Part shown: in pieces, positions 1-64,000 of the stretch
Layout of the letters: each line of letters starts with the position of its first letter
Position numbering within the stretch: position 1 is the stretch's first letter
From: Nocardioides bizhenqiangii
GTDB lineage: Bacteria; Actinomycetota; Actinomycetes; Propionibacteriales; Nocardioidaceae
DNA: 64,000 bases
Direction of reading: 5' to 3'
Assembly (NCBI RefSeq): GCF_034661235.1
Contig: NZ_CP141059.1
Location: 806,001 to 870,000 of the forward strand
The notes under the pieces: generated by a model
Told to the model about the DNA's origin: nothing
Databases searched by the model: none
What the model saw: only the letters and a program-made list of their open reading frames with translations
Made by a program: the position numbers and the translations under genes

Positions 1-111
1 GTGGCGGGATGCCGGGCTGCCGGTGACGGCTTGATGGAGTCGGCGCGCGTCGGCGGCTGATCGACCGCCGGGAGAAAGCGCGGTAGCGCTGCCAGTCCTG
101 TCTCGCCCGCC
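1..111. other. Window edge, unassigned
   Basis: The first 60 bases are open in frame 1 up to TGA at 58-60 and could be the tail of a gene that begins outside the window. This is too short to assign. Nothing else is recognisable before the promoter of the lipoprotein gene. Confidence 0.3.
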
Positions 112-117
112 TAGGGT
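112..117 (+). promoter_or_regulatory. Leaderless -10 box TAGGGT
   Basis: TAGGGT fits the actinobacterial -10 pattern TANNNT and lies 7 nt before ATG 125. That places transcription start at or near the start codon. It supports ATG 125 over the in-frame GTG at 116, which overlaps the box. Confidence 0.5.
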
Positions 118-124
118 GGCGCGC

Positions 125-928
125 ATGCTTGCGGGGATCCGGGTTCTGTCCACTGTCGTGCTCGCCGGTGTTCTGGCCGTCGGCGCCGGTTGCGCCGAGG
201 ATCCGCAGACTGCCGACTCGAGCGGCAGCAGCTCGAAGCCTCAGGGGGACGGGTCGGACTCGAGCAGCCCGGTGGGATCAAGTGACTCGAAGAGTCCGGT
301 TGGCGACGACTACCAACCATTGACCGCGCAGACCTTCGCGGCCTCCCTGACCGAGGCGATGTACGGCGCGGGCACCGTGCACATGCTCATGACCTCCGAG
401 GGGAAGTCGATCGCGGAGGTCGACTACCGCTTCAGCGCGACCGGCGACCCGGCGATGCACGGCACCGCCGAGTCCGACGAGGGAACGGTCGAGATGATGT
501 TGGTCGACGGCGCCTTCTACGTCCGCGAGGAAGCCGAGCGGAGCTGGATGCAGCTTCCCCCAGAGCTTGCCGACCAGATCCTGGCAGGGACGCAGGCCGG
601 AGACCCGACCCAGCTGATCGAAGTCTTCGAGTCCGGACTGGACGAGGTGACCTACCTCGGTTCCGAGGACATCGACGGCGAGGAGCTCTACGGCTACGAC
701 GTGTCCTTCAGCGCCGAGTACCTCGCCAGGGAGATGGACGTCCCGACGAACGAGGTCCCCGCCATCTCCTACGAGCTGTATCTCGACGGGGCCCACCTCC
801 TCCGGAAGATGACGATCAGTGCGGCCGGCGTCGAGGGTGTAGTCCGCCTGAGCGACTGGGGTGAGCCGGTGGAGATCGAGACGCCTCCGGCAGATCAGGT
901 GGAGCCGTTCGAGCTGCCGTCGGGATGA
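125..928 (+). CDS. Lipoprotein (LppX/LprG-like fold possible)
   Basis: Probable exported lipoprotein of 267 residues. The N-terminus is a lipoprotein signal peptide: a short charged start, a Val/Leu/Ala-rich segment and a lipobox ending Val-Gly-Ala-Gly-Cys, with Cys23 as the lipidated residue. A Ser/Asp/Gly-rich linker of about 40 residues follows, then a domain rich in beta-strand-like segments. The size and layout resemble the LppX/LprAFG lipoproteins of actinobacteria, but I see no diagnostic motif, so the family is an inference. It stands alone, with msrB downstream on the same strand but with its own promoter. An upstream in-frame GTG at 116 is the alternative start. Confidence 0.8.
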   Translation: MLAGIRVLSTVVLAGVLAVGAGCAEDPQTADSSGSSSKPQGDGSDSSSPVGSSDSKSPVGDDYQPLTAQTFAASLTEAMYGAGTVHMLMTSEGKSIAEVDYRFSATGDPAMHGTAESDEGTVEMMLVDGAFYVREEAERSWMQLPPELADQILAGTQAGDPTQLIEVFESGLDEVTYLGSEDIDGEELYGYDVSFSAEYLAREMDVPTNEVPAISYELYLDGAHLLRKMTISAAGVEGVVRLSDWGEPVEIETPPADQVEPFELPSG

Positions 929-983
929 CGCCCGGACCCAGGAATCTTTACCCGACCCCGGCGTGAGCCGAACAGCGCGTGGG

Positions 984-989
984 TAGCCT
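984..989 (+). promoter_or_regulatory. Leaderless -10 box TAGCCT
   Basis: TAGCCT lies 7 nt before ATG 997 of msrB. This supports that start rather than the in-frame GTG at 979. Confidence 0.45.
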
Positions 990-996
990 CGATGGC

Positions 997-1401
997 ATGA
1001 CGTACAACGTGGACAAGACCGACGAGGACTGGAAGGCCGAGCTCTCTCCGGAGGAGTACGCCGTGCTCCGCCAGGCCGGCACCGAGCGGGCGTTCAAGGG
1101 CGAGTACACAGACACCGAGACCAAGGGCGTCTACCGCTGCAAGGCCTGCCAGGCGAAGCTCTTCGAGTCGGACACGAAGTTCCACTCCGGGTGTGGCTGG
1201 CCCAGCTTCTACCAGCCGATCAGCGACACGATCGAGTACATCGAGGACGACTCGCACGGGATGAAGCGGACCGAGGTGCGCTGCTCCAACTGCGGTTCGC
1301 ACCTCGGCCACGTCTTCCCCGACGGCTACGGCACGCCGACCGGGGACCGTTACTGCATCAACTCGATCAGCCTGACGCTCGAGCCCGCCGACCCAGCCTG
1401 A
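997..1401 (+). CDS. msrB: Peptide-methionine (R)-S-oxide reductase
   Basis: MsrB reduces the R-epimer of methionine sulfoxide in proteins, repairing oxidative damage in the cytoplasm. The 134-residue protein has the structural zinc pairs C48xxC51 and C96xxC99. It also has the conserved GCGWPSF segment with the resolving Cys66, and the catalytic Cys120 in RYCINS. Length and motif order match the family throughout. ATG 997 is preferred over GTG 979 because of the -10 box just upstream and because the family starts close to this point. The gene appears monocistronic, and msrA is not in the window. Confidence 0.95.
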
Positions 1402-1531
1402 TCGGCGCTCGCACTCGGCGGCCCTGCAGGGATCGCCGCCGCCGACGTGGGCTCGTCCTGCTCCGGATGCCTGTTGTGGGGGATCCCTGGAGAAAAGGGC
1501 TAACCCTGATTCGGCGTACGACGAGCTGGCC

Positions 1532-1537
1532 TAGCGT
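1532..1537 (+). promoter_or_regulatory. Leaderless -10 box TAGCGT
   Basis: TAGCGT lies 6 nt before ATG 1544, consistent with a leaderless transcript for the secreted protein. Confidence 0.45.
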
Positions 1538-1543
1538 TCCGGC

Positions 1544-2254
1544 ATGACCTCGACATTCTCGCCCCGCCGCGCGCTCGTCGCGGCCGCACTCGCCACCGCG
1601 ACCGGCGGTTCCCTGCTGCTCGCGGCAGCCCCGGCCTCCGCCACGCCGGCCGACGGCCGCGTCAGCGCCTACGGCTACTACCGGGACGTGGCGGGTGGCG
1701 CCTGCAGCTTCTTCGAGTCCAACAACGGGCAGGCGACCAAGGTGTTCACGCCCGCAACCGGTCGACGGACTGCGCGGACCGGGACCAGCTTCCGGGCGAC
1801 CCCGCCGGGCGACCCGGTGAGCGCGCACGGTCGCGTCGAGAACGACACCTCGGGGGTGGCCGACGCCAACGACGGCGCGTTCGACGTCGTGCGGTTCACC
1901 GCGGACCACCTGGTGCGACTCACCGACGACACCGGCTTCGACTGCGGGATGGGCCTGATCGCCGACTCCCAGTCCAGCGCCGAGGTCAGGGTCCGTCGGC
2001 GCGGTCAGGTCCGCCTCGAGTGGGACCGGGGAGCGGCGGGACAGATCGAGCAGATCTTCGTCTCCCGCAACGGCAACCCGGTGGTCGACCGGATCCGCCC
2101 CAACGCGCACGGCGACCTGACGTTCAATGTCCGTCGGGGAAAGTACCTGATCTTCGTGCAGTTCGTGACCCGGGCCAACGAGCGGGACATCCCAGTCGGC
2201 CAGACGCTGACCAAGCGCGCTCACTTCCGGGTGGTCGCCGACTACCGACGCTGA
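1544..2254 (+). CDS. Secreted protein of unknown function
   Basis: A 236-residue protein with a clear Sec signal peptide: an Arg pair, then an Ala/Leu-rich core and an Ala-Ser-Ala type cleavage site near residues 33-35. The mature part is about 200 residues with two well-separated Cys residues and many short beta-like stretches, and no transmembrane helix. I recognise no family. It is flanked by msrB and the LigD-type polymerase on the same strand, each with its own -10 box, so the context gives no functional hint. Confidence 0.75.
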   Translation: MTSTFSPRRALVAAALATATGGSLLLAAAPASATPADGRVSAYGYYRDVAGGACSFFESNNGQATKVFTPATGRRTARTGTSFRATPPGDPVSAHGRVENDTSGVADANDGAFDVVRFTADHLVRLTDDTGFDCGMGLIADSQSSAEVRVRRRGQVRLEWDRGAAGQIEQIFVSRNGNPVVDRIRPNAHGDLTFNVRRGKYLIFVQFVTRANERDIPVGQTLTKRAHFRVVADYRR

Positions 2255-2325
2255 CCCGCCTGGTCACCAGCCGACCAGGGGTCGGTGGTTGCGTCGCCGC
2301 CGGCGGCTGCGTCGTCGCCGGCGGC

Positions 2326-2331
2326 TAGGGT
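2326..2331 (+). promoter_or_regulatory. Leaderless -10 box TAGGGT
   Basis: TAGGGT lies 6 nt before ATG 2338 of the LigD-type polymerase gene. Confidence 0.5.
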
Positions 2332-2337
2332 CGCATC

Positions 2338-3429
2338 ATGGCAAAGACCGCTGCCGCGGAGGTGCGGGCCGGCGAGCGCGCCGTCCGGATCTCCAGTCCC
2401 GACCGGGTGATCTACGAGGCCACCGATCGCACGCCCGAGGTCACCAAGCTGATGGTGGCGGAGTACGTCGTCAGCGTCGAGGACGGGCTGATGCGGGCGC
2501 TCCGCGACCGGCCGACCGCGCTCGAGCGGTGGCCGAGCGGCGTACGAGAAGGCTTCAAGCTGGCCACCGGTCCGTCGGACAAGGACGCCGAGGCGTTCTA
2601 CCAGAAGCGGGTGCCCAAGGGGGCTCCCGACTACCTGGAGTCCGTCGGCATCACCTTCCCGTCCGGCCGTACCGCCGACGAGATCTGCCCGACCGAGATC
2701 GCTGTGCCGGTGTGGTGCGCCCAGATGGGCGCGCTCACCTTCCACCCGTGGCCGGTGCGGCGCACCGACGTCGACCACCCCGACGAGCTGCGGATCGACC
2801 TCGATCCGCAGCCCGGCACCAGCTTCGCCGATGCGGTGCGCGTCGCCGACGTCGCCCGCGAGGTGCTCGAGGAGCTCGGCATCCGGGGCTACCCGAAGAC
2901 GTCGGGCAACCGCGGCGTCCACATCTACGTGCGGATCGAGCCGCGGTGGACGTTCGAGGACGTCCGGCACGCGGCGATCGGCTTCGGCCGCGAGCTCGAG
3001 CGGCGCGACGAGGGCGTGACCACCGCGTGGTGGAAGGAGGAGCGCGGCGAGCGGATCTTCGTCGACTACAACCAGAACAACCGCGACCGGACCATCGCCT
3101 CGGCCTACTCGCTGCGGCCGATCCCGGGCGCCCCGGTGTCGACGCCGGTGACCTGGGACGAGCTGGCAACGGTGACCGACCCGCGCGACTACAACCTCTT
3201 CACCGTGCCCGACCGGGTGGTCGACGGCGATCCGTGGGCGACCATCGACGACGAGGCGTTCTCGCTCGAGCCGTTGCTCCGGCTCTGGGAGGAGCTGCCG
3301 GGCGGCGAGCTCAACTTCCCGCCGGACTACCCGAAGATGCCGGGCGAGCCACCCCGGGTCCAGCCGAGCAAGAAGGTCGCCGAGCACTGGGATGACGAGG
3401 GCAACTACGTCGGACCCGATCGTGGCTGA
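2338..3429 (+). CDS. LigD-type polymerase/primase (PolDom)
   Basis: Stand-alone polymerase domain of the bacterial NHEJ enzyme LigD, an archaeo-eukaryotic primase-type nucleotidyltransferase that fills gaps and adds ribonucleotides at double-strand breaks. The metal-binding pair is visible as IDLDP (D154, D156), followed by the TSGNRGVHIYV segment with K187 that characterises LigD polymerase domains. The 363-residue length covers one PolDom with no nuclease or ligase domain. An ATP-dependent ligase lies 1.1 kb downstream on the opposite strand, so the usual fused enzyme may be split here. No Ku gene is in the window. A role in NHEJ or excision repair is inferred. Confidence 0.9.
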   Translation: MAKTAAAEVRAGERAVRISSPDRVIYEATDRTPEVTKLMVAEYVVSVEDGLMRALRDRPTALERWPSGVREGFKLATGPSDKDAEAFYQKRVPKGAPDYLESVGITFPSGRTADEICPTEIAVPVWCAQMGALTFHPWPVRRTDVDHPDELRIDLDPQPGTSFADAVRVADVAREVLEELGIRGYPKTSGNRGVHIYVRIEPRWTFEDVRHAAIGFGRELERRDEGVTTAWWKEERGERIFVDYNQNNRDRTIASAYSLRPIPGAPVSTPVTWDELATVTDPRDYNLFTVPDRVVDGDPWATIDDEAFSLEPLLRLWEELPGGELNFPPDYPKMPGEPPRVQPSKKVAEHWDDEGNYVGPDRG

Positions 3430-3439
3430 GGACCAGCGG

Positions 3440-3958
3440 ATGGCACGCAACAGCGCGGAGCCGTCCAAGACGGGGGACGCCGGCGCCGTGCGCTGGTCCG
3501 ACTACCTCGACTGGGTGCGTGCCGAGATGGTCCGCGGCGTACTCGGCCTGACCCCGGAGCAGCAGCGCACCACCCGCGTCCCCTCCGGCTGGACGCCGCT
3601 CGAGCTGCTCAGCCATGTCCTGCACATGGAGCAGCGGTGGTTCGCGTGGGGCTTCCTGGGCGAGCAGGTCGACGACCCCTGGGGCGACTGGGACGTCGAC
3701 GAGCCGTGGCGTGACGGCGTCGACGGCCGCTGGCAGGTTGCCGACGGCGTCACCGCGGAGGAGCTCGCCGACCGGCTGGAGGCGGTGGGTGCGCGGACCC
3801 GGGAGGTGCTGTCGTCGTATGCCCTCGACACGGCGGGGTCGACCGGTGGCCGGTTCGGCGAGGACCCTCCCACCCTCGAGTGGATCTGCTTCCACGTGCT
3901 CGCCGAGTACGCCAGGCACGCCGGGCACCTCGACATCGTGGTCGAGCTCTCTGACTGA
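3440..3958 (+). CDS. DinB/DUF664 family protein
   Basis: A 172-residue protein of the DinB-like four-helix metal-binding superfamily, close to the DUF664 group of mycothiol-dependent-type enzymes. Evidence is the segment VPSGWTPLELLSHVLHME near the N-terminus and the C-terminal YARHAGHLDIV, which give the spaced His residues of the fold. The function is unknown; family members include thiol transferases and maleylpyruvate isomerases. ATG 3440 has GAGG at 3429-3432 and is preferred. GTG 3422, overlapping the polymerase stop, is the alternative and would couple the two genes. The stop codon abuts that of the convergent gene. Confidence 0.8.
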   Translation: MARNSAEPSKTGDAGAVRWSDYLDWVRAEMVRGVLGLTPEQQRTTRVPSGWTPLELLSHVLHMEQRWFAWGFLGEQVDDPWGDWDVDEPWRDGVDGRWQVADGVTAEELADRLEAVGARTREVLSSYALDTAGSTGGRFGEDPPTLEWICFHVLAEYARHAGHLDIVVELSD

Positions 3959-4507
3959 TCAGACGCCGGTGACGCCCTCGCCGCCGCCTGCCTGCTCGTC
4001 GAAGTTCTCGTGCTCGAGCAGGTGCAGGACCGGGACGCCGAGCTTGCGTCGGGCGCGGGAGGTCCAGTCGACGTGGAAGAACTCTGCGACGACGTGCGGG
4101 CGGGTCAGCACGATCGCCTCCCGTCCGTCGACCTCGGTGACCTTCGCCGCGAGGGCGTCGACCGGCGGGTCGCTGACCACCGCGGCGCTGCCGACTTCGG
4201 CGCCGGCGGCGCGCAGGGCGTCGGTGGTGACGGTGAGGTCGTGCTTCGCCTGGTCCTTCTGCTCCTCGCGCAGCGCGGCCAGGTCGTCCGGACTGGGCGT
4301 CATCGGCGGTGCCAGCAGGTCGGCGCCACCGATCGATCCCAGCGAGGCCTCGACCGCAGCGGCAGCGTCGACCAACGGCAGCAGCACGTGATAGACGACG
4401 TGGGCGTCGAAGTCCTCGTGCAGCGAGCGCACCTGCGCCGCGTCCGGGGCGGTCAGCGGCTGCTCGATGAGAAGGACGACGTCGTACTTCTCCGATGCGG
4501 TCTCCAT
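3959..4507 (-). CDS. UspA-like stress protein
   Basis: A 182-residue protein with the alternating beta/alpha pattern of the universal stress protein fold: an N-terminal hydrophobic strand (YDVVLLIEQ), a central VVSDPP segment and a C-terminal GVPVLHLLEHE strand. The ATP-binding Gly-rich loop of classical UspA is not obvious, so nucleotide binding is doubtful. The last base of the convergent DinB-like gene is adjacent to its stop. It runs in the same direction as the ligase gene but downstream of it after a 28-bp gap, so it may be read as part of that transcript. The family assignment is moderate. Confidence 0.6.
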   Translation of the reverse strand: METASEKYDVVLLIEQPLTAPDAAQVRSLHEDFDAHVVYHVLLPLVDAAAAVEASLGSIGGADLLAPPMTPSPDDLAALREEQKDQAKHDLTVTTDALRAAGAEVGSAAVVSDPPVDALAAKVTEVDGREAIVLTRPHVVAEFFHVDWTSRARRKLGVPVLHLLEHENFDEQAGGGEGVTGV

Positions 4508-4535
4508 GGCTCAGTCCTACACCCGTTGGGGCCCG

Positions 4536-5669
4536 TCAACCAGCGCCCCCGCCGAGCACGTCGGAGAGGTCGTAGGAGACGGGCTGCTCCAGCTGCTCGT
4601 AGCCGCACGACTCGGGGTCGCGGTCCTCACGCCAGCGCTTGAAGTGGGCGGTGTGGCGGAAGCGACGGCCCTCCATCGCGTCGTACTTGACCTCGAGCAC
4701 CCGTTCCGGCCGCAGAGGCGTGAAGGAGAGGTCCTTGCCCTGGCTCCAGCGGCTCTGGGTGCCGGGCTGGCGGCCGGGGTTGGCGACGAGGAACTCCTGC
4801 CACCTGCCCCACGGGTGCTCCTCGATCGGTACGACGAGGGCCTGCATCTCCTGCCACAGCTCCGCGCGTCGCTTCTCGGTGAAGCTCGCGCTCACACCGA
4901 CGTGCTGCAGCTCTCCGTCGTCGTAGAGGCCGAGCAGCAGGCTGCCGAGCAGCGGCCGCTCCGGCGTGCTGGTCTTGTGCTCGCGCATGCCGGCCACCAC
5001 GACGTCGGCGGTGCGCTCGTGCTTGATCTTGAGCATGGTGCGGGCGTTCGGCTGGTACGGCGCGCCCATCGGCTTGGCGACCACGCCGTCGAGGCCGGCG
5101 CCCTCGAACTGGTGGAACCACTCCTCTGCCACCGCCGGGTCAGTGCTGGTCCGGGTGAGGTGGCACGGCCCCTCCGGCGGCAAGTCCGCGAGCGCCTCCA
5201 CGAGTGCCGCCCGCCGCTCCGAGAACGGACGGTCCATCCACGACTCGTCGCCGAGGGCGAGCAGGTCGAACGCGACGAAGCTCGCGGGCGTCTGCTCGGC
5301 CAACAGGTTGATCCTGCTGGCGGCCGGGTGGATCCGTTCCTGGAGGACCTCGAACTGCAGCCGGTCCCGACCGTCGGTCGGCAACGCTACGAAGATCTCG
5401 CCGTCGAGGACGCACCGGTCGGGCAGCTGGTCCCGGGCGGCAGTCACGAGCTCGGGGAAGTAGCGGGTGAGCGGCTTGGTGTTGCGGCTGGCCAGCTCGA
5501 CCTCGTCGCCGTCCTTGAAGAGCAGGCAGCGGAAGCCGTCCCACTTCGGCTCGAAGCTCAGCCCCAGCCCGTCGTAGGTGCCGTCGGGGTCGTACTTGGC
5601 CGGGTCCGGCACGCCGGTCACCGCCTTGGCGAGCATCGGCTGGACGGGCGGCATCACGGGGAGATCCAC
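4536..5669 (-). CDS. ATP-dependent DNA ligase (LigC type)
   Basis: Seals nicks using ATP. The 377-residue protein has the nucleotidyltransferase motif I EPKWDGFR, with the lysine that is adenylated at K42, then motif III-like FVAFDLLAL, motif IV GLDGVVAK and motif V MLKIKHERTADVVV. A C-terminal OB-fold region follows. The size matches the LigC group, which in mycobacteria is an auxiliary ligase in NHEJ or base excision repair. There is no fused polymerase or nuclease. GTG 5669 is preceded by AGACTA on the plus strand (TAGTCT on the coding strand) 8 nt upstream. A link to the nearby polymerase is inferred from proximity. Confidence 0.93.
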   Translation of the reverse strand: MDLPVMPPVQPMLAKAVTGVPDPAKYDPDGTYDGLGLSFEPKWDGFRCLLFKDGDEVELASRNTKPLTRYFPELVTAARDQLPDRCVLDGEIFVALPTDGRDRLQFEVLQERIHPAASRINLLAEQTPASFVAFDLLALGDESWMDRPFSERRAALVEALADLPPEGPCHLTRTSTDPAVAEEWFHQFEGAGLDGVVAKPMGAPYQPNARTMLKIKHERTADVVVAGMREHKTSTPERPLLGSLLLGLYDDGELQHVGVSASFTEKRRAELWQEMQALVVPIEEHPWGRWQEFLVANPGRQPGTQSRWSQGKDLSFTPLRPERVLEVKYDAMEGRRFRHTAHFKRWREDRDPESCGYEQLEQPVSYDLSDVLGGGAG

Positions 5670-5677
5670 GGTTGCTG

Positions 5678-5683
5678 AGACTA
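5678..5683 (-). promoter_or_regulatory. -10 box TAGTCT before the ligase
   Basis: On the minus strand TAGTCT lies 8 nt before GTG 5669, compatible with a leaderless or near-leaderless ligase mRNA. Confidence 0.35.
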
Positions 5684-6898
5684 GTCCGCCGCCACCAATT
5701 CATCGGGCCGGTTCGGGAGCACGTTGGCGATGTAGTCAGCGGCGGAGTCGAAGATGTCGACCTCGTGGCCGGCCTGCTCCGACAGGAACCAGCGGTGCAC
5801 CAGGACCTCGTGGAAGAACTCCGGAGGCTCCAGCTTGCCGCGGTGGTCGGCGGGCATCATCGCGACCAGAGGCTCGTAGATCGTGGTCAACCACTGGTTG
5901 GCCACCACCGCCCGGTCCTCCCGACCGAGGTCGTGGTGCGCGGTGAAGGAGGCGAGGTCGTTGAGGAGCCGCCGCGCCTGGGCATCCTCGACCCCGAGCC
6001 CGGTCAGGCCCTGGAGCTCCCGGCTGTAGTGACCGGCTTCGACGACCTTCGGCTGGATCCGCACGGTGTCGCCGCCGAGATCGGTGATGATCTCGAGCTC
6101 GTCGACGTCGAACCCGAGCTCGTTGAGCCGCTCGATCCGCTGCTCGATGCGCCACATCTCGGCAGTGTCGAACTCCTCGACCGCGGTCAGCTGACCCCAC
6201 AGCGCGGCGTAACGCTCGGCCAGCAGGTCGACGATCTCGTGCGCACCGACGTCGGGGTCGAGCTCCTCGCCGGCCTGCAGGTCGAGCAGCTCGGCGAAGA
6301 CGTTCTCGCCGGCGACGGTGACGTCGTACTCGCGCATCCCGTCCGACAGGCTCGACTTGAGCTCGCCGGTCTCGGCGTCGACGAGGTAGGCCGCGAAGCC
6401 ACCTGCGCTGCGGCGGAACAGGACGTTGGAGAGCGAGACGTCGCCCCAGTAGAAGTCGGCGAGATGCAGCCGCACCAGCAGTACGACGAGCGCGTCGACC
6501 AGCTCGGGGAGGTTCTCGGCGCCGAGCCCGTGCCGGAACAGGCTGCGGTAGGGGAGTGAGAACTGGAGGTGCTCGGTCACCAGCGCGGCCGGTAGCTCGT
6601 TGCCGTCCGGGTCGGTCCGCCCGGTCACCACGCCCTGGGGCACCACCGTCGGGAGGTCGAGCCGGCGCAGGTCGCGCAGCAGGCGGTACTCCCGCATCGC
6701 GATCTCCGGCTCGGTCTCCTTCACCGCCAAGGTCGAACGACCGGCGCGCACGATCCGGACCACGTGGCGGGAGAGGCCGCGCGGCAGCGGGACGACGTAC
6801 TCCTCGGGCCACTCGGCCAGCGGAGTCGCCCAGGGCAGGGTCAGGAGGGCCGTCTTCTCGGCCGGCCCGACCCGGTTGGCGATGACGTGCAGCGCCAT
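5681..6898 (-). CDS. DUF4032 kinase-like protein
   Basis: A 405-residue protein with a lipopolysaccharide-kinase-like (Kdo/WaaP) N-terminal half followed by the DUF4032 region typical of actinobacteria. Kinase-like signs are a VKE strand near residue 60, the catalytic-loop equivalent WGDVSLSNVLF near residue 150, and YLVDAETGE as the metal-binding Asp position. The canonical His of the HxD motif is missing, so activity is uncertain. The substrate is unknown. ATG 6898 is set by a TAGGGT box 7 nt upstream. The gene ends just before the ligase start, so the two may be cotranscribed. Confidence 0.8.
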   Translation of the reverse strand: MALHVIANRVGPAEKTALLTLPWATPLAEWPEEYVVPLPRGLSRHVVRIVRAGRSTLAVKETEPEIAMREYRLLRDLRRLDLPTVVPQGVVTGRTDPDGNELPAALVTEHLQFSLPYRSLFRHGLGAENLPELVDALVVLLVRLHLADFYWGDVSLSNVLFRRSAGGFAAYLVDAETGELKSSLSDGMREYDVTVAGENVFAELLDLQAGEELDPDVGAHEIVDLLAERYAALWGQLTAVEEFDTAEMWRIEQRIERLNELGFDVDELEIITDLGGDTVRIQPKVVEAGHYSRELQGLTGLGVEDAQARRLLNDLASFTAHHDLGREDRAVVANQWLTTIYEPLVAMMPADHRGKLEPPEFFHEVLVHRWFLSEQAGHEVDIFDSAADYIANVLPNRPDELVAAD

Positions 6899-6905
6899 GC
6901 CCGCG

Positions 6906-6911
6906 ACCCTA
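6906..6911 (-). promoter_or_regulatory. Leaderless -10 box TAGGGT
   Basis: On the minus strand TAGGGT lies 7 nt before ATG 6898 of the DUF4032 gene. Confidence 0.5.
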
Positions 6912-6933
6912 CGCCGTCGCGAGCACCACCGTT

Positions 6934-6968
6934 GGTCGAGGAGGTCGCTCTGCGACCGTCACGAGACC
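6934..6968. repeat. Dispersed repeat family B, copy 1
   Basis: A short copy with the ends GGTCGAG and GAGACC seen in three other intergenic copies (16642, 34741, 40836). Inside is a hairpin GGTCGC-TCT-GCGACC. It sits between soxR and the DUF4032 gene. Confidence 0.5.
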
Positions 6969-7403
6969 TCAGGGCTCCAGCAGCACCGCGCCCTTGCCGC
7001 CCAGCTCGCCCGCGACATCGCCGGGGTTCATCAGCGAGCAGCTCTTGAGGCTGAGGCATCCGCAACCGATGCAGCTGTCGAGCCGCTGCTCGAGGAGCCG
7101 GATCCGACGGATCTGCTCCTCCAGCCGCGGCTTCCACTCCCTGCTGATCCGGTGCCAGTCGGACTTGGTGGGCGCGCGGTTGTCGGGGAGGGTGGCGAGC
7201 GCCGCCGCCACCTCCTCGAGGGTCAGCCCGACCCGCTGGGCGGCCCGCACGAACGCCACCCGCCGCAGCGTCGACTGCTCGTAGCGCCGCTGGTTGCCGG
7301 TCGTCCGCGTCGAGCGGATCAGCCCCTTCTCCTCGTAGAAGCGGATCGCGCTGGTCGCCACGCCCGACCGTTCGGCGAGCTGTCCGATGGTCAGCAAGGT
7401 CAT
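6969..7403 (-). CDS. soxR: Redox-sensing regulator SoxR
   Basis: A MerR-family activator that senses redox-cycling compounds through a [2Fe-2S] cluster. The 144-residue protein has the N-terminal winged helix-turn-helix (TIGQLAERSGVATSAIRFYE), a dimerisation helix, and the SoxR-specific cluster motif CxxCxCx5C at C111, C114, C116 and C122. A near-perfect SoxR box lies 23-42 bp upstream of its start. In actinobacteria SoxR usually answers secreted redox-active metabolites rather than superoxide alone. The gene is alone on its strand, and the region across the box contains an oppositely facing HNH gene rather than an obvious target. Confidence 0.95.
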   Translation of the reverse strand: MTLLTIGQLAERSGVATSAIRFYEEKGLIRSTRTTGNQRRYEQSTLRRVAFVRAAQRVGLTLEEVAAALATLPDNRAPTKSDWHRISREWKPRLEEQIRRIRLLEQRLDSCIGCGCLSLKSCSLMNPGDVAGELGGKGAVLLEP

Positions 7404-7425
7404 GGGAGGATGGTGCCGCGCTCTG

Positions 7426-7445
7426 ACCTCAAGTTCAAGTGAGGT
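7426..7445. promoter_or_regulatory. SoxR box
   Basis: ACCTCA-AGTTCAAG-TGAGGT is a palindrome with perfect 6-bp arms, and closely matches the enterobacterial SoxR box. A CTGACC -35-like element (7423-7428) and an AT-rich TTTAATAT (7445-7452) flank it on the plus strand, giving the overlong SoxR promoter geometry facing right. Autoregulation of soxR to the left is also possible. Confidence 0.85.
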
Positions 7446-7472
7446 TTAATATTTTCGGAGTCGACGATGCCG

Positions 7473-7877
7473 TCAGTACGACTGGCCGTTCGCGTAGCGC
7501 TCTCTGCGGTAGTGACGACCCTTGCCCCGGTTTCGGCTCTTGAACGTGGGAAGTTGAGAGTCGCAATTCGGGCAGATCATCCGCAGGTTCTCGCGGCGGT
7601 TGTTGGACGCGACGCCGTCGATGTGGTCCAGCACCAGCACGAGGGGAAGGTCGTTCCACTGGTCGACGACGACGCAGATGGCGCAACACCCGTCCTGTTC
7701 ATCCAGGATGTGGAGACGGATGTAGTGGCTCTTGTAGCCGCCGACCACCGCTTCGCCGGACTTCAACCACGCTGCCGTCTTGCGCACTCGTTCGAGTGAT
7801 CGTTGGCATTTGAAGCTGCAATAAAGCTTCTGACTTGGCTTGACGAGCTGCCGTCCGCACCCGAGACACTGCCGCAT
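7473..7877 (-). CDS. HNH endonuclease
   Basis: A 134-residue HNH nuclease. An N-terminal zinc ribbon (CLGCG near residue 4 and CSFKC near residue 20) precedes the HNH core. The core has CCAIC near residue 64, LDHIDG as the catalytic His strand, NNRRENLRMICPNCDSQ with the Asn and second Cys pair, then TFKSRNRGKGR. This arrangement resembles small HNH proteins of phages and mobile elements. It lies directly downstream of tRNA-Thr on the same strand and interrupts the space in front of the SoxR box. Base composition looks lower in GC than its neighbours. Horizontal origin is inferred; no integrase is visible. Confidence 0.88.
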   Translation of the reverse strand: MRQCLGCGRQLVKPSQKLYCSFKCQRSLERVRKTAAWLKSGEAVVGGYKSHYIRLHILDEQDGCCAICVVVDQWNDLPLVLVLDHIDGVASNNRRENLRMICPNCDSQLPTFKSRNRGKGRHYRRERYANGQSY

Positions 7878-7912
7878 GTCCGGAAGTTAAATCGAACCTC
7901 CGGTACAAATGC

Positions 7913-7988
7913 TGGAGCCGCGTGTCGGAATCGAACCGACGGCACTCGACTTACAAGGTCGACGCTCTGCCAACTGAGCTAACGCGGC
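7913..7988 (-). tRNA. tRNA-Thr (anticodon UGU)
   Basis: Complete 76-nt cloverleaf including an encoded CCA. The acceptor stem is GCCGCGU/ACGCGGC with discriminator U. The anticodon stem UCGAC/GUCGA encloses the loop CUUGUAA, with anticodon UGU. The T-loop GGTTCGATTCC is standard. The HNH gene follows 35 bp downstream on the same strand. Confidence 0.97.
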
Positions 7989-8193
7989 ATGCGCCCGTGA
8001 GACGCGCGGCAATCGTAGTCAGCGCGGACGCCGAGCGCCGAACCGGAGCGATCCGAGCGATAAGTCGTTGACGACGGTGACTGGCACTGGTGAGGATCGG
8101 CTCGTGCCTGCTCACTGAGACCCGCCACCGCTCGCGCCGACCACTGTCGGCCGCGCTGGCGTGCCGCCGTCCGGTCTCACCGAAGGAGCACGC
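7989..8193. other. Intergenic, no gene seen
   Basis: Space between the tRNA promoter side and the methyltransferase start. It should hold the tRNA promoter on the minus strand, but I see no convincing -35/-10 pair. An AAGGAG ribosome binding site at 8183-8188 belongs to the methyltransferase. Confidence 0.4.
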
Positions 8194-9090
8194 ATGTCAC
8201 CTGCACCGATCTTCCAGCACCCACTCGCCTACCTGCTCGGCCTCCAGGGCGTCGCGCTGATGCGGGCCTACGCCGGCGACTACGACCGAGACTTCACCCT
8301 TGCCCGGCTGGCCGAGGTGCGCGCGCTGCTCGACCGGGCCGACCAGCTCGGCGACGGGGTCGTGGTGCCACCGCTGCCCACCGACGACGGGTACGGCACA
8401 TGGGCACCGTCGTACGACGGAGACAATCCGTTCTTCGCGATGGACGAGAGTCAGTTGCTGCCGATCCTCGATGCGCTCGCGCCGGGTGTTGCGGCCGACG
8501 TTGCGTGCGGCACGGGGCGCTACACCGCGCACCTGGCCGCGCGTGGCTTCGACGTGCGGGGCTTCGACACGTCGCCCGGCATGCTCGAGATCGCCCGCGT
8601 CAAGGTGCCGGCCGCCGACTTCGGACTCGCCGAGATGGCCCGTCTCCCCATCGCTGACCACAGCGTCGACATCGTCGTGAACACCCTCGCCCTCAGCCAC
8701 GTCGAGGACCTGGCGCCAGCGTTCGCCGAGGCCGCGCGAGTATTGCGGCCGGGCGGCCACCTGCTGGTCTCGGACGTCCGCGGCTACTTCCTCGGCTCCC
8801 GGCGGACACCGCTCCTCGGACAGAACGAGCTGGGCCCCGGCTACATCCCCGGCTGGGCGCACCCGACCGGCGAGTACCTGCGCGCCGCTCTCGCTGCGGG
8901 TCTGGTGGTCCGTGACTGCCAGGAGCTGGTTGCTCCCGTGGTCGACCGGCCGGAGGACGAGATTCCCGTCCCACCGACCCCCGGCGAGCCGGCGAGCATC
9001 TGGGATCTCCATCCTTGGGCGCCGGTCGCGGCCCGTGCGGTCCGGGACGACCGGGTCTGTCTCATCACCTGGAACTTCGTGAGGGAGTGA
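8194..9090 (+). CDS. SAM-dependent methyltransferase (class I)
   Basis: A 298-residue class I methyltransferase of the methyltransferase_11/UbiE type. Motif I is DVACGTGRYTAHLA near residue 105, followed by the acidic strand end GFDTSPGMLEIA, motif II LPIADHSVDIVV and the post-II ALSHVEDLAPAF. The N-terminal 90 residues are a helical lid. The substrate cannot be told from the sequence. ATG 8194 is chosen because AAGGAG sits 5 nt upstream; GTG 8161 lies in frame but has no such site. The stop abuts the convergent pdxY. Confidence 0.88.
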   Translation: MSPAPIFQHPLAYLLGLQGVALMRAYAGDYDRDFTLARLAEVRALLDRADQLGDGVVVPPLPTDDGYGTWAPSYDGDNPFFAMDESQLLPILDALAPGVAADVACGTGRYTAHLAARGFDVRGFDTSPGMLEIARVKVPAADFGLAEMARLPIADHSVDIVVNTLALSHVEDLAPAFAEAARVLRPGGHLLVSDVRGYFLGSRRTPLLGQNELGPGYIPGWAHPTGEYLRAALAAGLVVRDCQELVAPVVDRPEDEIPVPPTPGEPASIWDLHPWAPVAARAVRDDRVCLITWNFVRE

Positions 9091-9939
9091 TCAGCGCAGG
9101 CGCTCCGCGGCGAACCGAGCAGGTGGATCCGCGATCGCGTCCTGGGCGGGGATCAGCGCGAGCTCGCGAGTGCCGGCGGCCAGCGTCGCCTCCAGCACGG
9201 CGAACACCGCGTTGGTCGTGCGCTCGAGCGCGGTCGCCGGCGAGCCCGTCTCCAGCAGGTGCGCGAGGTAGAGGGCGGCGGTCAGGTCGCCGCCGCCGTT
9301 CGGGCCGATCGGCAGCAGGGGAGTGGTCACCGCCCACGCGCCGTCGTCCGAGACCGCCACCACGTCGAGGTTGTCACCCGTGTCGGGGTAGCGCACCGAC
9401 GTCACCAGCACGTCGCGGGGTCCGCGCGCGCGGAGCTCGTCGACCGCGGCCAGCAGCTCGTCCGGGTTGGTCGTCGTGCGGCCGGTGAGGAAGTCCAGCT
9501 CGAAGTGGTTGGGAGTAATGATGTCGGCGCGCGGCACCACCGCGTCGCGGATGAACTCCGGGATCCCTGGCCGCACGAACACGCCCCGCCCGACGTCGCC
9601 GATCACCGGGTCGCAGCAGTAGACCGCGGCCGGGTTGAGCGACTTCACGTCCGCGACGGCGTCCAGGATGACCGCGCCCATCGCGGGATCGCCCTGGTAG
9701 CCGGAGAGGACGGCGTCCGCCGTACGGAGCACGTCGCGGTCGCCGAGTCCGGCGATCACCTCGCGCACGTCTTCCGGCGCGAGGAGCGGTCCGCGCCAGT
9801 CGCCGTACCCGGTGTGGTTGGAGAAGTGCACCGTCAGCACCGGCCAGACCTCGTGCCCGAGGCGTTGCAGCGGGAACACCGCTGCGGAGTTCCCGACGTG
9901 CCCGTAGGCGACCGAGGACTGGATGCTCAAGATGCGCAC
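9091..9939 (-). CDS. pdxY: Pyridoxal kinase
   Basis: Phosphorylates pyridoxal (and related vitamers) to pyridoxal 5'-phosphate in the salvage pathway. The 282-residue ribokinase-fold protein starts [18 protein letters not shown], the typical PdxY N-terminus, and has [20 protein letters not shown] and [12 protein letters not shown] segments. The anion-hole motif near the C-terminus reads [10 protein letters not shown], where most relatives have GTGD; the catalytic Asp is present. It is divergent from the GMC oxidoreductase gene. Confidence 0.93.
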
Positions 9940-9964
9940 GAGGACGATCCTCTCAGCGTCGACA

Positions 9965-9981
9965 TACGAAACCCTTTCGTA
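9965..9981. promoter_or_regulatory. 17-bp palindrome between divergent genes
   Basis: TACGAAA-CCC-TTTCGTA is a perfect inverted repeat between pdxY and the GMC oxidoreductase gene. It looks like a regulator binding site for one or both promoters. No local regulator gene is present. Confidence 0.45.
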
Positions 9982-9988
9982 CGGAAAC

Positions 9989-10002
9989 TAGAACGCGTTA
10001 CA
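9989..10002. promoter_or_regulatory. KstR-type operator
   Basis: TAGAACGCGTTACA matches the TnnAACnnGTTnnA pattern of the TetR-family steroid regulator KstR exactly. A TACAGT -10-like box overlaps its right end. It lies 35 bp before the GMC oxidoreductase start. Binding by KstR itself is an inference from the motif. Confidence 0.5.
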
Positions 10003-10036
10003 GTTACCCGACCGCCGTACGTCGAAGGGGACACAC

Positions 10037-11683
10037 ATGCCCAAGCGCAGGGAGCCGCGCAGCAACGAAGCCGACTATGTCGTGGTCGGCTCCGGGAGCT
10101 CCGGATCGATCGTTGCGGCCCGCCTGGCCGAGTCCGGCGCGACGGTGATCATGCTCGAGGCCGGGAAGTCGGACGAGCAGATGCTCACCAAGATCCCCGG
10201 GATGATCGGCCCGATGCACGCGGAGCCCAAGATCAAGACGCTCAACGACTGGGGCTACTACTCGGTGCCGCAGGAGGGCCTCGACGGCCGCCGGATGCCG
10301 GCGCCCCGTGGCAAGGTGCTCGGCGGCTCGAGCTCGGTCAACGGCATGGTCTACGTGCGCGGCAACCGCGCCAACTACGACTCCTGGGCCGCCGAGGGCA
10401 ACACCGGCTGGAGCGCCGACGAGGTCAACCCGGCGTTCAAGCGCTACGAGGACTTCGAGGACGGCGAGAACGACTACCGCGGCGCCGGCGGACCGATCCG
10501 GATCACCCGGTGCAAGACACCGCAGGAAGCCACCGCCCAGTTCATCCAGGCGACCGCCGACACCCTCGGCGTCAAGGTCCTCGACGACTACAACGCCGCG
10601 GAGCAGGAGGGCATCGCCCGGATGCAGCAGAACGCTGCGAACGGGCTGCGCTACTCGTCCTCGCGCGGCTACGTGCACCACCTCGCGCCTCGGACGCTCG
10701 AGGTGCAGACCCGGGTGCAAGCCACCCGGATCGTGATCGAGAACGGCCGCGCCGTCGGCGTGGAGGTCGCCGACCTCGACAAGACCGGCACCGTCGCTAC
10801 CACCCGCAGGCTGATCCGAGCAGGCAAGGAGGTCATCCTCTCCGCCGGCTTCATCGGCAGTCCGCAGCTGCTGATGCTCTCCGGCATCGGGCCCGCCGAC
10901 CACCTCGCGTCGGTCGGCATCGACCCCGTCGCGGAGCTCCCGGTCGGCGACAACCTGCACGACCACCTGTTCCACCCGCTGACGTTCCACGTGCCGACCG
11001 TCACGCACCGGGGCACGGCGATCTACTTCGGCAAGGGCCTGATCAAGGAGAAGGTCCGCGGCGGGTCGTTCCTCGCCAACTCGGTGTTCGAGTCGGTCGG
11101 CTTCGTGCGCACGTCGTTCGCCAAGGACATCCCCGACCTGCAGCTGCACATGCTGCCGTGGTCCTACCCGAGCCCCAACCAGGACGCCCCGATCCGGCAC
11201 GAGGTCGACCCCCGGCCGAGCATCAGCGTCTTCTCCACCCTGATCTACCCCCGCAGCCGGGGCACGATCCGGCTGGCGTCGTCCGACCCGCTCACCGCAC
11301 CGCTCATCGACTACGGGTTCTTCCGGGAGAAGGACGACATCGAGGTGCTCGCGGAGGGCACGGAGATGATCCGGGAGATCATGGCCGGCGCGGCATTCGG
11401 CGGGACGGTCAAGGAGGAGATCAACCCGGGCGCGACGCTGAAGGGCAAGGAGCTGCGCGAGGCGCTCAAGCTGCGCTCGACATCGGTCTACCACGGCGTC
11501 GGCACCTGCCGGATGGGCGTCGACGAGCGCGCGGTGGTCGGTCCCGACCTCAAGGTCCGGGGCATCGACGGGCTGCGGGTGGCGGACGCGTCGATCATGC
11601 CGTCCATCACCGGCGGCAACACCAACGCGCCGTGCTACATGATCGGCGAGAAGGCCGCCGAGATCATCCTGGGCGAGCGATGA
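10037..11683 (+). CDS. GMC family FAD alcohol dehydrogenase
   Basis: A 548-residue glucose-methanol-choline oxidoreductase. It has the FAD-binding VVGSGSSGSIVAARL motif (Gly18, Gly20, Gly23) ending in MLEAG, the GMC signature 1 region around RGKVLGGSSSVNGMVYVRG, signature 2 AGFIGSPQLLMLSGIG, and the C-terminal active-site segment HGVGTCRMG with a catalytic His before an Asn about 40 residues on. It oxidises an alcohol to an aldehyde; choline, alkanol or sterol-like substrates are all possible. The stop overlaps the start of an aldehyde dehydrogenase by ATGA, so product channelling is likely. A GGGGA site precedes ATG 10037. Confidence 0.9.
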   Translation: MPKRREPRSNEADYVVVGSGSSGSIVAARLAESGATVIMLEAGKSDEQMLTKIPGMIGPMHAEPKIKTLNDWGYYSVPQEGLDGRRMPAPRGKVLGGSSSVNGMVYVRGNRANYDSWAAEGNTGWSADEVNPAFKRYEDFEDGENDYRGAGGPIRITRCKTPQEATAQFIQATADTLGVKVLDDYNAAEQEGIARMQQNAANGLRYSSSRGYVHHLAPRTLEVQTRVQATRIVIENGRAVGVEVADLDKTGTVATTRRLIRAGKEVILSAGFIGSPQLLMLSGIGPADHLASVGIDPVAELPVGDNLHDHLFHPLTFHVPTVTHRGTAIYFGKGLIKEKVRGGSFLANSVFESVGFVRTSFAKDIPDLQLHMLPWSYPSPNQDAPIRHEVDPRPSISVFSTLIYPRSRGTIRLASSDPLTAPLIDYGFFREKDDIEVLAEGTEMIREIMAGAAFGGTVKEEINPGATLKGKELREALKLRSTSVYHGVGTCRMGVDERAVVGPDLKVRGIDGLRVADASIMPSITGGNTNAPCYMIGEKAAEIILGER

Positions 11684-13260
11684 TCAGCCCGCGGAGAGGT
11701 ACGACGACGACGCGCCCCGCGGCGCTCACCGACGACCTCCTGGAGAGCCTGGTCGCCCGCGTGCCCGGATCGTCCGGCGCGACCTGGAAGCTCACCGAGG
11801 TCTACACCGGTGAGCTGCTCGTGGAGCTGCCGCAGTCGACGCAGGAGGACATCGAGCGCGCGTTCCGCGAAGCGCGCGCCGCCCAGCGGCTGTGGGCCCA
11901 GTGGCCGGTGAAGAAGCGGCTCGAGGTCTTCGAGCGGGCGCACACGCTGCTCCTCGACAACGCGCTCACCACGACCGACCTGATCCAGGCGGAGAGCGGG
12001 AAGAACCGGCGGATGGCGGTCGAGGAGACCTGCGACCCGCCGATGATCATCAGCCACTACCTCAAGCGCGCCCCCAAGCTCTTGACGCCGAAGAAGCACG
12101 GCGGCCCGGTCCCGTTCCTGTCGTCGTCGACCGAGGTGCACGTCCCCAAGGGGGTGGTCGGGATCATCGCGCCCTGGAACTTCCCGTTCGCCACCGGTCT
12201 CTCCGACGCCATCCCGGCGCTGATGGCCGGCAATGCGGTCGTCGTGAAACCCGACAACAAGACCGCCCTCAGCCCGCTCTACGGCATCCGTCTGCTCGAG
12301 GAGGCGGGACTCCCGAAGGGGCTGTTCCAGGTGGTTTGTGGCGAGGGGCCCGACGTGGGCCCCACGCTCATCGACAACGCCGACTACGTCATGTTCACCG
12401 GTTCCACCGCGACCGGTCGGGTGATCGGCGAGCGGGCCGGTCGCAACCTGATCGGCTGCTGCCTCGAGCTCGGCGGCAAGAACCCGATGATCGTGCTCGA
12501 CGACGTCGACGCCGAGGAGTGGGTCGAGAGCGCGACCTTCGGGGTGTTCGGCAACACCGGCCAGATCTGCATGCACATCGAGCGGATCTACCTCCCCGAG
12601 AGCCGGTACGACGAGCTGCGTGACGTCTTCGTCCGGCGGGCGGCCAACCTGAGGATCGGCGCGTCCTACGACTTCGGTCCGGAGATCGGCAGCCTGGTCT
12701 CACCCGACCATCGCGACCGGGTGGCCTCCCACGTCGAGGACGCCGTCGCCAAGGGCGCGACGGTCCTGACCGGCGGCCGCGCGCGGCCCGACCTCGGGCC
12801 CGCGTTCTTCGAGCCCACCGTGCTCGAGGGCGTCACCCAGGACATGCTGGCCGGGAAGACCGAGACGTTCGGTCCGGTCGTCGGCCTCTACTGCTACCGG
12901 ACCGTCGACGAGGCGATCAAGCTCGCCAACGACACCGACTACGGCCTCAACGCGTCGGTGTGGAGCGGTGACATCGCCCGCGCGGAGGCGGTGGCCGAGC
13001 GGATCGACTCCGGCAACGTCAACATCAACGACGCGCTGGCGACGGCGTACGCCTCCAAGGCCACGCCGTCCGGTGGCGTCAAGAACTCAGGAGTCGGCGC
13101 CCGGCACGGCGACCAGGGTCTCCTGAAGTACACCGACGTCAAGAACGTCGCGGTGCTCAAGAAGCAGGTGCTGGGCGCGCGGCCGGGCCAGGACTACGAC
13201 TCCTACGTCAAGCAGATGCTCAGCTCCCTGAAGCTGATGCGACGACTCCGCGTGCGCTGA
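11680..13260 (+). CDS. Aldehyde dehydrogenase (SSADH-like)
   Basis: A 526-residue NAD(P)-dependent aldehyde dehydrogenase. Catalytic Cys297 is in NTGQICMHIER, the general base Glu263 is in LELGGKNP, the cofactor-binding Lys190 is in VVVKP, and the oxyanion Asn168 is in PWNFPF. It resembles the succinate-semialdehyde dehydrogenase group that actinobacterial genomes pair with GMC oxidoreductases. It probably oxidises the aldehyde made by the preceding enzyme, since the two genes overlap by ATGA. About 35 residues beyond the usual C-terminus end in a basic tail. A terminator hairpin follows. Confidence 0.92.
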   Translation: MISPRRGTTTTRPAALTDDLLESLVARVPGSSGATWKLTEVYTGELLVELPQSTQEDIERAFREARAAQRLWAQWPVKKRLEVFERAHTLLLDNALTTTDLIQAESGKNRRMAVEETCDPPMIISHYLKRAPKLLTPKKHGGPVPFLSSSTEVHVPKGVVGIIAPWNFPFATGLSDAIPALMAGNAVVVKPDNKTALSPLYGIRLLEEAGLPKGLFQVVCGEGPDVGPTLIDNADYVMFTGSTATGRVIGERAGRNLIGCCLELGGKNPMIVLDDVDAEEWVESATFGVFGNTGQICMHIERIYLPESRYDELRDVFVRRAANLRIGASYDFGPEIGSLVSPDHRDRVASHVEDAVAKGATVLTGGRARPDLGPAFFEPTVLEGVTQDMLAGKTETFGPVVGLYCYRTVDEAIKLANDTDYGLNASVWSGDIARAEAVAERIDSGNVNINDALATAYASKATPSGGVKNSGVGARHGDQGLLKYTDVKNVAVLKKQVLGARPGQDYDSYVKQMLSSLKLMRRLRVR

Positions 13261-13270
13261 GGACAGGCTC

Positions 13271-13301
13271 CAGGCCCGGTCGAGCGTGTCGACCGAGCCT
13301 G
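13271..13301. terminator. Bidirectional hairpin between convergent genes
   Basis: CAGGCCCGGTCG, loop AGCGTGT, CGACCGAGCCTG: a 12-bp stem with one mismatch between the aldehyde dehydrogenase and hsp20 stops. There is no strong U tract, as often in GC-rich genomes. Confidence 0.65.
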
Positions 13302-13311
13302 GCTCCCCGGG

Positions 13312-13752
13312 TCAGGCCTCGATGGCCTGCGTCTCGACCTTCGGCGCGGAGCCGGCGATCTCGATCTTGCGCGGCTTGGCCCGCTCGGCGACCGGTACGA
13401 CGAGCCGGAGCACGCCGTTCTCGTAGCCGGCCTCGATCTTGGTCAGGTCGAGGTTGTCGCCCAGCACGAGCTGGCGGCTGAACTGGCCGTGGGTGCGCTC
13501 GGACGCGAGCCGCTGCCAGTCGCCGTTGCCGGCCACGCGCTCGGCCCGCACCGTCAGCACGTTGCGCTCGACGTCGATGTCGACGCTGTCCTTGCCGATG
13601 CCCGGCAGGTCGAACTCGATGACGAACCGGTCACCCTCGCGCCACGCGTCCATCGGCATCACGGCGGGGCGGTTCGTGGTGCCCGCGGAACCGAGCAGCT
13701 GGCTGGCCAAGCGGTCGAAGTCACGGAACGGGTCGGTGGATCGCAGCAACAT
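13312..13752 (-). CDS. Small heat-shock protein Hsp20
   Basis: ATP-independent holdase chaperone of the alpha-crystallin family, 146 residues. The crystallin domain runs from about residue 32 ([18 protein letters not shown]) to 125 with the [15 protein letters not shown] signature. The C-terminal IxI-like motif is KIEIAG. The start ATG 13752 has a perfect AGGAGG 5 nt upstream; the longer open frame beyond it is only the shadow of the divergent regulator gene. Expression is probably controlled by that MerR regulator through the AT-rich intergenic region. Confidence 0.95.
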
Positions 13753-13804
13753 GGTTCCTCCTTCGTTGACGGTCGGACAGGTCGTCCGACGGCTCCAAGA
13801 TCTG

Positions 13805-13834
13805 TAACACTGGTTATAGATTATCTGTTCCAGT
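13805..13834. promoter_or_regulatory. Putative heat-shock operator
   Basis: The 108-bp divergent spacer has an unusually AT-rich core with TAAC-ACTG-GTTA (13805-13816) and an ACTGG/CCAGT inverted pair (13809-13813 and 13830-13834). It does not match the classic HAIR element of HspR. It is the best candidate binding site for the MerR protein. Confidence 0.4.
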
Positions 13835-13860
13835 AGAGTCAAGCCCTGGCGGAGGAGGTG

Positions 13861-14154
13861 ATGGCAGTGGCAGGTGAGCAGGTGCGGGGTGTCTACGCCA
13901 TCTCCGTCGCGGCCGACCTGGTCTCGATGGAGATCCAGAACCTGCGCGTCTACGAGCGCCGCGGCCTGGTCGCCCCGGCGCGGTCCCCCGGCGGCTCCCG
14001 GCTCTACAGCAGGGCCGACATCGAGCGGCTCCACCGGATCCGCGAGCTCCTGGCCGAGGGCCTCAACCTCGCCGGGATCCGGCGGGTGCTCGAACTCGAG
14101 GCGGAGGTTAAACGCCTCCGTGGCGAGAACTCCGCACTCCGAGAGCGACTCTGA
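13861..14154 (+). CDS. MerR-family regulator (HspR-like)
   Basis: A 97-residue MerR-type DNA-binding protein. The helix-turn-helix and wing ([21 protein letters not shown], then [18 protein letters not shown]) resemble HspR, the repressor of actinobacterial heat-shock genes. A short coiled-coil ([19 protein letters not shown]) follows. It lacks the sensor domain of larger MerR proteins. ATG 13861 has GGAGG 5 nt upstream and is preferred over GTG 13858. Divergent pairing with hsp20 and the shared AT-rich spacer suggest it represses hsp20 and itself. Confidence 0.88.
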
Positions 14155-14246
14155 CAGCACGGCGAATGAGGTTGCGGGGGTGCCGAGGGGGTACCGCTGG
14201 TGCAGGTCGCGTCCGCGGCCCGGGCTCTTTGAGGGAGGGACCCAGC

Positions 14247-14540
14247 ATGGAAATCCTAGGTGTCATCATCGCGGGCATCATCATCGGTCTGCTTGGCAAG
14301 TTCGTGGCCCCCGGCGACAAGGACAACATTCCGATCTGGCTCACGATCGTCTGCGGGATCGGTGGAGTTCTCATCGGATGGTTCGTCTACGACGCTTTCG
14401 GCGGCGACACTACTTCGGGGGTCGACTGGGTGCGCTGGGTCGTCGCGATCATCGTTGCGGCCGTTCTGGTCATGATCGCCTCCGCTGTCACCGGCAGGAA
14501 CACGTCCAAGACGTCGAAGCTCAAGCACAAGGTGACCTGA
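14247..14540 (+). CDS. GlsB/YeaQ/YmgE membrane stress protein
   Basis: A 97-residue inner-membrane protein of the transglycosylase-associated (GlsB/YeaQ/YmgE) family. Three hydrophobic segments are visible: residues 3-19 ([17 protein letters not shown]), 29-50, and 64-83, then a Lys/Thr-rich tail. Members are induced by general stress, and their biochemical role is unknown. A GGGAGGG site precedes ATG 14247. Its neighbours hsp20 and the MerR gene also belong to stress response. A strong terminator follows. Confidence 0.88.
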
Positions 14541-14556
14541 CGCAACGTGGAACGTC

Positions 14557-14590
14557 ACGAGCCCCGACCGAGTAGTTGGTCGGGGCTCGT
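14557..14590 (+). terminator. Strong hairpin terminator
   Basis: ACGAGCCCCGACC, loop GAGTAGTT, GGTCGGGGCTCGT: a perfect 13-bp stem 16 bp after the GlsB-like stop. It also insulates the convergent dioxygenase gene. Confidence 0.85.
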
Positions 14591-14646
14591 GCCGTTCGAG
14601 GTCTCGAGTACCCTCGTCCGGGGGACGGGCGACCGCCCGGAACTGC

Positions 14647-15441
14647 TCAGGCGACCTGCAGCGACCGCTTGGAGAGCCCCATCCAGAAGCCGTCGACGAC
14701 CTGGAGACCGGGCGCACCGGGATCGGTCGCGGCGCCCAGCGTGACGAACAGCGGGCTGTAGTGCTCCACCGTCGGGTGGGCGTAGGGCATGCCCGGCGCC
14801 TTGGAGAGGTACGACGACAGCTCGTCCACGTCGCCGCGCGTCAGTGCCTCCGCCGCCCACTGGTCGAAGTCGGCGGACCACTGCGGCACGGCGGCTTCGA
14901 TCCGGAATTCCTTGAGGAACGGCAGGCCGTGGGTGAGGAACCCGGAGCCGATGATGAGGACGCCCTCGTCGCGCAGCGGTCGCAGCCGCTCACCGAGCCT
15001 GAGCAGCCGCTCGGGGTCGTGGGTCGGCAGCGACATCTGCAGCACCGGGATGCCCGCATCCGGGTACATGATCTTCAGCGGCACCCAGGCGCCGTGGTCG
15101 AGCCCCCGCGAGGTGTGTTGGTGCACCGGCTCGGTGTCCGGCATCAGCTTCGCGATCCGACCGGCGAGCGCGGTCGCGTCGGGCGTGCGGTAGGTCATCC
15201 GGTAGTACTTCGGATCGAACCCGCCGAAGTCGTAGACCAGCTCGGCGCCGCTCGCGCTCAGCGACACCGGCGCCGACTCCCAGTGGGCGCTCACGATCAG
15301 GATCGCCTTCGGGCGGGGGAGATCCGAGGCCCACGCGGCGAGCTGGCCCGACCAGACAGGGTCGTCGAGGAGCGGCGGCGCGCCGTGCCCGATGTAGAGA
15401 GCCGGCATCCGCCCGTCGGCCGCCGTCGTTGCTTCGGTCAT
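14647..15441 (-). CDS. Extradiol ring-cleavage dioxygenase (DODA/LigB type)
   Basis: A 264-residue class III extradiol dioxygenase-like protein of the 4,5-DOPA dioxygenase/YgiD group. These are metal enzymes that cleave catechol-type rings. Conserved His-containing segments are YIGHGAPPLL near the N-terminus, VSAHWES, LDHGAWVPLKIMYP and GFLTHGLPF; the late VVDGFWMGLSKRS is typical too. ATG 15441 has GAGG 6 nt upstream; GTG 15447 is an alternative. A perfect GTTGA/TCAAC palindrome just upstream suggests MarR-type regulation. The substrate is unknown. Confidence 0.88.
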   Translation of the reverse strand: MTEATTAADGRMPALYIGHGAPPLLDDPVWSGQLAAWASDLPRPKAILIVSAHWESAPVSLSASGAELVYDFGGFDPKYYRMTYRTPDATALAGRIAKLMPDTEPVHQHTSRGLDHGAWVPLKIMYPDAGIPVLQMSLPTHDPERLLRLGERLRPLRDEGVLIIGSGFLTHGLPFLKEFRIEAAVPQWSADFDQWAAEALTRGDVDELSSYLSKAPGMPYAHPTVEHYSPLFVTLGAATDPGAPGLQVVDGFWMGLSKRSLQVA

Positions 15442-15454
15442 GACCACCTCAATG

Positions 15455-15468
15455 GTTGAGGATTCAAC
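15455..15468. promoter_or_regulatory. Palindromic operator GTTGA-N4-TCAAC
   Basis: A perfect inverted repeat in the 28 bp between the ung stop and the dioxygenase start. The TTGA/TCAA arms resemble MarR-family operators. Its placement suggests the dioxygenase has its own regulated promoter. Confidence 0.45.
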
Positions 15469-15469
15469 T

Positions 15470-16171
15470 TTATTCCATCGGGAGCGACCAGTCCACCGGG
15501 TGCGCGCCCCGCTCGACCAGTAGGTGGTTGACCCGGCTGAACGGCCGCGACCCGAAGAAGCCCTTGCTCGCGGCCAGTGGCGACGGGTGCGCCGACTCGA
15601 CGCAGGGGATCGTGCCCAGGTGCGGCTTGAGGGTCTGCGCCGCCCGCCCCCAGAGGATCGCCGCGACCGGTGCTCCGGCGTCCGCTCGACGTACGACCGC
15701 CTCGATCGCGCACGCCGTGACGTGCTCCCACCCCTTGCCCTTGTGGGAGTCCGAGACGTGCGGCTGCACGGTGAGGACGCGGTTGAGCAGCATCACGCCC
15801 TGGTCCGTCCACGCGGTGAGGTCGCCGTGCGGCGGCGGCGTCACGCCGACGTCGGTGGCGAGCTCCTGGTAGATGTTCGCCAGGCTGCGCGGGATCGGGC
15901 GCACGTGCGCATCGACGGCGAAGCAGAGGCCGATGGGGTGCCCGGGGGTGGGGTAGGGGTCCTGTCCGACGACCAGCACCCGGACCTCGGACAGCGGCCG
16001 GCGGAACGCGCGGAACACGTGGTCCCCGGCCGGCAGGTAGGACCGCCCGGCAGCGAGCTCCTCCCGGAGGAAGGCGCCCATCGCGGCGATGCGTTCGTCC
16101 ACCGGCGCCAGCGCCTCTGCCCAGTCCGGGGCCATCAGGCCCTTGGCCACGAGTCCCGCCAGCGCGCTCAT
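15470..16171 (-). CDS. ung: Uracil-DNA glycosylase
   Basis: Family 1 uracil-DNA glycosylase of 233 residues. It removes uracil from DNA to start base excision repair. The water-activating motif GQDPYP and the C-terminal HPSPL motif are both present, with the uracil-binding LLNRVLTV in between. ATG 16171 is used; the longer open frame upstream lies in a dispersed repeat (16190-16296) and does not look coding. Length is normal for the family. Confidence 0.96.
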
Positions 16172-16189
16172 GACCACATTCTGTCGGCT

Positions 16190-16296
16190 CTGGCCGAGCG
16201 TGTCGCAGACGGAGCTCGGCGCACGGACCATCGCTTCGCTCGGCCCGCGGCCTTCGCACCGTGCGGCTTCGCCGCGGTGCGCCACGCTGCCGGCCG
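16190..16296. repeat. Dispersed repeat family A, copy 1
   Basis: About 107 bp sharing long stretches with copies at 41968-42074 (same orientation) and 19831-19934 (inverted). Shared blocks are tggccgagcgtgtcgc, acggaccatcgcttcgctcg, and gcggcttcgccgc followed by cgccacgctgccggcc. It occupies the gap between ung and the GNAT gene. Confidence 0.75.
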
Positions 16297-16302
16297 TAGG
16301 CT
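16297..16302 (+). promoter_or_regulatory. Leaderless -10 box TAGGCT
   Basis: TAGGCT lies 6 nt before ATG 16309 of the GNAT-like gene, directly after the family A repeat. Confidence 0.5.
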
Positions 16303-16308
16303 CTTCCC

Positions 16309-16593
16309 ATGACCGACACCCCGGTGACGAACAACATCGAGCGCAAGCGGTTCGAGATCCACGTCGAGGACGGTCGGCTCGCCGGGTTCGCCGAGTACGT
16401 CGGGCGCGACGGCGTGCGCGAGTTCGTCCACACGGTCGTCAAGGACCAGTTCGAAGGTCAGGGGATCGGCGGCAAGCTCGCCCGGGCCGCCCTCGACCAG
16501 ACCCGGGCCGACGGCCTCAAGGTGGTCGCGACCTGCCCGTTCATCAAGGGCTGGATCGGCAAGCACCCGGACTACGAGGGCCTGCTGGTCTGA
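16309..16593 (+). CDS. Small GNAT-like N-acetyltransferase
   Basis: A 94-residue protein of the short GNAT group (YidJ/Acetyltransf_CG type). The acetyl-CoA-binding loop is visible as [16 protein letters not shown] near residues 47-62, preceded by the beta strand REFVHTVV and followed by [21 protein letters not shown]. Proteins of this size carry only the minimal CoA-binding core. The acceptor is unknown. It has its own leaderless-type promoter and no operon partner. Confidence 0.85.
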
Positions 16594-16641
16594 GGCCGTG
16601 CGGTCCAGCCATCGGTGGTAGCGGTCGCGAGGACCTCACCG

Positions 16642-16696
16642 GGTCTCGATACGCCCGGTTCCGGGCTCGCAAGCTCGCCCGGACGGGCACTCGACC
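16642..16696. repeat. Dispersed repeat family B, copy 2
   Basis: Begins GGTCTCGATACGCCCG and ends CTCGACC, the same ends as the copy at 40836-40891. It encloses a GC-rich hairpin. Confidence 0.65.
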
Positions 16697-16743
16697 TCCC
16701 GTCCTGATCTCCGGCTTCGCGAGCTCAGCCGGAGGACGTGAAA

Positions 16744-16772
16744 CGGCGCCCCTCTCCCTCCTAGGGGCGCCG
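16744..16772. terminator. Hairpin, likely terminator
   Basis: CGGCGCCCCT, 9-nt loop, AGGGGCGCCG: a perfect 10-bp stem between the GNAT gene and the convergent PhaC-like gene. Confidence 0.6.
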
Positions 16773-16940
16773 CCTGACACGCAGCTCCGACGCGGGCCAC
16801 GAAGAAAACTTCACTGGACCGCCGGCGGCGCCAAGGGCACCGGCCAGGCGGGCTCCCTCCAGGGGTGGCCCTCATGACCCGCGTCGGTGACCACGACTGT
16901 AGGAGCCGGACACCCCGTGACGGATCGGACGTACGGATGG

Positions 16941-16968
16941 TCCATGTAGTCACAAATGACTAGATGGA
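16941..16968. promoter_or_regulatory. AT-rich 12-bp inverted repeat
   Basis: TCCATGTAGTCA, CAAA, TGACTAGATGGA with one mismatch. It lies 18 bp downstream of the PhaC-like stop. Without a U tract it is not a typical terminator and could be an operator or recombination relic. Confidence 0.4.
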
Positions 16969-16986
16969 TCGGGACCCCGGCCTGCG

Positions 16987-18264
16987 CTACTTCTTCAGCG
17001 CGCGGGACGCCGACGAGGTGTGGCGGCGGGTGGGGTTGGTGCCGATGGCGGACGCCGTGCTCGAGGACGTCCCGCGGGTCGTCTTCTTCGCGGGTTGCTG
17101 GGTCGCCGTCTTCTTGACGGCCTTCTTGGTCGTCTTAGCAGCGGCCTTCTTGGCCGCCTTCTTGACCGCCTTCTTGACCGGCGCCGGCTCCGGGTCGGCC
17201 GTCGACCACTGGCTGATCCACTCGTCCATGACGACCCAGGTCGTGTGCCGGGCGGCTCGGCCGGTGAGCATGCCGAGGTGTCCGCCGGGGACGATCTCGA
17301 ACCGGACCTCGGACGAGCCGGTCAGCAGTGGCACCACCGCCTTGACCGCGGGGACCGGGGCGATGCCGTCGGTCGAGCCGCCGAAGACCAGGACGGGCAC
17401 CTTGATCTCGCCGAGCCGGATGATGCGGTCGTCGAGCTCGAACTCCCCGGTCGCGAGCTGGTTGCCCTTGGCGAACCGGTGGTAGAGCTGCCCGAACGTC
17501 CGGCCGGGGTAGGCGATCATGTTGTCGGTGAACCGGTCGACCGCCTCGATCTGCGCGAGGAACTCGGCGTCGTCGATGTGGCTCGCCAGCGCGAGTGGCT
17601 TGGTCACCAGCTTCTGGAACGACGACATCTGGAATGCCCACTTCACGACCGGCTTCGGAGCGCCGCCCAGCATCCGGTAGCCCTTGGTCAGCGGACCCCT
17701 GCCGTTGAACCAGTTGAGCAGCGGCCGCAGCGGCGCGACCAGCGGCACCAGCGACACGTCGATCGGCGAGCCGGCCGTGGTCAGCGAGGCGATCGGGAGG
17801 TCGGGCTGGTCGGCGGCGGTGAGCAGCGAGAAGAGGCCGCCCAGGCTCCACCCGATGACGTGGACCGGACGGCCGCCGGCGTGCGCGGACACCTCACGGA
17901 TCGCCGTCGGCACCACCTCGTCGATCCAGTGCTCCATGCCGAGGTTGCGGTTGCGGAAGGACACCTCGCCGTACTCCACGAGGTACGTCGGCCGCCCGCC
18001 GGTCACGAAGTGCTCGACCAGCGAGCAGCCGCGGCGCAGGTCGTAGCAGATCGCCGGCGCGGCGAGCGGGGTGACGAGCAGGACCGGATCGCCGGTCTCC
18101 TTCACCGTGCCGGACGGGCGGTAGTGGTAGACCTCGCGGAGGGTCCCGTCGTCAATCAGGGTGCGCGGCATCGGCCGCAGGTCGGCGAGACCGCCGTAGA
18201 GCATCTTGTGCGCCACGTTGCTGGCCGCGGAGACGACCTGATCAGGCTTCGGGATCAGATCCAT
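16987..18264 (-). CDS. PhaC-like alpha/beta hydrolase with histone-like tail
   Basis: A 425-residue alpha/beta hydrolase similar to class III polyhydroxyalkanoate synthases. The triad appears to be S140 in GWSLGG, D299 in GSTDG and H329 in GGHLG. True PHA synthases use Cys in the elbow, so this may be a hydrolase or depolymerase rather than a polymerase. After residue 360 a tail of about 65 residues is rich in Lys/Ala (KKAVKKAAKKAAAKTTKKA) and Ser/Thr, like histone H1 or HU tails and nucleoid-binding phasins. A TAACTT box sits 6 nt before ATG 18264. DNA tethering is inferred. Confidence 0.82.
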   Translation of the reverse strand: MDLIPKPDQVVSAASNVAHKMLYGGLADLRPMPRTLIDDGTLREVYHYRPSGTVKETGDPVLLVTPLAAPAICYDLRRGCSLVEHFVTGGRPTYLVEYGEVSFRNRNLGMEHWIDEVVPTAIREVSAHAGGRPVHVIGWSLGGLFSLLTAADQPDLPIASLTTAGSPIDVSLVPLVAPLRPLLNWFNGRGPLTKGYRMLGGAPKPVVKWAFQMSSFQKLVTKPLALASHIDDAEFLAQIEAVDRFTDNMIAYPGRTFGQLYHRFAKGNQLATGEFELDDRIIRLGEIKVPVLVFGGSTDGIAPVPAVKAVVPLLTGSSEVRFEIVPGGHLGMLTGRAARHTTWVVMDEWISQWSTADPEPAPVKKAVKKAAKKAAAKTTKKAVKKTATQQPAKKTTRGTSSSTASAIGTNPTRRHTSSASRALKK

Positions 18265-18270
18265 GGGCGA

Positions 18271-18276
18271 AAGTTA
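18271..18276 (-). promoter_or_regulatory. Leaderless -10 box TAACTT
   Basis: On the minus strand TAACTT lies 6 nt before ATG 18264 of the PhaC-like gene. Confidence 0.4.
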
Positions 18277-18338
18277 CCTCGCCGGGAGCAGGCAGGGCAG
18301 CGACGTCCGGAGACCGGCTGCGCCGATCCGGGGCCCGC

Positions 18339-19766
18339 TCAGGACCGGGTCGCGGGGCGGGGGTTCTTCGTGTGGCCACCGACGTCCTCGAGCTCGGTCA
18401 TGAAGCTGGCCGCCCAGGCCTTCACGTCGTGCTGGCTGATCGTCTTCCGCATCGCCCGCATCCGCCGGGTGAGCTCCTTCGGTTCCGCGGCGTACGCGTC
18501 GAGCAGTGCGGACTTCATGCCGTTGATGTCGTAGGGGTTCACGAGCCAGGCCTGCTTCAGCTCCTCCGCCGCGCCGGCGAACTCCGACAGCACGAGGGCG
18601 CCGTCCTCCTCGACCCGGCAGGCGACGTACTCCTTGGCGACGAGGTTCATGCCGTCGCGGTACGGCGTCACCACCATGATGTCCGCGGCGCGGTACAGGG
18701 CGGCCATCTCGTCGCGGGGGTAGGAGGTGTGGAGGTAACTGATCGCCGGACGCCCGATCCGGCCGAGGTCGCCGTTGATCCGGCCGACCAGGCGCTCGAT
18801 GTCGTCGCGGAGGATGCGGTACTGCTCGACCTGCTCACGCGACGGGACGGCCACCTGGACGAAGACGGCGTCCTCGACGTCGAGGTGCCCGTCGCGCATG
18901 AGCTCGCTGAACGCGCGCAACCGGGCGTAGATGCCCTTGGTGTAGTCGAGCCGGTCGATGCCGAGGAAGATCCGGCGCGGGTTGCCGAGCGCCTCGCGGA
19001 TCTCCTTGGCGCGCTGCACGACCTGCCCTGAACGCGCGAGCTCCTCGAAGCCGGCGGAGTCGATCGAGATCGGGAACGCGGCCGCGCGCACGGTGCGGCC
19101 GTCCGGCAGGTAGACGAGGTCGCGGTGGGTCTTGTGCCCGACCCGCTGCCGGACCAGGCGGACGAAGTTGGCCGCGGCCTCGGGGAGCTGGAAGCCGACC
19201 AGGTCCGCGCCGAGCAGTCCCTCGAGCAGCTGCCGGCGCCACGGGAGCTGCTGGAAGAGCTCGGCCGGCGGGAACGGGATGTGGAGGTAGAACCCGATCC
19301 GGAGGTCGGGGCGCAGGTCGCGGAGCATCTGGGGCACCAGCTGGAGCTGGTAGTCGTGGACCCAGACGGTGGCATTCTTGGCAGCGAGCTCGGCGGCCTT
19401 CTCGGCGAAGCGCCGGTTGACCTTGACGTACTCGTCCCACCACTCGCGGTGGAACTCCGGCTTCGCGACGAGGTCGTGGTACAGCGGCCACAGGGTCGCG
19501 TTGGAGAAGCCCTCGTAGTGGCCCTCGATCTCGTCCTGCGACATCGACATCGGTACCAGGGAGAGGCCGTCGTCCTCGAACGGCTTCAGCTTCTGGCCGG
19601 CGCCGCCGGGCCACCCGATCCACACGCCGCCACCGTGGGTGCGCATCACCGGTTCGATCGCGGTGACCAGGCCGCCGGGGGAGCGGCGCCACACCTTGCG
19701 CCCTGACGGCAGCGTCTCGCGGTCTACCGGCAGTCGGTTGGCAACGATCACCAGATCGTGGGTCAC
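18339..19766 (-). CDS. otsA: Trehalose-6-phosphate synthase
   Basis: Glycosyltransferase family 20 enzyme that joins a nucleotide-activated glucose to glucose-6-phosphate, the first step of OtsA-OtsB trehalose synthesis. The 475-residue protein begins [13 protein letters not shown] and has [52 protein letters not shown] and the C-terminal [11 protein letters not shown], all typical. GTG 19766 is preferred to GTG 19775 because a TAAGGT box lies 7 nt upstream. The matching phosphatase otsB is 3.4 kb away on the other strand. Confidence 0.97.
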
Positions 19767-19773
19767 GGGTGCC

Positions 19774-19779
19774 ACCTTA
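19774..19779 (-). promoter_or_regulatory. Leaderless -10 box TAAGGT
   Basis: On the minus strand TAAGGT lies 7 nt before GTG 19766 of otsA and overlaps the alternative GTG 19775. This favours the shorter protein. Confidence 0.5.
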
Positions 19780-19800
19780 GTTGTGCGCGACCGCGCGGCT

Positions 19801-19934
19801 GCGACACGCTCGCGTCTTTCGGCTCTGCGCGGCAGCGTGGCGCACCGCGGCGGAGCCGCACGGGGCGCAGCCCCTGGGCCGAGCTTGCGATGGCCCGGGC
19901 GGCAAGCTCCGTATGCGACACGCTCGCGCCTTTC
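19801..19934. repeat. Dispersed repeat family A, copy 2 (inverted)
   Basis: Positions 19831-19934 are the reverse complement of copies 1 and 3 (blocks ggcagcgtggcgc, gggccgagc, gcgatgg, gcgacacgctcg). In addition the 20-bp sequence starting gcgacacgctcgcg at 19801 recurs at 19915 with one mismatch, a direct repeat flanking the element. Confidence 0.7.
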
Positions 19935-19977
19935 AAATAGTCCTGTTGGCTGGATGGTTCGGGCGTCGGCGCGTTCC

Positions 19978-19983
19978 TAGCGT
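19978..19983 (+). promoter_or_regulatory. Leaderless -10 box TAGCGT
   Basis: TAGCGT lies 7 nt before ATG 19991 of the histidine kinase gene. Confidence 0.45.
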
Positions 19984-19990
19984 TGAGGAC

Positions 19991-21277
19991 ATGACCGACA
20001 CGATGCTGATGCCCGTGGTACCCACTTCCGACCGGACCATCGCGCGCCGGGTGCTGCTCGACAGCGCCTACGCCTTCACGGCGTTCGTGCTGGCGATCCC
20101 GGCGTTCGTCCTCGTGGTGGCGGGTGTCGCGGCGGGGCTGGGGACGATGGTCGTCGCCGGACTGGGCCTGGCGGTGCTGCTGGGGACGGCGTACGTCGCC
20201 CGCGGGTTCGCGCACGTCGAGCGGCTCCGGCTGCGCTCGATGGTCGGGGTCCCGGCGCCGCTGCCGTCGTACCAGCGGGCGCAGCCGGGGGACAGCAAGG
20301 TGCGCGCAGTCCTGACGCCGCTGCGTGACGCACAGTCCTGGCTCGACATCCTGTGGTGCCTGATCGGGTTCGTCACCGGCGCCTTCGCGTTCGCGGTCAC
20401 CCTGGCGTGGTGGGCGACCACGCTCGGCGGGCTCAGCTACTGGTTCTGGGAGCAGTTCGTCCCCCGTGGACCCGACAACCGGTCGCTGGCCGACATGATC
20501 GGCCTGGGCGAGAGCCGGTCGGCCGACGTCACACTTCAGACGGCGGTCGGACTCGTGGCGCTGGTGACGCTCCCGTTCGCGGTGCGGATGGCGGCCGCGA
20601 CCCACGCCGCGGTGTCACGGGTGCTCCTGTGCAGTCGGGTCGAGCTGATGGACCGGATGGTCCGGATGGAGGAGAGCCGCGACTCGGCCCACCGTGCCGA
20701 GGCGCACTCGCTCCGCCGCCTCGAGCGCGACATCCACGACGGCCCGCAGCAGCGGCTGATCCGGCTCGGGATGGATCTCGGCCGGGCCCGGCGCCAGCTC
20801 TCCGACGATCCCGAGCTCGCCGCGGACACGATCGACGCCGCTCTCGCTCAGACCAGGGAGACGGTGGATGAGCTGCGTGCCCTGTCGCGCGGGATCGCCC
20901 CGCCGCTGCTGGTGGACCGCGGCCTCGAGGTGGCCGTCCGTGAGATGGCAGCGGGCCAGGCGATCGCCGTCGACGTCGCGGTCGACGTGCCGACCTTGAC
21001 CGAGCCGGTCGAGACCGCCGCCTACTTCACGGTCGCCGAGGCGCTCACCAACATCGCCAAGCACAGCGAGGCGACCCGTGCGCAGGTGGCGTTGCGCGCG
21101 GAGGACGGGATGCTCGTCGTGACCGTCGACGACGACGGTCGCGGTGGTGCGCGGGTCGTGCCCGGGCGCGGTCTCGACGGGCTGCGCGAGCGGCTGGCCG
21201 GCGTCGACGGCGACCTCGTGGTCGCCTCGCCCGACGGCGGGCCGACCCGGCTCCGCGCTGAGGTCCCGCTCCGGTGA
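19991..21277 (+). CDS. NarL-type sensor histidine kinase
   Basis: A 428-residue membrane histidine kinase of the HisKA_3 class. Four hydrophobic segments group in two pairs: residues about 20-75 (two helices) and about 115-210 with an extracytoplasmic stretch. The dimerisation helix carries the phosphoacceptor His249 in LERDIHDGPQQRL. The ATPase domain has the N-box EALTNIAKHSEA, the G1 motif VDDDGRGG and the GRGLDGLRERL segment. The signal is unknown. The LuxR-type response regulator follows 128 bp later, separated by a hairpin-rich spacer, and is its likely partner. Confidence 0.93.
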   Translation: MTDTMLMPVVPTSDRTIARRVLLDSAYAFTAFVLAIPAFVLVVAGVAAGLGTMVVAGLGLAVLLGTAYVARGFAHVERLRLRSMVGVPAPLPSYQRAQPGDSKVRAVLTPLRDAQSWLDILWCLIGFVTGAFAFAVTLAWWATTLGGLSYWFWEQFVPRGPDNRSLADMIGLGESRSADVTLQTAVGLVALVTLPFAVRMAAATHAAVSRVLLCSRVELMDRMVRMEESRDSAHRAEAHSLRRLERDIHDGPQQRLIRLGMDLGRARRQLSDDPELAADTIDAALAQTRETVDELRALSRGIAPPLLVDRGLEVAVREMAAGQAIAVDVAVDVPTLTEPVETAAYFTVAEALTNIAKHSEATRAQVALRAEDGMLVVTVDDDGRGGARVVPGRGLDGLRERLAGVDGDLVVASPDGGPTRLRAEVPLR

Positions 21278-21405
21278 GGCAAGGACGAGGCCCGCGGCCC
21301 GATGGCCTGCTGCGCGACGCCCCGCGGGCGTCTCGCGGCGTTGCCGACGCTCGCAGGACGGACCAAGTACAGCATCGCGACGGCGCCTTGCGAGACACTC
21401 CGCGG
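21278..21405. other. Spacer with GC-rich hairpin
   Basis: This stretch between the kinase and regulator genes is open in the regulator's frame but reads like non-coding repeat DNA. It contains the imperfect palindrome GCGACGCCC-CGC-GGGCGTCTCGC. The translated residues (Arg/Ala/Asp-rich) do not match receiver-domain N-termini. Confidence 0.45.
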
Positions 21406-22086
21406 ATGCGCCGCTCGCAACGGCCCCGGACCCCGGGCCTCGCCCTCGTCATCGCCGACGACTCGGTGCTGCTCCGCGAGGGCCTCCAGCTGCTCCTCGG
21501 CGAGGCCGGCCACGAGGTCGTCGCCACCGTCGGCGACGGCCCGGGACTGGTCGACGCCGCCCTGGAACATCGTCCGGACCTCGCCGTGGTCGACGTCCGG
21601 ATGCCGCCGACGCACACCGACGAGGGCCTGCGCGCGGCGCTCGCCGTACGCCGCCGCTGGCCGGAGGCGCGGCTCCTGGTCCTGTCCCAGTACGTCGAGG
21701 TGTCGTACGCCGACGACCTGCTCGCCACCGGCGAGCGCGGGATCGGCTACCTGCTCAAGGACCGGGTGACCGACGTCGACGAGTTCCTCACCTCCGTCGA
21801 CGCCGTGGCCGCCGGGGGCACGGTGCTCGACCCGATGGTGGTGCGGCAGCTGATGGCACGCCGGAGCGACCCGGTCGCCCGGCTGACGCCGCGCGAGCGC
21901 GAGGTGATGGCGCTGATGGCGGAGGGCCGGTCGAACGGCTCGATCGCCGAGGCGCTCACGGTCACGCTGGGTGCGGTCGAGAAGCACACGCAGCGGATCT
22001 TCGCCAAGCTCGACCTCGCTCCGGACGACGACGCGGCCCATCGCAGGGTGCTGGCCGTGGTGCGCTTCCTCCGCGCGGCGGGCTGA
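21406..22086 (+). CDS. LuxR/NarL-family response regulator
   Basis: A 226-residue response regulator. The receiver domain has the acidic pair D18-D19, the phosphoacceptor D63 in VVDVRMPP, and the conserved Lys in YLLKDRVTD. The C-terminal LuxR helix-turn-helix runs from TPREREVMALMAEGRSNGSIAEAL to VEKHTQRIFAKL. ATG 21406 gives the normal length; an upstream in-frame GTG at 21274 would add 44 residues unlike any receiver domain. It is likely phosphorylated by the kinase encoded just upstream. Targets are unknown. Confidence 0.92.
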   Translation: MRRSQRPRTPGLALVIADDSVLLREGLQLLLGEAGHEVVATVGDGPGLVDAALEHRPDLAVVDVRMPPTHTDEGLRAALAVRRRWPEARLLVLSQYVEVSYADDLLATGERGIGYLLKDRVTDVDEFLTSVDAVAAGGTVLDPMVVRQLMARRSDPVARLTPREREVMALMAEGRSNGSIAEALTVTLGAVEKHTQRIFAKLDLAPDDDAAHRRVLAVVRFLRAAG

Positions 22087-22190
22087 CCCGGCTTCGATTG
22101 CTCGCAACACCCCGGGCGCCCGAATGACATCGTTGTGATTCGACGTCTACAGTGGGCCCAGACCACTGTCGAACATCGGGGGAGAAGCGA

Positions 22191-22493
22191 ATGGACCCGC
22201 AGCGGAGTACCCCGGCCCCAGAGGCCGGCGGGACCACCGCGGCCGAGCTCAGCGATCGCGACCGGGAGATCCTCGAGTTCGAGCGCCAGTGGTGGAAGTA
22301 CGCCGGCGCCAAGGAGACCGCCGTGCGGGACAAGTTCGACATGAGCTCCACCCGCTACTACCAGGTCCTCAACGCCCTCATCGATCGTCCCGAGGCGCTC
22401 GCCGCCGACCCGCTGCTCGTCCGCCGGCTGCGCCGGCTCCGCTCGCAGCGGCAGCGCCAGCGCTCCGCCCGCCGCCTCGGCTTCGAGGTCTGA
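22191..22493 (+). CDS. DUF3263 protein
   Basis: A 100-residue actinobacterial protein of the DUF3263 family. The core LSDRDREILEFERQWWKYAGAKE, then VRDKFDMSSTRYYQVLNALID, looks like a helix-turn-helix, and a basic tail (RRLRSQRQRQRSARRLGF) follows. DNA binding is plausible but unproven. GGGGGAGAAG lies 7 nt before ATG 22191. It is the first gene of a likely operon with the LytR_C protein, and this pair beside otsB is a recurring actinobacterial neighbourhood. Confidence 0.9.
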   Translation: MDPQRSTPAPEAGGTTAAELSDRDREILEFERQWWKYAGAKETAVRDKFDMSSTRYYQVLNALIDRPEALAADPLLVRRLRRLRSQRQRQRSARRLGFEV

Positions 22494-22508
22494 AAGGTCG
22501 GAAAGCCC

Positions 22509-23063
22509 ATGCATGGTCGTCCTTCCCCCGACCAGGTCCGCCACCGCGACCAGCGCGGCGCCGTACTCCCTTCGCCCGTCGTGTGGCTGAGCATCATCGC
22601 CGTGGTGGTCGCCGCCGTCGCCTTCGTCGCCACGCGCGACGCCGACCCGGAGGAACGTGAGATCACTACCTCGTCCTCCAACGGCGAGACGTCCGACTCC
22701 CCGACCCCGACCGATGAGGAGCCGGAGTCGGACGACCCCACCGAGACCACCACTCCTGACGAGCCGGAGAAGACCAAGCCGCCGGTGGTGCGCAGCGAGG
22801 TCGGTGTCGTCGTCTTCAACAACACGAGCATCAGCGGCCTGGCCAGCGAGACCCTCGCCCGGGTCCAGGAGATCGGGTGGAACGGCCTCGCGGCCGACGA
22901 CTGGTACGGCACCATCCCGGCGACCACTGTCTACTTCCCGCCGGGCATGCGCGACGCGGCGCAGAAGCTCGCCCTCGACCTCGGTGTCCAGCGGCTGATG
23001 CCGGCCGACGCGGGCATGAGCGACACCAACCTGACCGTGATCCTCACCGGCGCGCTGAGCTGA
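22509..23063 (+). CDS. LytR_C domain membrane protein
   Basis: A 184-residue protein with a short cytoplasmic N-terminus and one transmembrane helix (about residues 22-42, PSPVVWLSIIAVVVAAVAFV). A Ser/Thr/Glu/Pro-rich linker and a C-terminal LytR_C domain follow (VGVVVFNNTSISGLASETL, then VYFPPGMRDAAQKLALDLG and LTVILTGALS). LytR_C domains accompany LCP cell-wall ligases, but here the domain is alone. It probably acts at the outer face of the membrane. It lies 15 bp after the DUF3263 gene. Confidence 0.9.
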   Translation: MHGRPSPDQVRHRDQRGAVLPSPVVWLSIIAVVVAAVAFVATRDADPEEREITTSSSNGETSDSPTPTDEEPESDDPTETTTPDEPEKTKPPVVRSEVGVVVFNNTSISGLASETLARVQEIGWNGLAADDWYGTIPATTVYFPPGMRDAAQKLALDLGVQRLMPADAGMSDTNLTVILTGALS

Positions 23064-23140
23064 GGACCTGAGCCCCCGATCGGCACGGGTTTCACCCTGC
23101 GCCACCCGGGTGCTTCGCGTTTCGTGATTGGCTTGGGCAC

Positions 23141-23992
23141 GTGCAGTTCTCGTCTATGGAGGGTGAGCATCGCTACGCGGACCTCGTCCGCGTAGCCGAC
23201 CGCACCATCGTCGGCCTCGACTTCGACGGCACCCTCTCCCCGATCGTCGACGATCCCACCCAGGCGAAGATCCACCCGGCGGCCGCGGAGGTGCTGATCG
23301 AGCTCGCGCCCCACATCGCGGCCATCGCGGTGATCACCGGGCGACCGGCCCGCCAGGCGCTCGACCTCGGAGGTCTCGAGGACGTCGGCGACGCGATCCA
23401 GGCAGCCGGTAAGGAGCTCTACATCTTCGGGCAGTACGGCAACGAGCGATGGTCCTCGCGGCAGCGGCGGATCGTCGCGCCGCGTCCGCCGCGCGGTCTC
23501 GCCACCTTCGAGCGGGACCTGCCACGGACCCTGCGCCTCGCCGGAGCCACCGACGCCTACGTCGAGGACAAGGGCCTCGCCGTCGCCGTCCACACCCGTC
23601 GGCTCCCCGACCCGCAGGCAGCGTTCGAGCGGCTGCTGCCGCCGCTGCGCTCCCTGGCCGAACGCCACGACCTGGTGGTCGAGCCCGGCCGGAGCGTGAT
23701 CGAGGTCCGCTCGCCCGGCTCTCACAAGGGGCTCGTCGTGGAGAAGCTGGCGGCCGAGCTGGACGCCCGTGGCTTCCTCTTCGCCGGCGACGACCTCGGG
23801 GACCTGGAGGCGTTCGAGGCCGTCGCGGAGCTCGAGAAGCAGGGCCTCGCGACGGTCCGGGTCTGCTCGGCCTCCCAGGAGCAGAGCGCGCTGCTGCCGC
23901 TGTCCGACATCGTGGTCAAGGGACCCGAGGGCGTGGTCGCCCTGCTGCGTCAGCTGCGGCTCGACATCACGCAGGGGTCAGCGACCGGCTGA
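23141..23992 (+). CDS. otsB: Trehalose-6-phosphate phosphatase
   Basis: HAD-superfamily phosphatase that dephosphorylates trehalose-6-phosphate. The 283-residue protein has the nucleophile motif GLDFDGTLSP (D27, D29), VITGRPARQA as motif II, the substrate-loop Lys in SHKGLVVEKL, and the acidic motif FAGDDLGDLEAFEA. It completes the OtsA pathway. GTG 23141 is taken as start; ATG 23156 is an alternative and neither has a clear ribosome binding site. The stop is 26 bp from that of the convergent sigma factor gene. Confidence 0.95.
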   Translation: MQFSSMEGEHRYADLVRVADRTIVGLDFDGTLSPIVDDPTQAKIHPAAAEVLIELAPHIAAIAVITGRPARQALDLGGLEDVGDAIQAAGKELYIFGQYGNERWSSRQRRIVAPRPPRGLATFERDLPRTLRLAGATDAYVEDKGLAVAVHTRRLPDPQAAFERLLPPLRSLAERHDLVVEPGRSVIEVRSPGSHKGLVVEKLAAELDARGFLFAGDDLGDLEAFEAVAELEKQGLATVRVCSASQEQSALLPLSDIVVKGPEGVVALLRQLRLDITQGSATG

Positions 23993-24018
23993 CGGGGCGC
24001 GAGCAGGCACGGCGGCCC

Positions 24019-25242
24019 TCAGGCCAGCTCTGCCCGCCGCCGGACCAGGTGGGCGCGCTCGGCGTCGTTGGCGCAGAGCGTGATCGCGGTGTCGTACGCC
24101 GCCCGCGCGCGGGCATGGTCGCCCAGCCGGAGCAGGAGCTCGGCGCGCACCGCGGGGAGCCGGTGCCCGGGAAGGGCGACACCGGCGAGCGCGGTCAGGC
24201 CCGCCTCCGGTCCCTCCGCCTCCGCGACCGCGATCGCCCGGCCGAGCCGGACCACCGGGGTCTCCCGCAGCGCGAGCAGCTCGTCGTAACGCTCGACGAT
24301 CCGCTCCCACGCGGTGTCGGACGGTGTGGCCGCGATCGCGTGCTCGGCGGCGATCAGCGCCTGCAGCAGGTAGGGCGCCGGTGGCGCCCCCGTGAGTGGC
24401 CGGAGGAGGTCGAGCGCCTCGCCGATCTCGTCTCCGTGCCAGCGGGAGCGGTCCTGGTCAGGCAGCAGGACCAGCGCGCCGTCGTCGGTCACGCGCGCGT
24501 CCCGTCGCGAGTGCTGGAGGAGCATCAGCGCCTGGAGCGCCGTGAGCTCGCTGTCGTCGTACGGCAGCAGCGTGCGCAGCACCCGCACCAGCCGGATTGC
24601 CTCGCCGGCGAGCTCGGTGCGCACGACGTCGGGGCCGGACCCGGGCGCGTAACCGGCCGTGAAGGCCAGGTACGCGACCTGCGCGACCACGCCCACCCGG
24701 TCGACCAGATCGGCCCCCGTCGGTACGACGAACCGCTCGCCCGCCAGCTTTCTGCGCGCCCGGGTGAGCCGGGCCGCCATCGTCGGCGTGGTCTGGAGGA
24801 AGAGCCGCGCGATGTCGTCGGTGCTGATGCCGAGCACCAGCCGGAGGGTGAGGGCGGCGGCCGCCTCCCGCGAGAGCCGCGGGTGGGCGCAGAGGAGGAC
24901 CAGCCGTAGCCGCTCGTCCAGCAGCTCGTCGCCGGGATCGGCCATCACCCGCTGTGCCTCCTCGGTCAGCTCGGCATCGACGGCGAGCCGCGGCATCGAC
25001 CGCGCCAGCACCTCCTCCGAACGGAGCCGGTCCAGCACCCGGCGACGGGCCGCGGTGAGCAGCCACCCTCCCGGGTTGCCCGGCACGCCGGCGTCGGGCC
25101 AGGTGCGTGCGGCCGCCTCGAACGCGTCGGCCAGGCCGTCCTCGGCGAGGTCGAGCCGGCGGAAGCGGGCGACGAGCAGGGCCAGCAGCCGGCCCCACTC
25201 GTCACGCAGCGCCCTGTCGAGGGCGGTGCCCGCCTCGCTCAG
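24019..25242 (-). CDS. ECF sigma factor with long C-terminal domain
   Basis: An extracytoplasmic-function sigma factor of the group linked to YCII/DGPF proteins, about 407 residues with a CTG start at 25242. Region 2 is LDRALRDEWGRLLALLVARFRRLDLAEDGLADAFEAA, NPGGWLLTAARRRVLDRLR follows, and region 4 is in EAAAALTLRLVLGISTDDIARLF. The long TPR-like C-terminal domain includes FTAGYAPGSGPD and LLQHSRRDARV. The first ATG/GTG, GTG 25086, would delete region 2. CTG 25242 has GGAG 6 nt upstream and overlaps the YCII stop. The cognate signal is unknown. Confidence 0.85.
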   Translation of the reverse strand: MSEAGTALDRALRDEWGRLLALLVARFRRLDLAEDGLADAFEAAARTWPDAGVPGNPGGWLLTAARRRVLDRLRSEEVLARSMPRLAVDAELTEEAQRVMADPGDELLDERLRLVLLCAHPRLSREAAAALTLRLVLGISTDDIARLFLQTTPTMAARLTRARRKLAGERFVVPTGADLVDRVGVVAQVAYLAFTAGYAPGSGPDVVRTELAGEAIRLVRVLRTLLPYDDSELTALQALMLLQHSRRDARVTDDGALVLLPDQDRSRWHGDEIGEALDLLRPLTGAPPAPYLLQALIAAEHAIAATPSDTAWERIVERYDELLALRETPVVRLGRAIAVAEAEGPEAGLTALAGVALPGHRLPAVRAELLLRLGDHARARAAYDTAITLCANDAERAHLVRRRAELA

Positions 25243-25243
25243 C

Positions 25244-25615
25244 TCAAGCTCCGTCGCCGCTGTGGTCGACGGCCGCGCGGACCTCGACCGGCGCGCTGCC
25301 CGGCTCGGCGAGGATGGCGCACACCTCGATCAGGTCGTCGAGGTCGTCGGAGTCGACGACGTAGAAGCCGCTCAGCTGCTCGACGGTCTCGGCGTAGGGC
25401 CCGTCGGTGACCAGAACGCTCCCGTCGGCGTCCCGCGCGACCTTCCGGGTGGTCCGGGAGTGCGTCAGCTCCTCCCCGCCCTTCACGGTGTGACCCCGCT
25501 GGGCCAGCGCCTGGCTGAACTCCTCGTGCTTGGCGAAGACGGCGGCTTGTTCCTCGGGAGAGGCGTTCTCCCACGCGGTCTCGTCACCGGGCAGCAGTAC
25601 GACGTACGTGGTCAT
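25244..25615 (-). CDS. YCII (DGPF) domain protein
   Basis: A 123-residue YciI-like protein. The ferredoxin-like fold shows in TTYVVLLPGDETAWE at the N-terminus. The DGPF/DGPY motif is in VLVTDGPYAETVEQLSGFYVV, with a His (KHEEF) typical of the putative active site. These proteins are regularly encoded next to ECF sigma factors like the one here and may modulate them or be targets. The stop overlaps the sigma factor's start region, so translation is likely coupled. AAAGG upstream may be the ribosome binding site. Confidence 0.9.
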   Translation of the reverse strand: MTTYVVLLPGDETAWENASPEEQAAVFAKHEEFSQALAQRGHTVKGGEELTHSRTTRKVARDADGSVLVTDGPYAETVEQLSGFYVVDSDDLDDLIEVCAILAEPGSAPVEVRAAVDHSGDGA

Positions 25616-25784
25616 GATGGGAACCTTTCAGTTGTCGGCTGGTCTGTCACCGGGATGACGCGCCGAAGTCCTCGAAATCGACGATCGACCCCGAACTCGG
25701 CCCTGCGTCTCGCATCGCGGACGGCGATCTCGAATGGCGGGATCCGGATTCGGCTCCACGCACCGCTGCCGATAGTTTGTGGAC
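25616..25784. other. Promoter region for the SAM-controlled operon
   Basis: A divergent spacer. GATAGT at 25771-25776, about 11 bp before the riboswitch, is a candidate -10 for the rightward transcript. No convincing -35 is seen and no gene is present. Confidence 0.35.
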
Positions 25785-25934
25785 CGCTCATCCAGAGGGA
25801 CTGAGGGAACGGCCCTGCGAAGTCCCGGCAACCGCCACGAGCCTCCGCCTCCCGGCCGATCAGGGTCGGGGAACGGACGTGGAGACGGTGCCAAATCCGA
25901 CCCGACGCGACGGACGTGCCGGGGCAGATGAGAA
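25785..25934 (+). ncRNA. SAM-I (S-box) riboswitch
   Basis: The P1 helix pairs CTCATC (25787-25792) with GATGAG (25927-25932). Between them are the S-box landmarks: AGAGGGACTGAGGGA, the block CGGCCCTGCGAAGTCCCGGC followed by AACC, GGTGCCAAATCC for P3/P4, and the closing CAGATGAG. The 3' strand of P1 runs straight into the AAGGAGG ribosome binding site of the next gene. SAM binding would therefore be expected to block translation initiation; no terminator U tract is visible. It controls the threonine-synthase-like gene. Confidence 0.92.
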
Positions 25935-25943
25935 GGAGGAACC

Positions 25944-27233
25944 GTGAGCGCTGTCGTGACCGAGGCCGACCGTACCGCCGAGCCGAGCCCGGCTTCCGGC
26001 CCCCGCGAGGGCGCGTTCGGCAACGCCGTCGCCCTCGTCTGCCGTGAGTGTCGCCACGAGGTGGGGCTGGGTCCGTACTACGCCTGTCCGGAGTGCTTCG
26101 GCCCGCTCGAGGTCTCCTACGAGTTCCCGGCGATCACCCGTGCGGAGATCGAGGCCGGCCCGCGGAACATCTGGCGCTACCAAGCGCTGCTTCCGGTGCC
26201 CACCGACATCGAGAGCAGCCCCAACACCGAGCCCGGCTTCACCCGGCTCCTCCGCGCCGACAACCTCGGTCGCGAGCTCGGCATCGAGAACCTCTGGGTC
26301 AAGGACGACTCGACCAACCCGACCAACTCCTTCAAGGACCGGGTCGTGGCCTGCGCGCTGAGTGCGGCCCGAGAGCTCGGCGCCAAGGTCTTCGCGTGTC
26401 CCTCGACCGGCAACCTCGCCAACGCGGTCGCCGCCGCGGGCGCCCGGGCCGGCATCAAGACCGTCGTGTTCATCCCGAGCAACCTCGAGCAGCCCAAGCA
26501 GGTCAACTCGGCGATCTTCACCGAGAACCTCGTGGCCGTCGACGGCAATTACGACGACGTCAACAAGCTCGCCTCCGAGATCGCCGGCGAGGAGGAGGGC
26601 TGGGCGTTCGTCAACGTCAACGTGCGCCCCTACTACGCAGAGGGCTCCAAGACCCTCGGCTACGAGATCGCCGAGCAGCTCGGCTGGCGGCTGCCCGACC
26701 AGATCGTGATCCCCGTGGCCTCCGGCTCACAGCTGACCAAGGTCGACAAGGCCTTCCAGGAGCTCATCAAGCTGGGGCTCGTCGAGGACAAGCCCTACCG
26801 CGTCTTCGGCGCCCAGGCCGAGGGCTGCGGCCCCGTCGCCACCGCGTTCAAGGCCGACACCGACGCCATCCGTCCGGTGAAGCCCGACACGATCGCCAAG
26901 AGCCTCGCGATCGGCAACCCGGCCGACGGCATCTACGTCCTCGACATCGCCCGCCGCACCGGCGGCGCCGTCGAGGAGGTCACCGACGAAGAGATCCGCG
27001 AGGGCATCGTGCTGCTCGCCCGGACCGAGGGCATCTTCACGGAGACCGCCGGCGGCACCACGCTCGCGGTCACCAAGAAGCTGGTCGAGACCGGCGTCCT
27101 TGACCCGACCAAGGAGACTGTGGTGATCAACACCGGCCACGGGCTCAAGACCCTCGACGCGGTGTCCGGCCAGGTCCGAGCGGCGGCCACCATCGCGCCG
27201 TCGTACGCCGCCTTCAAGGCCACCGGCATCTGA
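25944..27233 (+). CDS. Threonine-synthase homologue under SAM control
   Basis: A 429-residue fold-type II PLP enzyme of the threonine synthase family. It has an N-terminal zinc ribbon (C33, C36, C48, C51), the PLP Lys131 in NSFKDR, phosphate-loop ACPSTGNLANA, VASGSQLTK and the late FTETAGGTTLA. Threonine synthase converts O-phosphohomoserine to threonine. Here a SAM riboswitch and a downstream sulfur carrier suggest it may instead add sulfide to make homocysteine (inference). GTG 25944 has AAGGAGG 4 nt upstream. No thrA, thrB or metX neighbours are present. The simplest alternative is a plain ThrC. Confidence 0.85.
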   Translation: MSAVVTEADRTAEPSPASGPREGAFGNAVALVCRECRHEVGLGPYYACPECFGPLEVSYEFPAITRAEIEAGPRNIWRYQALLPVPTDIESSPNTEPGFTRLLRADNLGRELGIENLWVKDDSTNPTNSFKDRVVACALSAARELGAKVFACPSTGNLANAVAAAGARAGIKTVVFIPSNLEQPKQVNSAIFTENLVAVDGNYDDVNKLASEIAGEEEGWAFVNVNVRPYYAEGSKTLGYEIAEQLGWRLPDQIVIPVASGSQLTKVDKAFQELIKLGLVEDKPYRVFGAQAEGCGPVATAFKADTDAIRPVKPDTIAKSLAIGNPADGIYVLDIARRTGGAVEEVTDEEIREGIVLLARTEGIFTETAGGTTLAVTKKLVETGVLDPTKETVVINTGHGLKTLDAVSGQVRAAATIAPSYAAFKATGI

Positions 27234-27266
27234 GCCGGCGAACGAACGAGAGAGAGAAGCAGCGAC

Positions 27267-27545
27267 ATGAGCGTCAGCGTCCGGATCCCGACGATCCTGC
27301 GCACCTACACCGGCGGCGAGTCCGAGGTGAGCGCCACCGGCGCTACCCTCGCCGAGGTCCTCGACGACCTCGACGCGAACTACTCCGGCATCAAGGGCAG
27401 GATCCTCGACGAGGACGGCAAGCTCCGCCGCTTCGTGAACGTCTACGTCGGTAACGACGACGTCCGCTTCCAGGACGACCTGGCGACCCCGACCCCGGAC
27501 GGCACCGAGATCTCGGTCATCCCCGCGGTCGCCGGAGGCTGCTGA
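27267..27545 (+). CDS. CysO/MoaD/ThiS-like sulfur carrier
   Basis: A 92-residue ubiquitin-fold sulfur carrier close to mycobacterial CysO (start VSVRIPTILRTYTGG, middle DLDANYSGIKGRI and RFVNVYVGNDDVRF). Such proteins carry a C-terminal Gly-Gly thiocarboxylate that donates sulfur to a PLP enzyme; CysO serves cysteine synthesis with CysM. Here the C-terminus reads PAVAGGC, with one extra Cys after Gly-Gly. It would need trimming, for example by a Mec+/JAMM protease, before activation. It lies 33 bp after the ThrC-like gene in the same SAM-regulated transcript. Confidence 0.9.
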   Translation: MSVSVRIPTILRTYTGGESEVSATGATLAEVLDDLDANYSGIKGRILDEDGKLRRFVNVYVGNDDVRFQDDLATPTPDGTEISVIPAVAGGC

Positions 27546-27587
27546 CGTCATGGCCGGCCGCCGCTCCGTCCCCGCGCTGGTGGCCGG

Positions 27588-28052
27588 GTGACCGACCACC
27601 ACTACGCCCTGGGCCTGACCTGGCTGGGCAACCGCGGCAGCGGCACCAGCGGGTACCGCGACTACGACCGCGACTGCGTGCTGACCGCGGACGGCAAGCC
27701 CGACCTGCTCGGGTCGGCGGACGTCCCGTTCCGTGGCGACGGGTCCCGGTGGAACCCGGAGGAGCTCCTCGTCGCGGCGCTCGCGCAGTGCCACCTGCTG
27801 TCCTACCTGCACTCGGCGGTCACCCGCGGCATCGTCGTCACCGCCTACGCCGATGCCCCCGTCGGCACCATGAGCCAGATCGGTCACGGCGGCCACTTCA
27901 CCTCGGTGGTGCTCCGCCCGCGGGTCACCATCGCCGACCCGGCGCAGGTCGAGCTCGCGCAGGCGATCCATCGCGAAGCCAGCGACAACTGCTTCATCGC
28001 CGCCTCGGTCAACTTCCCCGTGACCCACGAGCCCGAGACGCTGGTGGGCTGA
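27588..28052 (+). CDS. OsmC/Ohr-family protein
   Basis: A 154-residue OsmC-like protein. The two redox Cys residues are in AALAQCHLLSYLH and ASDNCFIAASVNFPV, with the typical WNPEELLVAALAQC helix. OsmC/Ohr proteins reduce organic hydroperoxides with thiols, and some relatives act on persulfides or thiol adducts. It follows the sulfur carrier by 42 bp on the same strand, so it may share the SAM-regulated message. GTG 27588 is the start used. A link to sulfur handling is speculative. Confidence 0.88.
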   Translation: MTDHHYALGLTWLGNRGSGTSGYRDYDRDCVLTADGKPDLLGSADVPFRGDGSRWNPEELLVAALAQCHLLSYLHSAVTRGIVVTAYADAPVGTMSQIGHGGHFTSVVLRPRVTIADPAQVELAQAIHREASDNCFIAASVNFPVTHEPETLVG

Positions 28053-28154
28053 GACGACGGCCTGGGCCTCACCCGGACGCGCGCGCCGATGCGCCGAACC
28101 CGGGCCGACACTGACCCGCCATCGTGGCTCCACCGGCGGTTCAGGTTGCTCTGA

Positions 28155-28991
28155 TTGACAGTGCCCGTGAGTCGCAGACGGAGGGTGGCAGGCGTCGCGG
28201 TGGTCCTCGCCGGCCTCGGCGTCACCGCGGCCGGCGGTGGCCGCGAGCTGTTGCGACGTCAGGCGACGATCGCCCGCCGACGGATCGGCAAGCCGCTCGG
28301 CGAGGACGCGATCGACGCCGACAAACTCTGGAAGAAGGCGTACGGCGACCCGCTGCGGCTGCTGCTCCTCGGCGACTCGATCGCAGCCGGCCTCGGGGCC
28401 GAGCGGCGCAAGGACACGCTGGGCGGCCGGCTCGCGCGCGGGCTCGCCAAGGAGCTGCACCGCTCGGTCGACCTGCGCACGGCGGCCGTGGTGGGCTCGG
28501 AGTCCTCGGCGCTCGCGGTGCAGATCGACGCGCTGCCGCCGTCGTACCGCCCCGACGTCGCGGTCATCGTCATCGGCGGCAACGACGTCACCCACCGGGT
28601 GCCGATCAGCGAGTCGGTCCGGCACCTCGAGGAGGCGATCACCCGGCTGCGCTCGCGGGGCGCGGTCGTCGTGGTCGGCACCTGCCCCGACCTCGGGGCG
28701 CTGCGGGACGTGCCGCAACCGCTGCGAGCCCTCGGGTCCCGGATGTCGCGGCAGCTGGCGGTCGCCCAGAAGGCGGCGGCGATCCGTGCGGGCGCACACG
28801 CGGTGTCTCTCGCCACCGTGGTCGGACCGTTCTTCATCACCAACCCGGACGAAATGTTCAGTCTCGACCGCTTCCACCCGAGCGCGTTGGGCTACAAGCG
28901 CACCGCCAGGGCGCTGCTGCCCTCCGTGCTCACCGCGCTCGGCATGAGGGACGAGGTGCCGTTCGGCCACCACGTGCCGGGGGCGGGCTGA
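28155..28991 (+). CDS. Membrane-anchored SGNH/GDSL hydrolase
   Basis: A 278-residue SGNH-family esterase/lipase. Block I is LLLLGDSIAAGLGAERR with the nucleophile Ser, block II Gly is near VVGSESSA, block III is VIVIGGNDVTH, and the catalytic Asp/His pair is in LDRFHPSALGY. A hydrophobic segment at about residues 10-27 after a run of Arg suggests a membrane anchor or signal. The start is uncertain: TTG 28155 is listed, and GTG 28161 or 28167 are alternatives. The substrate is unknown; cell-envelope esters are typical. Confidence 0.87.
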   Translation: MTVPVSRRRRVAGVAVVLAGLGVTAAGGGRELLRRQATIARRRIGKPLGEDAIDADKLWKKAYGDPLRLLLLGDSIAAGLGAERRKDTLGGRLARGLAKELHRSVDLRTAAVVGSESSALAVQIDALPPSYRPDVAVIVIGGNDVTHRVPISESVRHLEEAITRLRSRGAVVVVGTCPDLGALRDVPQPLRALGSRMSRQLAVAQKAAAIRAGAHAVSLATVVGPFFITNPDEMFSLDRFHPSALGYKRTARALLPSVLTALGMRDEVPFGHHVPGAG

Positions 28992-29033
28992 CGGCCGGTG
29001 GCGCCCAGTCGAGGGATCAGCGATGCAACCAAT

Positions 29034-29058
29034 TGACGCCGCCGTCAGTTGTTACAGT
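29034..29058 (+). promoter_or_regulatory. Palindrome plus -10 box before small membrane gene
   Basis: TGACG-CCGC-CGTCA (29034-29047) is a perfect inverted repeat just upstream of TACAGT (29053-29058). The arrangement looks like a repressor site over a promoter. A GAGAGG site and ATG 29087 follow. Confidence 0.4.
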
Positions 29059-29086
29059 CACAGTCCTTCTTCGAGAGGTTCGTGCC

Positions 29087-29260
29087 ATGTGGACAATCTT
29101 CTTCATCGGTCTCGGCGTGTTCCTCGTCGGATCTCTAATCTACCTGGAGTTCCGCCCCCAACGGCGCGGTCTCCGCGACCGATGGGCCGACCCGACGGCC
29201 AACAGGTTCAACCACCAGGCGCACTCGAACAGGCTCGGCAACTCGGGCAGCCGTCGCTGA
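29087..29260 (+). CDS. Small single-pass membrane protein
   Basis: A 57-residue protein with one N-terminal transmembrane helix (residues 3-20, TIFFIGLGVFLVGSLIYL) and a basic, Asn/Arg-rich cytoplasmic tail. I recognise no family. Support for coding comes from the GAGAGG site upstream, the clean start, the hydrophobic helix and a palindrome-bearing promoter. It is separate from the SGNH hydrolase gene (about 95-bp gap). Confidence 0.65.
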   Translation: MWTIFFIGLGVFLVGSLIYLEFRPQRRGLRDRWADPTANRFNHQAHSNRLGNSGSRR

Positions 29261-29276
29261 GCCCGGCGCTGCGGCG

Positions 29277-29282
29277 TACCCT
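29277..29282 (+). promoter_or_regulatory. Leaderless -10 box TACCCT
   Basis: TACCCT lies 6 nt before GTG 29289 of the ATP-grasp gene. Confidence 0.5.
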
Positions 29283-29288
29283 GCCGCG

Positions 29289-30143
29289 GTGCCTACCGTC
29301 CTGCTCGTCACGTTCAACCTGATGCCCGAGGGCGAGCCCGGGTTCGCCGCGCTCGCGGACGCCTTCGAGGAGCGCGGGATCGACGCCCGCTGGGTGTGCT
29401 GGGACGACCCGGGTGTCGACTGGGCGGCGGCGGACCTGGTCGCGGTCCGCTCCACCTGGGACTACCACCGCAGGCTCGACGCCTTCCTGGCCTGGGCGCG
29501 TGACGTCGAAGCGGTGACCCCGGTGCTCAACGGAGCCGAAGTCTTCGCCTGGAACGCCGACAAGGCCTATCTCGCAGAGCTCGCTGACGCGATGCCGGTC
29601 GTGCCCACTGCGCTGCTCGACGACGCCACCCTGATCGGCGGGCTGACGGCGTCCTTCGAGCGTTGGGGGACCGTGGTGGTCAAGCCCCGGGTCGGTGCGG
29701 GCGGCCGCGGCGTGGTCGTCGTCGGCCGGCTCGACGACTGGAGCCTCTTCGACCTGGCGCCCGGCCCCTGGGTCGTGCAGCCCCTCGTCGAGTCGGTGCG
29801 CACCAGCGGGGAGACCTCGATCTACGTCCTCGACGGTCACGCCGTCGCCCAGGTCGACAAGGCCGTCGCCGGGGACGAGGTGCGGGTGCACGAGATGTAC
29901 GGCGGCAGCAGCCGGCCGGTCCCGCTCGATCCAGGTCGTGGCCAGGTAGCCGAGGACGCCGTGCAGACGGTCGCGAAGCGGCTCGATGCCGACCTCTCCT
30001 ACGCCCGCGTCGACCTGATGGAGTGGGACGGCGCGTGGGTGGTGAGCGAGCTCGAGCTGATCGAGCCGGGTCTCTACCTCGACGTCGCCCCTGAGATCGC
30101 AGGTCCGTTCGCCGACCTGGTGGCCGCCCGGCTCGCCCGCTGA
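29289..30143 (+). CDS. ATP-grasp family protein
   Basis: A 284-residue protein with the ATP-grasp fold. The N-terminal Rossmann-like part is TVLLVTFNLMPEGEPGF, with RSTWDYHRR as a conserved patch. The ATP lysine is in VVVKPRVGAGGRGV, and the metal-binding part is ARVDLMEWDGAWVVSELELIEPGLYL. This group resembles RimK/glutathione-synthetase-like ligases that form amide bonds from a carboxylate and an amine. The substrates are unknown and no partner gene is adjacent. The start follows a leaderless-type promoter. Confidence 0.88.
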   Translation: MPTVLLVTFNLMPEGEPGFAALADAFEERGIDARWVCWDDPGVDWAAADLVAVRSTWDYHRRLDAFLAWARDVEAVTPVLNGAEVFAWNADKAYLAELADAMPVVPTALLDDATLIGGLTASFERWGTVVVKPRVGAGGRGVVVVGRLDDWSLFDLAPGPWVVQPLVESVRTSGETSIYVLDGHAVAQVDKAVAGDEVRVHEMYGGSSRPVPLDPGRGQVAEDAVQTVAKRLDADLSYARVDLMEWDGAWVVSELELIEPGLYLDVAPEIAGPFADLVAARLAR

Positions 30144-30213
30144 CGTTGTCGGGGTTGCGGCCTCGAACGCGCTGGACCTCCAACCTCACGAGCCTCCTGT
30201 GCGTTGATGGAGT

Positions 30214-30717
30214 GTGACCACCGACGAGGAGTCGTTCCGCCGCTGGGCGGGCGAGCGCCAGCTGGCGCTGCTGCGCACCGCGCTGCTCCTTACCGGTGAC
30301 CACCACCGCGCCGAGGACCTGGTCCAGGAGGCACTGGCCAAGGTGGCGCTGCGCTGGCGTCGGCTCTCCGGTGGCAACCCCGAGGCCTACGCGCGGCAGA
30401 TCATCGTCCGCGACAACATCTCGGCGTGGCGCAAGCGGCGGCGGGAGGTCGTCGTCGCCGAGCCCGGCGAAACGCTGACGCCTGACATCACCGCCGGTGT
30501 CGACCGCCGGATCCTGCTCGACCAGGCGCTGGCCACGCTCACCCCGCGGCAGCGCGCGGTCGTCGTCCTGCGTTACTACGACGACCTCACCGAACGCGCC
30601 GCCGCCGACGCGATGGGTGTCAGCGTCGGCACCGTCAAGAGCCAGACCAGCCTCGCCCTCCGGCGGCTGCGCGAAGCGGCACCGGAGCTGGCCGAGCTGC
30701 TGCGGGAGGAGTCCTGA
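30214..30717 (+). CDS. SigE-family ECF sigma factor
   Basis: A 167-residue ECF sigma factor of the actinobacterial SigE (SACE_1883-like) family. Region 2 is LLRTALLLTGDHHRAEDLVQEALAKVALRWRRL, and region 4 is LATLTPRQRAVVVLRYYDDLTERAAADAMGVSVGTVKSQTSLALRRL. The start is GTG 30214. Its stop overlaps the ATG of the next gene (TGATG), which encodes a membrane protein likely to be its anti-sigma or signal partner. The regulon is unknown. Confidence 0.92.
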   Translation: MTTDEESFRRWAGERQLALLRTALLLTGDHHRAEDLVQEALAKVALRWRRLSGGNPEAYARQIIVRDNISAWRKRRREVVVAEPGETLTPDITAGVDRRILLDQALATLTPRQRAVVVLRYYDDLTERAAADAMGVSVGTVKSQTSLALRRLREAAPELAELLREES

Positions 30718-32852
30718 TGACCGACCAGCGACTGCGCGAGCTGCTCGAGGAGCGGGTCGCCGACCTGACCCCGATCGACCTGGTCGACGGAGCATGGGAG
30801 CGGGCGGCCGTCGTACGACGCCGGCGGCACGCGGTTGCGGGTGCTGCCGTCGCGGTCGTCGTGGTCGTCGGCACGACGACCGTGGTCGTCTCCGGCCGCG
30901 GTGACGAGGCGCCGCCGCCCCCGACCACCAGCTCCACGGAGTCGCCCGCTCCCGGACCGAAGGCCGAGCGCGGCGGGCCGTACGGCGGAGCCGAGGTGTG
31001 GTGGGCGCCCGCGACCGATCAGGAGACGGACCTCCCGCGGCTGACCGGCTCCGGCCTGCCGGAGCGGATCGACCTGTCAGAGACCGAGGGCGAGGTGCCG
31101 ACCGGTGTCCGCGCGGTCGGCCTGTTCCAACTGTGGGGGGACGAGCCCGGCGATGTTGTGGTGGTCGGCGCCGACGGGGCGTCGTACTCGCTCGACGTCA
31201 GTCGGCTCGAGCCCGTCACCGACGGAGGCGGCTTTCGACCGCCGGTGACCCAGGAGAGCCTGTCCCCCGACGGGCGCCACGCGTTCTTCGTGCAGCGGAA
31301 CTGGCTGGAGGTCTACGACTTCGAGACGGCAGGGTGGTCGCGGGTGCCTGCCTCCGAGGGGCTCGGCGCGACGGCGAAATGGACGAGCGACGGTCGCACG
31401 ATTCGAATCCTCTCGGCCAGCCTTCCCGACGGCACCGAGGTCGAATGGATGCTCTACGACCCCGTGGGCAATGCGATCCGATCGACCTCGCGGCCTGACT
31501 CCTACGGCGGTCCGCAGGAGGTCGACGACTTCCATGGCCCGATCAAGCGTGACACCGAGGGCGGTGCGCGCGGCCTCTTCCTGGCCGGTCCGGTCCCGGA
31601 CCCCGACGGTGGCAAGGGCTACACCCTTGACGCGGTGGGAGCAGGTGGTCGGACGACGCCGGAGGCGATCCTCGCCATGCCGCTCGAGATGGTTGACGGG
31701 CGCTGGAAGCAGTGCTGCCCGGTCGTGGGCTGGCTCGATCCCGAGACCGTGCTCTTCGAGTCGCGTCACGAGGACGCCCGGATCCTCGCCTGGCGGGTCG
31801 GCAGGCCCGATGTCTACCGGGTCTCCGACATCCGCGGCTGGACGCCGGGCAAGGAGTCGTACGTCGCCAGCTTCGCCGACCCGTCGCTGCCGCCGGCCAC
31901 CGAGCCGGTCGACCTGCCCACTGCCGAGCGCGGCCCGGCCTACGGCGGCGCGAGCATCTGGTGGGCGCCACCGGCAGGTGAGGAGACCTCTCTCCCCTGG
32001 CTCGGCGACTCGCCGCTCCCGCAGACCATCGACCTCTCCGAGGGGCTCCCACCGGTCCCCACCGGCCGACGTGCGGTCGGCGTCTTCCAGATCCGGAGCA
32101 GGGGCGTGGTGCTCACCCACGATGGAACGACGTACTCCTTCGCCATCGACCACCTCGACCCGGTCGCCGATGAGGAAGGCAACGCCATCGGCTCCCTCGG
32201 TGACGTGTCGCCGGACGGCAGACACGTCTTCTTCGTGCAGCGGAGCTCGCTCGAGGTTTACGACTTCCTCCAGGGCACCTGGTCGACGATCGAAACCCCC
32301 GACTGGCTCGCCGAAGGTGCTGCGTGGTTCGACGACCGACGGATCTGGGTCCCTGAGGCCCTCGGGGCGACTGACGGCACGGCATACTCCGTTGACGGCG
32401 ATTCCGAGGCGGCGCCGTACCCCCGCGACGGCGACATCTGGGGCGCACCGGGAGCCCAGGCGGTGCTTCCCGCGATAGACAACGGTGACGCCTCGCCGTA
32501 CGCCGAGATGGTCGCCCAGGACTACGTGGTCTCCGAACCGATGACCGGACCCGACGGCACCTCGACCGGTGGTGCCCATGTCCTGCTCGTCGGCCAGCCG
32601 GACAGCGACTGGGCTGCAGGACTTGCGTACCCGTTCGTCGACGGCGACCGCGGGTTGGGGAGTGTGGCCGTGCTGGACTGGGTGACGCCGACGCAGGTCC
32701 TGTACTGGTCGGCGAGCGCCAGCACCGGCCGGCGGATCCTGGCCTGGGACCCGGGGACCCGCTGGCTCGCCCGGGTGTCCGAGCTGACCGGTCTCACCGA
32801 CCGCGACCCGTTGGCGTCCAGCTTCGCCGACCTGACTCCTCCCGGGGACTGA
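30717..32852 (+). CDS. Membrane-anchored duplicated propeller-like protein
   Basis: A 711-residue protein coupled to the sigma factor gene. A cytoplasmic N-terminus of about 38 residues (LRELLEERVADLTPIDLVDGAWERA) resembles the segment of SigE-associated membrane proteins. One transmembrane helix follows (residues 39-60), then a Pro/Thr linker and two homologous extracytoplasmic halves. Each half contains GGAEVWWAP or GGASIWWAP, DLSE, VPTGxRAVGxFQ, LSPDGRHAFFVQR or VSPDGRHVFFVQR, and LEVYDF. The halves begin near residues 80 and 398. A beta-propeller fold and an anti-sigma role are inferred. Confidence 0.82.
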   Translation: MTDQRLRELLEERVADLTPIDLVDGAWERAAVVRRRRHAVAGAAVAVVVVVGTTTVVVSGRGDEAPPPPTTSSTESPAPGPKAERGGPYGGAEVWWAPATDQETDLPRLTGSGLPERIDLSETEGEVPTGVRAVGLFQLWGDEPGDVVVVGADGASYSLDVSRLEPVTDGGGFRPPVTQESLSPDGRHAFFVQRNWLEVYDFETAGWSRVPASEGLGATAKWTSDGRTIRILSASLPDGTEVEWMLYDPVGNAIRSTSRPDSYGGPQEVDDFHGPIKRDTEGGARGLFLAGPVPDPDGGKGYTLDAVGAGGRTTPEAILAMPLEMVDGRWKQCCPVVGWLDPETVLFESRHEDARILAWRVGRPDVYRVSDIRGWTPGKESYVASFADPSLPPATEPVDLPTAERGPAYGGASIWWAPPAGEETSLPWLGDSPLPQTIDLSEGLPPVPTGRRAVGVFQIRSRGVVLTHDGTTYSFAIDHLDPVADEEGNAIGSLGDVSPDGRHVFFVQRSSLEVYDFLQGTWSTIETPDWLAEGAAWFDDRRIWVPEALGATDGTAYSVDGDSEAAPYPRDGDIWGAPGAQAVLPAIDNGDASPYAEMVAQDYVVSEPMTGPDGTSTGGAHVLLVGQPDSDWAAGLAYPFVDGDRGLGSVAVLDWVTPTQVLYWSASASTGRRILAWDPGTRWLARVSELTGLTDRDPLASSFADLTPPGD

Positions 32853-32861
32853 CCCCGCTTC

Positions 32862-32887
32862 TTGCACTCGTAGGGGTCGAGTGCTAA
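32862..32887. promoter_or_regulatory. CIRCE element 1 (HrcA operator)
   Basis: TTGCACTC-GTAGGGGTC-GAGTGCTAA matches the CIRCE consensus TTAGCACTC-N9-GAGTGCTAA with one base missing in the left arm. HrcA should repress groEL from here. Confidence 0.93.
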
Positions 32888-32895
32888 ACATGGCA

Positions 32896-34677
<1,782 letters not shown>

Positions 34678-34740
34678 TCGCCTTCGTTCGGACAGGTCCG
34701 CGAGCTTGCTCGCGGCCTGACCGGACGAGCACAGCGGCAA

Positions 34741-34801
34741 GGTCGAGTAGCGCCGGCATCGACCGCGCGTCAGCGCGGGACGTGCGGCGCATATCGAGAC
34801 C
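34741..34801. repeat. Dispersed repeat family B, copy 3
   Basis: Begins GGTCGAGTAGCGCC and ends CATATCGAGACC, the reverse complement orientation of copies 2 and 4. It follows a CCGCGAGC-TT-GCTCGCGG hairpin downstream of groEL. Confidence 0.65.
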
Positions 34802-34825
34802 AGTCCGGTCACGCATCAGCTTCAC

Positions 34826-34859
34826 CATCAGGGCCCCTGCTCCGGCAGGGGCCTTGATG
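34826..34859. terminator. Bidirectional terminator after groEL
   Basis: CATCAGGGCCCCTGC, loop TCCG, GCAGGGGCCTTGATG: a 15-bp stem with one G-U pair between the convergent groEL and Q-rich protein genes. Confidence 0.85.
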
Positions 34860-34888
34860 CATTTCGACGAGGCGCTCGGCCTGACCGG

Positions 34889-35599
34889 TCACCAGTGGTA
34901 CTGCGAGTAGTCGCGGTCCCGCTCGTCCTCCTCGTAGTCCTGCTCCTCCTCGATCGCGTCCTCGTTGCGCTCCTCCAGCCGGCGCTCCTTGCGCTCCTGC
35001 TGGCGCTGCTGGCGCCGCTCCTCGGGGGTCTGCTCCTGGTCGTCCTGCTGCTGTTGCTGCTCTTCCTGCTGTTGCTGTTGTTGTTGCTGCTGCAGCTTGT
35101 CGCGCAGGCGTTGGTCGACGGCCGCGGCGTCGCGGGTCTGGTCCTCGCCGCGGCCGGAGTCGGTGGGGCAGTCGCCCTCGGCCAGGGCGTCGATGCCGGC
35201 CTGCCACCAACCGGCCGCCTCGTCGGCGTCGCCGGCCTCGTGTGCGGTGTCGCCCAGCGTCTCGTCGGCCAGCGCGATGTTGATCCGCACCGTGCACTCC
35301 TCCTCGACCGGCACGTCCTCGAGCGCGGTGGCGTAGCGCTCGAGCGCGCCCTCCAGGTCGCCGTCGGCGTGCCGCGCGGCGCCCTCGTCGAACGCGGAGA
35401 TCCACGGCTCGAACCAGTTGACCGAGCCGTTGGCCGAGAACTCGTCGGCTGCCCCCAGGTAGTCGGTGTCCTCGAACTGGCTGCGGCCGTCACGGTCGTG
35501 GGAGAGCATCGCCACCACCTTCACGGCGAACAGGAGCGCGACCAGCGCCGGCACGATGCCGGCCAGGACGAGGATCATGCGCAGTCTGGTGCGGGTCAT
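34889..35599 (-). CDS. TPR-like membrane protein with poly-Gln tail (BatC-like)
   Basis: A 236-residue protein with an N-terminal transmembrane helix (about residues 6-30). A TPR-like region (ALERYATALEDVPVEEECTVRINIALADE and GWWQAGIDALAEGDC) and a low-complexity Gln/Glu/Arg-rich C-terminus with runs of eight or more Gln follow. It ends in an acidic Tyr-rich tail. In MoxR/Bat loci the TPR protein BatC occupies this last position. ATG 35599 overlaps the stop of the VWA gene upstream (ATGA). The Gln run may mediate protein contacts; that is inferred. Confidence 0.78.
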   Translation of the reverse strand: MTRTRLRMILVLAGIVPALVALLFAVKVVAMLSHDRDGRSQFEDTDYLGAADEFSANGSVNWFEPWISAFDEGAARHADGDLEGALERYATALEDVPVEEECTVRINIALADETLGDTAHEAGDADEAAGWWQAGIDALAEGDCPTDSGRGEDQTRDAAAVDQRLRDKLQQQQQQQQQEEQQQQQDDQEQTPEERRQQRQQERKERRLEERNEDAIEEEQDYEEDERDRDYSQYHW

Positions 35600-36501
35600 G
35601 CCGCCTCGTTCCGGGCCGGCGCGAGGGAGTGGTGGGCGGTCCAGAGCGCCCGCCACGACGTCCGCAGCTCGAGCAGCACCAGTCCGAGCAGGACCAGGCC
35701 GAACAGCCAGGTCAGGTCGTGCTTCGCCGGAGCATCCGCCCCCTCGTCCAGGGTGTACGACGCCTCGAAGTCGTCGGCGATCGCAGTCATCCCGCCAGGC
35801 TCGGTGCGGTGGGCGTAGTCGATGCCGAGCTCGGACGCGATCGACCGAAGGTTGTCCTCGTCGATCCGCGAGACGGCGTCCTCGCCGCGTTCCTGGTCGT
35901 AGATGTAGCCGTCGTCCGTGGACAGGTCGTCCGACTCGGGCATCTTGGCGCCTTCCTCGGTGCCGTAACCGAGGACGACCCCGGCGTCGACCAGGTCCTC
36001 GAGCTCCGCGAACGACGCCTGCTCACCGTCGGCGGTGTTCTCGCCGTCGCCGACGAAGACGACCACCCGCTGCCGGTCGGGATGCTGCTCGTCCGCGCGC
36101 TCGAGGATGTCGCGCATCGCCTCCAACGGGCGGTCCGCCCGCGAGCCGCTCCCGTCGAACGGGCCCTCCAGCCGCAACGTCTCGATCGCCGCCCGGAAGG
36201 TCGTCGCGTCGCTGGTGAACGGCAGCTCGAGCTCCACGTCGGTGCCGTAGGTGAGAAACGCGAACCGGGCGCCGGGGAGTGCGTCCGCGAGCTCCTCCAG
36301 GTCACGCTGGGCGCCGTAGACCCGCGGGCCGCCCTGGTAGTCGAGCGCCGCCATCGACCGGGTCCGGTCGACGACGACGAGCACCTCGATGTCGGAGAGC
36401 TGGCTCGGAGCGGCGCGGGTGCCGAACCCCGGCTGCAGCAGCACCAGCACCAGGGCGACGACGATCCCGATCCGGCGCGCGAGGACGAGGGCGGTGCTCA
36501 T
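35596..36501 (-). CDS. VWA-domain membrane protein (BatA/BatB-like)
   Basis: A 301-residue protein with an N-terminal helix (residues 8-23), a von Willebrand factor A domain and a C-terminal transmembrane helix (about 268-285, LTWLFGLVLLGLVLLELR). The metal-dependent adhesion site begins VVVDRTRSM, with a Thr-Arg in place of the usual Gly before Ser, and continues FVGDGEN. The domain should face outward between its two membrane anchors. It overlaps both neighbours by ATGA and forms a MoxR-linked operon. Confidence 0.88.
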   Translation of the reverse strand: MSTALVLARRIGIVVALVLVLLQPGFGTRAAPSQLSDIEVLVVVDRTRSMAALDYQGGPRVYGAQRDLEELADALPGARFAFLTYGTDVELELPFTSDATTFRAAIETLRLEGPFDGSGSRADRPLEAMRDILERADEQHPDRQRVVVFVGDGENTADGEQASFAELEDLVDAGVVLGYGTEEGAKMPESDDLSTDDGYIYDQERGEDAVSRIDEDNLRSIASELGIDYAHRTEPGGMTAIADDFEASYTLDEGADAPAKHDLTWLFGLVLLGLVLLELRTSWRALWTAHHSLAPARNEAA

Positions 36502-37559
36502 CGCGTCGACCTCCGAGCGGCCAGTGCGATCAGGCCCTGCGCCACCCAGACGAGCACGAGCAGGCCCACGCCGATCCCGGCGATGACCTGGCCGGCGCGC
36601 GGCGCGTCGAGGGTCTGGACCAGCGGCGGACGCTCGATTTTCGCGGCCTCGAGCTCGTTGATCTCCTCGACCACCTCCTCGGCCGAGCCGCCGGTGCCGA
36701 GCTGCGCGAACGTTCCGCCGGTCACCTCGGCCGCAGCTTGGAGCCCGTCGATGTCGCCCTCCACGTCGGGCTCGCCGGGGTTGGCGATCACGTGGACGAC
36801 GACCCGGTCGTCAGCGGCGTACGCGGCGGCCTCGTCGAGGTCGTAGACGCTCCGCCCGCGCTGCTCGCCGTCGGTGGCGAACACCAGGGCCCGGCCGCGG
36901 TCCTCGTCGAGCCGGTCGAACCGCTGCACGCACGAGACGAGGCCGTCGGCGACCAGGGAGGACTGGTACTGGCGTTCCTCGCTCCAGGTGCCGGCCGTGA
37001 AGTCGTCGAACGCCTCGCTGGGGAGGATCTCGCTCCAGCCCGCGAACGCCTCCTCCGCCTCGTCGAGCCGGTCGAGGACGAACGCGTAGTCGTCGGTGAG
37101 GGGGAACTTCGTGATCGCGGCGTTGTTCCAGACCGTCAACCCGATCCGCTCGCCCTGGAGGCCCTCCACGATGTTGCGGAACTCCTGGATGACGTCGACG
37201 TTCCAGGGAGCGGTCGACCCCGACGCATCCAGGCAGAGCATGATGTCGCGCGCCGCCTCGTCGCGATCCATCACCTGGGTCTCCTGGACCCGTCCGCCGA
37301 GCACGATCCCGCCGACGCACGCGACGAGGGCGGCGAGCGAGCCGAAGCCGCCGAGCAGCCGGCGGCGCTGGACGAGGACGCGGTAGCGGGGGAGCGCACG
37401 GAGCCGCGCCGCATGGGCAACGTACGACGCTCCCGACGGCTGCCGTCGCCACCAGGTCCGGACCCAGAACGCCAGCAGCACGACCACGAGCAGGACCAGC
37501 AGCACGACCAGCCACGGCCACTTCAGCTCGCTGTCGCTCGTCGTCCAGCTCAGCTCCAC
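36498..37559 (-). CDS. VWA-domain membrane protein
   Basis: A 353-residue protein with two N-terminal transmembrane helices (about residues 13-31 and 67-88), a von Willebrand factor A domain and a C-terminal helix (about 328-347). The metal site appears as LCLDASGSTAPW, with FATDGEQRG as the third motif, closer to the DxSxS consensus than in the neighbouring VWA protein. GTG 37559 overlaps the end of the gene before it. Paired VWA proteins next to MoxR and DUF58 genes are typical of Bat-type operons. Confidence 0.88.
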   Translation of the reverse strand: MELSWTTSDSELKWPWLVVLLVLLVVVLLAFWVRTWWRRQPSGASYVAHAARLRALPRYRVLVQRRRLLGGFGSLAALVACVGGIVLGGRVQETQVMDRDEAARDIMLCLDASGSTAPWNVDVIQEFRNIVEGLQGERIGLTVWNNAAITKFPLTDDYAFVLDRLDEAEEAFAGWSEILPSEAFDDFTAGTWSEERQYQSSLVADGLVSCVQRFDRLDEDRGRALVFATDGEQRGRSVYDLDEAAAYAADDRVVVHVIANPGEPDVEGDIDGLQAAAEVTGGTFAQLGTGGSAEEVVEEINELEAAKIERPPLVQTLDAPRAGQVIAGIGVGLLVLVWVAQGLIALAARRSTR

Positions 37560-38053
37560 GACGCCACCAGCTGTCGGGCTCGGGCCAGCGCGTCGTCGAA
37601 CCGCTCGCGCGCCTGGCCGACCTCGTCGGGAGCGAACTCTGGGGGATACATGAGCTCGATCGCCTCGGTGAGCGCCGGCGGCGCCTGGTGGCGGAAGTCG
37701 GCCAGCGTCATCGTCGGTGCCGGGATCGTGCTCACCGCGCCGACGTAGGACCGGACGGTCTCGCTCAGCTGCTGGTGACCGTCCCGCGCCGGGACCTGTC
37801 CGGTGCGCACGGCAGCCTCGATCCGGGCGATCCGGTCCAGGTGCTGCTGGCGGACCGACGGCACGTCGGCACGGGTCCACGAGACGACCCCGCGCACCGA
37901 CCGGTCCCGCGTGAACCAGACCACCGCGAGGTAGTACACCGCCACCAGGCACAGGCCGAGCAGGGCGAGCCACAGCCAGCGGTCGCCGTACGCCACCGGG
38001 CCGTTGAACTCGTCCTGCAGCTCGAGGGCATGCAGCTCAACGTCTGCGAGCAT
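37550..38053 (-). CDS. DUF4381-like membrane protein
   Basis: A 167-residue protein with one transmembrane helix (about residues 27-46, WLWLALLGLCLVAVYYLAVVW) and a cytoplasmic helical domain (RIARIEAAVRTGQVPARDGHQQLSETVRSYV, then PPEFAPDEVGQARERFDDALARARQL). The position and layout fit the DUF4381 proteins that sit between DUF58 and VWA genes in MoxR operons. The family assignment rests on context and shape. It overlaps DUF58 upstream by 17 bp and the VWA gene downstream by 10 bp. Confidence 0.75.
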   Translation of the reverse strand: MLADVELHALELQDEFNGPVAYGDRWLWLALLGLCLVAVYYLAVVWFTRDRSVRGVVSWTRADVPSVRQQHLDRIARIEAAVRTGQVPARDGHQQLSETVRSYVGAVSTIPAPTMTLADFRHQAPPALTEAIELMYPPEFAPDEVGQARERFDDALARARQLVASWS

Positions 38054-38924
38054 GGCGGTGCCTCTCCAACGCTCGGAACACGGCGGTGATGGCGGACTCG
38101 GTGTCGCGGACCCGCTCGTGCACGACCCCGAGCTGGTCGAGGCGTCGGCGCAGCTGGGACTCCTCGCCGGCGACGAGCGCGGCGTACTCCTCCTGGAGCC
38201 GGGCATCACCGCGGAGCCAGGACGGCACCTCCGCACCGACGTCGACATCGACCAGCCGGCGCGGGGCGCCGGCGGTGATCGTCGGGTCGAGGTCGCCGAT
38301 CGTCAGGAAGAGGACCTCGTGCTGGGCGGTCAGCCGGCGCAGCGAGTCGGCGAGCTCGTCCGAGACGTGCGTCTCGTCGGAGACCACGACCAGGATCGTG
38401 CGCCGCCGGATCGCACGGGCGACGTAGTCGAGGACCGCGGTGAGGTCGCTCGGCGGAGCCGTGGGTGTGATCGCGTCGTGCACCCGGCCGAGCAGCCGTT
38501 CGAGGTAGAGCTCGCCGCTGTCGGGCGGGCGCACGTGCTGACGCCGGGCGTCGCCGTGGACGAGCGCCACCAGGTCGCCGTGCCGGACGGCGAGGTAGCC
38601 CATCACTCCCGCCACGAAGACCGCGAGATCGCGCTTCGAGTGCCGGGCGTCGTTCATCGCCGCCATGCTGCGACCGGTCGACACGGCGAGCACGACCGTG
38701 TGCTTGCGCTCCGCGACGTAGCGCCGCACCAGCAGCATCCGGGTGCGCGCCGATGCCTTCCAGTCGATGTCCTTCACGTCGTCGCCGCGGACGTACTCGC
38801 GCAGGTCGTTGAAGTCGATGCCCCGCCCGACCTGGATCGCGGCGTACTCACCTTCGAGCAGCCCGCGCACCTTGCGGTGGGCATGGATCGAGAGCCGAGC
38901 CTTGACGCGGGCCAGATGAGCCAC
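38037..38924 (-). CDS. DUF58 protein of the MoxR operon
   Basis: A 295-residue DUF58 protein, a VWA-like fold without the full metal site. The family signature GRGIDFNDLREYVRGDDVKDIDWKASART is present near residues 33-60, followed by LVRRYVAERKHTVVLAVSTGRSM. There is no transmembrane segment, unlike the DUF58 protein encoded at 42127. It follows the MoxR gene by 26 bp and is thought to work with it, but no biochemical function is established. Confidence 0.93.
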   Translation of the reverse strand: MAHLARVKARLSIHAHRKVRGLLEGEYAAIQVGRGIDFNDLREYVRGDDVKDIDWKASARTRMLLVRRYVAERKHTVVLAVSTGRSMAAMNDARHSKRDLAVFVAGVMGYLAVRHGDLVALVHGDARRQHVRPPDSGELYLERLLGRVHDAITPTAPPSDLTAVLDYVARAIRRRTILVVVSDETHVSDELADSLRRLTAQHEVLFLTIGDLDPTITAGAPRRLVDVDVGAEVPSWLRGDARLQEEYAALVAGEESQLRRRLDQLGVVHERVRDTESAITAVFRALERHRHARRR

Positions 38925-38950
38925 CGTGTGCCGTCTCCTCTACATCCCGG

Positions 38951-39970
38951 TCACGGCGTGGGTACGGCGCGGAACACCGCGTCGATGATGCTCTCGGGCT
39001 GCACCCGGTCGGCCAGTGCCTCGAAGCTGAGGTGGATCCGGTGCCGGAGCACGGCGTGCCGCAGCTCGCGGATGTCCTCCGGGATGACGTAGTGGCGGCC
39101 CTGGATGACGGCCATCGCGCGTGCCGCCTGGAAGAAGGCGATGCTGCCGCGCGGGCTGGCGCCGATCTCGACGTAGGCGCCGAGCTCGGGCCCGAGCAGC
39201 TCGCCGACGTGCCGGGTCGCGCGCACCGCGGCGACGACGTAGCGGCGGATCGCCGGGTCGACGTAGACGCGCCGCACCATCGCCTGCACGTCGATGACGT
39301 CGCCGATGGTGGCCACCGGCTCGACCTTCGTGGCGTGCTGACCGAGCGTGCCGTCGTCGATCCGGTCGAGCACCATCAGCTCGTCGGACTCGTCGGGGTA
39401 GTCGACGATCTCCTTGAGCAGGAACCGGTCCATCTGGGCGTGGGGGAGGACGTAGGTGCCCTCCTCCTCGATCGGGTTCTGCGTGGCGAGCACCATGAAC
39501 GGTCTCGGGAGCGGGTGGATGGTCCCCGCGATCGAGGTCTGGCGCTCCTGCATCGCCTCGAGCAGCGCCGACTGCGTCTTGGCGCTCGCCCGGTTGATCT
39601 CGTCGAGGAGCACGAAATGGGCGTGCACCGGGCCGAGCTGCGTCTCGAACTCGTGCCGCCGCGGGTCGTAGACCTGGGTGCCGATGATGTCGCTCGGCAG
39701 CAGGTCGGGCGTGCACTGGATCCGCGAGAACTCGGCGCTGACGGCCTGCGCCAGCGTCGCCGACGCGAGCGTCTTCGCGAGCCCCGGCACGCTCTCGAGC
39801 AGGACGTGGCCCTCGGAGAGGAGGGTGACCAGCAGCGCCGTGCGGATCCGCTCCTGGCCGACGACCCGGCTCGACCACGCCGTGGAGATCCGGTCGATGG
39901 CGTCGCTCGCGCCGGCGACGTCGGCGGCGGTGAGCGGGGTCGTCGGCTGGGCGGACCGGGTAGTAGTCAT
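38951..39970 (-). CDS. MoxR-family AAA+ ATPase (copy 1)
   Basis: A 339-residue AAA+ ATPase. The Walker A region is LLESVPGLAKTLASATLA, Walker B is FVLLDEINRASAKTQSALLEAMQE, sensor 1 is LATQNPIEEEGTY, and sensor 2 is ASPRGSIAFFQAAR. MoxR ATPases act as chaperones or activators of VWA/DUF58 client complexes. ATG 39970 is preceded on the minus strand by TAGGTT 8 nt upstream. It heads the operon MoxR, DUF58, DUF4381-like, VWA, VWA, TPR. Confidence 0.94.
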   Translation of the reverse strand: MTTTRSAQPTTPLTAADVAGASDAIDRISTAWSSRVVGQERIRTALLVTLLSEGHVLLESVPGLAKTLASATLAQAVSAEFSRIQCTPDLLPSDIIGTQVYDPRRHEFETQLGPVHAHFVLLDEINRASAKTQSALLEAMQERQTSIAGTIHPLPRPFMVLATQNPIEEEGTYVLPHAQMDRFLLKEIVDYPDESDELMVLDRIDDGTLGQHATKVEPVATIGDVIDVQAMVRRVYVDPAIRRYVVAAVRATRHVGELLGPELGAYVEIGASPRGSIAFFQAARAMAVIQGRHYVIPEDIRELRHAVLRHRIHLSFEALADRVQPESIIDAVFRAVPTP

Positions 39971-39978
39971 CGGCGGCA

Positions 39979-39984
39979 AACCTA
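39979..39984 (-). promoter_or_regulatory. -10 box TAGGTT before MoxR copy 1
   Basis: On the minus strand TAGGTT lies 8 nt before ATG 39970, suggesting the MoxR operon has its own start separate from the RDD gene. Confidence 0.4.
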
Positions 39985-39988
39985 CCCG

Positions 39989-40819
39989 TCAGTCCCGAGC
40001 GGCAAGCCTCGAGCGGAACTCGTCGTCCCGGCGCAGCCGGGCGAGGTCCCGGTCGCGACGCTCGGCGATGACGGCACCGAGCACCATCTCCGGCGGCGCA
40101 CCGGTCGGCGGCGCCGGTGCGACGTACCGCCGGACCTCGGCCAGCAGGTCGGTGCCGACCCGGTGCCGCGAGTGCGGGTCGAGGGCGGGCAGCCGCCCGA
40201 GGAACTGGCGTACGGCGAGCGCCAGGCCGGTCGGGAGGCTCGCCAGGTCCGCGTTGCGCGCCCAATGGGCGAGCTCGGGCGGCATCGGGGGCGGGGGCGG
40301 AAGCCGGAGCGCGACCCGGTCGCGGATCACGTAGGTACCGGCTGCGAAGTCGCCCAGCCGCTTGCCCTTGCTGCTGACGAGCATCGAGAAGAACGCGAGG
40401 ACGCCCGAGCACACGATGATCTCGACGTAGCCGATGAGCGCCCGCACGAGGGCGTGGTGGAACGAGATGGGGCCGGCGTCGTCGCGGACGGTGCGCAGTC
40501 CCAGCGCCAGCTTGCCGAGTGAGCGACCGCGGGTGAGGGTCTCGAGCACCGTCGGGTAGACGGCGAACGTGATGATGGACGCCGCGACGATGGCGGCGTC
40601 GACCAGCGCCTGGTCCACGTTGATGGTGGCGACGAGCAGCACCAGCAGGCTGGTCGTGAACAGCACGACCATGACGACCAGGTCGATCAGCCCGGAGGCC
40701 AGCCGCAGCCCCAGGCTGGCGGGGGGCAGGTCCAGCGCGACGCCCTCACCGGTGACGAGGTCGTCGGTGGTGATCGTGGCGAACTCGGTCGCAGGCTGGA
40801 TCGCGGGCTGGGTCGACAT
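39989..40819 (-). CDS. RDD-family membrane protein
   Basis: A 276-residue protein with an RDD domain: SLGLRLASGLIDLVVM contains the conserved Arg and Asp in the first helix. Two further helices follow (about residues 60-85 and 117-140 with TRGRSLGKLALGLRTVRDD). The C-terminal 100 residues are a soluble domain unusual for simple RDD proteins. The function is unknown; some RDD proteins are ion exchangers. ATG 40819 has TAACCT 7 nt upstream. It is divergent from the SpoIIM gene, a standard partner in this actinobacterial locus. Confidence 0.88.
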   Translation of the reverse strand: MSTQPAIQPATEFATITTDDLVTGEGVALDLPPASLGLRLASGLIDLVVMVVLFTTSLLVLLVATINVDQALVDAAIVAASIITFAVYPTVLETLTRGRSLGKLALGLRTVRDDAGPISFHHALVRALIGYVEIIVCSGVLAFFSMLVSSKGKRLGDFAAGTYVIRDRVALRLPPPPPMPPELAHWARNADLASLPTGLALAVRQFLGRLPALDPHSRHRVGTDLLAEVRRYVAPAPPTGAPPEMVLGAVIAERRDRDLARLRRDDEFRSRLAARD

Positions 40820-40826
40820 CGTGGTC

Positions 40827-40832
40827 AGGTTA
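40827..40832 (-). promoter_or_regulatory. Leaderless -10 box TAACCT
   Basis: On the minus strand TAACCT lies 7 nt before ATG 40819 of the RDD gene. Confidence 0.45.
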
Positions 40833-40835
40833 CGG

Positions 40836-40891
40836 GGTCTCGATACGCCCGTCGGCGGACCTCGTTCCTCGGTCGCCGGGGCTACTCGACC
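40836..40891. repeat. Dispersed repeat family B, copy 4
   Basis: Begins GGTCTCGATACGCCCG and ends CTACTCGACC, nearly the same ends as copy 2. It fills the spacer between the divergent RDD and SpoIIM genes. Confidence 0.65.
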
Positions 40892-40943
40892 TCCCGCCCC
40901 GGACCCCGACCTCGCAAGCTCGGTCGCGGGGGCGTGAACGCCG

Positions 40944-40949
40944 TACCCT
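40944..40949 (+). promoter_or_regulatory. Leaderless -10 box TACCCT
   Basis: TACCCT lies 6 nt before GTG 40956 of the SpoIIM-like gene. Confidence 0.5.
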
Positions 40950-40955
40950 GTCCCC

Positions 40956-41960
40956 GTGCCGCGCATCGACCTCGACGCCTACGTCGTCGCGCACTCGCAC
41001 GAGTGGGCGCGGCTCGAGCAGCTCGTGAGCACCCGACGCCCCGACGGCCCCGAGAGCGACGAGCTGGTGGACCGCTACCAGCAGGTGGCGACCCAGCTCT
41101 CGGTGATCCGCACGTCGGCGCCGGACGCCGAGGTCATCGCCTACCTGTCCTCGCTGCTCAGCCGGGCACGGATCAAGATGATCGGTGCCCGCATCCTCAG
41201 CTGGCAGGCGGCCGGGCGGTTCTTCACCGAGCAGTTCCCCGCCGCGCTCTACCGGCTGCGCTGGTGGTGGCTCGGCTGCCTGGCCGGCAACGTCGCCCTG
41301 ACGGCCGTGCTGATGTGGTGGCTGCTCGACAACCCCGCGATCGAGCAGACCCTCATCCCTCCCGGTGAGGTCGACAACTACGTCAACGAGGACTTCGAGA
41401 ACTACTACAGCGAGAACGCGCAGGGCGCCTTCGGCACCCGCGTCTGGCTCAACAACGCCTGGGTCGCCGCCCAGTGCCTGGCGCTCGGCATCACCGGGGT
41501 CGGCGTCATCTTCGTGATGTTCCAGAACGTGACGGTCCTCGCCGGCGCCGGCGCGATCATGACCAACCACGGTCGGGGCGACGTGTTCTGGGGGCTGATC
41601 CTCCCACACGGCCTCCTGGAGCTCACCGCGATCTTCGTCGCCGGCGGCATCGGGTTGAAGCTGTTCTGGTCGTGGGTCGAGCCGGGCGGGCTCAGTCGCG
41701 CGAAGGCGCTGGCGCAGACCGGCCGGACGATGGGCACGGTCGCGCTCGGGCTGGTCGCCGTGCTCCTGGTCAGCGGCATCATCGAGGCCTTCGTGACGCC
41801 GTCGCCCCTGCCCACCTGGGCGAGGATCGCGATCGGGGTCCTCGCCGAGGTCGCGTTCTTCCTCTACGTGTTCGTCGTCGGCCGCCAGGCCTTCCTCCGC
41901 GGCCACACCGGCGACATCAGCGCCGACCTCCTCGAGGACCGGGTCGCCACCCAGGACTGA
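40956..41960 (+). CDS. SpoIIM-like membrane protein
   Basis: A 334-residue stage II sporulation protein M family member. A cytoplasmic helical N-terminus (WARLEQLVSTRR, DELVDRYQQVATQLSVIRT) precedes five or six transmembrane helices. They include WWWLGCLAGNVALTAVLMWW and the conserved ILPHGLLELTAIFVAGGIGLKL, the family hallmark. No sporulation genes are near; in non-sporulating actinobacteria this protein accompanies RDD and MoxR/DUF58 genes. GTG 40956 follows a leaderless-type box. Confidence 0.92.
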   Translation: MPRIDLDAYVVAHSHEWARLEQLVSTRRPDGPESDELVDRYQQVATQLSVIRTSAPDAEVIAYLSSLLSRARIKMIGARILSWQAAGRFFTEQFPAALYRLRWWWLGCLAGNVALTAVLMWWLLDNPAIEQTLIPPGEVDNYVNEDFENYYSENAQGAFGTRVWLNNAWVAAQCLALGITGVGVIFVMFQNVTVLAGAGAIMTNHGRGDVFWGLILPHGLLELTAIFVAGGIGLKLFWSWVEPGGLSRAKALAQTGRTMGTVALGLVAVLLVSGIIEAFVTPSPLPTWARIAIGVLAEVAFFLYVFVVGRQAFLRGHTGDISADLLEDRVATQD

Positions 41961-41967
41961 GTTGAAT

Positions 41968-42074
41968 TGGCCGAGCGTGTCGCGGATCGTGCGACACCGC
42001 ACGGACCATCGCTTCGCTCGGCCCGCGGGCGCCGCACGATGCGGCTTCGCCGCAACGCGCCACGCTGCCGGCCC
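41968..42074. repeat. Dispersed repeat family A, copy 3
   Basis: Same orientation as copy 1 at 16190. It shares ttggccgagcgtgtcgc, the 19-base block acggaccatcgcttcgctc, gcggcttcgccgc and cgccacgctgccggcc. It lies between the convergent SpoIIM and DUF58 genes. Confidence 0.75.
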
Positions 42075-42126
42075 GCAGTTGGCTAGGCGTCGGTTGAGGT
42101 TCGCTGGCGTCCTCAGGCCGAGTTTG

Positions 42127-43428
42127 TCAGAGAAGCCCCTGCGCCTTGAGAGTGAGGTAGTGGTCGGCGAGCGCGGGCGGCAGCCGCTCGGCGTCGGCGT
42201 CGACCACGTCGACGGCGAGGCGGCTCAGCACGTCGGTCGTCCAGTCGCGGCGGCGGATCTCCTGCTCGGCCGCGGCGGCGTCGTAGACGTCGTCGACCGT
42301 GCCGCGTTCGTCGGCGAGCCGGTTGAGCTCGGGGTCGCGGACGGAGGCGATGACCACGCGGTGGTGGCGGGTGAGCGCGGGCAGCACCGGAAGCAGGCCC
42401 TGTTGGATGGCCGAGGGCTCCGCCGGGGTGAGGAGCACGACGAGCGCCCGCTGCTTGCCGAATCCTTGGACCGCGCCCGCGAGCGCGTCCCAGTCGGCCT
42501 CCGCGATGACCGGCTCGAGGTCGGCCATCGACTCCTGCAGCCGGGCGGCGATGTCGCGCGCGCCGGCCGCGCGGAGCCGGGCGCGGATCCGGCGGTCGCC
42601 GGCGACGAAGTCGATGCGGTCGCCCGCGCGGGAGGCGAGCGCCGCCAGCAGCAGGGCGGCGTCCATCGCCGCGTCGAGGCGCGGCACCCCGTCGGCGCCG
42701 CCGACCCGGGCCGCGGCGGTGCGGGAGGTGTCGAGCACGAGCACCACCCGCCGGTCCCGCTCCGGCTGCCAGGTGCGGACGACGACGTGGGGCGTGCGCG
42801 CTGACGCACGCCAGTCGATCGAGCGCACGTCGTCGCCCCGGACGTACTCGCGGAGCGAGTCGAACTCGGTGCCCGCGCCGCGGATCCGCACCGCCGCCCG
42901 CCCGTCGAGCTCGCGGAGCTGCGCCAGCCGCGAGGGTAGGTGCTTGCGCGACTCGAAGGGTGGCAGCGAGCGGACCGTCCCCGGCACGTCGTACGTGTGC
43001 TGCTTGGCGGCCAGGTGAAGCGGTCCCCACGAGCGGACGGTGACGCCGTAGGCCCGCAGGTCGCCGCGCCGCCACGGTCGCAGGGAGGTGCGCAGCGGCC
43101 GCCGGTCGCCCGCCGCCACCGCCAGCCGGTGCCGGTTATCGGTCGCCCCGGCAGTCGGCTGCCACGCGTCGCGCACCTCGAGCCGCAGCGTCCGGTTGCC
43201 ATCGTTGGCGACGGTCACCACCGACTCCGCGGGGTAGCCGAGTCGCACGGTGCCGGGCGGTCGCCGGTGCAGCCCCGCCGTGGCGGTCGACGGTGCGAGC
43301 AGCAGGTCGGTGCCGACCAGGAGCGTGACGGCGACCAGCCAGAGCACCACCGTGCCGGCCGACGGTCGCAGCACCACGGCCACGACGCCGAACAGGAGGA
43401 GGAGCGGCACCCGCCCTGAGATGACCAC
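42127..43428 (-). CDS. DUF58 membrane protein
   Basis: A 433-residue DUF58 protein with two N-terminal transmembrane helices (about residues 8-20 and 25-42), a beta-rich extracytoplasmic-type domain and the DUF58 signature FDSLREYVRGDDVRSIDWRASARTPH. A VWA-like core follows (VVLVLDTSRTAA). It is the membrane-anchored form, in contrast to the soluble DUF58 encoded at 38037. It starts 3 bp after the MoxR stop, so the two are cotranscribed. Confidence 0.92.
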   Translation of the reverse strand: MVISGRVPLLLLFGVVAVVLRPSAGTVVLWLVAVTLLVGTDLLLAPSTATAGLHRRPPGTVRLGYPAESVVTVANDGNRTLRLEVRDAWQPTAGATDNRHRLAVAAGDRRPLRTSLRPWRRGDLRAYGVTVRSWGPLHLAAKQHTYDVPGTVRSLPPFESRKHLPSRLAQLRELDGRAAVRIRGAGTEFDSLREYVRGDDVRSIDWRASARTPHVVVRTWQPERDRRVVLVLDTSRTAAARVGGADGVPRLDAAMDAALLLAALASRAGDRIDFVAGDRRIRARLRAAGARDIAARLQESMADLEPVIAEADWDALAGAVQGFGKQRALVVLLTPAEPSAIQQGLLPVLPALTRHHRVVIASVRDPELNRLADERGTVDDVYDAAAAEQEIRRRDWTTDVLSRLAVDVVDADAERLPPALADHYLTLKAQGLL

Positions 43429-43431
43429 GGT

Positions 43432-44450
<1,019 letters not shown>

Positions 44451-44454
<4 letters not shown>

Positions 44455-45623
44455 CCGCGGCGTACCTCTCTGTCGAGCTGGGTGAGTTCCTGGGCGAGCT
44501 GGACCAGTCCGGAGTCCGAGCCCGGGACGGGTGCGTGCGCGGCGAGCAGCGCGCCGATCTCCTCCTCGCGGCGCCCGAGGTGCCGGGCGACGGCGCCGAT
44601 GACCTCGGTCTCGGACGCACCGCGCCCGAGCCGGAGATGGTCGGCCAGCCGGCGCCGGCCCGCGGCGCGCAGTGCCGCGGCGGCGTAGGGACGGTCGTCC
44701 GCGCGCCGGTACATCCGCCCGCGGCTGCGCGTCGTCTCGACGGCCCGGACGACGACCGGCAGCGGCTCGGTCGCCAGCTTGCCGATCCGGCGGCCACGCC
44801 ACCACATCAGGGCGAGCGCGGAGAACAGCACCAGCCACAGGGACGGGAGTACCCAGTCGGGCGCGAACGTCCACACGCTGGACGTCTCGTCGTCGGCGGC
44901 GTCCTCGTAGCTCGGGAGGTACCAGACCAGCCGGTCGTGCCCGCCGAGCAGGCGCAGCGCGACCGCGGCGTTGTCGCCCCGCAGCACCTGGTCGTTGGTC
45001 AGTGCCTCGCCGGCGCCGAAGTACGTCGTCGCGTCGGCGCCGGTCGCCAGCACGAAGCCGTCGTTGCTGGGGAAGCAGCCGTCCGCGGTGTCGTAGCTGG
45101 CGGCCGAGTCGACCTCGAGACGGAGGTCGTCGAAGCGCTCGTCGCCGCAGTCACCGGACGTCTCGTCGTCGGCGTAGGCCGACCGCACGTCCTGCTGCAG
45201 CACCTCGACGACGTAGTCGGGCGGGTCGGCGAGCACGACCTCGGCGCCGGCGGCGTCGCGGCGCAACCGACGGGTGGTGCTCTCCGCCAGCTGCTCGGTG
45301 CCGGTGACCAGGACCGTCGTCCGGCTGTCGATGTCGGCGTCGTGGAGCTCGTCCGCCGAGCGGACGATGGTGACGTCGACGCCCTCGTCCCCCAGCACCT
45401 GGGCCAGCGCCTGGGCGCCGTCGGGGTCGGGGTTCTGGGGGTCCAGCGGGTCGGAGTAGCGCTGGTCGCCCTGGGTGGCCCAGACCGACACGACGAGCGC
45501 GAGCACGAGCGCGACCCCGACCACCAGCCAGATCCGGTTGCGGCGGAGGAAACCCGCCCGGACGGGCCCGTCCCCGGCCGCGAGGGGCGGCGCCGGAGGG
45601 GGAGCGGTGCGCGTCGTCGTCAT
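44451..45623 (-). CDS. DUF4350 membrane protein
   Basis: A 390-residue protein. A Pro-rich N-terminus precedes a transmembrane helix (about residues 32-50). An extracytoplasmic DUF4350 domain of about 200 residues follows, with DPDGAQALAQVLGDEGVDVTIVRS, and then a second helix (about 262-280, WVLPSLWLVLFSALALMWW). A cytoplasmic helical C-terminus closes it. Four Cys residues in the outer domain could form disulfides. It is embedded between DUF4129 and MoxR genes with overlapping starts and stops on both sides. The function is unknown. Confidence 0.9.
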
Positions 45624-46264
45624 CGCACCCGCTCCCGGCGGCCGGCGAGCTCGTCGTCGAGCGCGAGCACGTCGAGGGCCTGCTCGCGGCTGGCGGGGTG
45701 GTCTCCGTAGAGGACCGCGTCGAACAGGTCGGCGCTGCGGTCGACGAGGTGCCGCTGAGCCGGGAACTCCACGCCGAGGCCGGCCGCGAGCTCGTGCGCC
45801 GTCGCCTGGGGCAGGTCCTCGATCCGGCCGCGCTCGACCTGCCGGACGGCGAGCGCCCGGTAGGCGTCGACCAGGGCGTCGTCGTAGCGCCCCTCCGCGA
45901 GGGCGGCCTCGGCGCGCTGGCGCAGCGCGGCCGCGGTGACCACCTCGTCGGTCAGGGCCGGAGCGCGGTCGCCGCGGGCTCGAGCGGTGCGGCGCGCACG
46001 GGAGACCAGCAGCCCGATGGCGACGACGATCAGCAGGAGGATCACGATCGCCGCGAACGTGCCGAGCGGGGGGATGTCGGCCGCGGCGCCGACGCTGTCG
46101 TCGAACAGCCGGCCGAGCCAGTTCTGGATCCGCTCGACCAGGTTGGTGTCGTGGTACTCCGGGTTCGCGAGCTCCTGGCGCAGCAGGGACCGGGCCTCGT
46201 CTGCGCTCGGGTCGAGCGGCGGGTCGGCGAGGCGCACCGGAACGGCCGGGTCCAGGGGGATCAC
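45620..46264 (-). CDS. DUF4129 membrane protein
   Basis: A 214-residue protein with a DUF4129-type layout. A short N-terminus (AVPVRLADPPLDPSADEARSLLRQELANPEY) precedes an amphipathic helix (IQNWLGRLF) and one transmembrane helix (about residues 69-87, TFAAIVILLLIVVAIGLLV). The conserved cytoplasmic domain follows, with AEAALAEGRYDDALVDAYRALAVRQVERG and TAHELAAGLG. GTG 46264 overlaps the stop of the gene before it (GTGA). DUF4129 domains are often attached to transglutaminase-like proteins elsewhere, but here the domain is alone. Confidence 0.9.
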   Translation of the reverse strand: MIPLDPAVPVRLADPPLDPSADEARSLLRQELANPEYHDTNLVERIQNWLGRLFDDSVGAAADIPPLGTFAAIVILLLIVVAIGLLVSRARRTARARGDRAPALTDEVVTAAALRQRAEAALAEGRYDDALVDAYRALAVRQVERGRIEDLPQATAHELAAGLGVEFPAQRHLVDRSADLFDAVLYGDHPASREQALDVLALDDELAGRRERVR

Positions 46265-47430
46265 CGCGGGATCAGCCCGGCCTCGCGCATCAGCTCGACG
46301 TCGTACGCCTCTTTGCGCATCCGCTGATCGAGGTACTGCAGCGAGGTGACCGCCGCCGTGAACGGCGCGACGAACGCGTTCTGGAGCACCAGCCCGATCG
46401 CCTGCCCGACGGTGAGGATGAGGAAGAAGTACTCCGGCACGAGGGCAGCGCCGATCTGGCTCCCGAACGCGAACGGCGTGCTCAGGATGCTGCCCGCGAC
46501 GCCGACGATCAGCAACGTGAGCAACCCGATGCCGAGGATCCGCCAGAACTGCCCGACGCTGAGTCGCCAGTTCCGGCCGAACGACGCGAAGACCCCGATC
46601 GGCTCCAGCATCAGCGCGGGCGTCGCGAGGAACACCAGCTTGATCCATAGCCAGACCAGGAGGGGGATGCCCCCGGCAGCGACCGCGAGGGCGAGCAGCA
46701 CCGTCAACAACGCGTCACCGGTGACGACCGCGACGAGCACGACGACGCCGACCAGGAGCCCGATGGCGACCAGGCTCGTGACTCCGACGAGCACGGCCTG
46801 TCCGATCAGGCGCCAGCGCTTGCCGTGGGTGGCGGCCCACGCCTCGGCGAGAGTCAGCCGCCGGCCGACGGCGGCGGCATGGGTGACGTGGGCGACCATG
46901 CCTGTGACGAAGATGATGCCGATCTGCGCGGCGTAGGTGCCGATCAGCAACGACCCGAGCGAGCCGAGCACCGCGAGGGCCTCGGCCGTGCTCGCGTCCT
47001 CGTCGATCTCGCCGCTGGAGTTGACGCCGCTGCCGACGGTGAACGCGAGCACGGCGCTCACGGCGATCGGAAGGATCATGGCGACCGCCGTGACCAGGAC
47101 GGCCGCGCCGACCGTCGCCTTCGGGTTGAACCGGATGATCCGGAACGCACCGTCGTACATGCTGCCGAGAGTCAGCGGCCGGAGCGGGATCGCGCCCGGC
47201 TTGTGCGCGGCGCCGAGCATGCCCAGCGGGGGCGCGGCGTACGACGGGGGCGGCGCGTAGGGCGCGTGGGGCGCGTGGGGTGGCGCCTGCCCGACCGCGG
47301 CACCGAGCGGCGGGGCCCCCGGTGGCGGTGCGCCCGGTGGCGGTGCGCCCGGTGGCGGTGCACCCGGTGCGGCGAGCTCCTCCGGCGGCGGCGCTCCGGG
47401 CGGGGGGAACTGGTGCGGTGAACCCGTCAT
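46261..47430 (-). CDS. Multi-pass membrane protein with Pro-rich N-terminus
   Basis: A 389-residue protein. The first 75 residues are Pro/Gly/Ala-rich with four PPPGA repeats, then RPLTLGSMYDGAFRIIRFNPKATVG begins a membrane domain of about six helices. It resembles the membrane domain of glycerophosphodiester phosphodiesterase-related proteins that head this actinobacterial MoxR locus. No enzyme motif is visible. ATG 47430 has AAGGAG 6-7 nt upstream and is the first gene of the second MoxR operon. Confidence 0.82.
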   Translation of the reverse strand: MTGSPHQFPPPGAPPPEELAAPGAPPPGAPPPGAPPPGAPPLGAAVGQAPPHAPHAPYAPPPSYAAPPLGMLGAAHKPGAIPLRPLTLGSMYDGAFRIIRFNPKATVGAAVLVTAVAMILPIAVSAVLAFTVGSGVNSSGEIDEDASTAEALAVLGSLGSLLIGTYAAQIGIIFVTGMVAHVTHAAAVGRRLTLAEAWAATHGKRWRLIGQAVLVGVTSLVAIGLLVGVVVLVAVVTGDALLTVLLALAVAAGGIPLLVWLWIKLVFLATPALMLEPIGVFASFGRNWRLSVGQFWRILGIGLLTLLIVGVAGSILSTPFAFGSQIGAALVPEYFFLILTVGQAIGLVLQNAFVAPFTAAVTSLQYLDQRMRKEAYDVELMREAGLIPR

Positions 47431-47917
47431 CGCACTCCTTCATGCACGCTCGCTCGGCCAGAGAAACCCCGAGCGAGCGGGGGCGTCGTCCGGGATCGTC
47501 GCCCATCCTTGCACCCGGGCGTCTTCGATTTTGTGACTGGGCGCGATCTCTGCCAAGATATCCAGGTTGCTCCGGCGGGTTGCCGGGGTGCGGTACATCT
47601 TGACTACTGAATCGCGTCTCCTGAGCAGGCGTCTCTGAGTTGGATCTCAGGGCTCGCCCTCCTGGACTGCGGCCGGTGGTGCGGTTGCGCCGGACCCAGG
47701 GAGACCCGATCAGCCCGACGAACCGTCGGGCGCCCCAACAACAAACACCAACGAGTTCCGCTCAGGCGGACGTGTGCGTGAAGCTCAGCAATTTTCTGGG
47801 CAGCGACACGCCCGACCTCGGGGGTCGGCGGTGCGGGGCGAGGAACAGGGCGGGGCCGACTCAATACCGAGGACGCACCGAGACATCGGCGGATGAGAAG
47901 AAGGACGAGAGAGACCT
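47431..47917 (+). promoter_or_regulatory. Upstream region and leader of the S10 operon
   Basis: A 487-bp gap with no gene. It must contain the divergent promoters of the membrane gene and the ribosomal operon. A candidate rightward promoter is TTGTGA (47531) with an 18-bp spacer to AAGATA (47555), which would give a leader of about 350 nt. I cannot define an L4-type leader structure by eye. Confidence 0.4.
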
Positions 47918-48226
47918 ATGGCGGGACAGAAGATCCGCATCAGGCTCAAGGCCTATGACCACGAGGTGATCGACACCTCGGCGCGGAAGATCGTGGACAC
48001 CGTCACCCGCACGGGTGCGAAGGTCGCCGGCCCGGTGCCGCTGCCGACCGAGAAGAACGTCTTCTGTGTCATCCGCTCGCCGCACAAGTACAAGGACTCG
48101 CGCGAGCACTTCGAGATGCGCACGCACAAGCGCCTCATCGACATCATCGACCCGACCCCCAAGACCGTCGACAGCTTGATGCGGCTCGACCTGCCGGCCG
48201 GCGTCGACATCGAGATCAAGCTCTGA
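47918..48226 (+). CDS. rpsJ: 30S ribosomal protein S10
   Basis: S10 is part of the 30S head and also the NusE factor in antitermination complexes. The 102-residue protein starts [18 protein letters not shown] and has the conserved VRGPxPLPTxK-like stretch ([36 protein letters not shown]). It is the first gene of the S10-spc cluster. A long untranslated region lies upstream, and rplC follows after 11 bp. Confidence 0.98.
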
Positions 48227-48237
48227 GGAAGTTGCTC

Positions 48238-48888
48238 ATGACGATCGAACGCAACGTGAAGGGGCTGCTGGGCACCAAGCTCGGCATGACCCAGATGTGG
48301 GACGAGAACAACCGCATCGTCCCGGTGACCGTGGTCGCGGCCACGACCAACGTGGTGACCCAGGTCCGCCAGCCCGAGCCGGACGGCTACAACGCCATCC
48401 AGATCGGCTACGGCGAGATCGAGGGCCGCAAGGTCAACCAGCCGCAGGCGGGTCACTTCGCCAAGGCGGGCACGACCCCGCGCCGGCACCTGATCGAGAT
48501 CCGTACGGCGGACGCCCCGGCCTACACCGTGGGCCAGGAGCTTCCTGTCGACACCTTCGAGCCGGGCCAGGTCATCGACGTGACCGGCACCAGCAAGGGC
48601 AAGGGCTTCGCGGGTGTCATGAAGCGGCACGGCTTCCACGGCGTCGGCGCGTCGCACGGCGCCCACCGCAACCACCGCAAGCCGGGCTCGATCGGCGCCT
48701 GCGCCACCCCCGGCCGCGTGTTCAAGGGCATGCGGATGGCGGGACGGATGGGCAGCGACACCGTCACGACCCAGAACGTCACCGTGCACGCGGTCGACGT
48801 CGAGAAGGGCCTGATCCTGCTCAAGGGCGCCGTTCCCGGCCCCAAGGGTGGCGTCATCGTCCTCCGGACCTCTGCGAAGAAGGGCTGA
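48238..48888 (+). CDS. rplC: 50S ribosomal protein L3
   Basis: An early-assembly 23S rRNA-binding protein near the peptidyl-transferase centre. The 216-residue sequence has [15 protein letters not shown] at the N-terminus and the family signature [11 protein letters not shown], then [28 protein letters not shown] 48238 is chosen because GAGGAA lies 7 nt upstream; TTG 48232 is in frame but too close to that site. Confidence 0.98.
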
Positions 48889-48893
48889 TCGAC

Positions 48894-49571
48894 ATGGCCA
48901 CCAAGAACGCCAAGACCGCGAAGGTCGTCAAGGTCGAGCTCCCCGACGAGATCTTCGACGTCGACGTCAGCATCCCGCTGATCCACCAGGTGGTCGTCGC
49001 GCAGCAGGCTGCCGCTCGGCAGGGCACGCACGCCACCAAGACTCGCGCCGACGTGCGCGGCGGTGGCCGCAAGCCCTACAAGCAGAAGGGCACCGGCCGC
49101 GCCCGCCAGGGCTCGACCCGCGCTCCGCAATTCGCCGGCGGTGGCGTCGTCCACGGCCCGCAGCCGCGTGACTACAGCCAGCGGACCCCCAAGAAGATGA
49201 AGGCCGCCGCGCTCCGCGGTGCCCTCACCGACCGGGCCCGCAACGGTCGGATCCACGTCGTCGAGGGCCTCGTCTCCGGTGACAAGCCGTCGACCAAGGC
49301 TGCTCTCACCGCGCTCGGCTCCCTGACCGACCGCACCAACTACCTCGTGGTCCTCGAGCGCACCGACACCGTCGCCTGGCTGTCGCTGCGCAACGCGCCC
49401 GAGGTGCACCTGGTCGCCGTCGACCAGCTGAACACCTACGACGTGCTCGCGAGCGACGACGTCGTGTTCAGCAAGGGCGCGTACGACGCGTTCGTCTCCG
49501 GCGCCGCCTACGGCAAGAAGACGGACTCGACTGGGTCGGCCGAGCCGACGAACCAGGAGGCAGACAAGTGA
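48894..49571 (+). CDS. rplD: 50S ribosomal protein L4
   Basis: Lines the exit tunnel and in some bacteria represses its own operon. The 225-residue protein has the tunnel-loop sequence [32 protein letters not shown]-terminal extension of about 20 residues ([18 protein letters not shown]) is unique to this lineage. ATG 48894 lies 5 bp after rplC. Confidence 0.98.
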
Positions 49572-49869
49572 GCACCCTGCACAAGGACCACCGCGACGTC
49601 CTGATCGCACCGGTGGTGTCGGAGAAGAGCTACAGCCTCCTCGACGCCAACAAGTACACCTTCCTGGTGCACCCCGACGCCAACAAGACCGAGATCAAGA
49701 TCGCGGTCGAGAAGATCTTCAACGTCAAGGTCACGTCGGTGAACACGCTCAACCGCCAGGGCAAGACGCGGCGGACCCGCTACGGCATCGGCAAGCGCAA
49801 GGACACCAAGCGCGCCATCGTCAGTCTCGCCGAGGGTCACCGCATCGACATCTTCGGAGGACCGAACTG

Positions 49870-49870
<1 letters not shown>
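49568..49870 (+). CDS. rplW: 50S ribosomal protein L23
   Basis: Sits at the tunnel exit and docks trigger factor and SRP. The 100-residue protein has [32 protein letters not shown] and [17 protein letters not shown] 49568 overlaps the rplD stop (GTGA), so translation is coupled. Confidence 0.98.
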
Positions 49871-50706
<836 letters not shown>

Positions 50707-50711
50707 CTGAG

Positions 50712-50993
50712 ATGCCTCGCAGCCTGAAGAAGGGCCCCTTCGTCGACGACCACCTCATGAAGAAGGTGGACGCCGAGAACGAGAAGGGCAGCCACAACGT
50801 CATCAAGACGTGGTCGCGCCGCTCGATGATCGTCCCCGCGATGATCGGTCACACGATCGCCGTCCACGACGGTCGCAAGCACGTGCCGGTGTTCGTGTCC
50901 GACTCCATGGTCGGTCACAAGCTGGGCGAGTTCGCCCCCACCCGCACCTACCGCGGTCACGTCAAGGAAGACCGGAAGGGACGTCGTCGATGA
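50712..50993 (+). CDS. rpsS: 30S ribosomal protein S19
   Basis: Forms the head-to-50S bridge with S13. The 93-residue sequence [18 protein letters not shown] and the signature [24 protein letters not shown] (here [20 protein letters not shown]) are complete. It lies 5 bp after rplB. Confidence 0.99.
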
Positions 50994-51405
50994 CCACCAC
51001 CGACCGCCGGCGCACCAGCGCCCGCCGCGAGACCCTGCTGGGTGACCAGCCGGGTGCCTTCGCGAGCGCGCGCTACGTCCGGATCACCCCGATGAAGGCC
51101 CGCCGGGTCGTCGACATGGTCCGCGGCCTGCCCGTGGACGAGGCTCAGTCGATCCTCGCCTTCACCCCCCAGGCCGCTGCCAAGACCGTCGGCAAGGTGC
51201 TCGCCAGCGCCGTCGCGAACGCCGAGACCACCGAGGGCCTGCCCACCGGCGACCTGGTCGTGTCCGTGGCGCACGTCGACGAGGGCCCCACGATGAAGCG
51301 GTGGCGTCCGCGTGCGCAGGGCCGGGCCACCCGGATCAACAAGCGCACCAGCCACATCACCATCGCCGTCCAGCCGGCCGATGTCGTCAAGAAGGCGGGT
51401 AAGTA

Positions 51406-51406
<1 letters not shown>
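50990..51406 (+). CDS. rplV: 50S ribosomal protein L22
   Basis: Its beta-hairpin lines the exit tunnel near L4. The 138-residue protein has [22 protein letters not shown] and the C-terminal signature [21 protein letters not shown]. The N-terminus carries about 25 extra residues ([20 protein letters not shown]) compared with short bacterial L22. The start overlaps the rpsS stop (ATGA). Confidence 0.98.
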
Positions 51407-52224
<818 letters not shown>

Positions 52225-52227
52225 GCC

Positions 52228-52647
52228 ATGTTGATGCCGCGTCGCGTCAAGCACCGCAAGCAGCACCACCCGAAGCGTCGGGGTGCCGCCAAGGGTGGCA
52301 CCACGCTCGCGTTCGGTGACTTCGGGATCCAGGCGGTCGAGGGTCACTACGTGACCAACCGGCAGATCGAGTCCGCACGTATCGCCATGACTCGTCACAT
52401 CAAGCGTGGCGGCAAGGTGTGGATCAACATCTACCCGGACCGCCCGCTCACCAAGAAGCCGGCCGAGACCCGGATGGGTTCCGGCAAGGGCTCGCCCGAG
52501 TGGTGGGTCGCCAACGTCAAGCCCGGTCGCGTCATGTTCGAGCTGTCCGGTGTGCCGGAGGACATCGCCCGCGAGGCGATGCGCCGCGCCATCCACAAGC
52601 TGCCCATGAAGTGCCGCTTCGTCACCCGAGAGGCTGGTGAGTTCTGA
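52228..52647 (+). CDS. rplP: 50S ribosomal protein L16
   Basis: Binds at the A-site tRNA elbow and is needed late in 50S assembly. The 139-residue protein has [41 protein letters not shown] and [19 protein letters not shown]. It starts 3 bp after rpsC. Confidence 0.99.
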
Positions 52648-52886
52648 TGAGCCAGGACCTGAAGGCCCACGAGCTCGACGAGCTCAACGACGTCGACCTG
52701 GAGGCCAAGCTCCGCGAGGCCAAGGAGGAGCTGTTCAACCTCCGGTTCCAGGCGGCCACCGGCCAGCTGGAGTCGCACGGTCGGCTTCGCACGGTCAAGA
52801 AGGACATCGCCCGGATCTACACCGTGGTGCGCGAGCGCGAGCTCGGCATCCGGACCGCTCCGGGCTCCGAGGAGGAGAGCGCATGA
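52647..52886 (+). CDS. rpmC: 50S ribosomal protein L29
   Basis: A small helical hairpin protein beside L23 at the tunnel exit. The 79 residues include [31 protein letters not shown] and [20 protein letters not shown]. The start overlaps the rplP stop. Confidence 0.98.
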
Positions 52887-53161
52887 GCGAGAAGCAGGGC
52901 GAGACCGTGGAGCGCAACTCGCGCAAGACCCGTGAGGGCCTGGTCGTGAGCGACAAGATGGACAAGACCGTGGTCGTCTCCGTCGAGGACCGTGTCAAGC
53001 ACGCCCTCTACGGCAAGGTCATGCGACGCAACACCCGCCTCAAGGCGCACGACGAGCAGAACGAGTGCGGCGTCGGCGACCGCGTCCTGATCATGGAGAC
53101 CCGGCCGCTGTCCGCTACCAAGCGTTGGCGCGTCGTCCGCGTCCTCGAGCGCGCGAAGTAA
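52883..53161 (+). CDS. rpsQ: 30S ribosomal protein S17
   Basis: A primary 16S rRNA-binding protein with an OB fold. The 92-residue sequence contains [36 protein letters not shown] and the signature [24 protein letters not shown] 52883 overlaps the rpmC stop. A 68-bp gap then precedes rplN, the boundary between the S10 and spc parts. Confidence 0.98.
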
Positions 53162-53229
53162 CCCATCGAGTTCGGCAAGGCTCGTCACCCGCTGTGGCGG
53201 CGAGAACCGGCACGACATAGGAGAAACTG

Positions 53230-53598
53230 ATGATTCAGCAGGAGTCGCGACTGAAGGTCGCCGACAACACCGGTGCCAAGGAGATCCTTTGCATCCGGGT
53301 TCTCGGCGGCTCGGGTCGTCGCTACGCCGGGATCGGCGACGTCATCGTCGCCACCGTCAAGGACGCGATCCCCGGCGGCAACGTCAAGAAGGGTGACGTC
53401 GTCAAGGCGGTCATCGTGCGCACCGTCAAGGAGCGCCGGCGGCCCGACGGCTCGTACATCCGCTTCGACGAGAACGCCGCGGTGATCCTCAAGAGCGACG
53501 GCGAGCCGCGCGGCACCCGCATCTTCGGCCCCGTAGGCCGTGAGCTGCGTGAGAAGAAGTTCATGAAGATCATCTCGCTCGCCCCGGAGGTGCTGTGA
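53230..53598 (+). CDS. rplN: 50S ribosomal protein L14
   Basis: Binds 23S rRNA at the intersubunit face. The 122-residue sequence is canonical: [28 protein letters not shown], then [34 protein letters not shown] precedes the start. It opens the spc part of the cluster. Confidence 0.99.
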
Positions 53599-53978
53599 TG
53601 GCCAACAGCCAGAAGAAGTCGCCGAAGATCTCCATCAAGAAGGGCGACACCGTCAAGGTGATCGCGGGCAAGGACAAGGGCGCCGAGGGCAAGGTCATCA
53701 AGGTGCTCCGTGAGGAGCAGCGGGTGATCGTCGAGGGCGTCAACCGGATCAAGAAGCACACCAAGGTCGTCAACCAGGGCGGTCGCGCCGGCAACACCGG
53801 CGGGATCATCACCACCGAGGCCCCCATCCACGTGTCCAACGTGATGCTGGTCGAGGGTGATGGCGTCACCCGGATCGCATACAAGCGGGTCGAGGTCACC
53901 AAGCGCCGCCCGGACGGCTCGGAGTACCCGTCGACGCGCAGCGTCCGGATCTCCCGCAAGACGGGGAAGGAAATCTGA
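53598..53978 (+). CDS. rplX: 50S ribosomal protein L24
   Basis: An assembly initiator of the 50S subunit with a KOW motif ([24 protein letters not shown]). 126 residues. ATG 53598 overlaps the rplN stop; GTG 53595 is a possible alternative. The [31 protein letters not shown] end is typical of actinobacteria. Confidence 0.98.
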
Positions 53979-54559
53979 TGAGCGAGACCACTGACGCTCC
54001 GGTCGCCGAGCGGGTCACCCCGCGCCTGAAGACCAGGTACCGCGAGGAGATCCTCCCCGCGCTCCGGTCGGAGTTCGAGATCGCCAACGTCATGCAGGTG
54101 CCCGGCCTGACCAAGATCGTGGTCAACATGGGTGTCGGCGAGGCTGCCCGCGACTCGAAGCTGATCGAGGGCGCGATCCGCGACCTGACGGCGATCACCG
54201 GCCAGAAGCCGGCCGTCACGAAGGCCCGCAAGTCGATCGCCCAGTTCAAGCTGCGCGAGGGCATGCCGATCGGCACGCACGTCACGCTGCGGGGCGACCG
54301 GATGTGGGAGTTCCTCGACCGGCTGCTGACGCTGGCGCTGCCGCGCATCCGTGACTTCCGTGGCCTCAGCCCGAAGCAGTTCGACGGCAAGGGCAACTAC
54401 ACGTTCGGCCTCACCGAGCAGGTCATGTTCCACGAGATCGACCAGGACAAGGTCGACCGGCAGCGGGGCATGGACATCACGATCGTCACCACCGCCACCA
54501 ACGACGAGCAGGGACGGGCGCTTCTCAAGCAGCTCGGGTTCCCGTTCAAGGAGAACTGA
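53978..54559 (+). CDS. rplE: 50S ribosomal protein L5
   Basis: Binds 5S rRNA and contacts P-site tRNA. The 193-residue protein has the L5 signature [20 protein letters not shown] and the [23 protein letters not shown] region. The start overlaps the rplX stop. Confidence 0.99.
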
Positions 54560-54564
54560 GAGAT

Positions 54565-54750
54565 ATGGCGAAGACTGCGCTCAAGGTCAAGGCCGCGCGC
54601 AAGCCCAAGTTCGCGGTGCGTGGCTACACCCGTTGCCAGCGCTGCGGGCGCCCCAAGGCGGTCTACCGCAAGTTCGGCCTGTGCCGGATCTGCCTGCGGG
54701 AGATGGCCCACCGGGGCGAGCTGCCCGGCGTCACCAAGTCGAGCTGGTAA
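54565..54750 (+). CDS. rpsN: 30S ribosomal protein S14 (zinc type)
   Basis: The short, zinc-binding S14Z form with Cys24, Cys27, Cys40 and Cys43 (CQRCGRP and CRICLRE). 61 residues. It sits at the standard place after rplE. Actinobacteria may carry a second zinc-free S14 elsewhere under zinc-dependent control; none is seen here. Confidence 0.99.
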
Positions 54751-54826
54751 TCACCACTAACAGCTGAAGGTCCGCTCCTCACCCCCGGGTGCGGGCGGAA
54801 ACCGCAGCAGAAGGAAAACACAAACC

Positions 54827-55231
54827 ATGACGATGACCGACCCGATCGCAGACATGCTCACTCGTCTGCGCAACGCCAACCAGGCGTACCACGACGCGGT
54901 GGCGATGCCGTACAGCAAGCTGAAGCAGGGCGTCGCGGAGATCCTCAAGCAGGAGGGGTACATCACCTCCTTCGACGTGGCCGACAACGAGAACGGCGTC
55001 GGCAAGACGCTGACGATCACGCTCAAGTACGGCCGCAACCGTGAGCGCTCCATTGCCGGCGTCCGCCGGATCAGCAAGCCGGGCCTCCGGGTCTACGCCA
55101 AGCACACGGGCCTCCCGAAGGTGCTCGGCGGCCTGGGTGTCGCGATCATCTCGACGAGCCAGGGCCTGCTGACCGACCGGCAGGCCAACCAGAAGGGCGT
55201 GGGTGGGGAAGTCCTCGCCTACGTCTGGTGA
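54827..55231 (+). CDS. rpsH: 30S ribosomal protein S8
   Basis: A 16S rRNA central-domain binder and, in enterobacteria, the spc operon repressor. The 134 residues start [22 protein letters not shown] and end with [25 protein letters not shown] 76-bp gap before it holds GCAGAAGGA-like sites. ATG 54833 is an alternative start. Confidence 0.98.
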
Positions 55232-55256
55232 CGAGACCAGGAAGAGAGGAATAGCA

Positions 55257-55808
55257 ATGTCGCGCATTGGCAAGCTCCCCGTCCCGGTCCCGTCCGGCGT
55301 CGACGTGGCGCTCGATGGCCCCGTGGTGACGGTGAAGGGCCCCAAGGGGACCCTGACCCACACGGTCGCCGACCCGATCGTCGTCGAGCGCAGCGACGAG
55401 GGCGGCTCCGTCGTCCTCGACGTCAAGCGTCCGAACGACGAGCGGATCAGCAAGTCGCTCCACGGACTGACTCGCACCCTGATCAACAACATGGTCGTGG
55501 GCGTGACCGAGGGCTACGAGAAGAAGCTGGAGATCGTGGGCGTCGGCTACCGCGTCCTGTCCAAGGGCCCGACCCAGCTGGAGTTCCAGCTCGGCTACTC
55601 GCACCCGATCGTCTTCGACGCGCCGGAGGGCATCACCTTCACCGTCGACGGTCCGACCAAGCTGGGCGTCCTCGGCATCGACAAGCAGCAGGTCGGCGAG
55701 GTCGCCGCCAACATCCGCAAGCTCCGCAAGCCCGAGCCGTACAAGGGCAAGGGCGTCCGGTACGCCGGCGAGCATGTCCGCCGCAAGGTCGGAAAGGCTG
55801 GTAAGTGA
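55257..55808 (+). CDS. rplF: 50S ribosomal protein L6
   Basis: Located at the factor-binding region of 50S. The 183-residue protein begins [20 protein letters not shown] and has the signature [22 protein letters not shown] 55257 has AAGAGAGGA 6-8 nt upstream; an earlier in-frame start inside rpsH would add unrelated residues. Confidence 0.98.
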
Positions 55809-55810
55809 CC

Positions 55811-56194
55811 ATGGCCATCACACTCAAGCACCAGCGGCACCTCTCGGCGCGCGCCAAGTCGCGGCTGCGCCGGCAGATCAGGGGCCGCAAGAAGATCTCC
55901 GGCACCGCCGAGCGTCCGCGCCTGGTGGTGACCCGGTCGAGCAAGCACATCACCGTCCAGGTCGTCGACGACCTGGTGGGCAAGACCCTGGTCTCTGCCT
56001 CCACCATGGAGGGCGACCTGCGGTCGTTCGATGGCGACAAGACCGCCAAGGCGAAGAAGGTCGGCGAGCTCGTTGCCGTCCGTGCCAAGGAGCTCGGTGT
56101 CGACTCGGTCGTCTTCGACCGGGCCGGCAACAAGTACCACGGTCGCATCGCGGCCCTGGCCGACGGCGCCCGCGCCGGTGGCCTGACCTTCTGA
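55811..56194 (+). CDS. rplR: 50S ribosomal protein L18
   Basis: A 5S rRNA-binding protein. The 127 residues include [32 protein letters not shown] and [29 protein letters not shown] 55811 is preferred; GTG 55805, overlapping the rplF stop, is in frame and would add two residues. Confidence 0.98.
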
Positions 56195-56222
56195 TCGCGA
56201 TAGCAAGGACTGAGGAGAAATC

Positions 56223-56858
56223 ATGAGCGGACCCCAGCGCGGACAGCGTTCCGGTGGCGACCGCGGACGCGGCGGTCGCGACGACCGTCGCGGCGGCGCG
56301 GACAAGAGCCAGTACGTCGAGCGGGTCGTCGCGATCAACCGCGTCGCCAAGGTCGTGAAGGGTGGTCGTCGCTTCAGCTTCACCGCCCTCGTGGTCGTCG
56401 GCGACGGTGACGGACTGGTCGGCGTCGGCTACGGCAAGGCCAAGGAGGTGCCCGCGGCGATCGCCAAGGGTGTCGAGGAGGCGAAGAAGAACTTCTTCCG
56501 CGTCCCCCGGATCCAGGGCACCATCCCCCACCCGGTGCAGGGCGAGAAGGCGGCAGGCGTCGTCTTCCTGCGTCCGGCCGCACCCGGTACCGGTGTGATC
56601 GCCGGCGGCCCGGTGCGCGCCGTACTCGAGTGCGCCGGCATCCACGACGTGCTCAGCAAGTCGCTGGGCTCGTCCAACCAGATCAACATCGTGCACGCGA
56701 CCGTTGCGGCGCTGCAGCTGCTGGAGATGCCCGAGACCGTGGCCTCCCGCCGTGGCCTCCCGGTCGAGGACGTCGCCCCGTCGGCGCTCCTCAAGGCCAA
56801 GGCGCTGGGCGAGGCCGAGGCTGCTGCCGCCAAGGCAGCGGCGGGGGTGACCTCCTGA
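56223..56858 (+). CDS. rpsE: 30S ribosomal protein S5
   Basis: Affects decoding accuracy with S4. The 211-residue protein has a Gly/Arg/Asp-rich N-terminal extension of about 30 residues and the signature [30 protein letters not shown]. The middle is [29 protein letters not shown]. It has an Ala-rich C-terminal tail. GAGGAGAAA precedes ATG 56223. Confidence 0.98.
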
Positions 56859-57040
56859 TGGCTCAGCTCAAGGTCCAGCAGAAGAAGTCGTCGATCGGCT
56901 GCAAGCAGAACCAGCGCGAGACGCTGCGAACGCTTGGTCTCAAGCGGATCGGTGACGTCGTCGTCAAGGAGGACCGCCCGGAGATCCGCGGCATGGTCCA
57001 GACCGTCCGTCACCTGGTGACGGTCGAAGAGGTGAAGTGA
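56858..57040 (+). CDS. rpmD: 50S ribosomal protein L30
   Basis: A small 50S protein of 60 residues: [33 protein letters not shown], then [16 protein letters not shown]. It overlaps the rpsE stop (TGATG). Confidence 0.98.
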
Positions 57041-57041
57041 A

Positions 57042-57482
57042 ATGACGCTCAAGCTGCATCACCTGCGCCCGGCGCCGGGGGCCAAGAAGGCCAAGGTCCG
57101 GGTCGGCCGCGGTGAGGGTTCCAAGGGCAAGACCGCGGGTCGCGGCACCAAGGGCACGAAGGCCCGCAACCAGGTGCCCGTGTCCTTCGAGGGTGGGCAG
57201 ATGCCGATCCACATGCGGCTGCCGAAGCTCAAGGGCTTCAAGAACCCCTTCAAGGTCACCTACCAGGTCGTCAACCTCGACAAGATCAGCGCGCTCTTCC
57301 CGGACGGCGGCGACGTCACCCCGGAGCAGCTCGTGGCTCGTGGCGCGGTCCGCAAGGGCGAGCCCGTCAAGGTGCTCGGCCAGGGCCGGCTGTCGGTCAA
57401 GGTCGCGGTGAGCGCCAACGCCTTCTCGGCCTCCGCCAAGGAGAAGATCGAGGGCGCCGGCGGTAGCGTCACCGTCCTGTGA
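57042..57482 (+). CDS. rplO: 50S ribosomal protein L15
   Basis: A late assembly protein of 50S. The 146 residues contain the Gly-rich N-terminus [23 protein letters not shown] and the signature in the second half ([31 protein letters not shown]). It is the last ribosomal protein gene before a terminator hairpin. Confidence 0.98.
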
Positions 57483-57498
57483 CGAACTCGTGAGATGA

Positions 57499-57536
57499 GG
57501 CGCGGTCGACCTGGTCAGCAGGTCGGCCGCGCCTTT
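57499..57536 (+). terminator. Terminator between rplO and secY
   Basis: GGCGCGGTCGACCTG, loop GTCAG, CAGGTCGGCCGCGCC, then TTTCTC. The 15-bp stem has one G-U pair and a short T run. It separates the spc operon from secY-adk-map, or acts as an attenuator. Confidence 0.88.
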
Positions 57537-57548
57537 CTCGCTCCCTGT

Positions 57549-57554
57549 TAGGCT
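57549..57554 (+). promoter_or_regulatory. Candidate secY promoter -10 TAGGCT
   Basis: TAGGCT just after the terminator fits TANNNT and would give a leader of about 45 nt before GTG 57604, with AGAGGA as ribosome binding site. Confidence 0.4.
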
Positions 57555-57603
57555 TCCCGACGGCCCTCAGGTGTCGACGGCCCCGTGAGAAAGAGGACCC
57601 TCA

Positions 57604-58911
57604 GTGCTCAGCGCGTTCGTGAACGCATTCCGGACTCCGGACCTGCGGCGCAAGCTGCTGTTCGTCCTGTTCATCATCTTCGTCTTCCGGCTGGGCTCCC
57701 AGATCCCGGCCCCCGGCGTGAACGTCGCCAACGTCCAGCACTGCCTCGGCGACGAGGCCAACAACACCGGCATCTACAACCTGATCAACCTGTTCTCCGG
57801 CGGCGCGCTGCTGCAGCTGACCGTCTTCGCGCTCGGGATCATGCCGTACATCACGGCAAGCATCATCCTGCAGCTGCTGGTCGTCGTGATCCCGCGGCTG
57901 GAGGCCCTCAAGAAGGAGGGCCAGGCCGGCCAGACCAAGATCACGCAGTACACGCGCTACCTGACGCTCGGTCTCGCGCTGCTCCAGGCCACCGGCATCG
58001 TCGCGCTCGCGCGCACCGGCACCCTGCTCCAGAACTGCGACACCGAGACCTACCCGCTGCTGCACGAGGACAACACCACGACCTTCCTGGTCATGGTCAC
58101 GACCATGACCGCCGGCACCGCGGTGATCATGTGGCTCGGCGAGCAGATCACCGAGCGCGGCATCGGCAACGGCATGTCGATCCTGATCTTCACGCAGGTC
58201 GTCGCGACCTTCCCGGCCGCCCTGTGGTCGGTCGGCAAGACCCGCGGCTGGTGGACCTTCGGCATCGTCATCGCGATCGGACTCGTGATCGTGGCCGGCG
58301 TCATCTTCATCGAACAGGCGCAACGCCGGATCCCGGTCCAGTACGCCCGCCGGATGGTGGGCCGCAAGATGTTCGGCGGCAGCTCGACGTACATCCCGTT
58401 GAAGGTCAACCAGGCCGGCATCATCCCCGTCATCTTCGCGTCGTCGCTGCTCTACCTGCCGGCGATGGCAGTCCAGTTCAACCAGACGAGCGACTCCGCC
58501 TGGGTGAGGTTCGTCGCCGACTACTTCGTCGTCGGTGACCACCCGCTCTACATGGCGACGTACTTCCTGCTCATCATCTTCTTCACCTACTTCTACGTGT
58601 CGATCACCTTCAACCCACAAGAGGTGGCAGACAACATGAAGAAGTACGGCGGCTTCATCCCCGGAATCCGGGCGGGCAAGCCGACCCAGGACTACCTGTC
58701 CTACGTCCTCTCCCGCATCACGCTGCCGGGGGCTCTCTACCTGGGTCTGATCTCGCTTATCCCGCTGATCGCGCTGGTGTTGATCGAGGCTAATCAGAAC
58801 TTCCCGTTCGGCGGCACGTCCATCCTGATCATGGTGGGCGTCGCGCTCGACACGGTGAAGCAGATCGAGAGCCAGCTCCAGCAGCGCAACTACGAAGGAT
58901 TCCTTCGATGA
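57604..58911 (+). CDS. secY: Protein translocase subunit SecY
   Basis: The channel of the Sec translocon in the cytoplasmic membrane, partnered by SecE and SecG. The 435-residue protein begins FVNAFRTPDLRRKLLFVLFIIFVFRLG and has ten hydrophobic helices. The signatures GIMPYITASIILQLL and QAGIIPVIFASSLLYLP are present. GTG start. A terminator upstream suggests its own promoter. It heads secY-adk-map. Confidence 0.98.
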   Translation: MLSAFVNAFRTPDLRRKLLFVLFIIFVFRLGSQIPAPGVNVANVQHCLGDEANNTGIYNLINLFSGGALLQLTVFALGIMPYITASIILQLLVVVIPRLEALKKEGQAGQTKITQYTRYLTLGLALLQATGIVALARTGTLLQNCDTETYPLLHEDNTTTFLVMVTTMTAGTAVIMWLGEQITERGIGNGMSILIFTQVVATFPAALWSVGKTRGWWTFGIVIAIGLVIVAGVIFIEQAQRRIPVQYARRMVGRKMFGGSSTYIPLKVNQAGIIPVIFASSLLYLPAMAVQFNQTSDSAWVRFVADYFVVGDHPLYMATYFLLIIFFTYFYVSITFNPQEVADNMKKYGGFIPGIRAGKPTQDYLSYVLSRITLPGALYLGLISLIPLIALVLIEANQNFPFGGTSILIMVGVALDTVKQIESQLQQRNYEGFLR

Positions 58912-59483
58912 GGCTGATTCTCATGGGCCCCCCGGGCGCCGGCAAAGGCACCCAGGCCAAGTTCATCGCCGACCACTTCGGGGTCCCGGCGATCTCGACC
59001 GGCGACATCTTCCGTGCCAACGTCTCCCAGGGCACGCCCCTCGGCGTCGAGGCGAAGCGGTACATGGAGGCGGGTGAGTACGTCCCCGACGAGGTCACCA
59101 ACCAGATGGTGCGCAACCGCATCTCCGAGCCCGACGCGGACCCGGGCTTCCTGCTCGACGGCTACCCGCGGACGCTGGCCCAGGTCGAGGAGCTCGACGC
59201 GATGATCGCCGACACCGGCCACCAGCTGGACGCGGTCGTCGTCATCAAGGCCGACTCCGACGAGCTGGTCCAGCGGTTGCTGGCCCGCTCCGAGATCGAA
59301 GGTCGCGCCGACGACAGCGAAGAGGTCATCCGGCGCCGCCAGGAGATCTACCTCGCCGAGACCGAGCCGCTCATCGCCGTCTACCTGCAGCGTGGCCTTG
59401 TCCACGAGATCGACGGCATGGGCGAGGTCGAAGAGGTCACGAAGCGGATCTTCGAGGCGCTCGACCAGATCGACCAGAGCTAG
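58908..59483 (+). CDS. adk: Adenylate kinase
   Basis: Interconverts ATP + AMP and 2 ADP. The 191-residue protein has the P-loop MGPPGAGKGTQAKFIAD, the AMP-binding STGDIFRANV and LLDGYPRTLAQVEEL. It is the short form without the zinc/LID insertion of longer Adk proteins. The start overlaps the secY stop (ATGA). Confidence 0.98.
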   Translation: MRLILMGPPGAGKGTQAKFIADHFGVPAISTGDIFRANVSQGTPLGVEAKRYMEAGEYVPDEVTNQMVRNRISEPDADPGFLLDGYPRTLAQVEELDAMIADTGHQLDAVVVIKADSDELVQRLLARSEIEGRADDSEEVIRRRQEIYLAETEPLIAVYLQRGLVHEIDGMGEVEEVTKRIFEALDQIDQS

Positions 59484-59497
59484 TCCGTCGACCGACG

Positions 59498-60334
59498 TTG
59501 TTCGGCTCGAGCCTGGAGATCAAAGCTCCTGACCAGATCCTGCTGATGCGGGAGGCGGGACTGGTGGTCGCCGACGCCCTGGCAGCGGTCCGTGACGCCG
59601 TCCGGCCCGGGGTCACGACGGCCGAGCTCGACCGGATCGCGGACGAGCTGATCCGGGCGCGGGGGGCGCGGCCGTCGTTCCTCGGCTACGGCGTCCCGCC
59701 GTTCCCGGCCACGATCTGCGCGTCGGTCAACGACGCGGTCGTGCACGGGATCCCGGGTGGGCAGGTGCTGGCCGAGGGCGACGTCGTCTCCATCGACTGC
59801 GGGGCGATCGTGGCCGACGACTCCGGGCAGGGCTGGCACGGCGATGCCGCGATCACCGTCGCCGTCGGTGCCGCCCCGGCCGAGGTGACCGAGCTGATGC
59901 GGGTCACCGAGGAGGCGCTCTGGCAGGGCATCGCCGCGGCCAGGCCGGGTGGCCGGGTCGGCGACATCTCGCACGCCATCGAGCGCTACGTGCGCGCGGA
60001 AGGCGGCTACGGGATCGTCGAGGACTACACCGGGCACGGCATCGGTACCGAGATGCACCTGCCGCCCGACGTACCCAACTACGGGCGGGCCGGTCGCGGA
60101 CCCCGGCTCAAGCACGGCCTCGCGCTCGCCGTCGAGCCGATGCTGACCCTCGGCACCCATGCGACCGAGGTGGCTGCCGACGAGTGGACCGTGGTCACCG
60201 CCGACGGGTCGGTCGCGGCCCACTTCGAGCACACGTTCGCGCTCACCGACGACGGTGTGTGGGTCCTCACGGCCCACGATGGCGGCCGGGCGGACCTCGA
60301 GCGGCTGGGTGCGCCGTACGGCGGCCCCACGTGA
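59498..60334 (+). CDS. map: Methionine aminopeptidase type I
   Basis: Removes the initiator Met from nascent proteins. The 278 residues contain the dimetal ligands in VVSIDCGAIVADD and WHGDAAITVAVG, HGIGTEMHLPPDVPNYG, and the late VEPMLTLG and VAAHFEHTFALTDDGV. TTG 59498 is the start, giving the usual FGSSLEIK beginning; it lies 14 bp after adk with no good ribosome binding site. The expected infA does not follow. Confidence 0.96.
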   Translation: MFGSSLEIKAPDQILLMREAGLVVADALAAVRDAVRPGVTTAELDRIADELIRARGARPSFLGYGVPPFPATICASVNDAVVHGIPGGQVLAEGDVVSIDCGAIVADDSGQGWHGDAAITVAVGAAPAEVTELMRVTEEALWQGIAAARPGGRVGDISHAIERYVRAEGGYGIVEDYTGHGIGTEMHLPPDVPNYGRAGRGPRLKHGLALAVEPMLTLGTHATEVAADEWTVVTADGSVAAHFEHTFALTDDGVWVLTAHDGGRADLERLGAPYGGPT

Positions 60335-60352
60335 CTCCCGAACGGCCCGTCT

Positions 60353-60358
60353 TATCAT
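60353..60358 (+). promoter_or_regulatory. Leaderless -10 box TATCAT
   Basis: TATCAT lies 5 nt before ATG 60364, so the isochorismate synthase mRNA is probably leaderless and independent of map. Confidence 0.55.
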
Positions 60359-60363
60359 CGAGC

Positions 60364-61461
60364 ATGGCCCTGCCCCCGCGTCCGCTGCTGTTCGCCTCCG
60401 GCGAGGACGCCTACCTCGCCGACCGGGTGCTGCGCACCTGGATCACGCCTGACGGAGCCGACCCGGGCTGGGCCGACCAGGTCGTCGCCGAGCTGCAGCC
60501 GGGGGAGCGGGCGATCGGCGCACTGTCGTTCGCAGCCGGTGCGCCAGGCATCCTGCACCAGGTCATCGGCTCCGAGCGGCCGCTGCGCCGTCCCGTGTCG
60601 ACCCCCCGCGAGCGCGCCTCCGAGGTACGCGAGTTCCCGACCGCTGAGACCTACGCCGGCATGGTCCGCGCCGTGCTCGACAAGATTGAGGCCGGCGTGG
60701 TCCGCAAGGTCGTCATCGGCCGCTGCCTCGACGTGACCAGCGACCCCCCGCTCGAGCCCGCCGAGGTGATCGACCGGCTGCTGGTGACCCGGCCGGGTCG
60801 CTACGTCTTCTCGGTGCCGTTGACAGAGTCTCTCGACGACGGCCCGCTGCTCGTGGGTGCGAGCCCCGAGCTTCTCGTCAGCCGCGAGGGCGACCGGATC
60901 TCCTGCACGCCGTTGGCCGGCTCGGTGCCGCGGTCGGCCGATCCCGACGAGGACGGCCGCCGCGCCGCCGCACTGCGCGAGTCGGACAAGGACCTCGCCG
61001 AGCACGCGTTCGTCGTCGACGCCATCGTGCACGCGCTCAAGGAGGTGTGCGTCGACGTCGAGCCGCCGACCGGCCCGACCCTGCTCGCGACCGACACCGT
61101 CTGGCACCTCGCCTCCCCGATCACGGCGAGGCTCGAGGACCCCGCGAGCGGACCCAGCGCGCTCCGCCTCGCACAGATGCTGCACCCGACCCCGGCAGTC
61201 GGCGGAGTGCCGGCCGCGGCCGCCGCCGAGGCGATCGCCGACATCGAGGGCGACCTGCGCGACTACTTCGCCGGCTGTGTCGGCTGGGTCGACGGCACCG
61301 GCGACGGGGTCTTCGCGATCACCATCCGCGCCGCCGTGATCGACGGCGCTCGGATGCGGCTCTTCGCCGGCGCCGGCGTCGTCGCCGGCTCCGACCCCGC
61401 CTCCGAGGTCCGGGAGACCGGCGCCAAGCTGGAGACGATGAGGCGCGTGGCCGGCCTGTAA
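60364..61461 (+). CDS. Isochorismate synthase
   Basis: A chorismate-using enzyme of the EntC/DhbC/MenF group, 365 residues, that makes isochorismate for menaquinone or catecholate siderophores. The catalytic domain shows VVRKVVIGRCLDV, GPLLVGASPELLVSREGD, TPLAGSVPRS, LRESDKDLAEHAFVVDAI, HLASPITARL, LHPTPAVGGVP and the late DGVFAITIRAAVIDG. It lacks the anthranilate-synthase features. Neither men nor siderophore genes are adjacent, so the pathway is open. It takes the place where infA usually follows map. Confidence 0.92.
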   Translation: MALPPRPLLFASGEDAYLADRVLRTWITPDGADPGWADQVVAELQPGERAIGALSFAAGAPGILHQVIGSERPLRRPVSTPRERASEVREFPTAETYAGMVRAVLDKIEAGVVRKVVIGRCLDVTSDPPLEPAEVIDRLLVTRPGRYVFSVPLTESLDDGPLLVGASPELLVSREGDRISCTPLAGSVPRSADPDEDGRRAAALRESDKDLAEHAFVVDAIVHALKEVCVDVEPPTGPTLLATDTVWHLASPITARLEDPASGPSALRLAQMLHPTPAVGGVPAAAAAEAIADIEGDLRDYFAGCVGWVDGTGDGVFAITIRAAVIDGARMRLFAGAGVVAGSDPASEVRETGAKLETMRRVAGL

Positions 61462-62282
61462 CCGCGCGCTTCGCGCGCGGTCTTTTCCGCGCTTCGCGCG
61501 GGTTTGGGTTGGTGGGTTGTCGCCTGGTGGGTGTGGCGGGCGTGGCCGGTTGGGGGCGGTGCGGGGCATGGGCCCCGACGGGCTGCAAACCGTGGCCTGC
61601 CGGCCGGACCCACCCATCGGGCCGGATGCCCCATGGCATGGGACAGCCGGATGAGGTTCCTGCGACAGGGGCGATCAGCACAAGCCGGCAGGCCCCGACT
61701 TGCCCGCCGGGCCCCACGCCCCGCACCGCGCCAAGGCGGCCGCGCCCGCCACACCCACGGCTCGAGGTTCGGGGAGGATGAGGTTCACCCATGTCCTCCG
61801 GGTCGGCGCCCTGGCAGGAACGGACCCACCACGGGGTCGGTCGTCCTCTCCCACACGAGCGGCCGGTCCGACACAGGGAAACCCACCCACCCCGAGCCCC
61901 CTGAGCCGTGGGAGTGGCGGGCGGTGCGGTGGCCGGTGCGGAGCGGGACCCCGGGCGGGCAAGTCGGGGCCTGCCGGCCTCTCTTCGTCTGCCCTGTCGC
62001 AGGAACGGCATCCACCCTTTCCCATGACACGGGACGTCCAGCCCGTGTCACATCCAGGCCGGCAGGCCACGGTTTGCAGCCCGCTCGGGGTCTCGCCCCG
62101 CACCGGAAGCCACCGCACCGCCCGCCACACCCACCCAGGCGACGACCCACCAACCCACCCCCCGCGCGAAGCGCGGAAAACCCGGCGCGTAGCGCCGGGA
62201 ACGACCGGCCCGGACCACATCTGCCTCGGCGGTGTCCGCGAGGAGATGGCGATGCGGGAGCCCGCCGGGGGCTGTGGAAGGA
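61462..62282. other. Long non-coding stretch
   Basis: About 820 bp with no credible gene. A GCGCGC-TTCG-GCGCGC hairpin lies directly after the stop (61463-61480), then the nested palindrome. Open frames on both strands give similar Pro/Arg/His-rich translations only because the DNA is palindromic. Confidence 0.6.
61483..62180. repeat. Nested long palindrome with four modules
   Basis: The outer arms 61483-61604 and 62058-62180 are imperfect reverse complements over about 120 bp (shared TTTTCCGCGCTTCGCGCGGG, GGGCTGCAAACCGTGGCCTG). Inside, a module of about 70 bp occurs four times: forward at 61531-61604 and 61912-61978, reversed at 61684-61754 and 62058-62130. This makes two hairpins facing each other. 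Loop segments also match inversely (TTCCTGCGACAGGG at 61657 and CCCTGTCGCAGGAA at 61992). It could be a MITE pair or a structured RNA. Confidence 0.8.
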
Positions 62283-62429
62283 TGACTTCACCAGAGGGGA
62301 GTATTCCTCCGCTGCGTTCTCGTCAGTACGGTCGGACCTACGGGTTCGGGCCCGGGAGCGCAGGTCGCCGGTCGGTGGCGGAAGAGACCTCGGGCGACCG
62401 GCCGACCCCCGATCACCGAGAGGCTCTCA
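62283..62429 (+). ncRNA. yybP-ykoY-type (Mn2+) riboswitch leader
   Basis: Upstream of terC the sequence GGGGAGTATTCCTCC (62296) and then CTCGTCAGTACGG (62319) match the two conserved loop segments of yybP-ykoY RNAs (GGGGAGUA and CGUCA-AUAC). Their spacing is shorter than in the E. coli alx leader. Further hairpins follow up to the GTG start. TerC/Alx genes are known targets of this manganese-sensing class. Edges are approximate. Confidence 0.72.
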
Positions 62430-63464
62430 GTGGACGTCACCACCCTGGAATGGACCATCACGATCGCCGCCACCATCGGCGTGCTGTTGTTCGACGTCAT
62501 CGTCATCGCCCGCGACCCGCGCGAGCCCTCGATGAGGGAGTGCGCGGTTGCGCTCAGCTTCTACATCGGTGCGGCGCTGGCGTTCGGACTCTTCGTGTGG
62601 CTCCACCACGGCCAGGACTACGGCATCGAGTTCTACACCGGCTGGCTGACGGAGTACTCGTTGTCGATCGACAACCTCTTCGTCTTCATCATCCTGATGG
62701 CGGCGCTCAAGGTGCCCAGGAAGTACCAGCAGGAGGCGCTGCTCGTCGGCATCGTGCTCGCGCTGATCTTCCGCGGCATCTTCATTGCGCTCGGCTACGC
62801 CCTCATCGAGAACTTCAGCTGGGTGTTCTACATCTTCGGGGCATTCCTGGTCTACACGGCCTACGGGCTGGTGAAGTCGTACCGCACCCATGAGGACGAG
62901 CACCCCGAGGACAACGTGGCGGTGCGGTTCGCCCGCAGCCACCTGAAGGTCGGCGAGTCGTACCACGGGCTGAAGCTCTGGTACCACGAGAACGGCGTCC
63001 GCCTCGTGTCGCCGATCGTGATCGTGATCATCGCGCTCGGCGTCACCGACATCCTGTTCGCGCTGGACTCGATCCCGGCGATCTTCGGGATCACCCAGGA
63101 GCCGTACCTCGTCTTCACGGCGAACGTGTTCGCCCTGATGGGCCTCCGGCAGCTCTACTTCCTGCTCGGCGGACTCCTGCAGCGGCTGGTCTACCTCTCC
63201 CTGGGCCTGGCGTTCATCCTCGCGTTCATCGGCGTGAAGCTGGTGCTGCACGCCCTGCACGAGAACGAGCTGCCCTTCATCAACGACGGTCACCACGTGA
63301 CGGCCGCCCCGGAGATCTCGTCTCTGGTCAGTCTCGGCGTCATCATCGCGACGCTGGTCCTGACCGCCGTCGCCAGCCTGGCCAAGTCCGCCAAGGACGA
63401 CCGCGAGGCCGAGGCCGTGGCGAGCGATCTCGACGACACCCCGGGCGCGGACTGGAAGGACTGA
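62430..63464 (+). CDS. TerC/Alx-family membrane protein
   Basis: A 344-residue integral membrane protein with about nine helices. TerC family marks are FYTGWLTEYSLSIDNLFVFIILM near residue 70 and ALDSIPAIFGITQEPYLVFTANVFALMGLRQLYFLL near residue 210, with the paired Asp residues in the membrane. Relatives export manganese or support metal loading of exported proteins, and also tellurite resistance. GTG 62430 has GAGAGG 6 nt upstream. The leader RNA suggests Mn2+ induction. Confidence 0.95.
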   Translation: MDVTTLEWTITIAATIGVLLFDVIVIARDPREPSMRECAVALSFYIGAALAFGLFVWLHHGQDYGIEFYTGWLTEYSLSIDNLFVFIILMAALKVPRKYQQEALLVGIVLALIFRGIFIALGYALIENFSWVFYIFGAFLVYTAYGLVKSYRTHEDEHPEDNVAVRFARSHLKVGESYHGLKLWYHENGVRLVSPIVIVIIALGVTDILFALDSIPAIFGITQEPYLVFTANVFALMGLRQLYFLLGGLLQRLVYLSLGLAFILAFIGVKLVLHALHENELPFINDGHHVTAAPEISSLVSLGVIIATLVLTAVASLAKSAKDDREAEAVASDLDDTPGADWKD

Positions 63465-63531
63465 CCCGCCCCAGGCTGGGCACCGTTAGGGTTCTGCTGC
63501 ACTTCCCGCTTCCAGACTCCCGACGAGGCCC

Positions 63532-64000
63532 ATGACGAACGCACCCAGCCGTCACGCCGGCCGACCGCACCTGCGGGTGGAGTCGGCCGGGATGACGAGG
63601 ACGTACGACGGCGACCGCGTGCTGATCGGTCGCGAGGCCGACTGCCAGGTCGTCGTCAGCGAGCCCAGCGCGTCGCGGCACCACGCCGTCGTGCAGCGCG
63701 AGGGTGACGGCTGGATCGTGGTCGACACCAGCAGCAACGGGACGTTCGTGCGAGGTCAGCGGATCGACCGGATGGCCGTGCCGGTGAACCCGCTGAGCCT
63801 CCACGTGGGCGGTCCGGCGGGCGAGGCAGTGGTCGTCAGCCTGGTCGATGTTCCCGCCCCGGGGCCGGCGTCGCGACCCGTCCGGCCTCCTCAGCAACCC
63901 GCTGCCACGAGCCCGCCTCCGCCGTACCAGCCTCCCTCGAAACAGCCGTCGTCGCCGGACTCCGAGTGGTGGCGCAACCTGCCGCCGCCCCAGCTGCCGG
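63532..64000 (+). CDS. FHA-domain protein, cut by window end
   Basis: The first 156 residues of a protein with an N-terminal forkhead-associated domain, which binds phosphothreonine peptides. Conserved residues are GRE (residues 34-36), SASRHHAVV (about 46-54) and DTSSNGTFVRG (about 66-76). A Pro-rich stretch (PPPPYQPPSKQ) follows and the frame is open at base 64000. What follows the linker cannot be seen; ABC transporters, kinase substrates or membrane domains are common partners. ATG 63532 follows GAGG. Confidence 0.85.
   Translation, partial: MTNAPSRHAGRPHLRVESAGMTRTYDGDRVLIGREADCQVVVSEPSASRHHAVVQREGDGWIVVDTSSNGTFVRGQRIDRMAVPVNPLSLHVGGPAGEAVVVSLVDVPAPGPASRPVRPPQQPAATSPPPPYQPPSKQPSSPDSEWWRNLPPPQLP

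Follow-up and report, generated by a model that had tools for sequence, protein, structure and literature searches.

Why should a SAM riboswitch stand in front of a gene that family models assign to threonine synthase? The question is raised by a locus of Nocardioides bizhenqiangii, a soil bacterium whose genome is a single contig of 4,546,893 bases, and from which we analysed positions 806001-870000 (the window, 64,000 nucleotides; features are numbered within it). The genes are called metM and metO here after Streptomyces, in which MetM was described as a homocysteine synthase by Hasebe et al. 2024, with relatives in cyanobacteria (according to the part of PMC12172450 available to us).

The locus and its riboswitch

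The SAM-I riboswitch proposed in the preliminary description of this locus is clearly recognised. The aptamer model RF00162 matches the plus strand at 25785-25934 over its full length (model 1-108 of 108) with 62.2 bits (E 5e-12) against a gathering score of 44.4, and the one other Rfam match at gathering threshold in the window is a tRNA. With 150 of the genome's 255 candidates scored, a single SAM-I match was found, the one at metM. Its P1 stem pairs CTCATC (25787-25792) with GATGAG (25927-25932), the latter is followed with zero gap by the Shine-Dalgarno motif AAGGAGG (25933-25939), as had been claimed, and the GTG start comes at 25944. P1 3' strand and Shine-Dalgarno together (25927-25939, plus strand) form a probable translational expression platform: no terminator-like site was found in 25600-26050, and the simplest reading is that P1 directly blocks the ribosome site, a probable translational control that rests on position. 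A loose text pattern, GATGA with a Shine-Dalgarno-like motif 0-3 nt later, recurs in 64 of 80 named relatives. When the leader of the window was folded in silico, no clear switch between two states emerged: the Gs at 25935-25936 were unpaired with probabilities of 0.17 and 0.19 when P1 was forced and of 0.73 and 0.94 when its 5' strand was kept single, but G25939 showed the opposite trend (0.82 and 0.10, respectively). In five relatives (L062, L147, L159, L172 and L173) the Shine-Dalgarno motif lies inside a near-palindrome after P1 (AAGGAGGCCTCCTT in L062) that could form a hairpin; none was seen in the window.

Three genes follow on the plus strand, and open reading frames and family matches agree with the arrangement reported before, including the gaps of 33 and 42 bp: metM (25944-27233, 429 aa), which encodes a ThrC-like PLP enzyme matched by PALP and TIGR00260; metO (27267-27545, 92 aa, ending ...PAVAGGC), which encodes a ThiS/MoaD/CysO-like sulfur carrier; and an OsmC-family gene (27588-28052, 154 aa, PF02566 49.9 bits). 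Upstream, the divergent neighbour (24019-25615, minus strand) is a sigma-factor-like protein with region 4 and DUF6596, beside a YCII-domain protein. The closest named relative at the locus is Nocardioides immobilis, with a MetM 93% identical, very near records possibly having been excluded. The earlier inclusion of OsmC in the unit did not hold: a relative is present at just 5 of 80 named loci (flanks of at most 5 kb, some short) and, as read from coordinates, adjoins metO in N. immobilis only. We have therefore rejected it as a third pathway gene; it is probably a bystander or a recent passenger.

The association of riboswitch and metM extends far beyond this genome. We sampled 100 family genomes from a larger group: 86 possess MetM (69-100% identity) and 85 have a SAM-I match, one each. 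All 85 matches share contig and strand with the MetM match and lie 8-132 nt upstream of it (median 34). Only one MetM genome (G002) is without a SAM-I match, and the 14 genomes that lack MetM gave none. For these counts the filters were stricter and 34 candidates were scored in each genome, out of about 90-360, so that weaker copies could be missed. Further loci run against Rfam agree throughout (29 of 29, in sets of 13, 12 and 4), with SAM-I at the MetM 5' end; at L066 and L102 it overlaps the beginning of the tblastn hit to MetM. Class-wide, MetM was found at E 1e-90 or better in 193 of 296 genomes. The 85 of 85 family matches that sit on MetM provide regulatory evidence for its function outside Streptomyces.

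MetM, threonine synthase and the routes to homocysteine

The metM product scores 235.1 bits with PALP and 269.8 bits with the thrC model TIGR00260 (cut-off 167.1), yet a score above this cut-off does not separate MetM from ThrC. Like the threonine synthases of solved structure (6cgq, 2zsj, 1uim, 2d1f), MetM is a PALP-family PLP enzyme and keeps the lysine of the NPTxSFKDR stretch. Unlike ThrC, it carries an N-terminal, zinc-ribbon-like CxxC...CxxC motif, whose cysteines 33, 36, 48 and 51 are invariant across all 125 aligned MetM rows, and it is only 33% identical to the genome's own ThrC. The alignment combines these 125 MetM rows, from the window and 124 loci and representing 119 distinct sequences, with 31 ThrC rows, from 30 loci and the genome's own ThrC (entered twice) and representing 30 distinct sequences. 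At least 95% conservation in both sets is reached at 108 positions: 62 agree, including the NPTxSFKDR stretch with its lysine (K74 in ThrC, K131 in MetM), and at the other 46 MetM does not have the residue fixed in actinobacterial ThrC. The differences (ThrC/MetM, each in its own numbering) comprise T101/L158, S168/N226, N170/R228, R173/Y231, the run G200-N201-A202-G203-N204 against A259-S260-G261-S262-Q263, R255/A322, S303/G370 and A304/G371. Several of the 46 presumably lie within the substrate pocket of ThrC and hold the phosphate. In the tree the MetM rows are separated from six ThrC rows by a long branch with support of 100/100. The database rows that we viewed for named MetM relatives are labelled threonine synthase.

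A second thrC beside the threonine genes, suggested earlier as a check, does exist, and metM is not the only thrC of the genome. There are eight PALP matches in the genome, and the canonical ThrC (369 aa, TIGR00260 290.4 bits) is encoded between hom, the homoserine dehydrogenase gene, and a 298-aa open reading frame that we take for thrB-like from its place and sequence. Might the riboswitch then govern a second threonine synthase or deaminase, which diverts or recycles O-phosphohomoserine at low SAM? The name that NCBIfam gives to MetM speaks for this, as do the results reported for a relative from cyanobacteria that shares 51.6% identity with S. albulus MetM: in vitro it made threonine and deaminated it, with O-phosphohomoserine and sulfide it gave an unidentified peak, and the authors concluded that it is not fully a MetM in the cell (PMC12172450, in the part available to us). 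Nevertheless, we regard a second threonine synthase as very improbable indeed, given the canonical ThrC here and in all 60 class genomes searched, the 46 positions that are fixed otherwise in MetM, and a SAM control and adjacent carrier that would suit threonine synthesis poorly. MetM as a replacement of ThrC was likewise considered and rejected, for 46 of those 60 genomes have MetM as well.

A homocysteine-forming MetM, as we prefer to read it, would have few competitors in this genome. No metX-grade match was found (best 33.6 bits), the MetA model gave no match, and the two strong PF01053 proteins (six weaker matches reach at most 36 bits) reach neither the MetY nor the MetZ cut-off among the 25 models listed per protein; therefore no acylhomoserine route is recognisable. 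The expectation that metB, metY and metX would be missing was thus confirmed for metX and, at cut-off, for metY, but a metB-like gene is present: one PF01053 protein exceeds the cut-off of PRK07811 (680.8 against 513 bits), a model named cystathionine gamma-synthase. For the other the nearest model is cystathionine gamma-lyase, below that model's cut-off. On these two proteins one could build the alternative that transsulfuration is the main source, in which the MetB-like protein joins O-phosphohomoserine and cysteine to cystathionine and MetM is a side route. We consider this very improbable: neither a metX-grade nor a metA homoserine acyltransferase was found, nor, among the 150 of 255 candidates scored, any SAM-I match at the transsulfuration genes, and the cystathionine beta-synthase of the genome (625.4 bits, above cut-off) would fit the reverse direction, in which cysteine is made from homocysteine and the PRK07811 protein acts as lyase. 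MetM thus appears to be the only recognised step to homocysteine here, unless the PRK07811 protein can use O-phosphohomoserine.

In relatives the situation is more varied. We counted metX at a threshold of our own, at least 360 bits, because no match in the sampled genomes reaches the model's curated cut-off of 500 bits; 42 of the 100 family genomes pass, whereas seven with matches of 146-191 bits and one with 84.6 bits, all eight MetM-positive, remained uncounted. MetM and metX occur together in 36 genomes, MetM without metX in 50, metX without MetM in six, and neither in eight; none of the 62 genomes that are at least 99% complete lacks both. An anticorrelation that could have served as proof of function was not found (metX in 36 of 86 genomes with MetM and in 6 of 14 without; Fisher p = 1.0). 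The 36 genomes with both show that MetM need not be the only source of homocysteine, and a second route may exist in many species.

The carrier, its loss and its C-terminus

That the second gene encodes a CysO-like carrier was right as to its family (ThiS, 54.8 bits), with the correction that the protein ends in -AGGC and not in -GG as does the genome's CysO. MetO is 53% identical to this CysO, and its best solved relative is 3dwg chain C.

MetO adjoins MetM at 65 of 80 named loci, in several families, and is absent beside it at 14 of the 79 whose contig continues past MetM. Mapped on the MetM tree (81 rows and 6 ThrC rows), the absence of a neighbouring carrier is explained by two separate events, in Pseudonocardiaceae (12 rows, 100/100) and in the pair N. 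alcanivorans and N. daejeonensis (100/99). All 14 loci of both groups (L043, L050 and, between L089 and L105, 12 from Pseudonocardiaceae) keep SAM-I. Such a twofold loss of MetO, with MetM and riboswitch staying, is possibly a new observation. Where does the sulfur come from in these genomes? In each of the ten (of 14) that we searched, the carrier closest to MetO, with 52-60% identity, is CysO, encoded between mec and cysM, whereas four control genomes possess both MetO and CysO. This suggests CysO as a shared donor. Another ThiS-like protein (37-44%) is encoded elsewhere in five of the ten, so CysO is the best guess but not the only one.

The same loci bear on the question whether MetM takes free sulfide, with MetO serving some other sulfur transfer. 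The 14 loci where MetM stands without MetO would be expected then, but adjacency at 65 loci across several families, the retention of CysO in ten of ten MetO-less genomes searched and the Streptomyces work, which reportedly uses the carrier, argue for a carrier-fed MetM, and we find free sulfide improbable as the donor.

The carrier ends are not uniform. A MetO was found at 92 of 109 loci under a rule that requires GG among the final eight residues and therefore misses longer tails; 71 end in -GG, 15 in -GGC and six otherwise. Tails beyond GG also occur on CysO, in six of ten MetO-less genomes and in one of four controls. Over both carriers the ends include GGC, GGS, GGAR, GGAN, GGAGETA, GGMR and GGSSR, and tailed carriers were seen in the window (27534-27545) and at L182, L183, L184, L185, L187, L188 and L190. 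Residues after GG would imply a trimming step. The peptidase Mec+ hydrolyses the CysO-cysteine adduct (PMC3227635, in the part available to us); this adduct, an amide after Gly-Gly, would end much like -GGC, which makes trimming of -GGC MetO by Mec+ a natural inference.

From these observations we put forward, tentatively and at somewhat less than even chances, that the CysO thiocarboxylate serves both CysM and a SAM-switched MetM in Pseudonocardiaceae and the two Nocardioides species, and that -GGC MetO is a pro-form that mimics CysO-cysteine and is matured by Mec+. If so, the syntheses of cysteine and methionine would have activation and trimming in common, and in some cases the carrier too. 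Carrier sharing could be tested simply in the genomes that have MetM but lack MetO.

The proposed pathway and related systems

We think it very probable, judging from gene content and sequence, that the locus is a SAM-repressed MetM-MetO operon that makes homocysteine from O-phosphohomoserine with sulfur from the carrier. When SAM is scarce, P1 of the riboswitch would open and free the abutting Shine-Dalgarno motif, and MetM and MetO would be made. MetO would be trimmed to its C-terminal Gly-Gly, here by removal of one extra cysteine, probably by the JAMM peptidase Mec+; a JAB-domain peptidase gene does adjoin the CysO and CysM genes, in a separate mec-cysO-cysM cluster. A MoeZ-type ThiF-rhodanese enzyme, for which the one strong ThiF match of the genome, a protein that also has a rhodanese domain, is a candidate, would adenylate and thiocarboxylate the trimmed carrier. 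Thiocarboxylated MetO would then give its sulfur to MetM, which would remove the phosphate from O-phosphohomoserine and place the sulfur on the gamma carbon. The resulting homocysteine would be turned into methionine by a MetH-type enzyme, for which the candidate, named from its length and domain, is an open frame of 1284 aa that contains a homocysteine methyltransferase domain (321.6 bits). Parts, order, conservation, partner genes and the missing acyltransferase genes are observed here; the direction of the switch, the trimming by Mec+, the detailed chemistry and the action of the Nocardioides pair as in Streptomyces are inferred, and likeness to MetM does not by itself settle function.

The direct formation of homocysteine from O-phosphohomoserine with carrier sulfur, as first suggested for this locus, is supported and probably right, considering the separate thrC, the lack of metX-grade and metA matches, and Streptomyces MetM, which turns O-phosphohomoserine into homocysteine (PMC12172450, in the part available to us). 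That source also gives a SAM riboswitch upstream of S. albulus metM, and a carrier-family gene resembling S. albulus metO next to the cyanobacterial relative. The Nocardioides locus likewise has a ThrC-like relative of Streptomyces MetM that is distinct from ThrC, a SAM riboswitch upstream and a carrier gene directly downstream; it differs in genus, in a carrier that ends in -GGC and in the OsmC gene after metO. In a comparison without S. albulus MetM, the window MetM is 64% identical to an S. chattanoogensis protein and 65% to those of four genomes of one genus. One of these four, L248, has a MetM with 94% identity to a named Streptomyces protein; metO adjoins it and SAM-I lies upstream, an arrangement shared by the other three. 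Hasebe et al. 2024 (Appl Environ Microbiol 90:e01247-24) reportedly found that MetM works with thiocarboxylated MetO as donor. The route itself is thus already in print for Streptomyces, and the earlier idea is probably correct but not new. For CysO feeding homocysteine synthesis we found no mention in print, and Hasebe et al. 2024 may contain one; the available part of PMC12452182 does not mention the MetM-MetO gene pair. As MetM proteins carry the label threonine synthase in the named rows that we viewed, methionine synthesis looks incomplete in many actinobacteria and may not be so.

Sulfur donation by a carrier thiocarboxylate is known from other bacteria, and the available part of PMC5764234 cites Krishnamoorthy and Begley 2011 for a methionine route of this kind in Wolinella succinogenes. 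The CysM/CysO/Mec+ system of Mycobacterium tuberculosis resembles the present one in a carrier thiocarboxylate, activated by MoeZ, that supplies a PLP enzyme with a phosphorylated substrate; it differs in making cysteine from O-phosphoserine and in a CysO that ends at the GG motif (PMC3227635, as far as available to us). At the mec-cysO-cysM cluster of the Nocardioides genome no SAM-I match was found among the 150 of 255 candidates scored. The Wolinella route reportedly carries carrier-bound sulfur to homocysteine as well, by a MetY-type enzyme that acts on O-acetylhomoserine, whereas a ThrC-type enzyme and O-phosphohomoserine would take these places in Nocardioides.
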